In this document: positions 1 to 64,000 of the stretch, one piece after another | Position numbering within the stretch: the stretch's first letter is position 1 | How the letters are laid out: each line of letters begins with the position of its first letter | DNA from: Owenia fusiformis | Lineage: Eukaryota > Annelida > Polychaeta > Sabellida > Oweniidae | Direction of reading: 5' to 3' | NCBI GenBank assembly: GCA_903813345.2 | Contig: CAIIXF020000010.1 | Location: 26,934,425 to 26,998,424 of the forward strand | DNA: 64,000 bases | Notes under the pieces: model-generated | The model's database searches: none | Seen by the model: only the letters and a program-made list of their open reading frames with translations | Told to the model about the DNA's origin: nothing | Position numbers and translations under genes: made by a program

Positions 1-255
1 ACTCATGCTATCATCGCAATCATAGCTCAATGGCACGTTGTACATCGATTTTAAACCACCTTTCTAGTGGATGAATGTATATTCTGTGAACATTTGAATA
101 TGATCAACTAAATGGCACAACCTGTCTTCCACTGACTATTAATCTTAAGACCTCTAGAGTTGTGATCTTTAAAGTAGTGAATCCAGGCATCCAGGTCGGA
201 TACAGTAAGTTCTTCTTCATCTTGATTGTGTTTAATACTGTTTATTCATTCACAG

Positions 256-3200
256 GTACAAACCTGGTAGGGTCTTGCCTCCCCCATGATGTACCCTTTA
301 AGGAAGGATCAAGGGTCTCTGATGATGCTAAACTACAAAACCAGGTACAAGAAAGTAAAAGTGTCAAACAAGAGAAGTCAGTGTTATTATCTGGCATGCA
401 GTTGAATGATAACAAAGCTGGTATGACTGGACTGGATAAGGAGAAGATAAACAGAATTATCATGGAAGCTTCAAAAGGTATGTACAGTGCAATACACTTT
501 CCCATTATTTTGGAACCCATTGAAGCTTAGTTGACTCCCATTATTTTAGTACACATTAAAGCTATTGATTCCCATTATTTTGGAATCAATTGAATATATT
601 GACTCATTATCTGAGCTTAATTGACTCCCATTATTTTTGTACCTATTGAAGCTATTGACTCCCATTATTTTGGAACCCATTTAATATATTGAGTCATTAT
701 CTTGGAACCCATTGAATCTATTCACTCCCATTATTTTTGAACCGATTGAAATTATCGCCTCCTATGATTTTGGAATCCATTAAAGCTATTGACTCCCATT
801 ACTTTGTAACCCATTGAATCTATTGACTCCCATTATCTTTGAACCTATTGAATCAAATTGTGAACTCCTCTATGTTAAATGTAAAATGCTAAAATAGTGT
901 GTTGTGATTGCAGGCTCGTCATTCTATGAGAATGAACAGAAGAAGGAGAAGCAGATGGAAGTGAGATTGGAGGAACAGAAGAGGAAACTTGCTGCAATTC
1001 CTGCACATAAAATCCTAGAAGGAGAGAAACAGGTTAATCCCTTATTAATATATCACCTTTGAGAGACATGTTACTCTACATTGGCACTCCCATTTAAGAA
1101 AATAAGAATATCCTATGACGTGTTGTGTACCATTCTGTATGTTTAACCAGACCTGGGATCTGATAAGACTTGTTAACAATAATAGATTTTCTATTGTAAA
1201 CAATGTGTATTCTTTTTTTCCTTGCAGGCTGACAGACTTCTGTGTGAGCTGGAGTCAACTAGAGATATGAGTCATACCATTGTACATGTTGACATGGATG
1301 CATTCTACGCTGCTGTGGAGATGAGGGATGATCCAACACTCAGGGATGTCCCCATGGCTGTAGGGGGACTAGGAATGCTGGTGGGTGCAGTATTAATTTG
1401 GATATTTCACCCTTAGCAACATACAGTGTACTTGCCAAGTGCTTAAATACATTTAGAATACTGTGTTATATGAGTTCATGAATCATGCTTAGTTACTTAT
1501 ATTTGAAAGTATATTTCAGTGATGGTTCAAATTCATTTTTAAATTGAAAAAGAAACTGTTATTCTGGAACATATCTGGACGTTCATAGTGTAAAATTGCC
1601 GTGTTTGTTATTTCAGTCAACATCAAACTACCATGCTAGGAAGTTTGGAGTGAGAGCCGCAATGCCTGGGTTTATTGGCAAAAAGTTATGTCCTGATCTA
1701 GTCATAGTGCCTACTCACTTTGACAAGTACACTGAAGTGAGCAAGCAGATCAGGTCTATCATTGCAGAATATGATCCTGGATTTGCACCTATGAGTCTAG
1801 ATGAGGCCTATTTAGATATAACAGAACATTTAAACAAGCGGCAACACTTCAGCATCGAGGAGAGAACTTTCTATAAACGCCCTGATGATACAAAGTTCTG
1901 CGTGTGTAATATGAATTGTTCAAAGTACCATTGGATGAAGAGAAAGGAAAATGAAGAGATGGTTGGTGCAACACCAGTTGTTGAAGCTATGGATGAACAA
2001 AAAGAAACAAGAAATAAAGTACAGGAATCCTTGGAAGATACACATGATGTGCAAGCACCAGAATTGAACTGTTCCCCAAATTTATTTGAATCCCCAGAAG
2101 AATCTGTCAATGAACATAGTTATATTTTAAATGAGACTCAAACTAAAGGTGATAATCCCCTGGAAAACGAAACATGTGAAAACATTTGTGAAGCTAGCAT
2201 AGATAACTTGTGCCCAGTGTGTGGTAAAGCCTTGCCTGTATTGAGTGACCTGGCACCAGAGCTGTTTGGATTGACAGCTGAGGAGGCTACCAGAGAGATG
2301 AGGTTCCGTATAGAGCACCTCACCAAGCTAACAGCCAGTGCAGGTAAATTCACATTCTGTATAGAGAAACTCACCAAGCTAACAGCCAGTGCAGGTAAAT
2401 TCACATTCTGTATAGAGAAACTCACTAAATTGACAGCCAGTGCAGGTAAATTCACATTCTGTATAGAGAAACTCACCAAGCTGACAGCCAGTGCAGGTAA
2501 ATTCACATTCTGTATAGAGAAACTCACCAAGCTGACAGCCAGTGCAGGTAAATTCACATTCTGTATAGAGAAACCCACCAGGCTTACAGCCAGTGCAGGT
2601 AAATTCACATTCTGTATAGAGAAACTCATCAAATTGACAGCCAGTGCAGGTAAATTCACATTCTGTATAGAGAACACATTTACAGCCAGTGTAAGTAAAC
2701 TCACATTTTGTGAAGAGCACACCACCAAGCTTACAGTCAGGTCCTACAATTATAATACATTAGATATTATACACATATAACTGTTCAAGAATTGACTACT
2801 GTAGATACACTTTACTTGACCCTACTGAATTTGGCGGATTTGCTCAATTTTAAATATTGGCGGCTATTTAATTTGGCGGAGTCAGGACTGAGCTAAAGTT
2901 TTATCATAGATCTGGAAATAAAAATTTCAGATTTGTGTGTTCTGCTTTCAGGAAGTTTTGGTATGGTACTGGCATCCAAAAAGGAATACTTTCACAAGCA
3001 AAATACTTGCAAATTACAAATTCTTTTGAATTTCCAAAATAGATCTGAAAATTGGCAGATTTTTAATTTGGCAGAATTTTTCAATCTGCCAATCCATCAA
3101 ATTAAAGGGGTAGCCAAATTAAGTGTATCTACAGTATTCATTGGGGAAAATCATTGTGGAACACTTTTCACAATCTTATTTTTTTCTTTTTCAGGAATTG

Positions 3201-6200
3201 CATGTAACACAATGCTTGCAAAGGTGTGTAGTGACAGGAATAAGCCAAATGGGCAGTATATCATTCCTCCAAGGAAAGAAGATGTACTTCAGTTCATCGA
3301 TCAGTTACCAATCAGGAAGGTGAGGCTCACATATTTTGAAACCTTTCAAAATTGAATGAGCAACAATGTTCTCTCAATACAATATATTTATTGGCACAAA
3401 ACATGCAACTATTCTTCATAATTCCCTGTGCTTAATAGGAAATGTATAACGACTGAATACAAAAAATCATTATTTATGTTTTTGATGTTTTACAGTTTTA
3501 CTAATATTGAACATTATTATATCACTATCTAGCTAACGACAGTATGATTGGTCAAAACCGGGTCACATGTCGTGGGATATCTAGCGATATTCAATGGCAA
3601 TGCTAATCAGATAAGACAACCGTGAGATATCTAGCGATATCTCACGCTCCCGGGAATTTTCAAAGAATTTGTTTTCGTTCAGTGTAAATAATTTAGTTCA
3701 GTGTAAGTCAAAATGGCAGACGAACTGAGTAGATTCAATGTATTTCAATGTTAACCTATGACTTAATAATATTAGGGATGTTTAGCTAGATATAATAAAA
3801 CAAATATTTCACTCTATTTTCGGTGAATACCTGTAGCACTTTCACAACTTCGGGCTTCGTGGAATATCACTTGTGAAAGATGTACAGGTATTCACCTCAA
3901 TAGAGTGAAATATTTGTTCAATATCAAACAATCATGGAACCCATTTAATTTTGAATGAACTAACTGGATAGTGCCTCCCTGAAGTTGACTTTGTTTATGT
4001 GTAAATATCACATAATTAAATGTACAAATGGCCACACTACCCTACCAGGTGACCACATTTAGAAATGATACAGGGTACAGTTAAGTTGTAAATGGAGTGG
4101 GTATTCTTTATCTTTGTCCATTGGGCTTTTTTGGTAATAATACATTCCAAACTGCTCGATGAATCTATACAATGTGTAGTAGAACACTTGGAATATATTT
4201 AAAATCTAGTATACCTTCAGAACTATGGAAATAAACAAACGTTCTCCATTTGCAACTTCGCTGTAGCCTGTATTTCTTTTAAAGGAATACAGGATACAGT
4301 ATAGTCGTGTGATGATATGTGGAATTGGTAAAGTGGCCTTATAATCATTCTATTTGCAGATAAGTGGAATTGGTAAGGTGACAGAAAGAATGTTAGCTGC
4401 TTTAGAAGTTGTCAAATGTTCTGACTTGTTCACAAAAAGAGGAGTCTTGTATCAATTATTCTCTGAGATTTCCTTCCAACATTTCATGAGAATCACTCTT
4501 GGTATTGGGTCTACTGTTGTAGAAAGGTGAGTAATTTAGATTTTTCCTTATTCCAATTTAAAACATATGAATATACAATACATTGCCTGCCCAGGTTAGA
4601 AGCATTTGTGGCAGTTAAAATGTTGACATAGTTTTGTGGTTACATTCATAGGGTTCCATGACTTTGTAAGGTGTAAGACCCAGTACATTATTTCATATAG
4701 ACGTTCACAAATCCTACATATTATACAGGTAAGTATTGCACATTGTTGATGTTGTCCATTCTCTTATTGGTTTTGGTGTCATTACAGTATGTAACCTTTT
4801 TTAAATTTTCACAGGATGCATTATAATATAAAACACACACTTTATGCATTAGTAATCATCTCCTAACATGTGTTTTATGAATTATTCTTTTTTTGTTTCA
4901 GCGGAGGAAAGCGCAAGAGCATGAGTGTGGAAAGGTAATATTGCCAAAAATATTCTCTCATCACAAATTAATATGTTACCAACCATTCAAAAATAGCATG
5001 TAAAATCAATAAAAACACAATACACCAGATTAATTCAGAGAGAGTGATTTAATATAATTCAAGAGAGAAATAAAAGTGAAGGTAAATACATGCAAGAATG
5101 ATAGATAGCTTGTGGCAGTTCATGGTGATTATGACAAGTTGATTGTCAGCAGTCGTTTTTGTCTGCTGATTATATAAGATGTTCGATGAATTGTGCTTCA
5201 CCTTGGCATTGCCGTAATCTAATTATCTTACATGCTACATACACATATAATGAAGTTACAGTCAGGTCAATTATTTGTTTTTACTACAATGATCAACTGA
5301 TAGACTTCAGGGTTTATATTGCAAAATATCAACTGTGAACCTTATTATCCAGTTTTACTAATTTTAGGACATTTTCTGAGATGAGCAATGTGGAGGAGCA
5401 ATATAAAAAGTGTCAGCAGCTTTGTGAAGCACTCTCAGAAGATCTTGCGGAAGAAGGAATCAAGGTGAGTTCTCATTCTATTTACACAAAAACTGAGTGG
5501 TTCATAGGCTTGTGATGTCTGTAGTAGACCTGTTTAGCCTCAACTTTAACTGATATAATGAAAATTTATAATTTTCTTAATATGCCAGCCATTTTTATAT
5601 CACCATCAAAAGTGACATGTTGTTTATAGTCTCCAAGTTCTTTGGATGTTGTTCGGCATCTATAACAAATGGCAGGTGGTGATATTTTGCATATTATGCC
5701 TTGTCTAGTTTGTAATGACCATATTTCTGATATGTTTACTTTTAGGGTAAGACCATCACACTAAAGATCAAAACAGTGAAGTTTGAAGTCAGAACCAGGG
5801 CCCAGTCTGTCCTCAACTATACCTCCAATAAAGATCAGATCTACAAAGTGGCACGGGACTTGTTGAGACACGAGATGGTCACATGTGATCCTGAGCCACT
5901 AAGACTTCGCTTGATGGGTGAGTCAACATTCATCTTACATTCTGAATGGAATGTGAACAGAGTTACAGTTACACATTACACATAACCAATATGTATACTG
6001 TGATAGGATATATGATGCTAATCACCCCCTCCTCCCCATGGGTGCAGCTTTGAAAGTATCTTTACCTTGAATTATACCATGGGAATTTACTCTGAGGGAG
6101 TCTCAGTATGGAAAAATCTGGTACCCAATATCATACTGCACATTTATTTTTTTTAAATTAACGTAAGTGACTTATATTCAACATCAGTGATCTGCATCTG

Positions 6201-7570
6201 TAAAGATTGTTACGTTTTATTACAATTTGTTTTTGTAAGTAGTGTTCAGATTTGGCTTTAGGTAGACTGAGTTGAATGAGTAATCTTGGTTGCATACACT
6301 GGCATACACACTAATGTTTCACAATGTCAGTCAACCTTCTGGTTAATTTCTTATCTTAATTAACTGTGTTGCACTTTCAGGTGTCAGAATGTCCAATTTT
6401 CAAGACTCAACAAAACTGAAGGGTGAGACTCAAGCAACAATTTTAGGATTTGTAACAAGATCAAAGCAGAATACTTCTGACAATGAAACTTCTGTTAAAC
6501 ATCAGTTGAGATCATATGATGGGAAAAGAGAAAACAGTGTGACTGATATTGAGGCTGAGGAGACTGTTGAAAACATTAAACATTTGCCAAAGCACCAGTC
6601 TCTTGGGTTCCCCAATGCAAGCAAAATTGAAGATGGGCCCCCCAAAGCCACTATCAAAGGAGCTGATTGTGCAGTGTGCGATAATAGTGTAACTGTAAAT
6701 CAGGAAATACCTGCTGGACAGGTAGTGAATGGTAATATGAATGTAGGGGAATCCCTGATCAAGGCTCAGCCTAAACTTCCTTACCTAATGGAGTTTGAAG
6801 GTTCTGGTAAACCAGGAACAAGTTCAGATTATTGTCAAAAAACATTGAACATTGAACCCAACCCCAGTCCGAGACTGGCACCATATACATGCCCAGTATG
6901 TAGTAATGTGTTCACAATGAACCTGAATAGGTTTAATCGACATGTTGATGAATGTCTTGCTAATTTTAATGGCAACACCATGCAAAATGGGACCAGTTCT
7001 TGTGATGTTATTGATGATGAGGAATCTAAAGTTATGGATGAAAAAGTTGATAGTGCTGAAGTTGAAAAACCAATCATGAGTTTGGTTGAAACAAATAGGC
7101 CATTAAAGGGGAAAACTAGTAATATGATTGATGCAGCAAAACATCTAGGAACTGTTTTAAAACCTGACAAGGAGCACCAGAAACAAAGTCTTTCAAAACA
7201 TTTAGAAACAGCTCCTATGCAAGATTTTTGCAAGACTCACTCTAAGCCAAACAAAGAAGCCCAGAATGCAAAGAAGGACTTTTTAAATAATGTTTCCAGT
7301 GATGCCAAACCGATTGCAAATATCAATAGCCTGCTTATATGTCCAATATGTAACACTAACCAAGCTGGACTAGATTTAGATGCATTCAATGGCCATGTAG
7401 ACGCATGTCTTAGCAAAGCTACTATCAAAGATATTTTGAATGAGCAGAAAAATGTTCAGAGTAAAAAGCGGTCTTTTGGTGAATCTTCAAAACTGTCTAA
7501 AGGACCTAGTACAAAAAGAAAGAGGTTAGATAAATCAACTGTCAAAACTATTGATCATTTTTTCAAATAA
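256..7570 (+). CDS. POLK: DNA polymerase kappa, 5'-partial, 10 exons
   Basis: Y-family translesion DNA polymerase, which bypasses damaged template bases in the nucleus. Exons: 256-477, 914-1032, 1228-1380, 1617-2343, 3195-3319, 4360-4526, 4902-4934 (a 33-nt microexon), 5368-5464, 5746-5917, 6381-7570; all phases join. Visible motifs are LNDNKAGM and [12 protein letters not shown] (kappa N-clasp), [11 protein letters not shown] (catalytic Asp), [10 protein letters not shown] (catalytic Asp-Glu), [22 protein letters not shown] (helix-hairpin-helix) and [12 protein letters not shown] (little finger). The last exon encodes two UBZ-type CCHC fingers (CPVC...HVDEC near 6889-6957 and CPIC...HVDAC near 7339-7407), a PIP-like ATILGF after the catalytic core and a terminal IDHFFK that resembles the human PCNA-binding end. 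The first exon has an in-frame ATG at 396; more likely the true start is in an upstream exon, perhaps one ending at 204 (CA|GTAAGT). The joined exons give about 1000 residues against 870 in human. Exon 4 ends in a repeated splice donor. Confidence 0.95.
500..855. repeat. Degenerate intronic minisatellite in POLK intron 1
   Basis: About nine diverged copies of a roughly 36-bp unit containing ACTCCCATTATTTTGGAACC and ATTGAAGCTATTG fill most of the intron between the first two visible POLK exons. Copies differ by substitutions and small indels, so the array looks old. It does not touch either splice site. Confidence 0.8.
2308..2740 (+). repeat. 51-bp tandem repeat carrying the POLK exon 4 splice donor
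   Basis: The unit joins the first 14 or so intron bases (GTAAATTCACATTC) to a copy of the last 36 or so exon bases (TGTATAGAG...GCCAGTGCAG). Six full 51-bp units lie at 2344-2649, followed by two degenerate ones. Each full unit ends in GCAG before GTAAAT, so GT donors occur at 2344, 2395, 2446, 2497, 2548, 2599 and 2650. The unit is 17 codons and stays open ([17 protein letters not shown]); the frame closes only at 2780. Splicing from any of the seven donors would join in frame to the exon at 3195. Splicing from 2343 gives the conserved Y-family motif without an insertion. Confidence 0.95.
2797..3136. mobile_element. MITE-like inverted-repeat element in POLK intron 4
   Basis: The ends are inverted copies of TACTGTAGATACACTT, and the interior is built of inverted TTTGGCGGA/TTTGGCAGA words. 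It is about 340 bp with no coding capacity, and TA is present at both termini. It lies between the repeated donor array and the next exon. Its superfamily is not assigned. Confidence 0.7.
3790..3925. mobile_element. Foldback element in POLK intron 5
   Basis: Two arms of about 55 bp (3790-3848 and 3871-3925) are inverted copies sharing CAAATATTTCACTCTATT and GGTGAATACCTGTA, around a loop of roughly 20 bp. Just upstream, 3590-3660 shares GCTCCCGGGAATTTT and CTAGCGATAT words with the element at 26099-26451, suggesting that 3530-3925 is one older repeat. Confidence 0.7.
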
Positions 7571-8974
7571 TTAATGAAGAAAGATATTGCTGAAAATACA
7601 TGTATGAATACAATTTGTGTGCAGTAATTTGATAAATCTAGGTATAGGAAATGGCTATAATATTTCGGTCATCCATTGATTCCAGTGCCTGTACCAACAA
7701 ATAGGTTTAATTGTTTAGATATTAAAGAGTCACGTGATTACAATTTTTGGCCGTTCTGTTGTTGAACAAGTGTGTGTTACATACACAGTTAAATGGTGAC
7801 CTCCAATCATTTTCAAGTGCCATTCCTCCCGGTCAGATATATTAATATTGTCTTATTAAAATCGTACGATATTCCTATACTCGTGATACCTTTGGGGTGA
7901 TAAGATAGCGCAGTGCAAGTGAACTTCACCAGGAGCTACATGAAGATGATTAATTCTGAAATGGGAATGTGATAAATCGTGATTGAGTGCATTTTTATTA
8001 TTTTAATTTTGCGAATGTTTTTGCGTATTTGGTTGTGCATGTATATATTTCCGTGCATTCCTACTTTTTCTCTAAACGCAAACTTACAGAATTTTGTTTT
8101 ATTACTGTATTTTATCGCACCCTTTAGTGCTATCATGGGCTTTCAGTTGGAAGCCCATGGTGCTATATTGTGACCAGTTTTTAATATATACTAGTATCAC
8201 TTCTACAACAGTGGCACAGTATACTTGAAATAAAGTGGAACACCCAAGAATTACATAGAAACGTACAAAGATTGAAATAGTCGTTAACCACGAGGATCAT
8301 ATATAATTGAATACCTAATATCTCTACAAATTACCGGCATACTGTGTCAGAGGATGTTTGAAGCTGTTTGAAGCTAGTTTTGGTTAAAAAAGACTTTCAT
8401 AAAAATTGTTCAATTTGAACTCATTCACAAGTTTCCTCTCCCTATAAGCGTGGAGTCTCAGATTGCAATGAAACGAATAAGTGCAATTGTCAATACTTAA
8501 AGTAAAAACAGTGCACTTGAATTCATTTCGAATTTTATCAATTTCTTGAGAAGCTTATCTGGGCAAATATTTGCAAAGTACAATTAAAGCTAGTTTATTC
8601 AAAATTATATCTAGGATTTCTATTTAACAGCAATTTGTCATGAAAGAAACCTCGACTTTGTTGATATAAAATATGATATATTGATGTACATATACGTTAT
8701 AACTATGCAATTATGTTCAACACATGTCCTTCTGTGTTTAACCATGGGCTTTAAATTAAAACCCATGGTTTAACATGTGTGTTATGGTCAATATTGTTAT
8801 CACATTATTACTAGTTTGCGACATCTACGACCAATGTCACATGATCCCTAACAATAACCTTATCAGTGAGCCCTGTATTATGTGTTGCTTATATGTAATA
8901 ATCTCGAGGATTACTACACACAGTGAAAGTTATCCACACTTGAATCTGAAGTTAACGTTGCGGTTTCACAAAAA
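7571..8974. other. POLK 3' region and intergenic spacer
   Basis: It begins with the POLK 3' untranslated region; an ATTAAA at 7721 is a possible variant poly(A) signal. No coding exon was recognised. Two hairpins of similar wording, CATGGGCTTT...AAGCCCATGG at 8136-8162 and an AAACCATGGG-type palindrome near 8737-8776, may mark a small diverged repeat. The esterase promoter must lie near the right end, but no core promoter motif stood out. Confidence 0.5.
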
Positions 8975-11900
8975 ATGCAGAAAAATATTTTTAGGTTCAG
9001 ATTGTCTTTGTTGTGCATGTTTTGTTGTGCACAATTACTTTTTATAAATGGAAAAATTGTCGAAATTGAAAACGGAAAAATCAAAGGGCGTGAGACAAAT
9101 ATAGGTCCGTGGCATAAAAACAAAACTGTGGACGCTTTTCTTGGGGTACCATTTGCTCAGCCACCAGTAGGACCTCTGAGGTTTAAGGTAAGACTCCTAA
9201 GCCATGTGTTCGCTACACTAATAACGTGCTGTTGGTCCAGCTTTAATAATAGACAACTGAACTGGGATTTGCAACATTGATATGATTCAAAGAAACTTTT
9301 AATCAATATGTTGATATCAAGCCTGCATTTGGCGATGTTAAACTGTTACCGCCACACGAAAAAATACGTTCTTTTTTTCACCAGTGTCGCCAGATAAGCA
9401 TATGGATGTTTTTAAATGTTGCCGTTTGTGCGTTCTCGTGGTAAATGCCTGAAATGATTAATAAATGTATTTCAGAACCCAGAGCCTGTTAAGAAATGGT
9501 CACAAGAAGTATACGACGCTACTTATTATAGGCCATCATGCCCCACCAATATATTTGGCGTGCTGAGTATGTGGGTATCAGTACCTGGGTACGACAAGTT
9601 TGATGAAGATTGCCTCTACTTGAACATATATGCCCCAAATGTAAGTCAGAAATTAAAGGTGGATAACATCTGCACTTCCCCCCCCCCCCCGAAGTGTGAA
9701 AACTTATTTTCTCCATTAGATCACATATAATTCAAGGGTGTCTAGTGTGTTTGATAGTTTATGTTTTTGACATTTCTCATTAAAAAACAGCCTTCCAAAT
9801 TCATCATAATTAGATAATGTGTATCAGATTGAAGATAGCAAATTTTCAGGTTTTCACGTGAAATTCAAGTTTTATACATGGTTTAACATAGCGACCAGTT
9901 GATCAGTTCTTTTGTAGTTATTACTTCAAGCCACTTGTCTAAGCAACTAGATAGCCCTAGATCCATTTTGGTATGAAAATAGGACAAATCTAATGAATCC
10001 AATTTCTTTAATTTTGTTAATCATGGAAATACAAAAGGAAAATACAAAGTGACTGCTGAAGGAAAACACCCCAACAGATAAAATAATGGGTATGCATGGT
10101 GCCTATCATTGCAGGTGACCGACGGTAGATTGTACCCAGTAATGGTATGGATACATGGTGGAGGGTACGCCAATGGAGGGACCATCAAATACCCTGGCCA
10201 CTACTACGCAGATAAAGAAGTTGTTATGGTGACAATGTCCTACAGACTTGGTGTTTTAGGTACTAGTAATTAATAAATTGTGACAATAACCTACGAATGG
10301 AGTTGAAGTGATGACTATTGACTTGATTTTTTTTTTTTTTTTTTTTTTTTATAAAATCAAACTTTATTAATAAACATATTTTACATTACATGCATACAAT
10401 AAGATAAAATACAATTATAGAAATTTCAAGTTACATTACATCTTTCTGATCATTATTTCATTATCAAAAATAGCTTTTACATTACTAGCTGTATTGACCC
10501 TTTTTTTAAAATCATGTATAGCTTTTTTAATTACCAATGTTTTAAGTAAATCTTCTTTTTTAACAATTGCATTTCCAATTCTTTGATCATTTGTAACATT
10601 TACATCATCCCAAATTGATTTAATACAGTCACAATTGATAAAGAAGTGGTCAATGTCATCTTTTACATGTGCGTTACAAAAGTTACAGATGTCAGAGTTT
10701 TCAATGTTACATTTCTTCAAATAAATATTTTGAGGGTAAATACCATGTAAAATTTTCCATTGAATTACCAAAAGGGTAGTATCGGTTGTACATTCAAAAA
10801 ATTGAGACCAGACTTTATCGTTTAGAATCTCACCATTAAATTTTATGTCACACCTTCTCTCTAAAACAATTTTTGTTCTCACAATTCTTGTGTTTAAAAG
10901 ATGGCTCTCAATGCCTTTAAAAAATAATTTTGTACAAGGTGTTTCCATTTCATATTTGATAAGGAGATCTTGTGTTAAACATGCTTTAAGTGCATTATAT
11001 TGAAGAATTGTTTGGCCATTTCTCCCTATTTTCTGGACAATGTTATCATATGCTAACATTTCCCTATCCTGGACAACATCTGAAATATATGTAATGCCCT
11101 TTTCAATCCAGTTTTCAAAAAATAATGGAGAATTATTGAGAGTTACACTTTCATTGTTCCAAATAATGCTCTCATTTTTAAAATCATTGTGTTTTAACCA
11201 TACATGTAATACATTTTTATAAAAATTACTCAAGTTATGCAAACCTTTAATTCTATCAAAATCTATGTTTGAATTAAAAATACTGAGTCCATTACCCATT
11301 TTTCCATACATGTACATGGGTAAGCCTCTCCAGTGACCATTGCCTCTTTCTTGCAACTTTTTAACCCATTGTGTTGTATAAGCTATTTGTAAATCTTTAG
11401 CATTTATCATTTTTAACCCTCCATATTTATATTCTTGTACCATTACATCCCTTTTCACTTTGTCAGGAATCTTTTTCAATTCATCCTCTTTAAATCTGCC
11501 TTTTGCCCAAATAAATTTAAACATCATTGTATTAATTCTATTCAAAAGTTTGTCAGGTAGAATGAAGGCTTGCATGAGATAGGAAAATTGTGATAAAAGT
11601 AAAGATTTCACTATAACAACCTTTCCCATAATTGTTAAGTACCTTCCAGACCACGATTTCATAATGTTTTCACATTTTACAAATTTTGACTCAAAATTCA
11701 AGTCATTATCAATAACATGAGTTGAGGTACTAAACGTTACACCTAACAGCTTTATACAGTTATGAGGCATTATTTTCCATTGCACATCTCCATGTTTTTC
11801 TCTCCTATTTTTCCATTTTCCTAACCACATTGCCTCTGTTTTCTTTGTGTTGATTTTAAGGCTTGATAATCCATAAAATGTGTTAAAAATTTCAAGTACA

Positions 11901-14900
11901 TTATTAAAAGACTTAATGTCATGCACAAAAACAGTTGTGTCATCTGCATATTGTAAAACTTTGGTTTCATCATGATTTCCAGGGGCTTTGATACCTTTAA
12001 CCTCACTGGATTGTCTTAGTTTACAAGATAAAAGCTCACATGCTATTAGGTAAATCATCGGAGATAAGGGGCAGCCCTGCCGAATGCCACGCCCTAATTT
12101 GATGTCACCTATAAGCCAGCCATTGTTAAAAATATGATTATGTCCATTTGTATTAATGACCTCAATCCATTTTATAAATTGGGGACCAAATCCAAAATAT
12201 TCTAAAGAGTATAACATGAACTCCTTTGAGATTGAATCAAAACATTTTTCGTAATCAATTGCAAGCATAATGCCCTGTAGGTTATTTGAATCTATATATA
12301 CCATTAAATCATCAATACCTCTTAAAATAGTAGCTGCACTACGTTTCTTTATAAATCCTGACTGGTCTTCATGTACTATTTCAGATATGACCAATCTCAA
12401 TCTGTTAGCTAACACTTTGGCCAGTATTTTGTAGTCTACATTTGTTAATGTTAAAGGGCGCCAGTTTTTAAGGTCATCCCTAGGTAAATCTTTTTTTGGA
12501 ATTAAAACCATCAATCCAGTTTTTTGAGAACATGATAATTCACCTTTTAGAAAACCCTCATTCAGTGACTCTACGACTAAATTGCCAATCTTATTAAAAA
12601 ATACCTTATAGAAAGCAGCTGTAATACCATCCAGTCCAGGGCTGGCTTCATTTTTCATATTTTTCAATGCTGCTGTACATTCCTGGTGTGTTACAAGTCC
12701 TTCACAAATTAATCTATTTTCATCATTAAGTTTCGGAATATTTACATCATGTAAAAAATCATCAAGATTTGCTTTCCTAAATACAATTTTCTTTTCATAT
12801 AATGCATTATAAAACCTGTTTATTTCTTCTACAATCTGGTTCTGGTTACTTACATTTTGACCATTAATTTTCAATGAATTTATGTTCTTTTTATTTCCCC
12901 TAGCTTTCTCTAATTGCAAGAAGTATTTGGTACTTTTTTCCCCTTGTTCATACCACTGTACCTTGGACCTTATCTGAGCCCCTTTAGCTTCAACTGTTGA
13001 CAAAATTTCAAATAACAATTTGCATTCATTAACTCTCTGATTCAAAATATTATCATTAGGATTTTTACTTAAAACCTTACATGCTTGATCTAACTTCTGT
13101 TTTGCAGTTTTGATTTTACACTTATTTACATGGGCTAGATGTTTACTATAACCAATAGAGAAATCTTTAATCTGTGTTTTACAATAATCCCAGAGTATTT
13201 GTTTATCTAGATTGTTAACATTAATTAATACCCTGTCAACAATTTGGTTTATTTCATTTACATAAGTTTGGTCAGTGAGTAAGCTATTGTTTAACTTCCA
13301 GTAGGAAGGACCCTTCTCATTTTTATCCCATGTTACAGTAGTAGTAACACCTCTATGGTCAGATGTTGGCATATCTGTAATATTGGAGCACATAATTTTA
13401 TCAAATACACAATCATTAGAAAAAATATAATCAATACGCCTCATAATGCTTTTACTTTTATGCTTCCAAGTGTAGCTTTTTTCATTAATGTTATACAATC
13501 GCCATACATCATTCAAATCATTATTCTCAACAAATTGTTTAAAAGCGTAAATATCATTTTTGTTGTGACTTTCTCCAGCTAAGTTATCATTTTTCTCATT
13601 CAACACACAGTTAAAATCACCACAAATTATTAAATTCATATCATCTTTATTAACATTTTTAACGACATTCTGAATTTCTTGATAGAATATAACCTTATCC
13701 TTTGATTTGTTCGGTGCATAAATGCAACCAACCACGAACACCTCATTCTCATACGTGAATTCCACAAATAAAAGTCTGTCTTGTTTTACAATAACCTGTA
13801 TATCTTCAATTCCACAATGTTTATCTATTAATATTATTTCTCCCTTACTGTGCTTGGTTCCGGGGTTTGCAAATATTTTGCCTCCCCATTCTTTTGCCCA
13901 TGTATCTATATCATTTTGTGTTATATATGATTCCTGCAAGCAGGCAATGTCCATTTTAGCATTTTTAAGATATCTAAAAAATGCATGTCGCGTCATCCTA
14001 TTCCGAAGTCCTTGTACATTTCCTTGGTATATGTTAAGCATAGAGTGTTTATATTATCTATTGGTATATCATGCTTAGTCCTTGTCATCTGGCGCTGCAT
14101 TTATGATCTCACTCTGTATAATTGCTGAGTTGTTCACTGGTGAAATAGAACCTAGTTTGTGTTTCTTATCTTCATTTGGGTCAATAGGGGGGCTTGCTGC
14201 TGACCTCTTCAGGTTAAAGTTAGGCAGAGAACCTGACTTCTTAAGAGGATTCATAACTTGTCTTTTTCTTGCTTTTACTGCAGCGGTACCTGGTTTTGTG
14301 AATTGTGGTTTCACGTTGTTAGGTGCTGCTGCTGATACTGCCTGAGTCCCGGATGTAGAGGGTTCTGGTTTACTCATATTATTAGCCGCATCCTTTGGGG
14401 CTGGATCAGTGGGTTGTTGTGGGCCTAACTCAGTCGCAACCTGTGCAGATTCAGGGCAGTCAATTTGGCGATGCCCTACGATGCCACATTTCCAACAGGT
14501 GGTGTCGCGCTTCTTACTCCTTGGACACTCAGATTTCCTGTGGCCCTGGATGCCACATCCGAAGCAGGTTATAACAGATCGAGAGGGACACTGCTGTGTA
14601 TCATGGTCCTTACGACATATACGACAGTTGATCGGTTGATTATCATGGTATATCACAATGTTTACATCAATCAGCGACCCATCTAATGGGTCAGCCATAG
14701 AGTAGGTTGTGTATCGATTCTGTGGTGAAGTAATGTTCTTGGCGTAACAAAATCTATGTCCTGTTAACAGCCCATTTGTTTGGTCTTTCGGGCCTCTTGA
14801 ACGTTTGTGCCATTGCACTTCAGATGCCCGTTCAGCAAATGTATTTACCCATGCTTCAATCTCCTGGTTTGACACATGAAGGGGGATACCATGAATCGAA

Positions 14901-17900
14901 ATGCGTGTGTGTTTTCTGTGTTTGTATTCGAGAGATTCCTTTTCCATTTTGAAGTCGCTCAGGCCATATTGCCTATTATTTACAGTTGCATAACCCATTG
15001 AGACAAGGTTAAGCTTTGTAGCTTGGGAGTCAGTGTAGATGATATATGCATTCTGGTAAAGTTGTATTCCAAGAATGTTATTTACACTGATTTTTCCACT
15101 GCCCAAGTTTAGTTCACAGCTTTTTAAGATTGCATCTCTCAAATCCAGTTCAGTTATTCTACCAATGCCTTTCGACTCCAGTTTGATCCATAAATCAATA
15201 TCACTCACTTTATCTTGAATATCCATAATTGCGTATTTGAGATGGTCCCTAAGCTATATTGCTCAGCACTAGTCTTACTGTACTGTGAATTGCTAACTAG
15301 GTCACCACTGTTCAATACAGGTAAGGCTAATCACTGACTCTATACATGAACAATAGAGCCAGCATATAAAAGCACATATAAAAATGTCAGCTCAAAAATA
15401 ATACAGCAGTGCAGGAAAAGTTTAGATTGATATTCACCTTTATCCACACTGTATGTCCTCACAAAATTCGCACAATGCGGCCACTGACTATTTATAAACA
15501 ATATCCTACAGTTATATCCTATATAGTCAATATATTTCATGAGAATTTTGCACTATTTTGAAGACAGATCTTTCCTACATATTTTCCTCCTTAGGGGGTC
15601 ATCTCATCTCAACTATTGACTTGATACAATTACACTATATACCATGTCAGATCACAATCTATTTTTTACGATGTATAAAACATAATGATGTTGCAGTTTT
15701 AATGTTTGCAGTTTTAAAAACCCAGACACGCATGTATTTGATATTTCAGTGCCTATCCTGGTATACTAGATCAAGAGTCAATTGTATATGTTTGATCTTA
15801 TGAATACCTACTTTCCTATGGATTTCAGGATTTCTTTCAACACTTGATGATTCTGCAAGGGGTAATTTTGGTATGTACGATCAACTAGCTGCACTCAAAT
15901 TCGTTCAAAAGAATATCCGGGCATTTGGAGGAGACCCGGATCAAGTAACCTTATTTGGGCAAAGTGCTGGGGCGTCAGCCGTTGGACTGCACATGCTGTC
16001 ACCAAAATCTGAAGGCTATTTCCAAAAGTCCATTGCAATGAGCGGGTCAGACTTATGTGGATGGGGCTACAATGATCCTGAAGTTGATGATGTGTTGAGA
16101 TATGCAACACAGCTTGCTGAGCTACAAAACTGCACGACAGAGACTACTCAGGCCATGGTGGAGTGCTTGCGTGGCGTGGATTTTGAAAGCCTCATTGCAG
16201 ACGCTGGAAGCGTCAGTCCGGTACGCGATAATTACGATAAATTATATTGTAGGCCATATTGAAATTGCATAATAAGCTAGATACTCGGTAGAATGGACAC
16301 ACAAGATGCCTATTGTAAAATATGACAGCAACGTGAAATCTAACGTCATTAATGTTATATTGCAGAAGAGTGGTGACCCTGCTGTTCTGTTTCCATGGGT
16401 CCCAGTCGTGGATGGAGAAGGAGGCTTCCTCCCAGACACCCCAAAACGTCTCAGGGAAAGAGGACAATTTAAGAAGATCCCTACGATGGCAGGCGTTACC
16501 TCACACGAATCGTCAATTTGTAAATATTACAAATTATTCTATATTCTGATATTACACGATACGTCTTTCTGAAATTGAATAATGATGCACGTGATTGCAC
16601 CTCGATCAGAATAACTACACTAAATTTTATTAACGTAGCACCAACTAGAGAGTGACATGTGTTGAAACCAGTCTAGCTAATCAAAACGCATGCTAACGTT
16701 TCCTTTTTTACAATACTAATATTTTTGTCTGAAAAATTGAAATCCCAGATCAAATATAGTTCGATTTAGTATGCAGAAATGCCTTGTTTGCAGTTGACCT
16801 TACAATTTCCTCTTCCGCATACTCCGTTCGTTTCCTGCAAAAACCACTATCTATTATCTGGATACGACTTTTTGAAGCGTATTTACAAATCTTTGAATTA
16901 GCTATTTACATCCAATTGATTGATTCACAAATGCAAAAGCATGAGTTCAAAAGCATGAAAAGCGCACCATACAGGTAAACCCTAACATCTCTCCCCTAAT
17001 ATTTCTTTTTCTTACTTCTTCAGTAGTGGCACCGCTCCTTCATAAATGCAAACACATGAGTTCAAAATCTAAAATACAGGTTAACCCTGACATACTTTTC
17101 TTACTTCTTCAGTATTGGCACCGCTCCTTCATAAATGCAAAAGCATGAGTTCAAAATCTGAAAATACACGTTAACCCTAACTTCTTACTTCTCCAGTATT
17201 GGCACCGCTCCTTCCATTCGGCGCAGACATCAATGACACAAAGACGGTAGCAAGACTTGCTGCTGATCTGTTTGGCAGAAACAAAGAGAGGTCCTACGAT
17301 GCTATGATGATGGAATATACTAACTGGGAAAACATTGAGGATAAGAGACAAAGCAGACAGTTGCTTGTAGAGGTACAGTTCGTCATTCTAATCGGGGTTT
17401 CGATGTTCGAAAATATGAGGTAGTTTAATGTATCTGAGCCCGAACCAAACTTGAAAGTTTTTCCAATATGTTGTTATTGAACAATCAGGATTAGTAATTG
17501 GGATGACACCGTACAAGTCCATTTCTCAATCAAGTGGTACCCCACAAGTGACATGAAATAAATACCATAAGTACTTATAAATACCATATTATCATTGAGA
17601 TAAGGTACTTCCATTTCATTTTGCATTCAATATCTCTTTTTATTCCATAGTTAGCATGATATTCATAGGATAACATGTGAAAATAAAAACGGTATTTTTG
17701 TAATCAGTGGTAAAATATGATATTTTTGACAATTTTTCACTTAACCATAGCCATAGCATACGGTTTTTTAGCCATGACATACGAGGTCGTATGCGATGGT
17801 TTATGGATTTTTGCTACTTCAGACTCAAAACGAGGCTAAGTGTCAACATCGCCGGATCGTTTGGAAAATTCGAATTAAATGACTTAATTTCCGACGATTC

Positions 17901-20509
17901 TGATGATGACTTTAACTATTGAATAAAAAGAACATCCTATGATTTACTTGTGATATGATTTTAATCCACTCATGGTTATTTATCCATTCGTGGATAAAAA
18001 TCATATCACTCATAAATCATAGGATATCCTCTATTTTCAATTGGGCAATTTCTCATAAAGATTTTAGAAATATTTGAAAATATATGTAGGCCTAACCTTT
18101 AGTCATTCGTTATTCGTCCAGCCAACATTGGCTTTTCGCATCTTATTCATTATGTAATTAGATACTGTGAATATTTGGTTTGTAATATTCGTATTTGAGC
18201 CAACCTGTATGTGCTTATTCGTATTTTATTCAGTTGATTGATGATGCTGGTATCGGTGCCTGGACGGATTTGTATGCAAAATACCAATCAGACTTCAACA
18301 ACACGTTCTTTTACGTATTTAGTTATACCCCTGACTACAGTATCCTTCCTGTTTGGATGGGTAAGTCCTTATGAAGATGAACTGTTTTCATATATTTCTG
18401 TAACGTTTACAATACTTTTTATTTGTCTGAAAACAGGTACAAATGCATATCGGAAAAAGTTAAATATTTGAAACGCTTCATTCATTTCAGTTTGAATCAA
18501 TGGTAATTTGACAGATATTTCTTATGAGCTACGGTGTATAAATAGAAAATTTGAGAACTAAACAAACTGACAAATATATAATAATATAACTTTATGATAA
18601 AATTGCCCTTCTCATTCTGATCATTCTCTATGATGCGTTCTCTTTCAAAATCTCCTCGTCATCCATCTCCTTCTTTTCATCATCATCTTCAGACTTCTCA
18701 ACACTCACAAATGCGCTTAACTCATCAAGCTCGTTACCCCCTCCTAAGCCTCAGAGTTAACGTCGTATTCCATATTCCCGCAGTGGTGATGGGTCTTCAC
18801 TCTCATCTCATGAGTCTATCACTGACCCTCATCAGTCACTCTCTGTTCACCAAACAATTTAATGTCGATTGGTGTGGTTATATCGTCACATGTATACCTT
18901 ACACCGCGTGTATTTCCCTCTCCCTCTTCTTTTCCCTTTCTCCCCCTCTCTTTCCTCTACCCGACAGTCTATTTATTCTACACATCAATCTATTTCTTCT
19001 ATCCATCATGATCAGTCTACTTAGGACTCATTTCTCATATCTTGAACTATCAATTCCTCCTTTTCTGCGTAATTCAATTTCATGTTATATTATTTAATCT
19101 TCCAGGGGCTTTCCATGCAATGGACCTGTTTCCACTATTCGGCTACTGTTTCATTAATGATGCCCAAGATGTTGCTAACGAGACAGAGCTGTTCAACATA
19201 TTCGACTACTCCGAGGAAGATAAACAATTCAGTGATATGATCATAGGATACTGGACTAACTTCGCAAAATATGGGTATGAACGGACTATCAGAGATAACC
19301 ACTAAAATTGAATAATATAAACTAGAATCTATCATTCAAATATTAAACCCATTTTTCACCAAAAACTCTTGGATTTTTTTATTTTCAGCGATCCAAATGG
19401 CAATTCTCCACAAAATATTTGGAAACCATTTACAAGAAAGGAGAGAAACTATTTAAACATTGGGAACATTCCCGATATCAAGTTAGAGAAAAATTACCAC
19501 CAGCACCGGTATGCCTTCTGGACGGACTATATCCATAAGGTGGATGCACTTCCGTTCAAACCCACAATTTATCCATCTTCAACTACAAGTAAGTGGTTCT
19601 GTGTCGATCCTTGGAAAAAGAAAAAATCGAAACATTTGAAAATTAACCTGGTGCACGACCTCATTTTCTAGTAACACAATATTTACAGAAATCAAAAATA
19701 AGAAAAATGAGACCAAGAGCTAGAGTCGAAATAAATATAAACGGTGTCTTTAACCCAATATTGTTCATTAGCGAAAAAATGTTTGGGCCTCTAAAAGCAC
19801 AAAGTGGGCCCAAATTTTGAGTCCCATTTTATAAAAATTTGGCTTAAAATTAAAAAATATGGCCATATAAGGCCCAGTAATTACCAAAAGGCCAATTTGT
19901 TTGGGCCTGGAGGCTTTTTTGGCCCAAAATGTCTCCCTCAGATGCGCCAGTGACCCGCCAAGATTATTTTTCACTCTCAGACTGAGAGGGTTCAACAAAA
20001 TATACTTAATATTCAAGATATCACAAGTATTTATTTTTTATTCTTTGGCATTATTTCAAGAAACAACCTTTTCGAAGGACCACATTTATTGAGTGAATTA
20101 ATAAGGACATCAATAAATTGGCAATATCAGGAAAGTAATATTTACTTACGAAATATTAGTGTAATCTGATTTCAATGAGACTGCAAGGAAATTGATAAAT
20201 CTGCCTCCGGTAATATTTATATTTTATTATCTTATTTCAGCGTCCATGGAAAGCCCAGATACGCCTGACGTTATGAACACTAAAGCTCCCTCTATTGATA
20301 ATGTTCAAATGCAAGAACAAGTCAAAGAAAATGAGGAGAGAATAAAAACACTGAATGCCGAGTATTCGAGATATAGGACTCTCACAATAGCTCTGGGATG
20401 TGTGGCTGGTGCACTGGTACTGGTCTCTGTAATATTAGCAATCTCTGTAAAAAACGCTAGGTCTCAATTGAGGGGAAAATCAGAATCAACGTATGACATG
20501 AATCATTAA
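8975..20509 (+). CDS. Cholinesterase-type carboxylesterase with C-terminal membrane anchor
   Basis: Alpha/beta-hydrolase of the carboxylesterase B/cholinesterase family. Exons: 8975-9187, 9476-9640, 10115-10259, 15829-16220, 16366-16519, 17197-17372, 18234-18360, 19106-19274, 19389-19588, 20241-20509; phases join to 670 codons. A signal peptide (hydrophobic residues about 9-24) is followed by FLGVPFAQPPVGPLRF, then EDCLYLNIYAP, the oxyanion-hole WIHGGGY, the nucleophile elbow FGQSAGA (Ser), GVTSHESS (acid Glu) and FHAMDLFPLFG (His). The last exon encodes a short coiled or charged segment (MQEQVKENEERIKTL), one transmembrane helix (TIALGCVAGALVLVSVILAI) and a short cytoplasmic tail, so the enzyme is predicted to be extracellular and type I anchored. 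The substrate cannot be told. Intron 3 holds a full-length LINE in antisense, and intron 5 ends in a repeated splice acceptor. Reading through the donor at 19589 gives an alternative anchorless end at 19671. Confidence 0.93.
10314..10327. repeat. Target-site duplication of LINE, left copy
   Basis: ACTATTGACTTGAT, identical to 15612-15625, directly borders the T-tract that marks the LINE poly(A) tail. Confidence 0.95.
10436..14041 (-). CDS. LINE ORF2: APE endonuclease, reverse transcriptase
   Basis: A 1201-residue polyprotein that nicks target DNA and primes reverse transcription there. The endonuclease occupies about residues 1-235, with QGNVQGL, CLQES (Glu37), CGDFN (140-144), RIDYIF (202-207) and TSDHRG (226-231), all catalytic positions present. 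The RT spans about 500-800, with LIPKKD, NWRPLTL, GFIKKRSA, IDYEKCFDS, GRGIRQGCPLSP and YADD (about 698-701). Near residues 1100-1140 there is a zf-RVT finger (CNFCN...DHFFINC). There is no internal stop or frameshift over 3.6 kb. It is antisense to the host gene and so would not be translated from the esterase mRNA. Confidence 0.97.
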   Translation of the reverse strand: MLNIYQGNVQGLRNRMTRHAFFRYLKNAKMDIACLQESYITQNDIDTWAKEWGGKIFANPGTKHSKGEIILIDKHCGIEDIQVIVKQDRLLFVEFTYENEVFVVGCIYAPNKSKDKVIFYQEIQNVVKNVNKDDMNLIICGDFNCVLNEKNDNLAGESHNKNDIYAFKQFVENNDLNDVWRLYNINEKSYTWKHKSKSIMRRIDYIFSNDCVFDKIMCSNITDMPTSDHRGVTTTVTWDKNEKGPSYWKLNNSLLTDQTYVNEINQIVDRVLINVNNLDKQILWDYCKTQIKDFSIGYSKHLAHVNKCKIKTAKQKLDQACKVLSKNPNDNILNQRVNECKLLFEILSTVEAKGAQIRSKVQWYEQGEKSTKYFLQLEKARGNKKNINSLKINGQNVSNQNQIVEEINRFYNALYEKKIVFRKANLDDFLHDVNIPKLNDENRLICEGLVTHQECTAALKNMKNEASPGLDGITAAFYKVFFNKIGNLVVESLNEGFLKGELSCSQKTGLMVLIPKKDLPRDDLKNWRPLTLTNVDYKILAKVLANRLRLVISEIVHEDQSGFIKKRSAATILRGIDDLMVYIDSNNLQGIMLAIDYEKCFDSISKEFMLYSLEYFGFGPQFIKWIEVINTNGHNHIFNNGWLIGDIKLGRGIRQGCPLSPMIYLIACELLSCKLRQSSEVKGIKAPGNHDETKVLQYADDTTVFVHDIKSFNNVLEIFNTFYGLSSLKINTKKTEAMWLGKWKNRREKHGDVQWKIMPHNCIKLLGVTFSTSTHVIDNDLNFESKFVKCENIMKSWSGRYLTIMGKVVIVKSLLLSQFSYLMQAFILPDKLLNRINTMMFKFIWAKGRFKEDELKKIPDKVKRDVMVQEYKYGGLKMINAKDLQIAYTTQWVKKLQERGNGHWRGLPMYMYGKMGNGLSIFNSNIDFDRIKGLHNLSNFYKNVLHVWLKHNDFKNESIIWNNESVTLNNSPLFFENWIEKGITYISDVVQDREMLAYDNIVQKIGRNGQTILQYNALKACLTQDLLIKYEMETPCTKLFFKGIESHLLNTRIVRTKIVLERRCDIKFNGEILNDKVWSQFFECTTDTTLLVIQWKILHGIYPQNIYLKKCNIENSDICNFCNAHVKDDIDHFFINCDCIKSIWDDVNVTNDQRIGNAIVKKEDLLKTLVIKKAIHDFKKRVNTASNVKAIFDNEIMIRKM
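14075..15226 (-). CDS. LINE ORF1: gag-like zinc-knuckle RNA-binding protein
   Basis: 383 residues. Three consecutive CCHC-type knuckles lie at about residues 201-213 (CRICRKDHDTQQC), 221-234 (CFGCGIQGHRKSEC) and 244-257 (CWKCGIVGHRQIDC), followed by a Pro/Ala/Lys-rich basic tail. The part before the knuckles looks RRM-like (ISIHGIPLHVSNQEIEAWV), as expected for a LINE nucleic-acid chaperone that packages its own RNA. It lies 33 bp upstream of ORF2 and is fully open. Confidence 0.93.
   Translation of the reverse strand: MDIQDKVSDIDLWIKLESKGIGRITELDLRDAILKSCELNLGSGKISVNNILGIQLYQNAYIIYTDSQATKLNLVSMGYATVNNRQYGLSDFKMEKESLEYKHRKHTRISIHGIPLHVSNQEIEAWVNTFAERASEVQWHKRSRGPKDQTNGLLTGHRFCYAKNITSPQNRYTTYSMADPLDGSLIDVNIVIYHDNQPINCRICRKDHDTQQCPSRSVITCFGCGIQGHRKSECPRSKKRDTTCWKCGIVGHRQIDCPESAQVATELGPQQPTDPAPKDAANNMSKPEPSTSGTQAVSAAAPNNVKPQFTKPGTAAVKARKRQVMNPLKKSGSLPNFNLKRSAASPPIDPNEDKKHKLGSISPVNNSAIIQSEIINAAPDDKD
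15612..15625. repeat. Target-site duplication of LINE, right copy
   Basis: ACTATTGACTTGAT, identical to 10314-10327; it sets the 5' terminus of the LINE at 15611. Without the insertion, esterase intron 3 would be about 270 bp, like its neighbours. Confidence 0.95.
16928..17215 (+). repeat. 84-89-bp tandem repeat carrying the esterase exon 6 splice acceptor
   Basis: Three copies of CTTACTTCTYCAG followed by TATTGGCACCGCTCCTTC (TAGTGG in the first) have acceptor AGs ending at 17023, 17112 and 17196. Only the last continues into coding sequence (LLPFGADIN). The earlier two run into ATAAATGCAAAAGCATGAGTT and then a possible donor (ATACAG|GTTAAC near 17079), forming pseudo-exons of about 56 nt. 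A fourth, partial unit with AGCATGAGTTC starts near 16928. Confidence 0.9.
17637..18030. mobile_element. Foldback-bearing repeat with a short open frame, copy 1
   Basis: The stretch is repeated in reverse orientation at about 25590-25985. It contains an open frame (17787-17922) beginning MRWFMDFCYFRLKTRLSVN and ending in an acidic SDDSDDDFNY tail. A foldback at 17937-18030 follows (TTTTAATCCACTCAT versus its complement, bounded by CCTATGATTTA/TAAATCATAGG). No known protein domain was recognised. It lies in esterase intron 6. Confidence 0.7.
19770..19995. repeat. Fragment of GGCCCAAAATTT-rich repeat family
   Basis: It shares word order (GGGCCTCTAAAA, AGTGGGCCCAAATTTTGA, AAAATTTGGCTTAAAATTA, ACCAAAAGGCC) with 57445-57780 and a weaker copy at 40260-40415. 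The copy in the ELP1 intron shows the terminal inverted repeats; here the ends are eroded. It lies in esterase intron 9. Confidence 0.65.
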
Positions 20510-20966
20510 TAGTGATTTTACAAGATTACTCTTACTTTACGGTATGCACATAACAGTCGGATATAATTAAGGATTTAAGCCCTGGACCCAGTGCAATGTG
20601 GATTGAATCATTCTTTAAGAAGGTGTTGCTTCAACCTTTGCATGAGATGGGCAGCATCGAGTGTGAAGTTTAGGAAATTACACCTGTGTGGAATGAATCA
20701 TCCACAATGCATCAAATCTTAGTCTTAAATTCTTTTCACACATTGCAAAAAGATACGAAATCACTAAAAGAACATATTTTCAGTGAAACGTTTTGCAAGG
20801 GTCAAGTTGGCAAATCATCAATTTCAATCTGTAGAGTCAAGTTGTCACCTTGACAACCATTCAACGAATGACTATGCAGTGTAGTTATATAAATACTGTG
20901 TTCGGATTGACTGGAATCGGACACACCTTGCTATGTGTGAATACAAATTCTTGAAATTTACGCATA

Positions 20967-20972
20967 AATAAA
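20967..20972 (+). promoter_or_regulatory. Probable poly(A) signal of the esterase gene
   Basis: A canonical AATAAA about 460 nt past the stop codon. There is no other gene on this strand before 22029. Confidence 0.5.
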
Positions 20973-21213
20973 AGATGTACATACGAATTATACAAATAGC
21001 TCTAGTTCATTAATAATCTCTATCACCATGTATTTTTCAAACCCATATTGGCATCATCTGTGGAGATGTCGAAAATTGTTCCTATATGAAATTCTTGATG
21101 GGGACAATTTATTATTTTTGGCTATGTCCCCTTTGGTCATTAATAGCCAATTTTTGACAAAATGCAATAGGTAGATAAATAGAAATGAGTCGTTAAAAGT
21201 GGTACAGCAAATG

Positions 21214-21422
21214 AAACTTTAAGGTATGTCCGAATGTCATGATTTTTTTTTGAATAATTGAATCAATGAAATTTAATATATTTTTCACATTTTAATGTTT
21301 ATTCTACATTAATGTGTAAATATTCACATCAAATGTAAAAAATAAATATTAATTATCAGTATGCTATTAAAATCATGAAAATTAGTAAGAATTATCAACA
21401 TATGGACCTACCTTAAAGTTTA
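21214..21422. mobile_element. Small MITE-like inverted repeat
   Basis: Arms of about 20 bp, AAACTTTAAGGTATGTCC and its complement with one or two mismatches, enclose about 170 bp of AT-rich sequence. Secondary inverted words (CATGATTTT) lie inside. Non-coding. Confidence 0.65.
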
Positions 21423-22028
21423 AACTCGATCAACTGGTTAAGGTGATCTCGCTGTCAGCTAAGGTCATCTACTCATCGTTATGCAGAATAGCGCGTAGCA
21501 CTCGTTGCAGGTGTTGAGTTAAAACTACTGAAGAAATTGGAAATTGATCCAAGTTATTGCATTTGTACTGTAAAGTCCCCCATTTAAATGTTTTTTATGA
21601 TTCATTTTCAATATATACCCAATAAACAACAGCATACAATTCAAACTGAATGGGGAAGCCTTTCGTTTGTATTAAAAACTTAAAGCAAGACTTTTTAAAC
21701 ATGGGAAACAAGGTAGCAAACCAGCTGACAGATATTGTTTTTTGTAGGCCCTCGTATTTATATATACTTACTAACACATATACAAGCAGATAGCATCTCT
21801 ACTACCAGTATGCTAGCAAAGTTTAAATATTGTAAAGTTTGGTAGGTAGAACTTGAATTTGGAGTGTTTACATTTTAAGAGTGCAGTTTATCAGGATGTT
21901 ATTAACGTTCAAGGTTATGTGCCAACTGTGAACGATTTCTTCATCTGCTATACATTTGGATCAATTTTCAAGGAATGATTTTTGGATAACACGTATTATA
22001 CGTATACCCGTTTGTACTGAGCTAAAAA

Positions 22029-25000
22029 ATGCCATTGAAAGTGCAATTAAGAGAGGAATCTGGGATGTTGCTGGTGCAGTCTCCGGGGGAGGATGAGCTG
22101 CTCTTCCCATACGTATGGCTGAGAGATAACTGCCAATGTAGCAAATGTTTCTATCCAGTCTCACAGGCCAGAATATTGCTACTAGCTGACCTCAAACTTG
22201 ATGACAAACCACAACACGTAGAGGTGAGAAACACAATAATCATCATGTACAAGTATTTTTGATCTACTAAGGAAAAAGCCCCGTGTAAAGTTTTAACCAC
22301 TTTTGCGTATAGTGTGTTCTAAACAAATGTAATCACGATCTTGTAAGAAACCTTTCTATTGAAAAATGGTGTTTGAACAACAACTTTGTTCGAATATGTT
22401 GAATCATACTGAATGACATGAATGAGAAACACATTACATGAATTGAATGGTTTTACTGCAGAGCACAAATCCTGATCTGTATTTCAAGAATACTAGAATA
22501 GTAATAAAGCGGTTGAAAAAATAAGAAATTGAGCCCAAGGGATAGTCCTTAAAATAAATGCCTGTATTCTATTATCCCACCGAAAGAAGTTTGAGTATAG
22601 GGATATATAGAAGCCGTCTGTCCGTCCTTCCATTCGTCTATTCGTGACAAAAGTAAAAACATCGATTTTTACAGTATGGGTATTTCTATGTTCTTATTCA
22701 TAAGGTATGCATAATGTTTTTGCTAAATATTTTGTTATCCACCTACCAAACATCGTATGGCTAACTTTTTTTTGATGATTCGCATGTATTCACCTGGATT
22801 TTATTCTCTTTTCTCATTATCTGTAAAAACAGGCTATATCTGATATAAACTTTAAATCAAAAAAAATTGTAAATTATTTATTCCATTATTAGAATCTTAT
22901 TAATATAATTTATACCCACTGATGGATACGGATACCGTATCTTAACTCGTTTACTACGCTCGGTATTGAAGATATCAATATCTATTTTGTATTTTGGGAA
23001 AGCTAGCATACAACACAATCTAGTCAAATTATCACTTATTGATCAAGTTGCGGATAAATATTCCCAGGGCAACTATATCTCAGAAAAACACGATATGATG
23101 TCAGTTTCCATATGTGATAGATGTTACTTTTTAGGTCCTAACTCTTATTAACAGGCAATTGATAACAATGTCACGCACGTTTTTATTAGAAACAGTTCTA
23201 GTGCGTGACGTTTACAGTTTTACATATCATCTATATAATTTAGCACTCAACGTGTTATTTGCCTGAATGCTAAAATATTGTCTTTCTTTTCGTATGATTT
23301 ATTTCTATTTTTTGTATTCATTGGGGTGTTCATGATGTGCAACAGAGTTATTCAAAAGTTGGTCGTAATGCTGCAAAAAATATTTGGTTAAATTAATCAA
23401 CTTAGGCTTATAGGTCAATATTATATAGGATATACAATGCAGCCCATGGGGACATATATAGTGCCGTACTACGTCCAATCATTTTAAATGTTTCAAAGAA
23501 AGCCAGTGGCGATTATTTATGAATATCTCTCGGTTCTTAACACTTGGCAGAATAAGTTGACGCCATGGTTGATGTAGAATGTTTTGGAACACCCCTAATA
23601 TTCAGTATTTAATAACACCAAATAACACCGACTGCTATCTTGATTCTTTCATCATTGATTAATAAAAATGGAATCTTTATGCCTTTTAAACTTATGACAG
23701 GACCTTTAATTTGATTGCCGTACTCGGCTATGGTATCAATATTCAGTTACATGAAACCCTTCGATGGTATATGCAATATGGGCTCACGTAAACTTAATGA
23801 AATTTTGGAATCATACTTGCCATAAATTCGCCGATTTTAGACCTATTTTATATTTGTATATGATTAGACCCGTTGGATGATTCAAATCCCTAGAAAACCA
23901 TGGTCAGAATATGCATTGACCCAACTCTTCTCAATCTCCAGGTTGATAACAATGATGAGATTGTGTACCTTGTATGGTCTGATGGTCACCGCAGTCCCTA
24001 TCCAGTATCCTGGCTAAAAGACAGAGCCTTCACGGAGTCGGCAAGGCAGAAACGGAGCAAGATATATTGCAGAACACAGAAGCTATGGGGCTCTGAATTT
24101 AAAGACCAACTACCCAATATAGACTTTGGAAAGGTATAATTTTCAAATTTTGCCCACATTCTCTATTCTTCTAGCCGTTCCAAATGCACGCATCGTTGCC
24201 ATTAGGAATGATCACAAAATATGATGAGAATTTTGGATTATTTATTCTCAGAATTATTGTCTGATTGATTCAAGTTCTTTAAAGCTACTTCATGAAACCG
24301 TTCAGGCTAATAACTTGTGCGTTGACTAATGTAATTTTGGGTTGAGTCTAATTTGATATTATTGAATCAGCTGATGAAACCGGAGATTACTTACTCGCTA
24401 TAACAAGACACAAGTTGATATTTCAGCCGTGCCAAACAATTACAGCTTTCAGTAAACTCAGTGTTAACAAATTGGGCCCTAGCTTAATGTTCTCGCTCCA
24501 TCGATCTTATCATCGAATTATATTTTGCCTCTATATATAAGGTTTAAGATGAATTCTAAAATCATTTGCACAAAATCACAAAATCAAAACGTAAAGGCAA
24601 AAAATAAGAACAGTTCAGATCGTTCTTCAACTTCACAGCGCCTACCTTAACAACTGTTATTCACGTCTTATATCTCAGCTATATCAGCACTTTGCCCTAG
24701 TCAAGAAACAAGGGTCTTGCGATTTTGTATTGGACAAATCGTGTTTTTTGTGTATCTCTGAAGCCTCAGTCACATTTGCTCTACGACGGGCGTGCATCGA
24801 CCGTAGCGTCACAAAATCGATATAGAAAATCTACATTTTAATTACTGCTTAACCTCATATCTATGCTGCATATTTTTCTCGATTTGGGGATTTTGAAGTT
24901 ATGCAGTTAGTTCTAGCGAGCGTGAGATTCTATACCCCTTTGATAACTTGGGTGGTAGAATTCAAGAAAGTTATGATGATGTTGTAGATCTGTTGCCAAA

Positions 25001-28000
25001 GTGAAAGTATACCATATCAAAAGCTCATTTGTTATTAAAATGAAATCTGACTAAGAGAAGACGTCGACAGGGAGAGAATTTTTTAGTTTTTAGTGAGAAT
25101 CGTACCTCTTCGTTCAAGCAACTAAAGTTTATATGAATAGAGGATATACTATGATTTTTGAGGGATACTATTTTAATGAGTGGAGATCGGCGATATCCAA
25201 GAGTGGATAAAAATGATAGCCGAGAAAGTCATAGGATATCATATTTATCCAATGGTCGCTATTTTTGTATGGACTTCAAATAATTTGACCTAAAGTTGTT
25301 GTTTTCTAATTCTATTCTATTTTTTCATTTTATTTTCTGTGACCTTATTTTTATAAAATGATTGCATTAAAAAATGTAACCAATTTTTACTGAGCATATA
25401 ACCTTGGAACTTTTCAATTTTTCCATTTTTTTCATTTTTTCTATCCCAATAGTTTTATTTTCAATTTTTTCCGAATTTTCAAAAAAAAATTCAATTTTTT
25501 CAAAACTTTTTTTTCAATTTTTATTTCAAATCATTTTTTTCAAATATTTTTTTCAAAATATTTTTTAAACTAGTATCCGTCGGATATATAGAGGATATCC
25601 AATGATTTATGAGTGATATGATTTTTATCCACGAATGGATATGATATCTGCACGAGCGAGCGTAGCGAGAGAGTGCAGATATCAATATCCATGAGTGGAT
25701 TAAAATCATATCACGAGTAAATCATAGGATGTTCTTTTTATTCCATATAAATTAAGTGATTTAATTCGAATTTTCCAAACGATCCGGCGATGTTGACACT
25801 TAGCCTCGTTTTGAGTCTGAAGTAGCAAAAATCCATAAACCATCGCATACGGCGCCGTATGTCATGGCTAAAAACCGTATGCTATGGTTAAGTGAAAATT
25901 TGTCAAAAATATCATATTTTACCACTGAAAATACCTTTTTTATTTTCACGTGTTATCCTATGAATATCATGCTAACTATGGAATAAAAAATATTATCCGA
26001 TGGATACTAAATATATATGGGGATACCAACGCAAGATAATTTTCGTATACGCCACTTAAATCGTATCCGATCCATATGACGTGATATCCAATCGTATTTC
26101 ATACTTGAGTGGGTTTGGGGTAGATATCACCCGGGAATATATATCATATCTGAGGAGCGGGCAGGATATATTGTATATGTCCCGCTCTAGGCCAAATGCG
26201 GGCAGATATAATATATCCATCCCGCTCCCGGGAATTTTTTCAAAAGTTTAAAAAAGTTTAAAAATTTTAAAAATTTAAATTTCAGAAGTTTAAAATGTTT
26301 CAAAAAGTTTATATGTTACAATTCTATTGTATTGAACTGAAGGAATATTAAGAAAATGTTAAATATATTGTGCTTTTACAGTATAGGCCTATCTTGTCAT
26401 TTGAAAAAAGGTGGTAAAGGTTATATCTACCCCAAACCCACTCAAGTATGAGATACACCTGTTATGTACGGTCGGTTTTGGATACAGTGTTTATCCCGCG
26501 GGAAATATGTGTACCTCCCTCGGTCCCTGCGGTCCCTCGTGAGATACACATATTTCCCTTGGGATAAACCCTATATCCAAAACCTCCCAGTACATAACCC
26601 TTATATATCCCATGTTTCACTGTGAATCGAATAAATACTATATCTAGTATATAAAGGTCAACGTGACTCATCTCCTCATAGCTACAATGTTTTCACACCG
26701 GAACACCTTGACAACAGTTAAGTCAGATACCGTTGTCACAAATGGCGGACGTAACCGTCGCTTCAACTCTTTAATCATTTCGGTCCTCGTCGCTGATTCT
26801 GTTCATGTATAAAGCTCTTGTGATGGTGTATTACATGATCAATTGTGGTCGTGGATCGCCACAATATACCGTTTTCCATATCGTCAATGACAACAGAATC
26901 TGAATTTCAAATAATTAATAGAGAAAGGATAGATCTCGTTTCCAATATATTATTCAATGCTTTATTGTACTAAAAATCCCTTTCGGGTGAGTGTACAGCA
27001 AATAAACATGATAAAATAAAACTAAAACTATACATACAATTACAATAACATACAATGCAAATTTTACATGGCATATAATGACAATATAATGTGATTGACT
27101 GATCATTAGATATATACCAACAACTACTATTAGCCTACACCTACATGTATATATTTATATTGATAATATCGTTGTTGATCTCTTTTCAATTATTTCATAA
27201 AGGTATTTTGCAAAGGTGATACACATGTTACCCTCAGCATTAAACATATAATTAGCCTTTTCTTCGGTAGTCAATACAGTTAGATTTGGGCAAATCGAGT
27301 TAAACGTATCAAAGTATTCATATCTCATTTTTTCCAATTTTTGGCACTCAAAAATAAAATGAATTTCCGTACCAGTGGTGATTTTACATAATTTGCATTT
27401 TCTTTGATCTCTCGGAACTATTGGTCTTGTATACCTTCCCCGCTCTATTTCTAAATTGTGTGCACTTATTCTTAATCGCGTCATAGATTTCCTATGTTCG
27501 GCGTTCTTTATTAAATTCAAATATGGTTCTTTTCCCCATCGTTGTTTGATATTATTCAAAAATTCTAATTTCCCTTTATTATCATTGACAGTTTTTTCCC
27601 AATATTTTATATATCTTTTTTCAAGGATTTTCTTAATATCAAGCGGTTTACTTTTAATGTAATTTTTATCTTGTGGTTGAACATATGCCATTATTTTATC
27701 AATGTCATAGTACCATGATGGTTGATTATGAACTTTTGATAGTTCAATACTATCTGCATATGCATTAATTAGTAATGAACTCGTTCCTTCATTTTCTATA
27801 TGATCTAAGTATTTAACTTGTTGGTAAAATATATTGATAAACAGAGGGAATCTACCTAACTCACCCATCGTAGCTAAATTACTCGTTTTTCTATGCACCC
27901 CTAATAGAAACTTATATAAAAAATAAAAAATATATATCACAGGTCCTGACAGATGACAAAGAACTTTACGAGTGGATGAGAAAACTTGAAATATATGGTT

Positions 28001-31000
28001 TGGTTTTGCTAAAGAACGCTCCCAGAGAAACTGGACAACTCAAGGAGCTGTCCAAACGAGTGGCATTTCTCAAGAAAACACATTACGGGTAAGTACTGTA
28101 TGTTTATCAGCAACTGTTGTGGAAACAAAATAAATACAACGTCTGAATAATTGCACCAACAGATGGTCGGTAGAAACATCTGTATTGATGTGTAAATAAA
28201 CATAAGTCTTACAACTTGATAATATTCCCTAGCTCAAAAAAGTATTCACCTGGTTGTATCAGGTAACACAGTACTCATATTCATATTGCGAGATTAATCT
28301 CCATATAGATAAGATGACACCCATTGGTCACATCTCTATATCTCATCTGATTGCTGTGGTACACCGCGTATATTATAGTTTAGTAACCGGGATTATAAAA
28401 CAAATTTGATTAAATAGTACTTTCATAAATAGGGGGCAAATTTGATAATTCCCATATTAGTCAAAATTTATTAAGATGGGCTTTTAGTCTCATATGACCA
28501 ATGTCAACATTTGAACCGACTGTCAAGTCATTTTCCTGTTATGTACAAAAACATATTCGATATTTTGATAACCAACTAGAATACTAGCAAATGCAAATTA
28601 TATCTCATCCTCTTTATCTTATTGTTTTGTTACGCCCAGAATGATAAGATAAAATTTAAAGTCAAACAACATAAAGGTAATTTCATATTTTCGTCTTCCA
28701 GAGAGACATTCACGGTCAAGAGTAAACGAGATCCAAACAATTTGGCTTACACAGGGCTTAAGCTGGGCTTGCACGTAGATTTGCCATTTTACAGCTTTGC
28801 CCCTGGGGTAATGTATGCCTTGCCAATTGATCCATATATCAGACCTCAGATCAGACTAAACACGTACATGCATTTCATATTTGTCGATTAAGTAAGCTAC
28901 AATTGCATCATAATGTAGAAACCATATGGTAGATGCCGTTAAATGGCGCTCGAGTTATTAATCTAGAGATAGCAGAAAAGGTTTAACATGGATCTAAGAA
29001 CTAATTCAAAAGTTATGTTTTCAGATTCAGATGCTCCACTGCATAGAACAATATGAGGGTGAAGGAGGAGAGAACGATTTCAGCGATGGTTTCTACGTCG
29101 CCCAGCTTACAAAGGAGAGGGCCCCTGAGGAATACAAGACTCTTGAAACGACCCCTATAGATTTCTGGGATGTGGGAGAAGATATGTATAAGTTTAGCAA
29201 GGTCCTACCAGTTTGTACGTTCGAGTAAGTCTTTTGTTAAATACCTGTACCATTTTTTAAGTACCTGTATTTTTAAAATCCAAAATTCTTATAAATTTTG
29301 AGGAAGGTGGAATAGAAAGGTTTCTTCATGGGTTTCCGATTGGGCAGTCATAAACTTAATCTCACTGATTAATGGGAGATTTTGCGCACTTTTCAGTGTT
29401 CGTTAGCTGAATAAAATTTTGTTTGACACCAAAAACACTACAAAATTTCCATCCTGATGCCGAAATTGCCATAACGAGTTAACCTATTTATTCAAAAGTA
29501 TTTTAAAATCACCTTTTCTTATTTATTGCCAAAGTTCAATGGGTTCCTAACTGGAATCTCATGACATGCTAATTCCAGCTACGTACATGTATAACTCATT
29601 CCATACCTGGTCTATATCTTTTGATTTTGCACAAAGAGATCATGAAAATATTAGATTACTAGTTGAAGGTTGATCATTATCTACGATGTATGAAAATTCA
29701 TGAAATTATGTGACCTACTTTTAAAAAGTAGAAAGAAGTTTTTCCACCAATTCTCTATATATTAAGCACCAACAAAGAGGGGGAGTTGGAGAGGATTAAC
29801 TTTAACCAGCAAGTACGAGACTCTTATATGAACATCCCCGTAGAGCAGGTGAGGCCCTTCTACACAGCCATGAAAAACTTCAATGACGCTCTCTACAACA
29901 ATTCTATCAGGATTAAAATGGAACCAGGTATCTATTAGATTCACATATCTGTTTCTCTTCCAAGGGTCAAACTTTCGTTTGATCTTACAGTAACAACGGT
30001 AAATGATACAGAAAACACACATTAGTCATTTGGAAGACAATACACAATTGGATTTTGTTGAATATAACTGATATTGGAATCGATGTACTCCGACTCCTAG
30101 AAACTCTACATTAAATATAACAGTACTTTGGAAATAGCTTACGTGTCCCGGGAGTCCAGTATACAACATTACGATTTTGGCATTCGGTTTGATTTGGGAA
30201 AGTGCAGTCTTAAACATACTAAATCTAGTTTGATTTTCAATCAATATGATAACTTTATACCTTGGTAATCCAAGATGGTCTTGACATCAATATGAGGGGC
30301 AACGGGCGTAACATTGGCAACATAGTATTGCCAAACAAAAAGGTACTGAAAAAGATCATGTGCAGTATGGCAAGTAATTTTAGACGGTCATATCTTTCAC
30401 CATGAGTCTTGATTAAAACAATATGCTTTTCTTTCAAGTGAAGTACCCATAATGATAAAAAATATCAATCGAACAGTTCGAAAAATTTATGAATAGGGAC
30501 CCCATGTCAACATTCTTTTCAAAATATTGAACCTATTTACTCAAAAGAGGATCTCCCTTTTCTGATTTTTATTGCATGAAAAGATTATTTAACAAGGGGT
30601 CTAAAACATCTTCAAAAATAGAATGGTATTGAAAGTCTGGTTTTGAAGATATCAATTTTCGATGACCAAAATTATGCTAAAAACAATGGATAGCACGAGT
30701 TTTCCCCTATATGGGAAAATAACATGGGATATGTGTTTTTTAACTTTAACGCATTTCAATACCCATCTCCTTTGCAGAAATTGTTAATACAATGTAGAGG
30801 AAACTTTTTATATGTTTAAATTGAGAAAAACAAGATCCTCTTTTTAGGAAATAAGCCTAACATTTTTTTGTGCCAAGGTGGGGCCCCAATCCATAATTTT
30901 TCAGAGAGTTGGATTGATATTTTAGTATCACGGGGACTTCACTTGAAAGAAAACATATTGTTTTAAAAACAACCACTGTATTTATACCCAGAAAATACTC

Positions 31001-31366
31001 ATGGTGAAAGATATGGCTGCCTAAAATCACTTGCCTTACTGCACATGGCCCTTTGAAAATAGTCTAGCTCCAAGCCCTTAATTGCCAATCTGTGTGAGAA
31101 TGTGTTAACTCACAGAGGCTTGTAGCTAGACTAAATTTACAAATTGTGAGTTCGATTGAATATATTGAACACGAACTCATTCAAATACACCATGTCTTGT
31201 TTCAGGTGACATCGTTTGTTTTAACAACATGCGCGTCCTTCATGGGCGAACAGAGTTCAAAGTAAGTCAGAGTGGATCTAGGCATCTAGAAGGAGCGTAC
31301 ATGGATTGGGATGAAGTAAGATCTATGCAGAATGTTATTAAGAAAAAGTTAAACCTTATCGATTAA
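22029..31366 (+). CDS. BBOX1: Gamma-butyrobetaine dioxygenase-like protein, copy A
   Basis: Fe(II)/2-oxoglutarate oxygenase that hydroxylates gamma-butyrobetaine to L-carnitine in the human enzyme. Exons: 22029-22223, 23942-24133, 27943-28088, 28702-28807, 29025-29224, 29767-29927, 31206-31366, giving 1161 nt and 386 residues (human 387). The N-terminal zinc module has VWLRDNCQCSKC and DGHRSPYPVSWL (three Cys plus His). The iron ligands are in LGLHVDLP (His, Asp) and VLHGRTEF (His), and SRHLEGAY carries the oxoglutarate Arg and a cage Tyr. Of the aromatic cage that binds the trimethylammonium group, the Trp of human HTW is Phe here (GETF). Trimethyllysine dioxygenase is the next most likely identity, but the zinc module and SRHLEGAY favour BBOX. 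Introns 2 and 6 are swollen by mobile elements; AATAAA lies at 31992. Confidence 0.93.
25140..25990. mobile_element. Composite foldback element, copy 2 of the 17637 family
   Basis: About 25590-25985 is the reverse complement of 17637-18030, including the MRWFMDFCYFRLK frame on the minus strand; the acidic tail seen in copy 1 is missing. The foldback part carries an extra inner hairpin, GATATCTGCACGAGCGAGCG...GTGCAGATATC (about 25647-25685). The left part (25190-25400: ATATCCAAGAGTGGATAAAAATGATAG and following) recurs at 36308-36500. It lies inside intron 2 of BBOX copy A. Confidence 0.65.
26099..26451. mobile_element. MITE-like element with terminal inverted repeats of about 29 bp
   Basis: The ends are near-perfect inverted copies: TCATACTTGAGTGGGTTTGG (continuing GGTAGATAT) on the left and its complement ending at 26451. 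The inside has CCCGCTC and GGGAGCGGG-type words and GCTCCCGGGAATTTT, which also occurs near 3647. Non-coding, in intron 2 of BBOX copy A. Confidence 0.8.
26461..26598. mobile_element. Compact foldback element
   Basis: The arms GTTATGTAC...GTTTTGGATA...TTTATCCCGCGGGAAATATG and their complement nearly meet at a centre of CCTCGGTCCCTGCGGTCCCTC. It begins 9 bp after the neighbouring MITE ends. No coding capacity. Confidence 0.75.
27155..27940 (-). pseudogene. 5'-truncated non-LTR retrotransposon, C-terminal fragment
   Basis: An open frame of about 255 codons whose C-terminal part has a zf-RVT-like finger (CKLCKITTGTEIHFIFEC) preceded by LRISAHNLEIERGRYTRP, as in the C-terminal regions of many invertebrate LINE reverse transcriptases. 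The RT domain itself is absent, so this is a 5'-truncated insertion. Its 5' break lies within a few tens of bases of the acceptor of BBOX copy A exon 3 (27943). It is a different family from the LINE at 10328-15611. Its 3' border, probably near 26940-27000, could not be fixed. Confidence 0.8.
30357..31046. mobile_element. Inverted-repeat element in BBOX copy A intron 6
   Basis: Arms of about 100 bp begin CATGTGCAGTATGGCAAGT and include CATATCTTTCACCATGAGT and TTTCTTTCAAGTGAAGT, with inverted counterparts at about 30930-31046. The interior (GGGGTCTAAAACATCTTC, GACCCCATGT words) recurs in intron 1 of BBOX copy B. Non-coding and non-autonomous. Confidence 0.75.
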
Positions 31367-31991
31367 GAGATGCTTGGTGTATAGGCCTACGTAGGCTTAT
31401 TTGCCAAAATTAGACACTAAGATGATTATTTCTACGTGTAATTATATGTTCGATGTTCATGTTTCGTTCAGTGTTATTACTGTTCATGGGAGCTGTTTTC
31501 TAGTTATCTCAAAGAGACGTCAAACATGGCTCCCATGTAAAAGCAAAAATAGCAGGACTCGATCTGTTTTTGTGAGCGTCAAATGCCCAAAACAGTCGAA
31601 GCAATTGAATTTGATGACTGCATCATGGATCCGAATCACGTTGATTGTTCAATCTGTAGATGGTATGTTATATGGTGAATGAGTAAATTATATTCATATT
31701 TAGACAGAATGTTCCGATTATTTGCCCACCAATGTAAGTGCATATGTATATGGACTATATTGACTGTATGTTCCCATATGTATATTTTGAGTTTATTTTC
31801 TTCAACGTACCCTGTATATGAGACCTCTTTTAGTATGAATATTAAATATCCTAAAAGATGGTTTGTGTAACGATCCATGTAGGAACATTTAATCATATAT
31901 TATGAAACCTTTTTGAAAAGAGTATGTTAAATAATGTATATACTTTACGATGAATTATGTAACAATCTTGTAAATATTTGTATTTTGAAAC

Positions 31992-31997
31992 AATAAA
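31992..31997 (+). promoter_or_regulatory. Probable poly(A) signal of BBOX copy A
   Basis: An AATAAA about 625 nt past the stop codon, the first canonical hexamer noticed after it. Confidence 0.4.
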
Positions 31998-32368
31998 CGG
32001 AATTATACTTTCAAATGAGACCAATTATACCCTATCCTCGGGATCCATTTCATGGCACTGGGTTTGTTGACATTACTATAATACTTCAGTAAAATATAAA
32101 GAGAGATGTTGCGATAAGAAAGCTTAATCAATACCTACATATTCACCTATCTACTTACTAACGAAGAAGACCCGAATCCGCCGTTAAATGTGCTAACTTT
32201 GCGATTGTGCTGATAGACTAGAACAGAGGAAAAATATTAAAATGTTTAATATTAATGTTCCAAGTTGAAAACAAGACTGTCCCCTCCTACCTTCAAAGAA
32301 TGTTTGATCAACATAGAAATCCAGTACAAAATGTGAACCTTAGAAAGATTAGACACTTTACTGCCCCA

Positions 32369-35260
32369 TTAAGGGGACTCATCTCTAACCTAGCCGATTT
32401 TGGGATACCCTGCACGCACTGTTTATGTTTCTTTTTTCCGAAGGGTATCATATATGCTTTCATTTGATGTAAAAAACATTAGATGTTAGCCATCAAAATA
32501 TTTCACTTCATCGTCTGAAAGATGGGTGTGACTTTACGGAAAAAGCGCCTCAATTTACCCGTTTCACTAGAATACGCTTGCTTTAAAAGCGACACGTTCT
32601 CAATTTATCAATGATTGATAGGAAAATCGTCACACGGCCACCAAGATTGTTTTTAATTTACGGCATTTGATAAGCTGAAGACTTTTGATGCCAATTATTT
32701 TTCATGGGTACTAATAAAGCATAATATGAACAGCTTAGATAAAGAGTTTTGACCCCTTACCCAAGTTCGGCAGTGCAATTGACGCCATATAAAATTTTAA
32801 TTGTATTCCAATTTTCATAAACTTTGACATTTTTTGAGGAAAAAACTAAAACATTGACATATTGTTTTTATTGTTTCAAACAATAGTTCACGTACCCCTA
32901 AATGACATTTGAAAATATCAAAAGGTTCCACCGTCGTTTTTTTCTGTTATTTAGATTCAAAATGTCGGCGTTTTCTGATATTTTTAAGAATTTCATCAAT
33001 TATCTCTCCAACAAGAAATGTTTATATTGCTCACCGGTATAGTTTCGCCATACGCATATAAGAGATGTGAATTATTATACAACCGCTTAACATGTCTTTG
33101 ATTAACTTCACTTTGATTATCTGAAGAGTTTGAGTTCCAAGAAAATTCGATTCGGGGTAAATAAAGCATTATTATATCAATCTTTGTAAAGGCCTCTTAC
33201 CCCTTACCCAAATTCGGCAGTACAATTGACGTCATATCAAATTTTAATTGACTTTCAATTTTCATAAACTTTGACATTTTTTGAGGAAAAAACTAAAACA
33301 TTGACATATTGTTTTTATTGTTTTAAACAATAGTTCACGTACCCCTAAATAACATTTGAAAATATAAAAAGGTTCCACCGTCGATTTTTTCTGTTATTCA
33401 TTTTCGGAATTTCGGCTTTTTTTATATTTTCAAGAATTTCATCGATTATCACCAGCAAAAATTGTTTTTAGTGCGAAACGGTATGATCTCGCTATACGTG
33501 TTATTGGGCATGCGAATCATTTTACAATCGCTTAAAATGATATAAATGCAATGCCTTTTATTATCTAAATAGTTTGAATGTCAAGAAAATTAAAATTAGG
33601 GTAAATAAAGCATCATAAAACCAACCTTTGTAAAGAGTTGTGACCCCTCACCCAAGTTCGGCAATAAAAATTACGCCATGTCGAACTTAAATCACCTTAT
33701 TACCATAAACTTTGACATTCTTTGAGGAGAAAAATAAAACATTGACATATTGTTTTTATTGTTTTAAACAACAGTTCACGTACCCCTAAATGACATTTGA
33801 AAATATAAAAAAGTTCCACCGTCGATTTTTTCTGTTATTTAGATTCAAAATTTCGGCTTTCTATGGTATTTCTAAGAATTTCATCAATTATCTCCAACAA
33901 GAAATGTTTACATTGCTCACCGGTATAGTTTCGCCATACGCGTATAAGACTTGTGAATCATTATACAATTGCTAAAAATGTCTTTGATTAACTTCAGTTT
34001 GATTATCTGAAGAGTTTGAGTTCCAAGATAATTCGATTCGAGGTAAATAAAGCATTATTATATCAATCTTTGTAAAGGCCTGTGACCCCTTACCCAAATT
34101 CGTCAGTACATTGACGCCATATCAGATTTTAATTGACTTTCAATTTTCATAAAATTTGACATTTTTAGGGAATAACTAGAACATTGACATATTGTTTTTA
34201 TTGTTTTAAACAATAGTTCACGTACCCCTAAATAACATCTGAAAATATAAAAAGGTTCCACCGTCGATTTTTTCTGTTATTTATTTTCGGAGTTTCGGCT
34301 TTTTCTTATATTTTCAAGAATTTCATCGATTATCACTAACAATTTTTTTTTAGTTCGAAACGGTATGATCTCGCTATACGTGTTATTGGGCATGCGAATT
34401 ATTTTATAATCGCTTAAAATGATACAAATGCAATGCCTTTTATCATCTGAATAGTTTGAATTTCAAGAAAATTCAAATGAGGGTAAATAAATTAAAGCCT
34501 TATGTAAGACTAACATTTGTAAATGGTTCTTGACGCAATGTTGAATTTCAATCGCCTCTTTATTTCAATAAACTTTGATGTTATTTGAAGTAAAAAATCG
34601 ATGGTGAAACTTTTTTATTTTAGATGTTTTTAAGAGGCACACAACTCGGTGGCTATACCGTAGGCTAAAACGATTTTCTTATACATCAGTAATATATGGG
34701 ATACTTATCATTTTGATTTCAAAGGTAATATATGATGAAACCTTATATAAATTGCTCATACAAATGGCATTTAGCGGAAAAAAGAAAAAAGCAAGTTACA
34801 TGCTGGTTTGCCATGTCTATAAAACATTTGCATGCTTGTTATACTGCTGGAATAAAGCAAACTAAGTTTGAACGAATACAAGAAAACAAAGCAAACACCC
34901 AAATTATGCAATTATTTGGGAAATCAGTGACGTATAGGTTATTTGTTTGTTTAATTGTTGATGGGGCAATGTGTCACTGACGTCACAGATGATGGTACCA
35001 TATTCCAAGAATTCGTGAACAAGAGTGTTATATGACGTCATGATAAAACACTGCTTCGAGTGAGGAGCCCATAGTTGCTATGAGTTACTATGTCGTAATG
35101 TGTCATATACCGTCATTCAGCGTCATTAACATTTAATATTATAGAACACTTGTCAAACGTGAAGTTAACAAACAAGCTTTTCCTGGAGATATATATTTTC
35201 TGTTCTGCAACTGGCAGGTGTATCACCATTGTCGTAAGGGTTAGAGATGAGTCCCCTTAA
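32369..35260. mobile_element. Non-autonomous transposon with 18-bp inverted ends and TTAA target site
   Basis: TTAA (32369-32372) is followed by GGGGACTCATCTCTAACC. The perfect complement GGTTAGAGATGAGTCCCC (35239-35256) is followed by TTAA (35257-35260). TTAA duplication is characteristic of piggyBac-type transposition, although piggyBac ends usually start CCC rather than GGGG. No transposase ORF exists inside; the interior is mainly the 445-bp tandem array. Confidence 0.85.
32748..34530. repeat. Four tandem 440-450-bp units of two alternating types
   Basis: Units start near 32748, 33200, 33643 and 34083, each with GACCCCTTACCCAAGTTCGG and later ATTGACATATTGTTTTTATT, CAATAGTTCACGTACCCCTA and GGTTCCACCGTCG. 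Units 1 and 3 share GCTCACCGGTATAGTTTCGCC; units 2 and 4 share GAAACGGTATGATCTCGCTA and TGTTATTGGGCATGCGAA. The order A-B-A-B is a higher-order repeat of about 890 bp. Confidence 0.9.
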
Positions 35261-35823
35261 GCCGATTGGCTCAAATCCCCAATTACTAAAGCAATTTATG
35301 GGAAGTTTATGGGAAAAGCTCCCAAATGATCAAAAAGAAAATAAATGTTTTGCCAGTTTTAAGAGAAGTGTCAAGATGCATCTTAAAAATAAAAAATTAC
35401 CATTATCCACATCTCAGTTGGAACTATCACGAGAGTGAATATTTTTAAATCGTATTAGATGTGATTTTATTTCCTCTGGCCATTTCTTCTAACACAATTT
35501 TGTAGAGAGTCCTAAATGCTTGTGTGGCCACAGAGAGCAACAAAACACCTTATCTCCAATTGTTAGTTACAAAAAGAGATAGAGGCACTTTGGAGAGAGC
35601 TTAGGGTGATACCAGAACTGAAACATTACTTTAGAACAAAAGATCAATATACTTTTGTTTGGTGATAATTTAGTAAATGACAAAATTAAAGGTTGTGTAT
35701 TTAAAATTTTCTCTGTAAAATAATGGAAATCATTTGAATTATTAACTGGACATATTATAAACACTTATCAGCTTTTTTCAACAAAAAGCCATCTGCAGTA
35801 GTTTGTATGTTGTTAATCATCCT

Positions 35824-36290
35824 AAAGGGCCAATAATACCTTTGCTTAGGCCCTGTCAATGTATTATATATTGGGCCAATAATGCCTTTGCTTAGGCCCT
35901 GTCAATGTATTATATATAGGGCCAATAATGCCTTTGCTTAGGCCCTGTCAATGTATTATATATAGGTCCAATAATACCTTTGCTTAGGCCCTGTCAATGT
36001 ATTATATATGGGGCCAATAATGCCTTTGCTTAGGCCCTGTCAATGTATTATATATAGGGCCAATAATGTCTTTGCTTAGGCCCTGTCAATGTATTATATA
36101 TAGGGCCAATAATGCCTTTGCTTAGGCCCTGTTAATGTATTATATATAGGTCCAATAATGCCTTTGCTTAGGCCCTGTCAATGTATTATATATTAAGCCA
36201 ATAATGCCTTTGCTTAAGCCCTGTCAATGTATTATATATAGGGCCAATAATGCCTTTGCTTAGGCCCTGTCAATGTATTATATATATTTA
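35824..36290. repeat. 46-bp minisatellite, about 10 copies
   Basis: The unit contains GGGCCAATAATGCCTTTGCT and TAGGCCCTGTCAATGTATTA, ending in TATATA. Copies differ at only a few positions, so the array is young. Intergenic between the two BBOX genes. Confidence 0.95.
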
Positions 36291-36307
36291 TGTTTTTCGA
36301 ATAAATG

Positions 36308-36700
36308 AACCATAGAAACTAATATCCAAGAGTGGATAAAAATGATAGCCCGAGAAAATCATAGGATATCAACTTATGATCGCTATTTTAGTATGGACTT
36401 TTTTTACCTAAAAGTTGTTTTCTAATATTATCATTCTATTTTATCTGAACTTATTTTTACAATATGATTGCATGAATAAAATTAAGTTGATTTTTCCTGA
36501 GCGTATAATCTTGGAACTATTGTTGAGATCAAACAAGTGGTTATGTGTCGCCAAATTCAAAACTGATGAAAAATCGTATCGACGGATACTATTTTTAAGA
36601 CATTTAGACTTAATTAGATTTTAGTGGCGCATACCAAAATTATCTATATCGTTATCACCATACACTGTATATTTAGTATCATCGAATAAAATCGTATACC
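36308..36700. repeat. Diverged copy of the repeat at 25190-25400 and 26000-26090
   Basis: ATATCCAAGAGTGGATAAAA, ATCATAGGATATCA and TATCGACGGATACT, then TATACC, match words in order in intron 2 of BBOX copy A. The ends are not resolved. Confidence 0.6.
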
Positions 36701-37309
36701 TGTAGATAGAATAAAAAAGCATTGGCGAAGTAACCTCCTTTGCACGAATACATTCGCAAAAATGTCAAGATAAAAAAAGTTTTTAAAGCCTAGATAATTG
36801 GAACCCAATTCATTTGTCGGGAATGGGTATTTTAGTTACACCACCCCCCCCCCAAAATGAAAAAAATCTGAATTTATTTTATTTATTGTCTCAGATACTT
36901 TAAAAGTACCCAGGCATCATCAAATATCACCTTGGAATTGTAAAATGTTTTGGAGAAAGGGGACCACTCAGTGCGCCCCCTCTAGCATTCCCAAAAAAAC
37001 AAATGAAAAAATGTTTTCTGTTTTTCCAATTTTATTGATTGTCTAAAACTTTTAAAGTGTCCAGAAATCAGCAACATAATGAAGTATCTTGGATTGGACA
37101 AATTCCCTAAGATAAAAAGTAAAAAACCGTGATTATCCAAAATGAATAATTGTTCTATACAACCTTGGCCGCATGTCGTGCATTAATGACACACCAGTGG
37201 ATAGAGGAAAAACGTAGCATACAGATGAGAGAAAGAGGAGAAACGATGTGGGTACATTGAATGAAATCGATTCAGTCATTATTGGTTTTGTGGTTTTGAT
37301 ATTTCGCTT

Positions 37310-37795
37310 AAGCCCGGTATACACCAATAGGGCAAAATCCCACTTGCCCCATGGAGTCCCATCTTGCACCATCGAATCCCACGAAGTCCCATGGGACCTT
37401 GATGACTTTGCCCCATCGTGCCTCATGGAGTCCCATCAAGTCCCATGGAGTCCCATCAAATCCCATCGTGCCCCATTGGTGTATGTCGGGCTTCACACAA
37501 TACGTCATATGATCGAAAATCCCACGATGCCGCATGGAAAGAATGAACATGTTCATTCTCGATGGGACTTCGTGGGATTTTGCCCCATCTTGCCCCATCG
37601 AGTCCCACCGAGTCCCACGTGGGACTTCATGGGACCTCGTGGAACTCAATGGGGCAAGATGGAGCAAAATCCCACGGAGTCCCATGGAGTCCCACGGACT
37701 TCATGAGGCAAAATCCCAAAAGGTCCCACGAGGTCCCACGCAATGTTAAGTCTATGGAGGTCCCAACTTGCCCCATTAGTGTATACCGGGTTTTA
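37310..37795. mobile_element. Inverted-repeat element made of iterated GTCCCAT/ATGGGAC words
   Basis: The ends AAGCCCGGTATACACCAATA and CCATTAGTGTATACCGGGTT are inverted copies, and a third copy (CATTGGTGTATGTCGGGCTT) sits at 37474-37493. The interior is dense in GTCCCATGGAGTCCCA, CCCCATCG and GGACTTCATGGGAC words on both strands, and a palindrome GAATGAACATGTTCATTC lies near 37540. The word bias leaves long shadow frames open in several frames, so none is called a gene. Confidence 0.8.
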
Positions 37796-38549
37796 CAAAA
37801 ATTAAAATATGGACGTTTCAAAGGTGAGTTTTTCTCCCTCGAGACCACGGGGGTGGTCTAACCAGTAAAAAATACAATCTTTCTTAAGAATTTCACTTCT
37901 GGCAACTAGTGTATATAAAGTGTAAAGTTCATCATAATATTAGATATTGTTATCTATTCAAGTGTAGACATACAATAGAAAAGTTCGTGTAATCTCGTGT
38001 TTCACTATTCTATACCATGAGCGCAGATTTTAATCGAGTCGGCTTTGGTTAGCGTGAACTTGGTACTCAACTCATATATAGTGTTTTCTATTCGGGTAAG
38101 TAACCAAAATAGTTTTTTTTATCATATACACAGACAATTTGATTAAACAATGTAACGTTTTGTTCTTTCGAGAAGGTCACTTATATAAAGGTACATAATT
38201 TGCATTGCATATTATTTGTTCATTTTGTATAAAAATTGTAATCACTTCACAAAACGCTCGTATACATTTCACAATGCTGTTTGGATCTGTTTCTCAATTT
38301 CGATCCGCGATTAACTGGCCTTTACTGCAAACTCCAATATCTGAAGTCCAGCACGTTTTCCCAGTGTTATCTTTATTTTTGAATGGAGCTAAAAAAGATT
38401 ATTGATATCTGAACGAGAAGATGTTATTATCTCAAAAGGAAAATGGTTATATTGGTGTTTCTAACTTTATTTATTAATTTTTTTTTCAAAAAACCTTCTC
38501 TGATTCTTAATTCTAAATCATCCAGAGGTATATATAAGAACTATAAAGG

Positions 38550-39377
38550 CAGTGAAGTAGCCAGGAAAAAAAGTGACTAGGCGAAAAATGGCGGCTATTT
38601 AACTCAGTTACCCTCCTATCACACCAAACTAGTTCTTACCCGTTCTTGCCAGTCCTACGAAAATGTCGTAAAACGGGCTCAATCTGGCTGCGGTCGGGAT
38701 ATATGTCTAAAATAATTAACTACTTCGTTCATAAACAGTCTTCAATACGTCCATCTCATTCGCAGTTCGTCCAGGTCGCACCACGTCGGTGTGCAACGTA
38801 GTATAAACCGTCCCTTAGTCTAGAAGGTCATCATGACCTGATTACAGAACGGTATGGTCGCCATCGAATTTTGAATCGATTCAAAATTCTAAATCACATA
38901 CCCCGTCCGGGAAAGTCCATGAAGTTCGTAAACAGACCGTAGAACGTTGTAGCTACGTTCATTCAGTTCGCACACAGTTTAAAACCGATTCGGCAATGTT
39001 TTGACGATCACCAGAAAATTTTGAGCATGCTCTAAGTGCTAGAGGACCTACTCGTTCTAGTAGTTTCATGACGTTTGTAAACAGATCCCAAACGGTTCTT
39101 AGTGGGTTCTTAGTACGTCAAATCCGTTCGTGCACAGTTTAAGTCCGTTTTCGAGAACGTAGTGAGAACTAGTTTGGTGTGATAGTAGGGTAAGAAATAT
39201 GAACCTAAATTCATATTTCTGACTGAGTTAAAACACCATAAAATACGATATAATACAATAAAATAAAATTATTAATTGTTTTGCTCTCCAATAAAACGGA
39301 GGAAATTAAGATAAAAAATGTATAACATAAAAAGCGACGAGGCAAGCGCCTCGTCTGCCTCATCCTAGCTACGCTAG
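38550..39377. mobile_element. hAT-like MITE containing a second nested MITE
   Basis: The outer ends CAGTGAAGTAGCCAGG and CCTAGCTACGCTAGAG resemble the widespread invertebrate CAGTGGCGTAGCTAGG class. Nested within is an element (about 38597-39234) with inverted TTACCCTMCTATCACACCAA ends. Its midpoint is a perfect 24-bp palindrome centred near 38880 (core TTTTGAATCGATTCAAAA). Outer element assignment is moderate; the inner one is clear. Confidence 0.6.
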
Positions 39378-41320
39378 AGGCCTTAGAGACAGGTATTCAA
39401 AACTACTAAAAAGCCACAATCAGTGAATATATAAGCACAAGTGCCAAAGGGAAAGGACCAAAAGTTGTACTGGAACTTACCAAGAAAAAGCAAACTCTAA
39501 GTGCATACCAGTCAAGAAAAACAGACCCCATATAGCCCAAAACCATGATCTAACGTGAAAAGAAACAATGTCTAATACCCCCTTTCCCCCCAGCATTCAA
39601 GAACCAATATCACAATCCAAGACCAGAAGACCAAGGGACATTTCATTCATACTGAAGTCATTACAATACATGTTGAAAAAAAAAATTAGAAATTGATAGT
39701 CAATACTCATAACCTCAAAAATAGTTGAAGATACAAGTACTCATACAAGAGCCATTTACGCGCAAAGGAGCCAAAAACATGCCAAACAAGGGTCGAGCAG
39801 TATCAAATGACACCACCTGAACTATCACAAACAAGGTCGTACATTATTTCATTAAGACATTCAACTTGTGGATTCATGCAACTTAGCATGCGTTCCTGAT
39901 TCAAAACGTACTTCTCCCATGAAGTGTATAACCTTATCTTAGATACTGCTAGCTAAATAAATTCAAATAGAAACGTTGATGTTTCGAGGTTCAAAGTCAC
40001 TTTTTATCTTGTTTAGAACATGTTTGGCTCTTTGAAATATTTGACAATGTGACCCATTGGTGAAACGCAATCATAGCTTAGGAATAGTAACGTGTACATG
40101 CTATTGCTCATAGATCAAGATAGATAAGAAGTGTATTGTTTCGTTTGCCTCCTCGTCATATGATCTATAGGTCTAGGGTTGCTGATAGTGTCAACTTGTT
40201 TTGCATTGATACATTTTTAACAAGTTTTGACCCAAAAAATCCGTGTGACACGTGTATGTGAAAAAAAATTTGGTCCCCTAACACCAAAAATTGAGCCTAA
40301 ATTTTGAAAATTTAGAGCCTATTTTTGATAAATTGGCCCTAAAAAGACCAAATTATGCCCAAAAAGGCCGATTTTTTGATTTTTGAGGCTCTACAAAATT
40401 TTGGGGCCCTTATGTCCAACATGAAATAGATATCTATTTTGCATATGTTCCATTCATCATCTATATTCGCTTTTATAGATTCGATGCAAAATATCTTCTT
40501 AAAAGGTTGTCAAAATTATCAATTGATTTAAAAAATGAAAAATCCTTGCGGTTGGTGGTTAACTCGTTAAATCTAGACCGTGTCAAATGATGAGATGAGA
40601 AAGCACGAAAAGTTCCAAAGAGAATGTGCCAGAAAGGAAGTTAGGGGGGTATCAAAAGTTCAATGTCTGATAGGAAACTAAATAAATATAGTTTTGAGTT
40701 GGACCCTCTCCCCCTCAAAACTGAATACAATGAAAGTTGATCGCGGACTTTTCACATGTTTTAGCGACTCAATTCATGGGGGCAGTACTAAAACTTATTT
40801 ATGATTCTTAAAACATATATGTCCCAACAACAATAGGCATAATATTCCATGTTGCATGCATCTTGGTGAAGAAGGCATCTGGTAAAGTCTTTAATTTTAA
40901 ACCATTCCAAGGCATTTCGAGTCGAAATTGAAAAAAATGTAAATGTTGAAATTTGTCGGATAGCAAACTGAAATAGCTTTGACCCCCTCCCCCCAAACTA
41001 GATTTATTTAGTTTTCTATCAGACATTGATCTTTTGATGCCTCCCCTAATTGGTTCGCATAAGTCACAAAACATGTGAACCAATAGAAATGCAAGTTTAG
41101 TATAAGATATGCTGGACTTGCAATCCTCCTTCCTGGGAATACGAGCTGTTTCCTGATGGGAAGACAAAATATCAAGAATGGAGCCAAGAATGTGTTTGTT
41201 TTATGAACTGTTGCTTAAATGCAATTATATTCTCAAAATCTATATCAACGAACGATTCGAAAATTTTAAAAAGTGAAACAATGCTGTTATTTCTGTACCA
41301 GACAGGCTAGTTTAACGAAC
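39378..41320. other. Spacer before BBOX copy B
   Basis: No exon was recognised. 40260-40415 is a diverged member of the GGCCCAAAATTT repeat family. The BBOX copy B promoter should lie near the right end; no core element stood out. Confidence 0.5.
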
Positions 41321-44300
41321 ATGCCGCTAAAAGTGGAATTAAAAGATGACGCTGGGATGCTTCTAGTGCAGTCTCCAGGGGAGGATGAGCTGCTCTTCCC
41401 TTACGTATGGCTGAGAGATAACTGCCAATGTAGCAAATGTTTCCATCCAGTCTCACTGGCCAGATTGTTGCTGCTAGCAGACCTCAAACTTGATGACAAA
41501 CCCCAACACGTAGAGGTGAGAAACACAATAATCATGAAAAGGTATTATTTACAACTTATGATATATTTATTGAGGACTGTTTAATAATTACTATGATATC
41601 CATATATATGTAAGCACGTAATGGTAATGCCTTTGAATTACCCGAATGCGAGTAGGTAGTTACCAGTTTCACCACCAAGTGGCTGATTCGGGTCAATTAA
41701 CATGGCAGGTATAAGAAAGTTCCCTTAAACTTGAATATTATCAATTTAAGTGGCTCAATTTTCATATAACCCTTATGTGTCTGATACTTATACTAATGAA
41801 AATATGTCTAGTTAAGCAAAATATTATCTGTCCACTAAAAGAAAAGATATTTCATTTTTGTGATTTTATAGCATCTATGGGAAAAATTGTAAATAGGGAC
41901 CCCACGTAAACAATTTTTTTCAAAATGTTGAACTTATGTTGCTCAAAAGAGGATCTTCTTTTCTGATTTTTATTGCATGAAAACATTATTCAACAAGGGG
42001 TCTAAAACATCTTCAAAAGTAGAATGGTATTGAAAGTCTAGTTTTGAGGACATCAATTTTTTCGATGACCAAAATCATGCTGAAAACAATGGATAGAATG
42101 AGTTTTCTCTATGGGAAAATAACATGGGAAATGTGGTTTTTAACTTTATCGCATTTCAATACCCATCCCCTTTTCAGAAGTTATTAATATAGTGTAGAAG
42201 AAACTTTTGAGACATTTAAATTGAGAAAGATTCTCTTTTTTAAAAAATAAGCCTTACATTTTTTTAAAAAGTGACAAGGTGGGGTCCTTATCCATAATTT
42301 TTCAGAGAGTGGGGTTGATATTTTATTATCATGGGGACTTCACTTGAAAGAAAACACATTGTTTTAATAAAAACCACTGTATTTATACCCAGAAAATACT
42401 CATGGTGAAAGATATGACCGTCTAAAATCACTTGCCATACTGCACATGTTCCTTTCCTCTTCAACAGAGGTTGTAAATCCTTGTGCAATACCTTGCTTCT
42501 GCAGGCATAGTAGGTTAAATGTAATCCTCACGATATTTTTAGAAATTGAAATGAGATTTCATTTCTCTTTTATTTTCATTTTAGCCTCACTTAATTCTGT
42601 TTAATCTTTTCAGCTTGAAAATAATGGTGAGATTGTGTACCTTGTATGGTCTGATGGTCACCGCAGTCCCTATCCAGTATCCTGGCTAAAGGAAAGAGCC
42701 TTCACGGAGTCAGTGAGGCAGAAACGGAGCAAGGTATATCGCAGGACCAAGAAGCTTTGGGGCTCTGAATTCAAGGACATACTACCCAAATTCGACTTTG
42801 AAAAGGTATTAAACTATAATGTCGTTGAAAAACATTTCACTGTGCCCAGGCGCATGCGATGGTTTGAGCTGTTGTGGACCACTTGCATCAAATGCCCATG
42901 ATATGACTTATATGAATAAACATCATATTACCATTTATAATCCGGCTTTTTCAAATAGTTTCAATTCTCGCACATGTTTCAATATACTGTTTTACATTAC
43001 AGGTGCAGAAAGATGACAAAGAACTTTACAAATGGATGAAAAACCTTGAAGAATATGGTTTTGTCTTGCTAAGGAATGCTGCAAGAGAAACTGGACAAGT
43101 CAAAAAGATGGGTGAACGAGTGGCATATCTAAAGAATACTCATTATGGGTAAGCAGACCTAATGGTGTGTGGTATGGTATATTGGTTGTTCATCTCAACA
43201 GAGCGTATTGCCGTATATATCTCTATCAAAGAGAAAATGTCAGAAATATAAATATTTGATAAAAGTTATGGACATTTTTGACCAAATAAAAATCAACATT
43301 TTTTTGGAACCTGGATATTGATTCGGTGACCTGATTTTGCCCATCGACTACGAGTAAAGAAAAAGAAACTGGTGACCTCGATTTCACACTTTACAAAAAC
43401 GTACATCTACCCTATAACCTTTGCATTCGTTCGACTTCACTTCTTAAAAGAGAGCTTCGTCTTCAGTTTATAACTAGACTCTGCGCGCAGAGTATCTGCC
43501 CAACTGTCAAACGCATTCTCACCTGTTTCCAAAATCACAGAGTTTATTGGAAGTAGTTGCTTGGAGTTAAATGCATTTGTTTTCAGGGAGACATTCACCG
43601 TTCAGAGTAAACAAGATCCAAACAATTTAGCCTACACCGGGCTAAAACTGGGCTTACACACAGATTTGCCGTATTACCACTACGGCCCAGGGGTAATGCC
43701 ATTTTCCTGCCATATTCTAAACGGTGCAACTTGGGTAAACGTGTACAACTTGTCAAAGAAAGTTTAGATAAGGGAGAATGAAAATTTTATGCATACACAT
43801 GGGTCCCTTAACAATAGAATGTGATCCGTCCTCAACTCTCTAAATCCGCTCATCAGATCTAAATGGATCAATTTACCTTGCATTGTGTGAAGCACACTTA
43901 CTAATATCCCAGTCAATTCTTGAAACTCAGAAATGACCAAACTGACCGGGTATGAACTTTAGCGTACATATATTACAGCAATTGCTAATTTCATATTCTA
44001 CATGGAAACATCTTTCCAATGATATACCAAGTATAACGAAATTCATACGTTTCATACGAATGCAAAAATTGATTCAAAAGTTCAATGTTTTTTGCAGATT
44101 CAGATGCTTCACTGCATAGAACAATATGAGGGTGAAGGAGGAGAGAACGATTTCAGCGATGGTTTCTACGTCGCCCAGCTTACAAAGGAGAGGGCCCCTG
44201 AGGAATACAAAACTCTTGAAACGACCCCTATAGATTTCTGGGATGTGGGAGAAGATGTAATTAAGTTCCACAAGGTTATCCCAATTTATATGTTCGGGTT

Positions 44301-45480
44301 AGTATTTGGTAAAAAAGTGGTTGATTATGAGCCTTCGTGTTTGTTACCGGCTCTCGTTGCTCAGCTCTAGGCGTTCGCCGTAACGAGATATTTGTCTTGC
44401 GTAGCCAGTTGCAGGAATTTATTAAGAAGTAATATCGAGATCGACTTCAATTTTTCAAAGGTATATGTTTGAGCAGAATGTTGGCAATATCTGCTGCCGA
44501 TGCAAAAGAGGCCCAAGCTAATAACACAAAATAACAAATGGGCAGTTCCATGTTCGGGCTGATATCATATGAAATTAAGAAAATTTGAGTACCCAATAAT
44601 AATATTTCATGATGTCTTCAGGAAGTCAGGATTTAAGGATTTCACTAAAATGTAATAAAAAATGATTGAAATATTTTTGTCTTCATAATTATCAATGAAT
44701 GGGATATAGTATTTGGTTATTATATTTGGAAATTTTCATGCAATGTCACCTCAGATTACTGAAAAACTCAATAATTGCATTATCCAAATGTAACGTTTGT
44801 ACTTGATTTAAAGGATAATATAACACAATTTAATTTGCACCTTTTCGTCTTCACTTTTTAGCACTGACAACGATGGCGAACTTCAGAGAGTCACTCTTAA
44901 CCAGCAAAGTCGAGACTCGCACATGCGCGTACCACTAGAACAGGTGACGCCCTTCTACACAGCCATGAAAAACTACAATGATGCTCTCTACAACAATTCC
45001 ATCCGTATTAAAATGGAACCAGGTAACAGTTGCATGTTATGAAATTAATTGAGTGATCGTAAAATACCTTAACGTCATTTGAAATGCCCACATATTTATA
45101 TTTTAGCGTAATATGTAGTTCTCCAATGACTTCCGCATATTGAACAAGTGCTATTCTCTTGGCTTACTAAAACCGATCAATAGACTCTCCCATAACTTCC
45201 AAAAACCGATCATGGGGTTTCCCATAGTCTTATTTCTTACTACTTTACACTTCCAAATCTCGAAATAGACAAATGTTGATACACTTTCTAGTTGAAAAAC
45301 ACTGCGTGTCTTGTTGCAGGGGATATTGTTTGTTTTGACAACATGCGCGTCCTGCATGGGCGGACAGGTTTCAAAATGAATCAGAGTGGGTCCAGACATC
45401 TAGAAGGTGGATACATCGAATGGGATGAACTGAGATCTATGCAGAATGTGATGAAGAAAGAGTTAAACATCATGGATTAA
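41321..45480 (+). CDS. BBOX1: Gamma-butyrobetaine dioxygenase-like protein, copy B
   Basis: Tandem paralogue of the gene at 22029. Exons: 41321-41515, 42614-42805, 43003-43148, 43587-43692, 44098-44297, 44862-45022, 45320-45480, each the same length as its partner, giving 386 residues. The zinc ligands (DNCQCSKC, DGHRSP), iron ligands (LGLHTDLP, VLHGRTGF) and SRHLEGGY are kept. The substrate-cage Tyr of SRHLEGAY in copy A is also present here, and the cage Trp is again Phe (GETF). Introns are much shorter than in copy A. The start is placed at 41321 because it aligns with the copy A ATG; an in-frame ATG at 41273 would add 16 residues not seen in copy A. AATAAA overlaps the stop (45479-45484), so the true poly(A) site is probably further down. 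Confidence 0.94.
41870..42451. repeat. One-ended copy of the inverted-repeat element at 30357-31046
   Basis: The interior and right arm match 30470-31046 closely (GGGGTCTAAAACATCTTCAA, ACTTCACTTGAAAGAAAACA, CTCATGGTGAAAGATATG). The left arm is missing. It sits in intron 1 of BBOX copy B, whereas the copy A element is in intron 6, so these are independent insertions and not part of the gene duplication. Confidence 0.8.
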
Positions 45481-45946
45481 TAAATGCTTGGACTTCATGT
45501 AGTTGAGCCACTGAGCCTCTACAGAAAGACACTACTTGTGCCAGAATTTGAAATATGATATACCATTAGAAAGGGAGCACACGAATTCAGTAATTACTGC
45601 ACACTGAACAGGTTTCTTACTTTATTCATCTATTCTTAAAGACTGATGATATGTTATTGCTGACAGCCAAACATAAATATAAAACAATGGTGAACTCTGG
45701 GTTAGGCACTTTAGATATATTTGGCAGATTTATCTCAAAAGTAGAACAAAAACTATGAATTAAAATAATCAGTCTCCTTGACTTTTGCTAAACATCCCCC
45801 ACTTGGCTACAACAGGGTAACACTGTATCACAAAAAGGTTACAGTGTACCTATATCTTCTCCATGACATTCGTCCACTATCTAGATTACTATAAGATAAT
45901 AGTTCGAGTGGTATGTAAGTGGGTCTGTCAATGAACTACTGTATCT

Positions 45947-47002
45947 TACGAGGGGTGATCAGGAATTTCTGGACCGTTGGCTCTATTTTTGCCATTTTTT
46001 ATCCTTTCTTAGTGATTTTTTCACATAATATAACCAAAATAGATAGGATCACACCATGAAAATTTCATTGTTCTATGACATCATTATCCTATTATTTTTG
46101 TTACCATGGTAACTGGTGACGCGACAAGGTGGAGCTCAGAAAAAATACCAAATTTGAAAAACAACAGTAATCTACTAATTTTATATGATGTTTGGACACT
46201 GTATTCATTGCTGAATATGTGACATACTGTAATTGGTTGTATTATTTCATTAAGTATATGCATTAATGTTCATAGTAGTTGTCATTATTCTTCCATCAAT
46301 TCTAATCCTTCAAAGTAGTTACCATCACTTTGTAAGCATTTGTTATGCCTTTTCACCCAGTCCTGAAAGATAGAAACAGACTTTGTAACATTTGTGTGTG
46401 AATTCCTGAATGATCTCATTACTGTCCTCAAAGTGGATACCTCATAATTTGTTCTTCACTGTTGGGAAAAGAAATCACACCCAGCTAATTCTGGGGGATA
46501 CGGTGTGTGTGGTACACGGTCACAACCGATGGAAATAATCTCATTTTGTAGGCAAAGATGGTCTGTATCACATCTTTCAGAACTGGGTGAAAAGGCATAA
46601 CAAATGCTTACAAAATGCTGGTAACTACTTTGAAGGATTAGATTAGAATTCAAATTGATGGAAGATTAATGACAGTTACTATGAACATTAATGAATATAC
46701 TTAATGATATAATACAACCTATACAGTATGTTTGTAACATATTCAGCAATGAGTACAGTGTCCAAACATCATATAAAACTACTGTTGATTTTTCAAATTT
46801 TGTATTTTTTCTGAGCTCCACCTTGTCGCGTCACCAGTTACCATGGTAACAAAAATAAAAGGATAATGATTTCATAGAACAGTAAAATCTTCATGGTGTG
46901 ATCCTATATATTTGGGTTATATTGTGTGAAAAAATCACTAAGAAAGGATAAAAATGGCAAAAATAGAGCCAACGGTCCAGAAATTCCTGATCACCCCTCG
47001 TA
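45947..47002. mobile_element. Mariner-derived foldback element
   Basis: TA plus CGAGGGGTGATCAGGAATTT opens and the complement plus TA closes a 1052-bp element. Its inverted arms are about 427 bp each (45949-46375 and 46574-47000). The arms and loop contain the end of a mariner transposase: PPELAGCDFF on the minus strand near 46456-46510 (third catalytic Asp region) and KRHNKCLQ..GNYFEG at the arm ends, present in both orientations. The frame is broken by a stop after CDFFSQQ, so it is not autonomous. Confidence 0.85.
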
Positions 47003-47519
47003 GCGCAGTCAGATGTCCAGAAATGAGCCCTTTATAGTTCGACTTTTTCAGGAAAGCAACAAACTTGGCACAGTTGTAGAAACACTTGATCTGAGTGGAA
47101 AATGATTTCGGGGCAAGTGATCCGGAGTGGTCTTCATGGATTTTTTAGTCTCTGACCCCAACCCCTATCAGGCGGGGAGGGGGTACATTATAAAAAATAA
47201 ATAAAAATGGTTTTGAAGTAAATTTTTTTAAATTACTTCATTTGGTGATTGCTCTGAGCCTTGAAATTGAGACAAACTGATTGTAGAAGTGGTGCTTAGT
47301 GAGGAAAATACATTTTGACCCAATTATCTAGCGTGAATTCATATTTTAAAGGGTCAAATATGGGACATCAAGTACTGTATTTCAAGAATGTGATGTCTGA
47401 TCATCTTGGAAAAAATCATACTAATAGGGTTATAGGTGTTCATCACAAATATAGAATATGGCTCGGGTAGCTCATGTATTTTTTGAGATAAAAATTATCG
47501 AAAATTGAATATTTAAGCC

Positions 47520-48060
47520 TTTGCGGCCTAGGGGTAACCTTATTCTACCTTAATAATTTTTAAGATATGCAATGTATGGGTCTCATATGAGCTCAAAATG
47601 GTGCATTGAGTCTTGTTTTGTCATATTATTCCTAATTGGATTGAAAAATGATTGGAACTTTTCAAAAAAAAAAAAAATTTCATTATCGCTTCTGAAGGGC
47701 CAGGGGTAACCATATTTTACCTTGATAACTTTTAAGGTTTGTAATATATGTATCTCAAATTAGCTTAAGATGGTGCCTGATCTGTTTAATCATAATACCT
47801 CCAATAAGATGTAGAAAATGATTGGACATTTCTTAAAATTTGAAATTTTCATTTTAGCTTATGATGGCCTGGGGGGGGGGGGGGCTTATTTAATCTTGAA
47901 CTTTTCTTAATTATGAGACGTATGCATCTCAAATGAGCTAAAAATTGTGTCATATACTCTTGTTTTGCCATATTATTCCTTAGGAGATGTAAAAAATAAT
48001 AGAAATTTGAAAAATGACATCTTTAGCTTTTGACAGGTTAGAGGTGATTTTATCATATAT
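47520..48060. repeat. Tandem repeats of about 174 bp in the left arm of the giant element
   Basis: Three to four diverged units each contain GGGTAACCNTATTYTACCTT, TCATATGAGCTCAAAATGGT and TTGTTTTGTCATATTATTCC. The mirrored array lies in the right arm (about 51830-52330). Confidence 0.75.
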
Positions 48061-49517
48061 TACCATAATATAGAAGCAAAGGATGGAGTGAGTTTAGCAA
48101 CCCCGTCCCCATGACCAATGCCATTGGCAGCTTGGGTCTTAAAGCATTTATGACCCAAGCTGCAATAAACCATGCTGACCTATTCTCAACCAATCATCGA
48201 GCTTGAAGGAACAAGTGCTGTTTGTACATTAATGATGCGATTTCTTCAGAGAAAGTGACCATATAGAAACCCGTCCTTATTTCGACAACAAACTCTGATT
48301 AGCGCAGTGAGTTCAGAGATTTATTGAAAACTGATAGAGTGAAGACGAAGCTCTCTTTTGAGAAGGAAAGTCGAATGAATGCAAAGGGTAGTAAGTCCAG
48401 TCACCTTAGCCTGATGGGGGGGGGGGGGGGGGGGGGGTTAAGGTGAGCTGCTTCTGTCAAGGATTCTGTCAGTGAATAATGACAGTCAATGATTGGGTAC
48501 AAGAATGCCAAATGTTATTAATTTTCAAGATTAAATGATCTCAAAATGGGGAAAATAGTCTGTTTTTCACTTTATTCCTACTGAGATAATGATTAACAAC
48601 AATTAGAAAATTCAGTGACACATTTAAATCTCAATCCATTTATTCCATTTTAGCACTACCAATAGCAGTAGAATACAGATGTAACATCACATCCAATGAT
48701 TGTATGAAAAATGGGGAGGGTTAAACTTTGGCCATGGGCAGGTAGATATTGATAGGATTTCTCCCTTACCATATGCTATCCAAATTGACTTTTTCAGTTT
48801 TTAACATCACAAATATGCCAGGATAACCACATCAGAATTAAATGTAAGGAGTATTATTCTTTCTCTTGAAGGCCATGATTGAAGCAGTCTTACTGAAAAT
48901 ATTGAGAAATATCCTTGAATCTGCATCTTCTTAAGAGCAAGGGCAGAACCTCACTGTTGGGCTAAAACATTGCATTGCCTCCTTAATTTATGTGGTCACT
49001 ATCTTCTTTCCATCCATTTCAAGGGTTTCAGTTTCCTCCTTAGACTATCCTTGTTCCAGTTCCACAAGTCTCTCTAGTGCTGTTTTAAAGGTGAAACAAT
49101 TAGTGCAAAGGGGCCATTCAACGATCATGGACCAGTGTCAAAATACATTCAAGTTTGGATATTTCATCAAGACTAACATATATGTTTATTTTTTTCCAAA
49201 GAAACCCCCTGAATGAACATTATTTCAGCTGATTCCTCTTGAAATGTTTTGGATCTTAAAAATCTATAAGTGGGCCTCCCTTTATAGAAGCTTTGAACTG
49301 AATTTACACTTCTTAATGCTAAAATTGATAGTTTATCCATACATTTTAAGAAAATAGGTATGTCAAAGAAGATGTTTAGCCAAATAAAAAATTGAATCTT
49401 GTTGCCCCTTTAAGCTAGTGTCCTGGTAAACATTCCAGCTGACATCAAGGCAATGAACTATTTGCAGACTTTTACGTGGGTAATATCATATTTGCATAAT
49501 CACCCAATTTTCTTTAT

Positions 49518-50348
49518 CACAGGCTGGTATCGAAATATTTGTCCGCTGTGACGGAGCATGCTATTTTTCATAAAAACACTAAGAATACTTCACGATTTAT
49601 TTTTTAACTCATATGTTTCGTTATACCATACAAAATTACTTACTCCATGCAATGGATATATCATTTGCGGGTAACTTTCACTTCTGTTTGAAGTCCAATT
49701 ACGCTGGGAAGAAAAGCTATTGAAAATTGCGCCGGAGTATCATACTTCAAAGTGTACCATTTCTTGTTTAACTTTCTAATGGCACGATCTAGTGACACGA
49801 TAATATTTACACATGGTTTCAGCATAACTATGAAGGTATAAATGAGATGTTGATGTATTTGGTCTTTTTAATTCTTTTATAAAAAATAATGTTTAATTTT
49901 TTTGTCCGCTGTGACGGAGCAGTTGCAAATGTGAACTGTGAAAATGCTCCGTCACAGCGGACAAAAAATATTAATATTATTTTTTATAAAAAAAATTAAA
50001 AAGACCCAATGCATTAATATCTCATTAATACATTCAGAGTTATGCTTAAAACATATGTTAATATTATCGTGTCACTATATCATGCCATTAAAAAGTTAAA
50101 AAAGAAATGGTACATTTTAGAGTTTGATACTCTGGCGCCGTTTTCAATAGATTTTACTCCTAGCGTTATTGGACTTCAAACAGAAGTGAAGGTTACACGC
50201 AAATGATATATCCATTGCATGGAGTAAGAAATTATCTTTGATATAACGAAACATATGAGTTAAAAAACAAATCGTGAAGCATTTTAGTGTTTTTATGAAA
50301 AATAGCATGCTCCGTCACAGCGGACACATCTTTCGATACCAGCCTGTG
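49518..50348. repeat. Palindrome at the symmetry centre with a four-fold GC-rich motif
   Basis: The outer ends CACAGGCTGGTATCG / CGATACCAGCCTGTG enclose arms of about 400 bp. TGTCCGCTGTGACGGAGC occurs four times: outward at both ends (49540, 50307) and inward beside the centre (49903, 49945), in opposite orientations. The central spacer between the inner pair is about 25 bp. Confidence 0.85.
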
Positions 50349-51642
50349 TTTATATATCACTGTTAGCATGTTTAACTATTCATGCCCTGTCTATTATTTT
50401 GGCATCTACTATGTAGCTTAGTCATTCAACTTTGATGTTAATGAGCATAGATACAAACAGCACAAAACTGGAACAGTGAGGAAAGTATATCCTACTAATT
50501 TTCTTCTGTGGAATTGGCAAGATTTCCTAAGATAGTTGGAACAAGAGGGAGCTGTTTTCCTTCCAGGCATCAAAACTGAAACCCTGGAGGAAGATGGCAA
50601 GAAGATTGTGACCTCACAATGAGGTAATGCAATATCTTAGCCCGATAGTGAAGTATCTGTCATCACCATTCGCTCGTATGAAGAAGCATGCCAAAGACTG
50701 CTTCTGTCATGACCTAATAAGAATCATAGTCAATACAGTTGATTTTGGTGTGGTTTAAACTGGCAGTAACTTGTGCTGAAAATGTCAATTTGGATTGCAT
50801 ATGGCCTATGGTAAGGGGAAATTCCTCCAGAATGTACGACCTGTCTTAGATATTTCAAGGCCACTTGGCCATGAACGAAGTTTAGCCCTTACCATTTTTC
50901 ATACAATCTCTAGATGCATTCTGCTACTACTCTTAGATAACTGATTTGCAGGAATAGAAGGTGTACCCAGAGGTTACGCAAGTGTTCTAAAGCTTTAAAT
51001 CTCTTTTGATACCCTAAAATTAGAAGACTAGAGTCCTTATTCATTCTGATGCATTCTTAGCCACAGTTTCTATCACCACATGAATGTGGCTGGCCTACTC
51101 CCACTGCTGATACTGAGGCCACAACATAAAATGTAGGTCATGGGGTAGATACCTGTGTCAAGAAAACAGATGCAAATGTTTGAAAGCAGATCTGATTTGC
51201 TCTGAGCTATGTAGCTGTAGGAGAGACTGTCAGAATCCATAAATTGTGACTCCTTTGATTATTTTTTATAGATTTGGATTATATACTCAAATGATAATAT
51301 ACAGAATCTTAACAATGCTACAACTCGTGCTAGTATGAACTGGACTTATCAAACATTTTCACATCTTAGAAAATGTTCTATAAAACTAGATAGTATTGCC
51401 ATTGGTACTAGAAAGGAATAAATGGCTGTTGAGGTTCATTTTTTATAACTGTTAATCATTATTGTATATCTCAGTAGGAATAATATGACAAAACTAGACT
51501 ATATTCACTATTTTGAGCTCATTTGAGTAGACAATATGATATATCTTTGTTTAAATTTTTAAGGTAAAATTAGGTCATTCCTGACCTATCATAAACTACA
51601 CTACCAATCTCAAACTGCATCAAACAGCATGGTTTCATAAAC

Positions 51643-51803
51643 AGTGCTGTAAAAACAGTACTGTACACAGCTGTTCAGTACTGAGCTGTAAAAACAGTAC
51701 TGTACTACGCTGTGCAAAACAGATGGTGTTAGAATAGCATTGTACCATGCTATATAGTGCAGTACTCTGACTGCACTGTTCAGTACTGTTTACAGCGCTG
51801 CAA
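51643..51803. mobile_element. Small CAGTACTGT-rich palindromic insertion
   Basis: It starts CAGTGCTGTAAAAACAGTAC, ends GTACTGTTTACAGCGCTG, and contains many ACAGTACTGT words. It interrupts the right arm of the giant element and has no counterpart in the left arm. Confidence 0.6.
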
Positions 51804-51829
51804 GAAGATGTTGCGGATTGGGGGTGTAA

Positions 51830-52330
51830 TATGAAAATGTAATTTTCTTATAATTTCCAATCATTTTTTCACTCCTTGGGAATGATATGATAAAACAGGA
51901 CTAAATATACCATCTTAAGCTCATTTGAGGTGACTATGTCTCGTATTTAGAAAATTATTAAGGTAAAATAAGGTTACCCCAGGGCCATCAAGAGCTTAAG
52001 TGAAAATTTTGATTTTTTAGATATATCCGATCATTTTCTACATCTTATTGGAAGAAGTATGATAAAACAGAACTATATGCAACATCTTGAGCTAATTTGA
52101 GATGCATATATTACATATCTGGGAAATTATTAGGGTAAAATATGGTTACCCCTGGCCCTTTAGAACCGAAAATGAAAATTTGATTTTTTTTTTATTTTCA
52201 ATAATTTTTTTATATCTAATTAGGAATAATATGACAAAACAATACTTAATGCAACATTTAGAATTCATATGAGGCCCAAACATTGCGTATCTTAAAAATT
52301 ATTAAGGTAAAATAAGGTCACCCCTAGGCC
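51830..52330. repeat. Mirrored tandem repeats in the right arm of the giant element
   Basis: Units carry GGTAAAATAAGGTTACCCC and ATGATAAAACAGAACTA words, the complements of the left-arm array at 47520-48060. Confidence 0.7.
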
Positions 52331-53284
52331 GCAAGGGCTTAAATATCCAAATTTCGATAATTTATTTCTCAAAAAATGCATGAGCTACACAAGCCATGTA
52401 TCATATGAGTGATAAACACCAATATCTCTATTAGTATGAATTTTTTCAGGATGATCAGACATCACATTCTTGAAATACAGTACTTGATGTCCTATATTTG
52501 ACCCTTTGAAAGATGAATTCACGCTAGATAATTGGGTTAAAATGTATTTTCCTTCCTAAACACCACTTCTAAAATAGGTTTTTCTCAATTTCAAGGCTCA
52601 AAGCAATGACCAAATGAAGTCATTTAAAGAAATATACTTTACAACTATTTTTATTTATTTTATTATAATGTACCCCCTCTCCGCCTGATAGGGATGGGGG
52701 TCAGAGGCTTAAAATCCATGAAGACCACCCCGAATCAATTGCCCCGAAATCATTTTTCATTCAGATCATATGTTTCTACAACTGTGCCAAGTTTGTTGCT
52801 TTCCTGAAAAAGTCGAACTACCAAAGGGACATCTGACTGCGCTATCGTACATACAAGATATCTCCATGTACTCTAAATCTAAAAATAGATGCAATATAAC
52901 ATTGTTTTCTCAATTGAACACTATTTACACCAAAAAATCATAAAGATTCGAACATATTTGAGAGTTATTCCAAAATAAGAGGGTAGCATTTTTTGGTCAC
53001 TTAGTATATTCATATAAGTGGTGGAAAAAGAAATAATTTTGCATAGTCACATAAAAGCAATATGAACTACTAAAAGCAACTAGAATTTCGTTTCCAAAAG
53101 AGGAAGGGGTAAATATTACGGCAAATTTCCTCACCCTGGGGCAATTAATCTGGTCAAATACATCCCTGGACGTAACAACATGCTCCTACAACAAAAGTGG
53201 CCAACTTCCGTATAATTTGATATCATTGCTGTGTTGCATGAGAAGCAAAGATTTGTGTAGAACTGACTGTATTTTTGGTTGCTT

Positions 53285-53290
53285 TTTATT
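53285..53290 (-). promoter_or_regulatory. Probable poly(A) signal of ELP1
   Basis: AATAAA on the minus strand about 75 nt beyond the ELP1 stop codon at 53364-53366. A 3' UTR of this size would end well before the giant foldback element. Confidence 0.6.
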
Positions 53291-53363
53291 GTATAACTTT
53301 ATATCATAAATCTCATACAATGAAACTTTATCTCAATCCTTTTTGAAATGGTTTACATCACGA

Positions 53364-56300
53364 TTACTGTCCAAGCACTGTGAGTTTCCATTTCTTTGTT
53401 TTATTTATCACTGGAGGTATTCTGAACACTGCATCTGAAAGAAAAATGTAAAGTATATATTTTTCTTCCAATATAAAAAATCTGAATATGAAAGCATGAA
53501 ATTAATCTTTCAAAAATGTATGGAATATGAGAGATGCGCTTAAATAATGGGTATAAAAATGACTGGAATATAAAACAATCAAATGTCAAACAATACCAAA
53601 GAATATGACATCGTTTTAAACGAATACAACCTCAAACTGATGAAGAAAGACAAATTTATAAAAAAAAAAAAAGTAAATGGCCACAAAAACAAAAACACAT
53701 TTAGCCAATGGTACAATGAAAAACATGAAAAGATACCTTTTTGTCAAACATAACTGTAACATGATAGATTACCTAGTTGAGTTGTCTTGTCTGTGTCAGG
53801 TCCTGCTTTGGACTGCATGGATCTCACTATACTGTTGGCAGTGGCATCAGGCCCCAGACTCTAGAATATGACGAACACAAGGACATTCATCACACATTGT
53901 TGCATTAATGCCTGGGTCACATTTGCTTCGATTCATAGGCTGGCGCCCGGCTGATTGAGTATTTTGTTCAAAATTGTATACAGTTTTGACCAGAATACCC
54001 AATCAGCCAGGCGCCGACCGATCAATCAGAGCAAATGGGACCCAGGCATTACCAAGTGATTCATAGAATGTTCTTTCCAGAATCTTACCTCATGTATGTA
54101 AAATACAGAGATCATTGATTATTTTATCAACAGGCACAACCCTGTATTTTCACAACCTGAAGATGGTGCAGGACAGATTTGCTTCAACACTTGGGAGAAC
54201 AATGGAAACCAAACCAAATCTGAACAAATTGACAAATACGTGACTTCACAGAATTGTGTCAACTTGAAAAAGTGTTTTCATCGTGTACCAAAATTTATAT
54301 TCTGTATTCTCCATAAAACTACATGTTCTAATCCAGGTACATACATTTTTTCATACTTTTTAGTGCAAAATTTCACTTTTGGAAATCTTACATTTCATAT
54401 AAATCTCAACTCACTATTATCGGTTGGTCATCTTTTTCTTGTGGACTCCAAATATCTGCTATACTTGATTCCACTAACTTAATGAGTTCCTGAAAGTCTT
54501 GCTGTAGCTTGGCAGCCTTGTCTTCATGGTGGAATTGAACCAGTGTTTTCAATAGTGGCCCAATTTCATCTGCAAGTGAAACAATGCCAACTGGAGCAAT
54601 CCATATTTAACCAATACTGGGACTCACAACTCAGGTAAGTGCTAATAGAAGAGGCCTAAATACATGTAATAGATTCAATACATATTAGTAATAGGACTGG
54701 TGTACTAAGGAATACATGTATCGCAAAACTCACACCTATACACCGTTAAGTGTTGTACAGTGTACCATAATTTCACATATGTCTATTGCATTCCCATTTT
54801 GGCGACCTAATACTTTTCTCAAATATTCATAAAATTCAAATATCAATCAGCAATTGGTTATTTTCAAAAATTGTTTGCATGAACATTTTGTCAAATAGCA
54901 ACAGGTCTTATAAAAGTACTGTTTAGAGGTGCATTCATGTTTCAATGTGAAAAAAATCAATCTTGGTTTTATGCATTATTATCTATCATAAGTGTTAAAG
55001 GTTTGCATGAAGCCCACCTTTCTGTTGCTCAGTCCTCGAGATGATGGTGGCAAGAGCATCTATCAATGCCAGATCTTCATGACGACTTCCCTCTTTCAAG
55101 CTCCACTTCTTACGTTCTGTCTTACGACGGTTTTTAGAAGATTTGCTGAAAATGATATTTAAATGAAATTATTGTCTAGAAAATAAAACATGATTTCAAA
55201 AAGTATATGTTGAAATATTGATGTATCCCATGTTACCATTGTGAATGCTATGTTGTTTATGTTATTGGAGAAAACACATAAAATTAGATCAATACTCATG
55301 GACTATTTATAAACTAGATAATGGTAAAATATGAAGAAAACCCATCCAGTAGTATTTGACAGATCAATGGATGGCATACATCGGACAGACACTACATATA
55401 ACTGTTTGGATCTACATGCTTTATGACTCAACTTCATCCTTCCAGATCCATTCATTGATAAAATGAGATTCTGGGCTTACCCTGACATTTTAGAGCTGGA
55501 AGATCTTTGAGAGTCTGTTGTGTATCTGGATGATTGAATGCTCTCTCCTGTGGCACTGCTAGCATCTGAGTATAGATCACCTCCCTCCTGCATGTATACA
55601 CCACTCTCTAGGTAACATAACATATGTCAGTTCTATATGTCGACAACCCTACATGTACATGCCCTGGGTACATACCACTCTTATGAGAACATATCACTTA
55701 TACGGGTTCTATATGTAGAGTTATAATAGGGGCATTAACTGCTGACTAGTCAAATTATTGAGGTAATGAAATATGGCCAAGAAAAAATTCAGTGAAATAT
55801 AAACTGTATTATGGTATAAACATTGGGGATTAAACCATTTATGTCCAATTACAACTGTACCTATCATTTCCAATCTGTTCTTCTCTTTCTCAGCACGTAC
55901 CACCTCCAGCCTTGTGGTATATTTCTTGAAGAGAGCACATGTTTCTTGCAGTGTGATTGAGAGGCTCTCATATGCTTCTTGTAGACCTGGCTTGAAGCTG
56001 GTCTCTAAGAAGTCTCTCCTGTTGTGCTTGTAGATCTGCAGGAAAATAATTGGTTTATTATTCACAAATACAGCTATGTCATATTTAACATACATGTAAG
56101 GGCTGACAATACCTGGGTTTAATAATCACGCGGTCCTAACTTCGACCGTTAATTTGAATTTTTGACCTACCAGGTGCTTGAAAATCAAGGATTGCGAGTG
56201 TCATACTGCACCGTTCTTCTTCAAACTTATACCATTAAAAGCAGAACAAAATTGCCTTTCTGTCGGTGCATTACTTTATTGTAAAGAGTCCCTCGTTCTA

Positions 56301-59300
56301 GCAGCTGGGGACAAAAATGCCGCTGGAAGTAGGGACTCTGTTGAAGAGAATAATGTACCATCAGAAAGGGATTTGTGTTATGCTTTGAATGGAACAAGTT
56401 TGAAGAAAAACGGTGCAGTATGAATGGTCGAAGCTAGGACCGCGTGATAATACTTCATCTCGATATAGTGATCATCTCTTAATATAATACAGGTTAGAAT
56501 ATTGAAAACTGAATACCTCTGTTATCACTTACTCAAACATCATGAAAAACATTCTACATTATAAAAGTAGTTTTTAACATATTACCAAACGTAAGGCATC
56601 AGCCCAATGGTGACCAGAGATGAGTGTTTCAATTGCTTCTTCACAGTCACCTGCATATTGTTCAAACAAAATGGCCGCCTCATCCATACGTTTTGCATCC
56701 TTAAGTTGCTCTGCAATTACAATATATTCAACAGCAATCGGGATACACTGATAGTTCGCATAGTTAATGCTCAAACTGAAATGCCAGTATCTAACCCATA
56801 TGGAAGAATCACATTGTCAGCAGAGATGTAAACATTTGATAAGGTACACTACATCAGCATTCCAAATTCTAAATCCAAGTTCAACCTACACGTATTTAAA
56901 TTTAGTTTTCAGTTGGTTGAGACTAATATTAGCATTCTTTAAAAAATTTGCCTTAAAAAAGATAGTGTGACACATAAAATTTAATCAAAATAAATTCAAC
57001 ATTTTCCTCATTAAAAGGCCTTCAAAAACAACCTGGACGGACAAGTTTCGCATATCACATTTTGATAATATAGGGCAAGAGGACTAAACAAGCCAAAGAT
57101 GTTTAACTTACATGGCTCATTTCATATCAGTCCTGTTAATTTCAATTACCTGCCAGTTTCCTACTTTCTTCCACAATTTCCTTTTCGCTGTAATTGGCCT
57201 CAGCCATAATACAAAGTATGGCTTGCCAATTCAAACATTTCTCATTTGAAGCTATTGCACTGTCATACTGCTCTGCCTTGTAGAAGTATATTGCAGCTTC
57301 CTCGTGGCATTTTTCCTGCTTCAAGTGATCCCCAAATGCATAGGAGATCTCCTAATAAAAGAACCAAATCATTTCCCATTTTATTTTACAAATATCAGAT
57401 TAATACAGTGAATATGTATCATTAATAATTTAATATACATAAAGCAGTGGCGGATCCAGGAACCAACAAGAGGGGGGCCCAAATTTGAGTCAGAGAAAAA
57501 AACCTCCGCGGCTTGCGCGAAAAAAAATTTTGGGCCCCTAAAACCGAAAAGTGGGCCCAAATTATGAAAATTTGAGGCCCATTTTCTTCAAAATTTGGCC
57601 TAAAACTAAAAAATAAGGCCTTAGATAGGCCTTATAATGACCAAAAGGCCCACTTTTTGGGGCCTTTAGGCCTTTTTTGGCCTAAAATTTTTTTGGAGCC
57701 CAACTTTTTTTTTTCTGGGCCAACCTTAGGGGGGGGGGCGGGGCCCGGGCCCCATGGGCCCCCCCCCGGATCCGCCATAGTAAAGCTTAGCTTGTACAAT
57801 ACAATATACCTTTTGATTAACACTTAACTTTATACTTTATTAAACAAAGGAATTTGTATGTTAGAGAACCCTTTAGCATTTCTTGCTCTTAGTGAACTTA
57901 TGGGTTTATATGCATTTATTACTGTAATGATGTGAAAAGAGAATCTCTGTAAAGGGTTTGATGAAGTACAATTTATTAACCTTATACTGATGAGAAGCCA
58001 CAGGATAGTACTTCAAGGCTTCTTTAAATAGCTTCCTCTCAGTGATGAGGCTCATACATTCCGTGAACCTCTCCTCTCCACATTCTACTAAGTGTTGCAA
58101 AGCCTCTGGGTAGCGCTTCAGGTGCATGTCTATGCTGTAACGCATATAGCGAGACTCCATCGCTCGCAGCTTGTTCAAGAATGGCAGGTATTCTTTTGGA
58201 TCCTAGAACAAGAGAAGTCCTTCAGATATTTGCCATAGCCTATGTACATAGTCAGCACCATCTATTTAATATCTAACATAATATAATGAAGTTCGGAAAA
58301 AAGAAAATTCAAAATAATTTTTTATATATTAGAATAGAATTAACAGCATAGAACTGAGTTTATCTTTTTATAATTAACTGCTACATCCTTAAAGGAATAA
58401 CTAGTATTTGAGTTATCACCTAGGCATTAACAGAGACACAGACAAATAGTCAAACTTTGTTTGATAATTTACATGGCCCCTAACCAGAAGCAACACTCTT
58501 ATAAACACACAAATTGGAATTCTCACCTTTTGAGATTTCTCTGCCACCATAATAACTAGATCAAAGTCGTAGGTCCCCAGGGCAACAAGGTACATTTCAT
58601 TGACATCTACTAGGAACAGCAGGTACTTGAGGGCTTCTTCTGGGCTGACAACTCCTGTGCCTTTCTCATCTACAGCATAGGAGTATACACATTATGAACA
58701 TTATCATTTGGACCATACACATTATGAACATTATCATTTGGACCATACACATTATGAACATTATCATTTGGACCATACACATTATGAACATTATCATTTG
58801 GACCATACACATTATGAACATTATCATTTGGACCATACACATTTTGAACATTATCATTTTTTTTCCTCTTCAATGCCACCTCTAGTTTAGTTTAGGTTTA
58901 GTTAGAATATGATATAAACAATAATCTACCTCGAAGTTCTTTTATTTTCTTCAGTGCCACCTCTAATTCAGGTTTAGTCTTGCGGACATGTGCAGTCAAG
59001 ATGCACAACAGATACCTGGAAACAAAACTAGATATGTAACATTTATTGACATAAAAAAAATTGACATAAGGTTTTGAATTGACTCAGTGACTGCATTATG
59101 TTATGTGCTAATTCTTGATTTCAAATTGTAAAGCAAATGAATTAAAGCAATACATTCTGGATATTGTGTAATACATTGCATAATACTCACTTGTCAGCAT
59201 CTTTTTCTTCCAGAACTTTCCTGATTGCATCACACGCAATATCTTTCTTGTTTGAGAGGTTCTTCTTCAAGGGAGAACGCTCCTCATATGCTGCTGTGTA

Positions 59301-62300
59301 CATTGTCACAGTGACATCCTCCTCTCTACATTAAGAACAAGCAAATGAAAATGAATAGTAAAAAGATTTAGATTACTCATGATTACTAGGTACCAATAAC
59401 TGGATGGATAAGAATACATTGCAGACCTACAAAAGTCACACATATCATTTTTCACATTGAGAAAATGAAATTTTTATCACTTCAACATTTCTGTCATCAT
59501 TATTTAGAATACAAAGTATGGACATCCATATGTACTTTGTTACATATTGTCGTGAGAATGATTGCCTTAAGAATTGTACTTGAGCGGTACCACAGATAAT
59601 GCCGTCTCAATAAGGACTTAATAATAATATAAGCTAAATAAGCTAGTGCACCTCGAACATGCCAGGCACTCAATTCAAAATTGGACTATTCAGACATCTC
59701 ATTGGAGTTAATGTGGAATATTCATGAAAACCAAACAAAGTTGCTGGGGTTTAGTCACATACTTCATTGGCCAAATGTAATTTAAGCAAAATCAGCATGT
59801 TTAAAGTCGTATATTAGTGCCATTCAAATAAAAGAAAGTTTTACTCACTGTAGATCAGTGAGGAAGAGATTTATATCAGTGATGTCCGCAATCTGTTCAA
59901 TAAACTCAGCTACATTATCCAGGAACACCTCAGGATTATGGTCAAAAAGAAGATTCAAGTTGATCCGATGTTTCTTCATTGTAGTGAAAGCCTTCTTAAA
60001 CTGCAATCTGAAAAGAACAATAACAATACTAGAAAACAGCAACTCCATAAAGTAGCAAATCCACCTAACAAAACATGTTTTGATAAATAGCAGCCACCTT
60101 GAATATTCATTTGCCCACCCTGTACATATCTTCACGCGATTCATTTCCTGATTATCTCATTAAAACTATTGAATATATAGAATATCTCTTACTTATCTAT
60201 GTGTCGTCTAATAGCAGATAATATAAGTGCCCTGGGGTGGATTGTCTCAAGATTGCCCCGGGGTAGCTGTAAGACAACCTTAGTTTCATCCCTGACAACT
60301 GTCACGATTCTAGCTCCACGTTCAATTCTACGTATACTCTCATCAAATGGATGAGATTTCCCATCAGAAAGCTGGGGAAGAACTGAAACATGATTAAAGG
60401 GAGAACATGGGTTTTAGAGGACATAATAGACGTTCATTACCTTTTGCATCTGATCGTCCTTAAAGGTGACATCAATTTTTGTTTAAATAAATGGAAATAA
60501 CCTCACTTATATCTGTTAGCAACTTTTAAATCAAGTTTGAAGTTGAAATTGAAAAGAGGTCGATTTTTCATTTTAAGATTCACTTGGATACGTATGAAGA
60601 ACAGATGTCAGAACTGCATATGTTTCAAAAGATGGTAAGCTCGCTAATTTCCTACATATACATCTACACATGTATGGGAATATTTTGGAAGAAGTATTTA
60701 CCTGCTAATTTTGTCTTTCTACATATACATCTACGTGTATGCGCATGTTTTGTAAGAAATATTTACCTGCTAATTTTGTCTTTCTACATATACATCTACA
60801 TGTATGCGCATGTTTTGTAAGAAATATTTACCTGCTAATTTTGTCTTTCTACATATACATCTACATGTATGCGCATGTTTTGTAAGAAATATTTACCTGC
60901 TAATTTTGTCTTTCTACATATACATCTACGTGTATGCGCATGTTTTGTAAGAAATATTTACCTGCTAATTTTGTCTTTCTACATATACATCTACATGTAT
61001 GCGCATGTTTTGTAAGAAATATTTACCTGCTAATTTTGTCTTTCTACATATACATCTACATGTATGCGCATGTGTTGTGAGAAGTAAATAATCATCATGA
61101 ACTGCAAATGATGTACAATTTGTGGCAATCTGAAATGGAAATTGTTTGATTTTACATAATTTGTGAGAAGAAGAGTAAATAGGTGAAATACTTGGCACAA
61201 TATTTACCAATGTTCCAATATACAGATTTATCTATTTAAACCATTCCATTGCAGTCAGGTAGTAAAATGCTTAAAACAGATATGAAATGGTATTTTTAAC
61301 CTAAAGGAATCAATATAATTTTTTGATAAATATATTTTGACATGTTTTCTCATCAGTAGTGTGAAAATTATTGCACTCTAATGATCGTTATAGCTGCTTA
61401 ATAAGCAATATTCGAATTGGTTGTGACGTTATTGGCCCCCACGTGCTGTCTCTCTGGTCCCCACATGGCCTGTTTTGGTCCATTAAATCATGACGTTATA
61501 ATGCCAAAATGTTTTGTTATTTGTTTACACAACAATCCTATGGTTGCCATGACGTTGTGATTACTAAGGAACCAATAAACCAAAGCTATATTTTGTATAT
61601 GACGTTACTAATCACGTGGGGGCCAATTTGATTGATCAGTTAGTTTTATTTCGTTATCTATGACCATTAGCAGTTATCTAACATTTATTTTATAATGGCT
61701 ATCGCAAGAACTCTACGTTGGACTTACAATGGAGAAACCGAATTTTTGTAGCTGCAAGTTGAGAAAAGCTATTTCAGTTGTCCTTTAACAACTAAATGTT
61801 ATGCCATTAATCTTTGGGAAAAAACCAAAAGCAAGACATGAATTAACTTTTTAAGGAAATTTCAAATACTAAGGTGCAAGCTTAAGGTCATTAATCCAAA
61901 CCATGTACTTCTCTGTCTGGGACTTACCTCAATATCATTAACATAGAACCTGTACCTCTCTGTAAGACCAACTACAACATCCTGGAATGACATGAAATAA
62001 GAGAACAGTAAAAGTATTCCATTCGCAAGCCTAAAAAACTCCTCAAAACTCCCAGAATAAGCCATTAAGTTCCTAGGAATTATGTTGATTTTATGCAGTG
62101 TATACCTGGACTTAGAAATCATTGCTCACTGATTTTGAAGGTCAATTTCACTGTGTGCATGGTTGCCCAACATACACCAAAACTTAAAATATCATGTTAT
62201 CCACTTGTATATGTAAAAAGGGAAATATGACATTTTTAGTAGAATTCTTTTAGCAATCATATACATGTGCATGCATTTACACAGCATAAAGAAAACTGAC

Positions 62301-63928
62301 AGTAATACTAGCATATACAGGGTTACCACAAAAAACCACATATCTGAATAAATATTAAGGGTTCTGCTTTTTGGTCACCCTGTATAAAACTGATACTCTT
62401 TTATACCAGCAAACGAAGGTTGGGTTGTCAATGAATTTTGTTCACTCTCATTCAAAAAGAAAGTGGCAGGAAATCTGTACCAACCCAACACTTACTTCAA
62501 CATACATCATTTTCATTATATTTTTATGTATTTTGATGGACAGACTAATTATTACAATTGATTATAAGCATGTAAAGTAGACACTTATTACTACATACCT
62601 GACCACCAAGTGTACAGACAGCCATATGAATACATGGTTGTGGGAAGACCACCTCCAACCCAGAATCATCCAGATGAGGAACAACACTACCAACCTCTAG
62701 GTCTGCAAATAATATCCAGGTCCATGTACATAATACTACAGATGACCAAATAAGGATCAAAAGAATGACACTATTTGTCCCAGGCTTTGAATATACAATT
62801 AAAATATGGTGACAAAGTTGATTTAACAGTCCAAAATTGTACAATGAATAATTCCTTACCAGTGTCATAGTGGAAGTCTAAGAGAGTCCCATTGTTGAGT
62901 TGTACCAACAGCTGCTTCATACTGGAGTGACACATACTCATCACACAACCCTCCTCTACTGCTACTGCACATCTAGACAGACACACAAATCAAAGTAACA
63001 ATCATATGGACAGTTGGACAGAGCTCCTCAATACCTAATGTTCAATATTTAAGTTCATCACATTTATTCAATACCATTAGATGCACTAGCATGCTGGATA
63101 CAAGATGGCATGGCAATGGCGCCATCACATGAATGGTCCAACTTGAAATACTTTCATCTCCCTTCAAGTTGTCAATTTGTCTGATTTTATACAATTCTCT
63201 GATTAGAGTGCTGTTCCCAATTAGCTTTTCTTGAATCACAACTTACATAAACCCAGATAGTTCACATTAGATGAGTGTAAAGAAGGCATTATATGAGAAT
63301 TTAGGGAGAGGGTGGGTAGTGATGGCACCCAGATAGTTCACATTAGACGAGTGTAAAGAAGGCATTATATGAGAATTTAGGGAGGGGGTGGGTAGTGATG
63401 GCAAGGCAAGCTTAAAATACTGTCCTGGACTGGATTAAGTGTGAAAAAAGTGAAAATTTTAAAATCATGCATTTTTTCACCATTCTGAACACTTTTCAAG
63501 TGATAATTGGCAAAAACTTGTTAAACGTAAACCACTCCATGGAACCTTTTAAAAGCTGAACCCCCTTGGAAAAGCTGAACAACTTTATCAGAGCAGACTT
63601 CAGTGTACAGAATGATAAGATAATTAGCCTAGTAGAAGAGCATTCAAATGTAAAACAAGCACTAACACAAATACAGAGTCTGCTGTATATGTAGTGCAAA
63701 ACAAAAATCTATTTTCCTACTATGTTCGTGTATGTGTACCTGCTGTTCCACTGTTTGGTGGTCCTGTCAAGCTGCAATACTGTGAGTGAACTTGTGCTGC
63801 CCCCTGGTGTCCCTCCTGACCCGTCATCTTCAATAGGTTCTGTGTGGGCACATACCAGAAAGTCTGTGTCAAGCCATATGAAGTTTGTCTCCTTTTGAGG
63901 GTATCTACTACTGCCATTCATACAAAGT
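53364..63928 (-). CDS. ELP1: Elongator complex protein 1, 5'-partial, 19 exons
   Basis: Largest scaffold subunit of Elongator, which modifies wobble uridines of tRNA in the cytoplasm. In transcript order: 63740-63928, 62860-62972, 62599-62702, 61928-61981, 61027-61129, 60193-60382, 59849-60007, 59191-59325, 58930-59015, 58527-58669, 57981-58202, 57150-57351, 56586-56710, 55861-56035, 55481-55607, 55018-55145, 54415-54569, 53773-53860, 53364-53434; phases join over 2569 nt. Recognisable blocks are [37 protein letters not shown] (end of the beta-propeller region), [70 protein letters not shown] (helical TPR-like repeats), the basic [19 protein letters not shown] (tRNA-binding loop in yeast and human) and a C-terminal [18 protein letters not shown]. 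The N-terminal propeller lies beyond 64000. The exon at 61027 ends in a repeated donor. Confidence 0.95.
53906..54051. mobile_element. 146-bp MITE in the penultimate-but-one ELP1 intron
   Basis: TAATGCCTGGGTCACATTTG opens and the near-perfect complement closes it (GGGACCCAGGCATTA). The inner arms GGCTGGCGCCCGGCTGATTG / CAATCAGCCAGGCGCCG extend the fold almost to the centre. Confidence 0.85.
56122..56451. mobile_element. 330-bp foldback element in ELP1 intron
   Basis: The ends AATCACGCGGTCCTAAC/GTTAGGACCGCGTGATT-type arms continue through TACTGCACCGTTCTTCTTCA and its complement to near the middle, so the whole element is almost one palindrome. An 81-codon open frame inside is a by-product of the fold. 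Confidence 0.8.
57445..57780. mobile_element. hAT-like MITE with CAGTGGCGGATCCAGG ends
   Basis: CAGTGGCGGATCCAGG on the left and CCGGATCCGCCATAG on the right. The interior is full of AAATTTGGGCCC-type words shared with 19770-19995 and 40260-40415. This end sequence is typical of a hAT-like MITE class widespread in animals. A clean 8-bp target duplication was not found. Confidence 0.75.
58688..58858. repeat. 30-bp minisatellite beside an ELP1 exon
   Basis: 5.7 almost identical units of CACATTATGAACATTATCAT + TTGGACCATA start about 20 bp upstream (in gene direction) of the exon at 58527-58669. At its far side (58865-58900) is a copy of part of the neighbouring exon. Unit length divisible by three keeps several frames open; none is a gene. 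Confidence 0.95.
60650..61075 (-). repeat. 65-bp tandem repeat carrying an ELP1 splice donor
   Basis: Read on the minus strand, the unit joins the first 16 or so intron bases (GTAAATATTTCTTACA) to a copy of the last 49 or so exon bases (AACATGCGCATACATGTAGA...ATTAGCAG). GCAG|GTAAAT donors end exon sequence at 61027, 60962, 60897, 60832, 60767 and 60702, exactly 65 bp apart. Because 65 is not a multiple of three, using any but the first donor shifts the frame and soon meets a stop ([12 protein letters not shown]... then TAG). Further diverged sequence continues to about 60640. Confidence 0.95.
61432..61627. repeat. Inverted TTGGCCCCCACGTG pair with TGACGTT sites
   Basis: A perfect 14-bp inverted repeat (61432-61445 and 61614-61627) contains CACGTG E-boxes. 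TGACGTT-type half sites lie at about 61424, 61491, 61550 and 61600. It lies in an ELP1 intron and could be an intronic regulatory segment or the remnant of a MITE. Confidence 0.6.
63251..63402. repeat. Direct 76-bp duplication in ELP1 intron
   Basis: Two adjacent copies, ACCCAGATAGTTCACATTAG through GGGTGGGTAGTGATGGC, differ at only two positions, so the duplication is recent. It touches no exon. Confidence 0.9.
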
Positions 63929-64000
63929 CTAGAAATGTTCAATATAAACCAAACTAATTCACTTTACATGTTAAGTTTGTATATTATTACATGTTTTTCA

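Follow-up and report, generated by a model that had tools for sequence, protein, structure and literature searches.

In the POLK gene of Owenia fusiformis, one coding exon runs out into a 51-bp tandem repeat whose intact units each bring a copy of the exon's 5' splice site, and this array is probably a donor-seeded minisatellite in which the first donor is mainly used and the rest are passengers. It appears to be one case of a class of donor-seeded minisatellites that recurs in this genome, on essential genes among others, with another case at ELP1 in the same window (the whole stretch of 64,000 nucleotides that was analysed, C10:26934425-26998424).

The donor array of POLK

The following features were observed at the POLK exon end:
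1617..2343, + strand: POLK exon ending at donor 1 (exon 4 of the original prediction), from the open frame, the IMS match and the human POLK alignment
2304..2674, + strand: 51-bp tandem array of 7.3 copies, from TRF and unit dissection
2340..2349, + strand: donor 1, GCAG|GTAAAT, whose join matches canonical POLK
2391..2655, + strand: donors 2 to 7, the same as donor 1 from -4 to +6
2661..2751, + strand: two degenerate units, with the frame still open and the donors changed
3195..3319, + strand: next POLK exon (IACNTMLAK...), with a phase 1 join, from alignment

A 51-bp repeat at this exon end had been predicted at 2308-2740, an interval that spans nearly all of the array, and the repeat was confirmed by TRF (period 51 bp, 94% matches) and by word search. 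Each unit consists of ~40 nt of exon end and 11 nt of intron start, and the predicted presence of an identical GCAG|GTAAAT donor in each of seven units was borne out: on the window's + strand the exact string GCAGGTAAAT has seven copies, every one of them inside the array. The last exon bases of the donors are 2343, 2394, 2445, 2496, 2547, 2598 and 2649, at a spacing of 51 bp, and an open frame of 410 codons extends from 1548 through all units to a stop at 2778-2780; as also predicted, all seven donors keep the reading frame into the exon at 3195 and the unit reads as 17 residues. The seven donors do not differ between -4 and +6, so that no local feature sets donor 1 ahead of the others. The first degenerate unit has its donor altered to AGT|GTAAGT, with U1 pairing about equal to that of the array donors (-8.8 versus -8.5 kcal/mol); by reading of the frame, splicing there would not keep phase with the exon that follows, which makes it a possible eighth, frame-breaking donor. 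RNA folding of the array was unremarkable (z = -0.97). Among the distinct substitutions between units, 5 of 8 were synonymous against 2.75 expected (P = 0.074), an excess that is not significant, and coding constraint is not clear.

The spliced POLK protein matches the IMS family with 146.5 bits (Pfam), and the donor-1 join gives a gapless alignment through ASAG|IA to human Pol kappa (1t94); the IMS domain and this gap-free junction together identify the gene as POLK. A genome search with the IMS family gave seven matches among the best candidates, two of them in the POLK locus, and since the other five share just 24-48% identity with the window POLK in aligned pieces, no second POLK copy or retrocopy exposing the spliced form was seen among these listed matches. 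A separate 34-bp minisatellite lies in an upstream POLK intron (500-854), beginning ~25 bp past the donor of that intron and excluding it.

It is very improbable that the array is an assembly artefact, as its units carry distinct substitutions, comparable arrays occur at many loci, and in the 498-Mb, 525-contig genome the array matches one place, its own locus, in a search that skips very common words. Highly improbable too is stepwise removal, in which the AG|GT of each unit would allow 51-nt stretches to be taken out by recursive or AGGT-type splicing, leaving the same mRNA as donor 1: GCAG|GT is present in 7/7 units, but the unit has no apparent polypyrimidine tract, an intron of 51 nt would be very short for an animal, and such removal is superfluous for explaining the POLK product. 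A further point in its favour is that duplication of AGGT in tandem has been reviewed as a way in which introns are gained (PMC3443670).

The ELP1 array and other features of the window

A second donor array was observed in the window, as follows:
60652..61083, - strand: array of 65-bp units with six GCAG|GTAAAT at the end of an ELP1 exon, from TRF and word search
61027..61129, - strand: ELP1 exon ending at donor 1, from the ORF, Pfam and unit dissection

The six copies of GCAG|GTAAAT on the - strand of the window are confined to this array, with last exon bases at 61027, 60962, 60897, 60832, 60767 and 60702, and the exon was identified by the Pfam families Beta-prop_ELP1_2nd and A-sol_ELP1. 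The 65-bp unit is not a multiple of three; past donor 1 a stop is reached after 59 nt, ahead of donor 2 at 65, and any later donor reads the stop, whereas the donor-1 join fits the profile with 61 residues on 61 positions. Since this stop precedes donor 2, a functional ELP1 would have to be spliced at the first of its six identical donors. An ELP1 intron also holds a 30-bp array (58685-58859, - strand; 5.8 copies, 99% matches), which stops ~15 bp short of the apparent acceptor (CTATGCTGTAG|ATGAG) and leaves little polypyrimidine tract.

Elsewhere in the window, two long ORFs of 1205 and 392 aa lie at 10436-15253 on the - strand within a + strand gene; the ORFs are a putative LINE-type retrotransposon and the enclosing gene is presumably carboxylesterase-like. 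The ORFs 28580-28891 and 43474-43767 have RETFTVKSKRDPNNLAYTGLKLGLH in common, with small changes, and are possibly a partial duplication of one gene, presumably dioxygenase-like.

Donor arrays across the genome

Pattern searches with three donor-like words at set spacing yielded a first sample of at least 25 distinct arrays, POLK and ELP1 included, of which the other 23 were retrieved and examined. In 18 of the 25, inspection of ORFs and unit boundaries by eye pointed to a plausible coding frame that stops at the first donor; L012, with two plausible frames, was left out of the frame counts, reducing these to 17. Two new words gave a second sample of at least 10 arrays; nine were examined and seven of them lie at coding exon ends, four of the seven with a Pfam match. 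Altogether 24 of the 34 examined arrays, POLK and ELP1 counted, appear to begin at a coding exon end. Homology reaches the donor-1 exon in 11/34, all within the 24, and for the remaining 13 the frame comes from ORFs judged by eye alone. The homology-backed arrays are POLK; ELP1; Muted-like (L009); fn3 (L016); FAD_binding_4 (L021); Pirin (L024); MFS (L030); SSF (L049); AAA/VPS4 (L051); dynein-lid (L053); and CDC20/Fizzy (L055), where the Pfam scores of fn3, MFS and CDC20/Fizzy are under Pfam's cut-off and the CDC20-like exon is backed by a PDB match (E = 2.5e-17). Three arrays illustrate the range:
C4:18209600-18211800: CDC20-like exon end (L055), 58-bp array, stop 11 nt past donor 1
C3:22610300-22612400: VPS4-like exon end (L051), 45-bp array, in frame, open for 221 nt
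C1:439700-445200: Tetraspanin exon end (L008), 54-bp array with 17 donors, in frame, open for 996 nt

The last of these is the longest in-frame open array seen among those examined, and its match to Tetraspanin (Pfam) is that of the exon set as a whole. Among the likely cases the donor word occurs between 3 and 39 times per array, the Pirin-like array having 39 exact copies. Pfam gave no match at donor 1 for L011, L052, L054, L056 and L027, neither a Pfam nor a PDB match for the L025 exon, and just weak coiled-coil matches, below the cut-off, for L017. L020 and L022 were rejected as homology-backed, their matches sitting upstream of most of the donor-1 exon; L010 and L029, the latter with a 994-aa ORF ending at donor 1, were left out of the homology search. 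No convincing exon was found in L013, L014, L015, L018, L019, L023 and L026 of the first sample or in L048 and L050 of the second.

Donor words are unevenly enriched in arrays, in most searches but not all. Triple hits of donor versus reversed words were 1131/534, 20/0, 31/51 (the opposite direction) and 31/23, and in further searches 201/149, 355/46 and 17/0; pairs numbered 1644/1016 and single words 33,163/47,644, the triple-hit and pair counts being overlapping hits rather than arrays. At the array level, 6 in 11.98 Mb for the donor words compare with 17 in 89.64 Mb for the reversed words (P = 0.046, or P = 0.011 when scaled by word frequency), that is, ~7.5 versus 2.0 arrays per 1000 word occurrences, a comparison of small numbers against an impure control, AGGTGAGT being present in one control array (L035) at least. 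The longest frame that stays open up to the first word has a median of 47 aa in the 23 donor arrays outside the window and 21 aa in the 17 control arrays (P = 0.034), and donor arrays also differ in it from random positions (P = 0.005). Within the window 13 separate minisatellite arrays were counted (TRF, merged by hand), and the genome is minisatellite-rich; as real donors are exon-linked and minisatellites abundant, random seeding together with tolerance may suffice for the enrichment.

Probable usage of the first donor

Donor-1 joins, which alone were scored, were tested in six genes, POLK, ELP1 and four others, and the match runs across the join in 6/6. With the donor-1 join the score rises from 27 to 75.1 bits for FAD_binding_4 (L021); from 20 to 81.8 bits for Pirin_C (L024), where the query also adds a third exon; from no match to 25.9 bits for MFS_1 (L030); and from no match to 20.6 bits for fn3 (L016), the last two remaining below Pfam's cut-off. 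In 15 of the 24 framed arrays a stop is reached no more than one unit past donor 1, and four more shift the frame by their main unit length (L010, L030, L052 and L053). Only five are in frame and open beyond two units, namely L008, L011, POLK, L051 and L056; some donor spacings vary within L030 and L056. Given the stops past donor 1, splicing of CDC20- and ELP1-like genes must be capable of taking the first donor although many identical ones follow, and the frame and stop pattern of the 24 arrays is as expected if the first donor alone matters. As POLK belongs to the five open arrays, the stop argument does not apply to it directly, and that POLK itself mainly uses donor 1 we infer from its sister arrays. 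The unit is divisible by three in 9/24 framed arrays (P = 0.67 against one third) and in 5/11 homology-backed arrays, and since 9/24 is the chance level, 51 bp as 17 codons needs no explanation by selection.

These observations bear on the original prediction, which had raised the POLK array as a possible dosage or dominant-negative switch: the donors would compete, giving POLK with 0 to 6 extra 17-residue units, with the long forms inactive and copy number tuning the dosage. Its description of identical in-frame donors holds, as does the point that extra units would split the conserved Y-family motif, but the special switch is not supported, because unrelated genes carry like arrays and most of those examined are unable to make a useful ladder. 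Seven identical in-frame donors in an open frame, the weak synonymous excess between units and the report that more repeats in the CBS boundary VNTR lower enzyme activity (as given in PMC5188458) speak for such a ladder of isoforms; against it stand the chance-level divisibility by three across the sister arrays and the two other open arrays that were tested, L008 and L011, which show no sign of coding constraint between units (no synonymous bias, P = 0.41 and P = 0.87, respectively). The evolved switch is accordingly an unlikely account; from the stops in the sister arrays and the chance-level divisibility, the in-frame donors of POLK are probably passengers. A weak, low-level POLK ladder is nevertheless possible from the sequence, as the identical in-frame donors could leak and both the CBS precedent and the synonymous excess point that way.

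Rules for competing donors often favour the intron-proximal one, and among donors of equal strength it tends to be preferred in vitro, so that the last POLK donor might be thought to dominate and normal POLK to carry six extra units. This is scarcely credible, as 102 residues would interrupt a motif whose alignment with human Pol kappa has no gap, and ELP1 and the CDC20-like protein would be cut short if splicing there made the same choice. The rules for competing donors are reported to depend on SR and hnRNP proteins in the portion of the work consulted (PMC5585400).

Under the preferred reading of a donor-seeded minisatellite, a segment made up of the final ~40 nt of exon and the first ~11 nt of intron would have been duplicated in tandem and so have seeded the array at the POLK 5' splice site, and the minisatellite would afterwards have expanded into the intron. 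The spliceosome would mainly take the 5'-most donor, giving normal POLK, and the six further donors would leave with the intron as passengers; co-transcriptional first-come choice and exon definition are candidates for how donor 1 wins. As they leave the coding exon and its first donor unaltered, such minisatellites would be tolerated, and the unit of whole codons would be a one-in-three coincidence. A wider reading is put forward tentatively and with doubt: a strict first-donor rule, covering dozens of identical downstream donors, might have let minisatellites grow on donors genome-wide, essential genes included, while an open minority (POLK, VPS4-like, tetraspanin and two others) might leak graded ladders set by copy number.

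Significance and comparison with known systems

Taken by itself the POLK array is of modest weight, and the array class with the first-donor constraint that it implies is of more interest. Donor choice among identical donors is usually studied in engineered minigenes, and in this genome roughly two dozen of the examined arrays are likely to be natural instances. In many array genes later donors cannot give a working protein; in the in-frame POLK, VPS4-like and tetraspanin arrays, leakage would appear as protein isoforms and not as broken messages. Gene models at donor-array exon ends may be wrong in such genomes. Neither a genome-wide class of donor arrays nor a precedent for an in-frame open boundary array was found in the literature searched, most subscription journals lying outside its coverage.

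Several known systems resemble the POLK array in part. Subtle tandem splice sites of the TassDB class are likewise alternative sites of one intron, but these are described as 2-12 nt apart (in the accessible text of PMC2878309), whereas the POLK donors are 51 nt apart and so fall outside that class. The AGGT route of intron gain shares tandem copies each holding AGGT (in the section of PMC3443670 available); in POLK, the duplicated piece spans an existing exon-intron boundary and no new intron is needed, so that the array is not an exonic duplicate becoming a new intron. Intronic minisatellites are described in the available part of an earthworm metallothionein paper and are without donor copies there (PMC12783039). 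The CBS 844ins68 variant is, like the POLK array, a tandem duplication of a splice boundary, and one copy is reported to be strongly favoured with normal mRNA being made (PMC2630376, in part). The nearest relative by anatomy is the human CBS 31-bp VNTR, c.1444_1467+7(16_21), present in 16-21 copies (PMC2630376, in part): by its name the unit comprises 24 nt of exon end and 7 nt of intron start (same source, in part), and as that name spans the exon-intron boundary each CBS copy should carry a donor. The POLK unit likewise contains both exon end and intron start, with a donor in each of seven units and the two degenerate units differing, and going by the CBS name the anatomy of the POLK array is thus of a known kind. 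The CBS VNTR has a unit of 31 bp, not a multiple of three, and is a human polymorphism in one gene, whereas the POLK unit consists of 17 open codons and has similar arrays at other loci of the genome.
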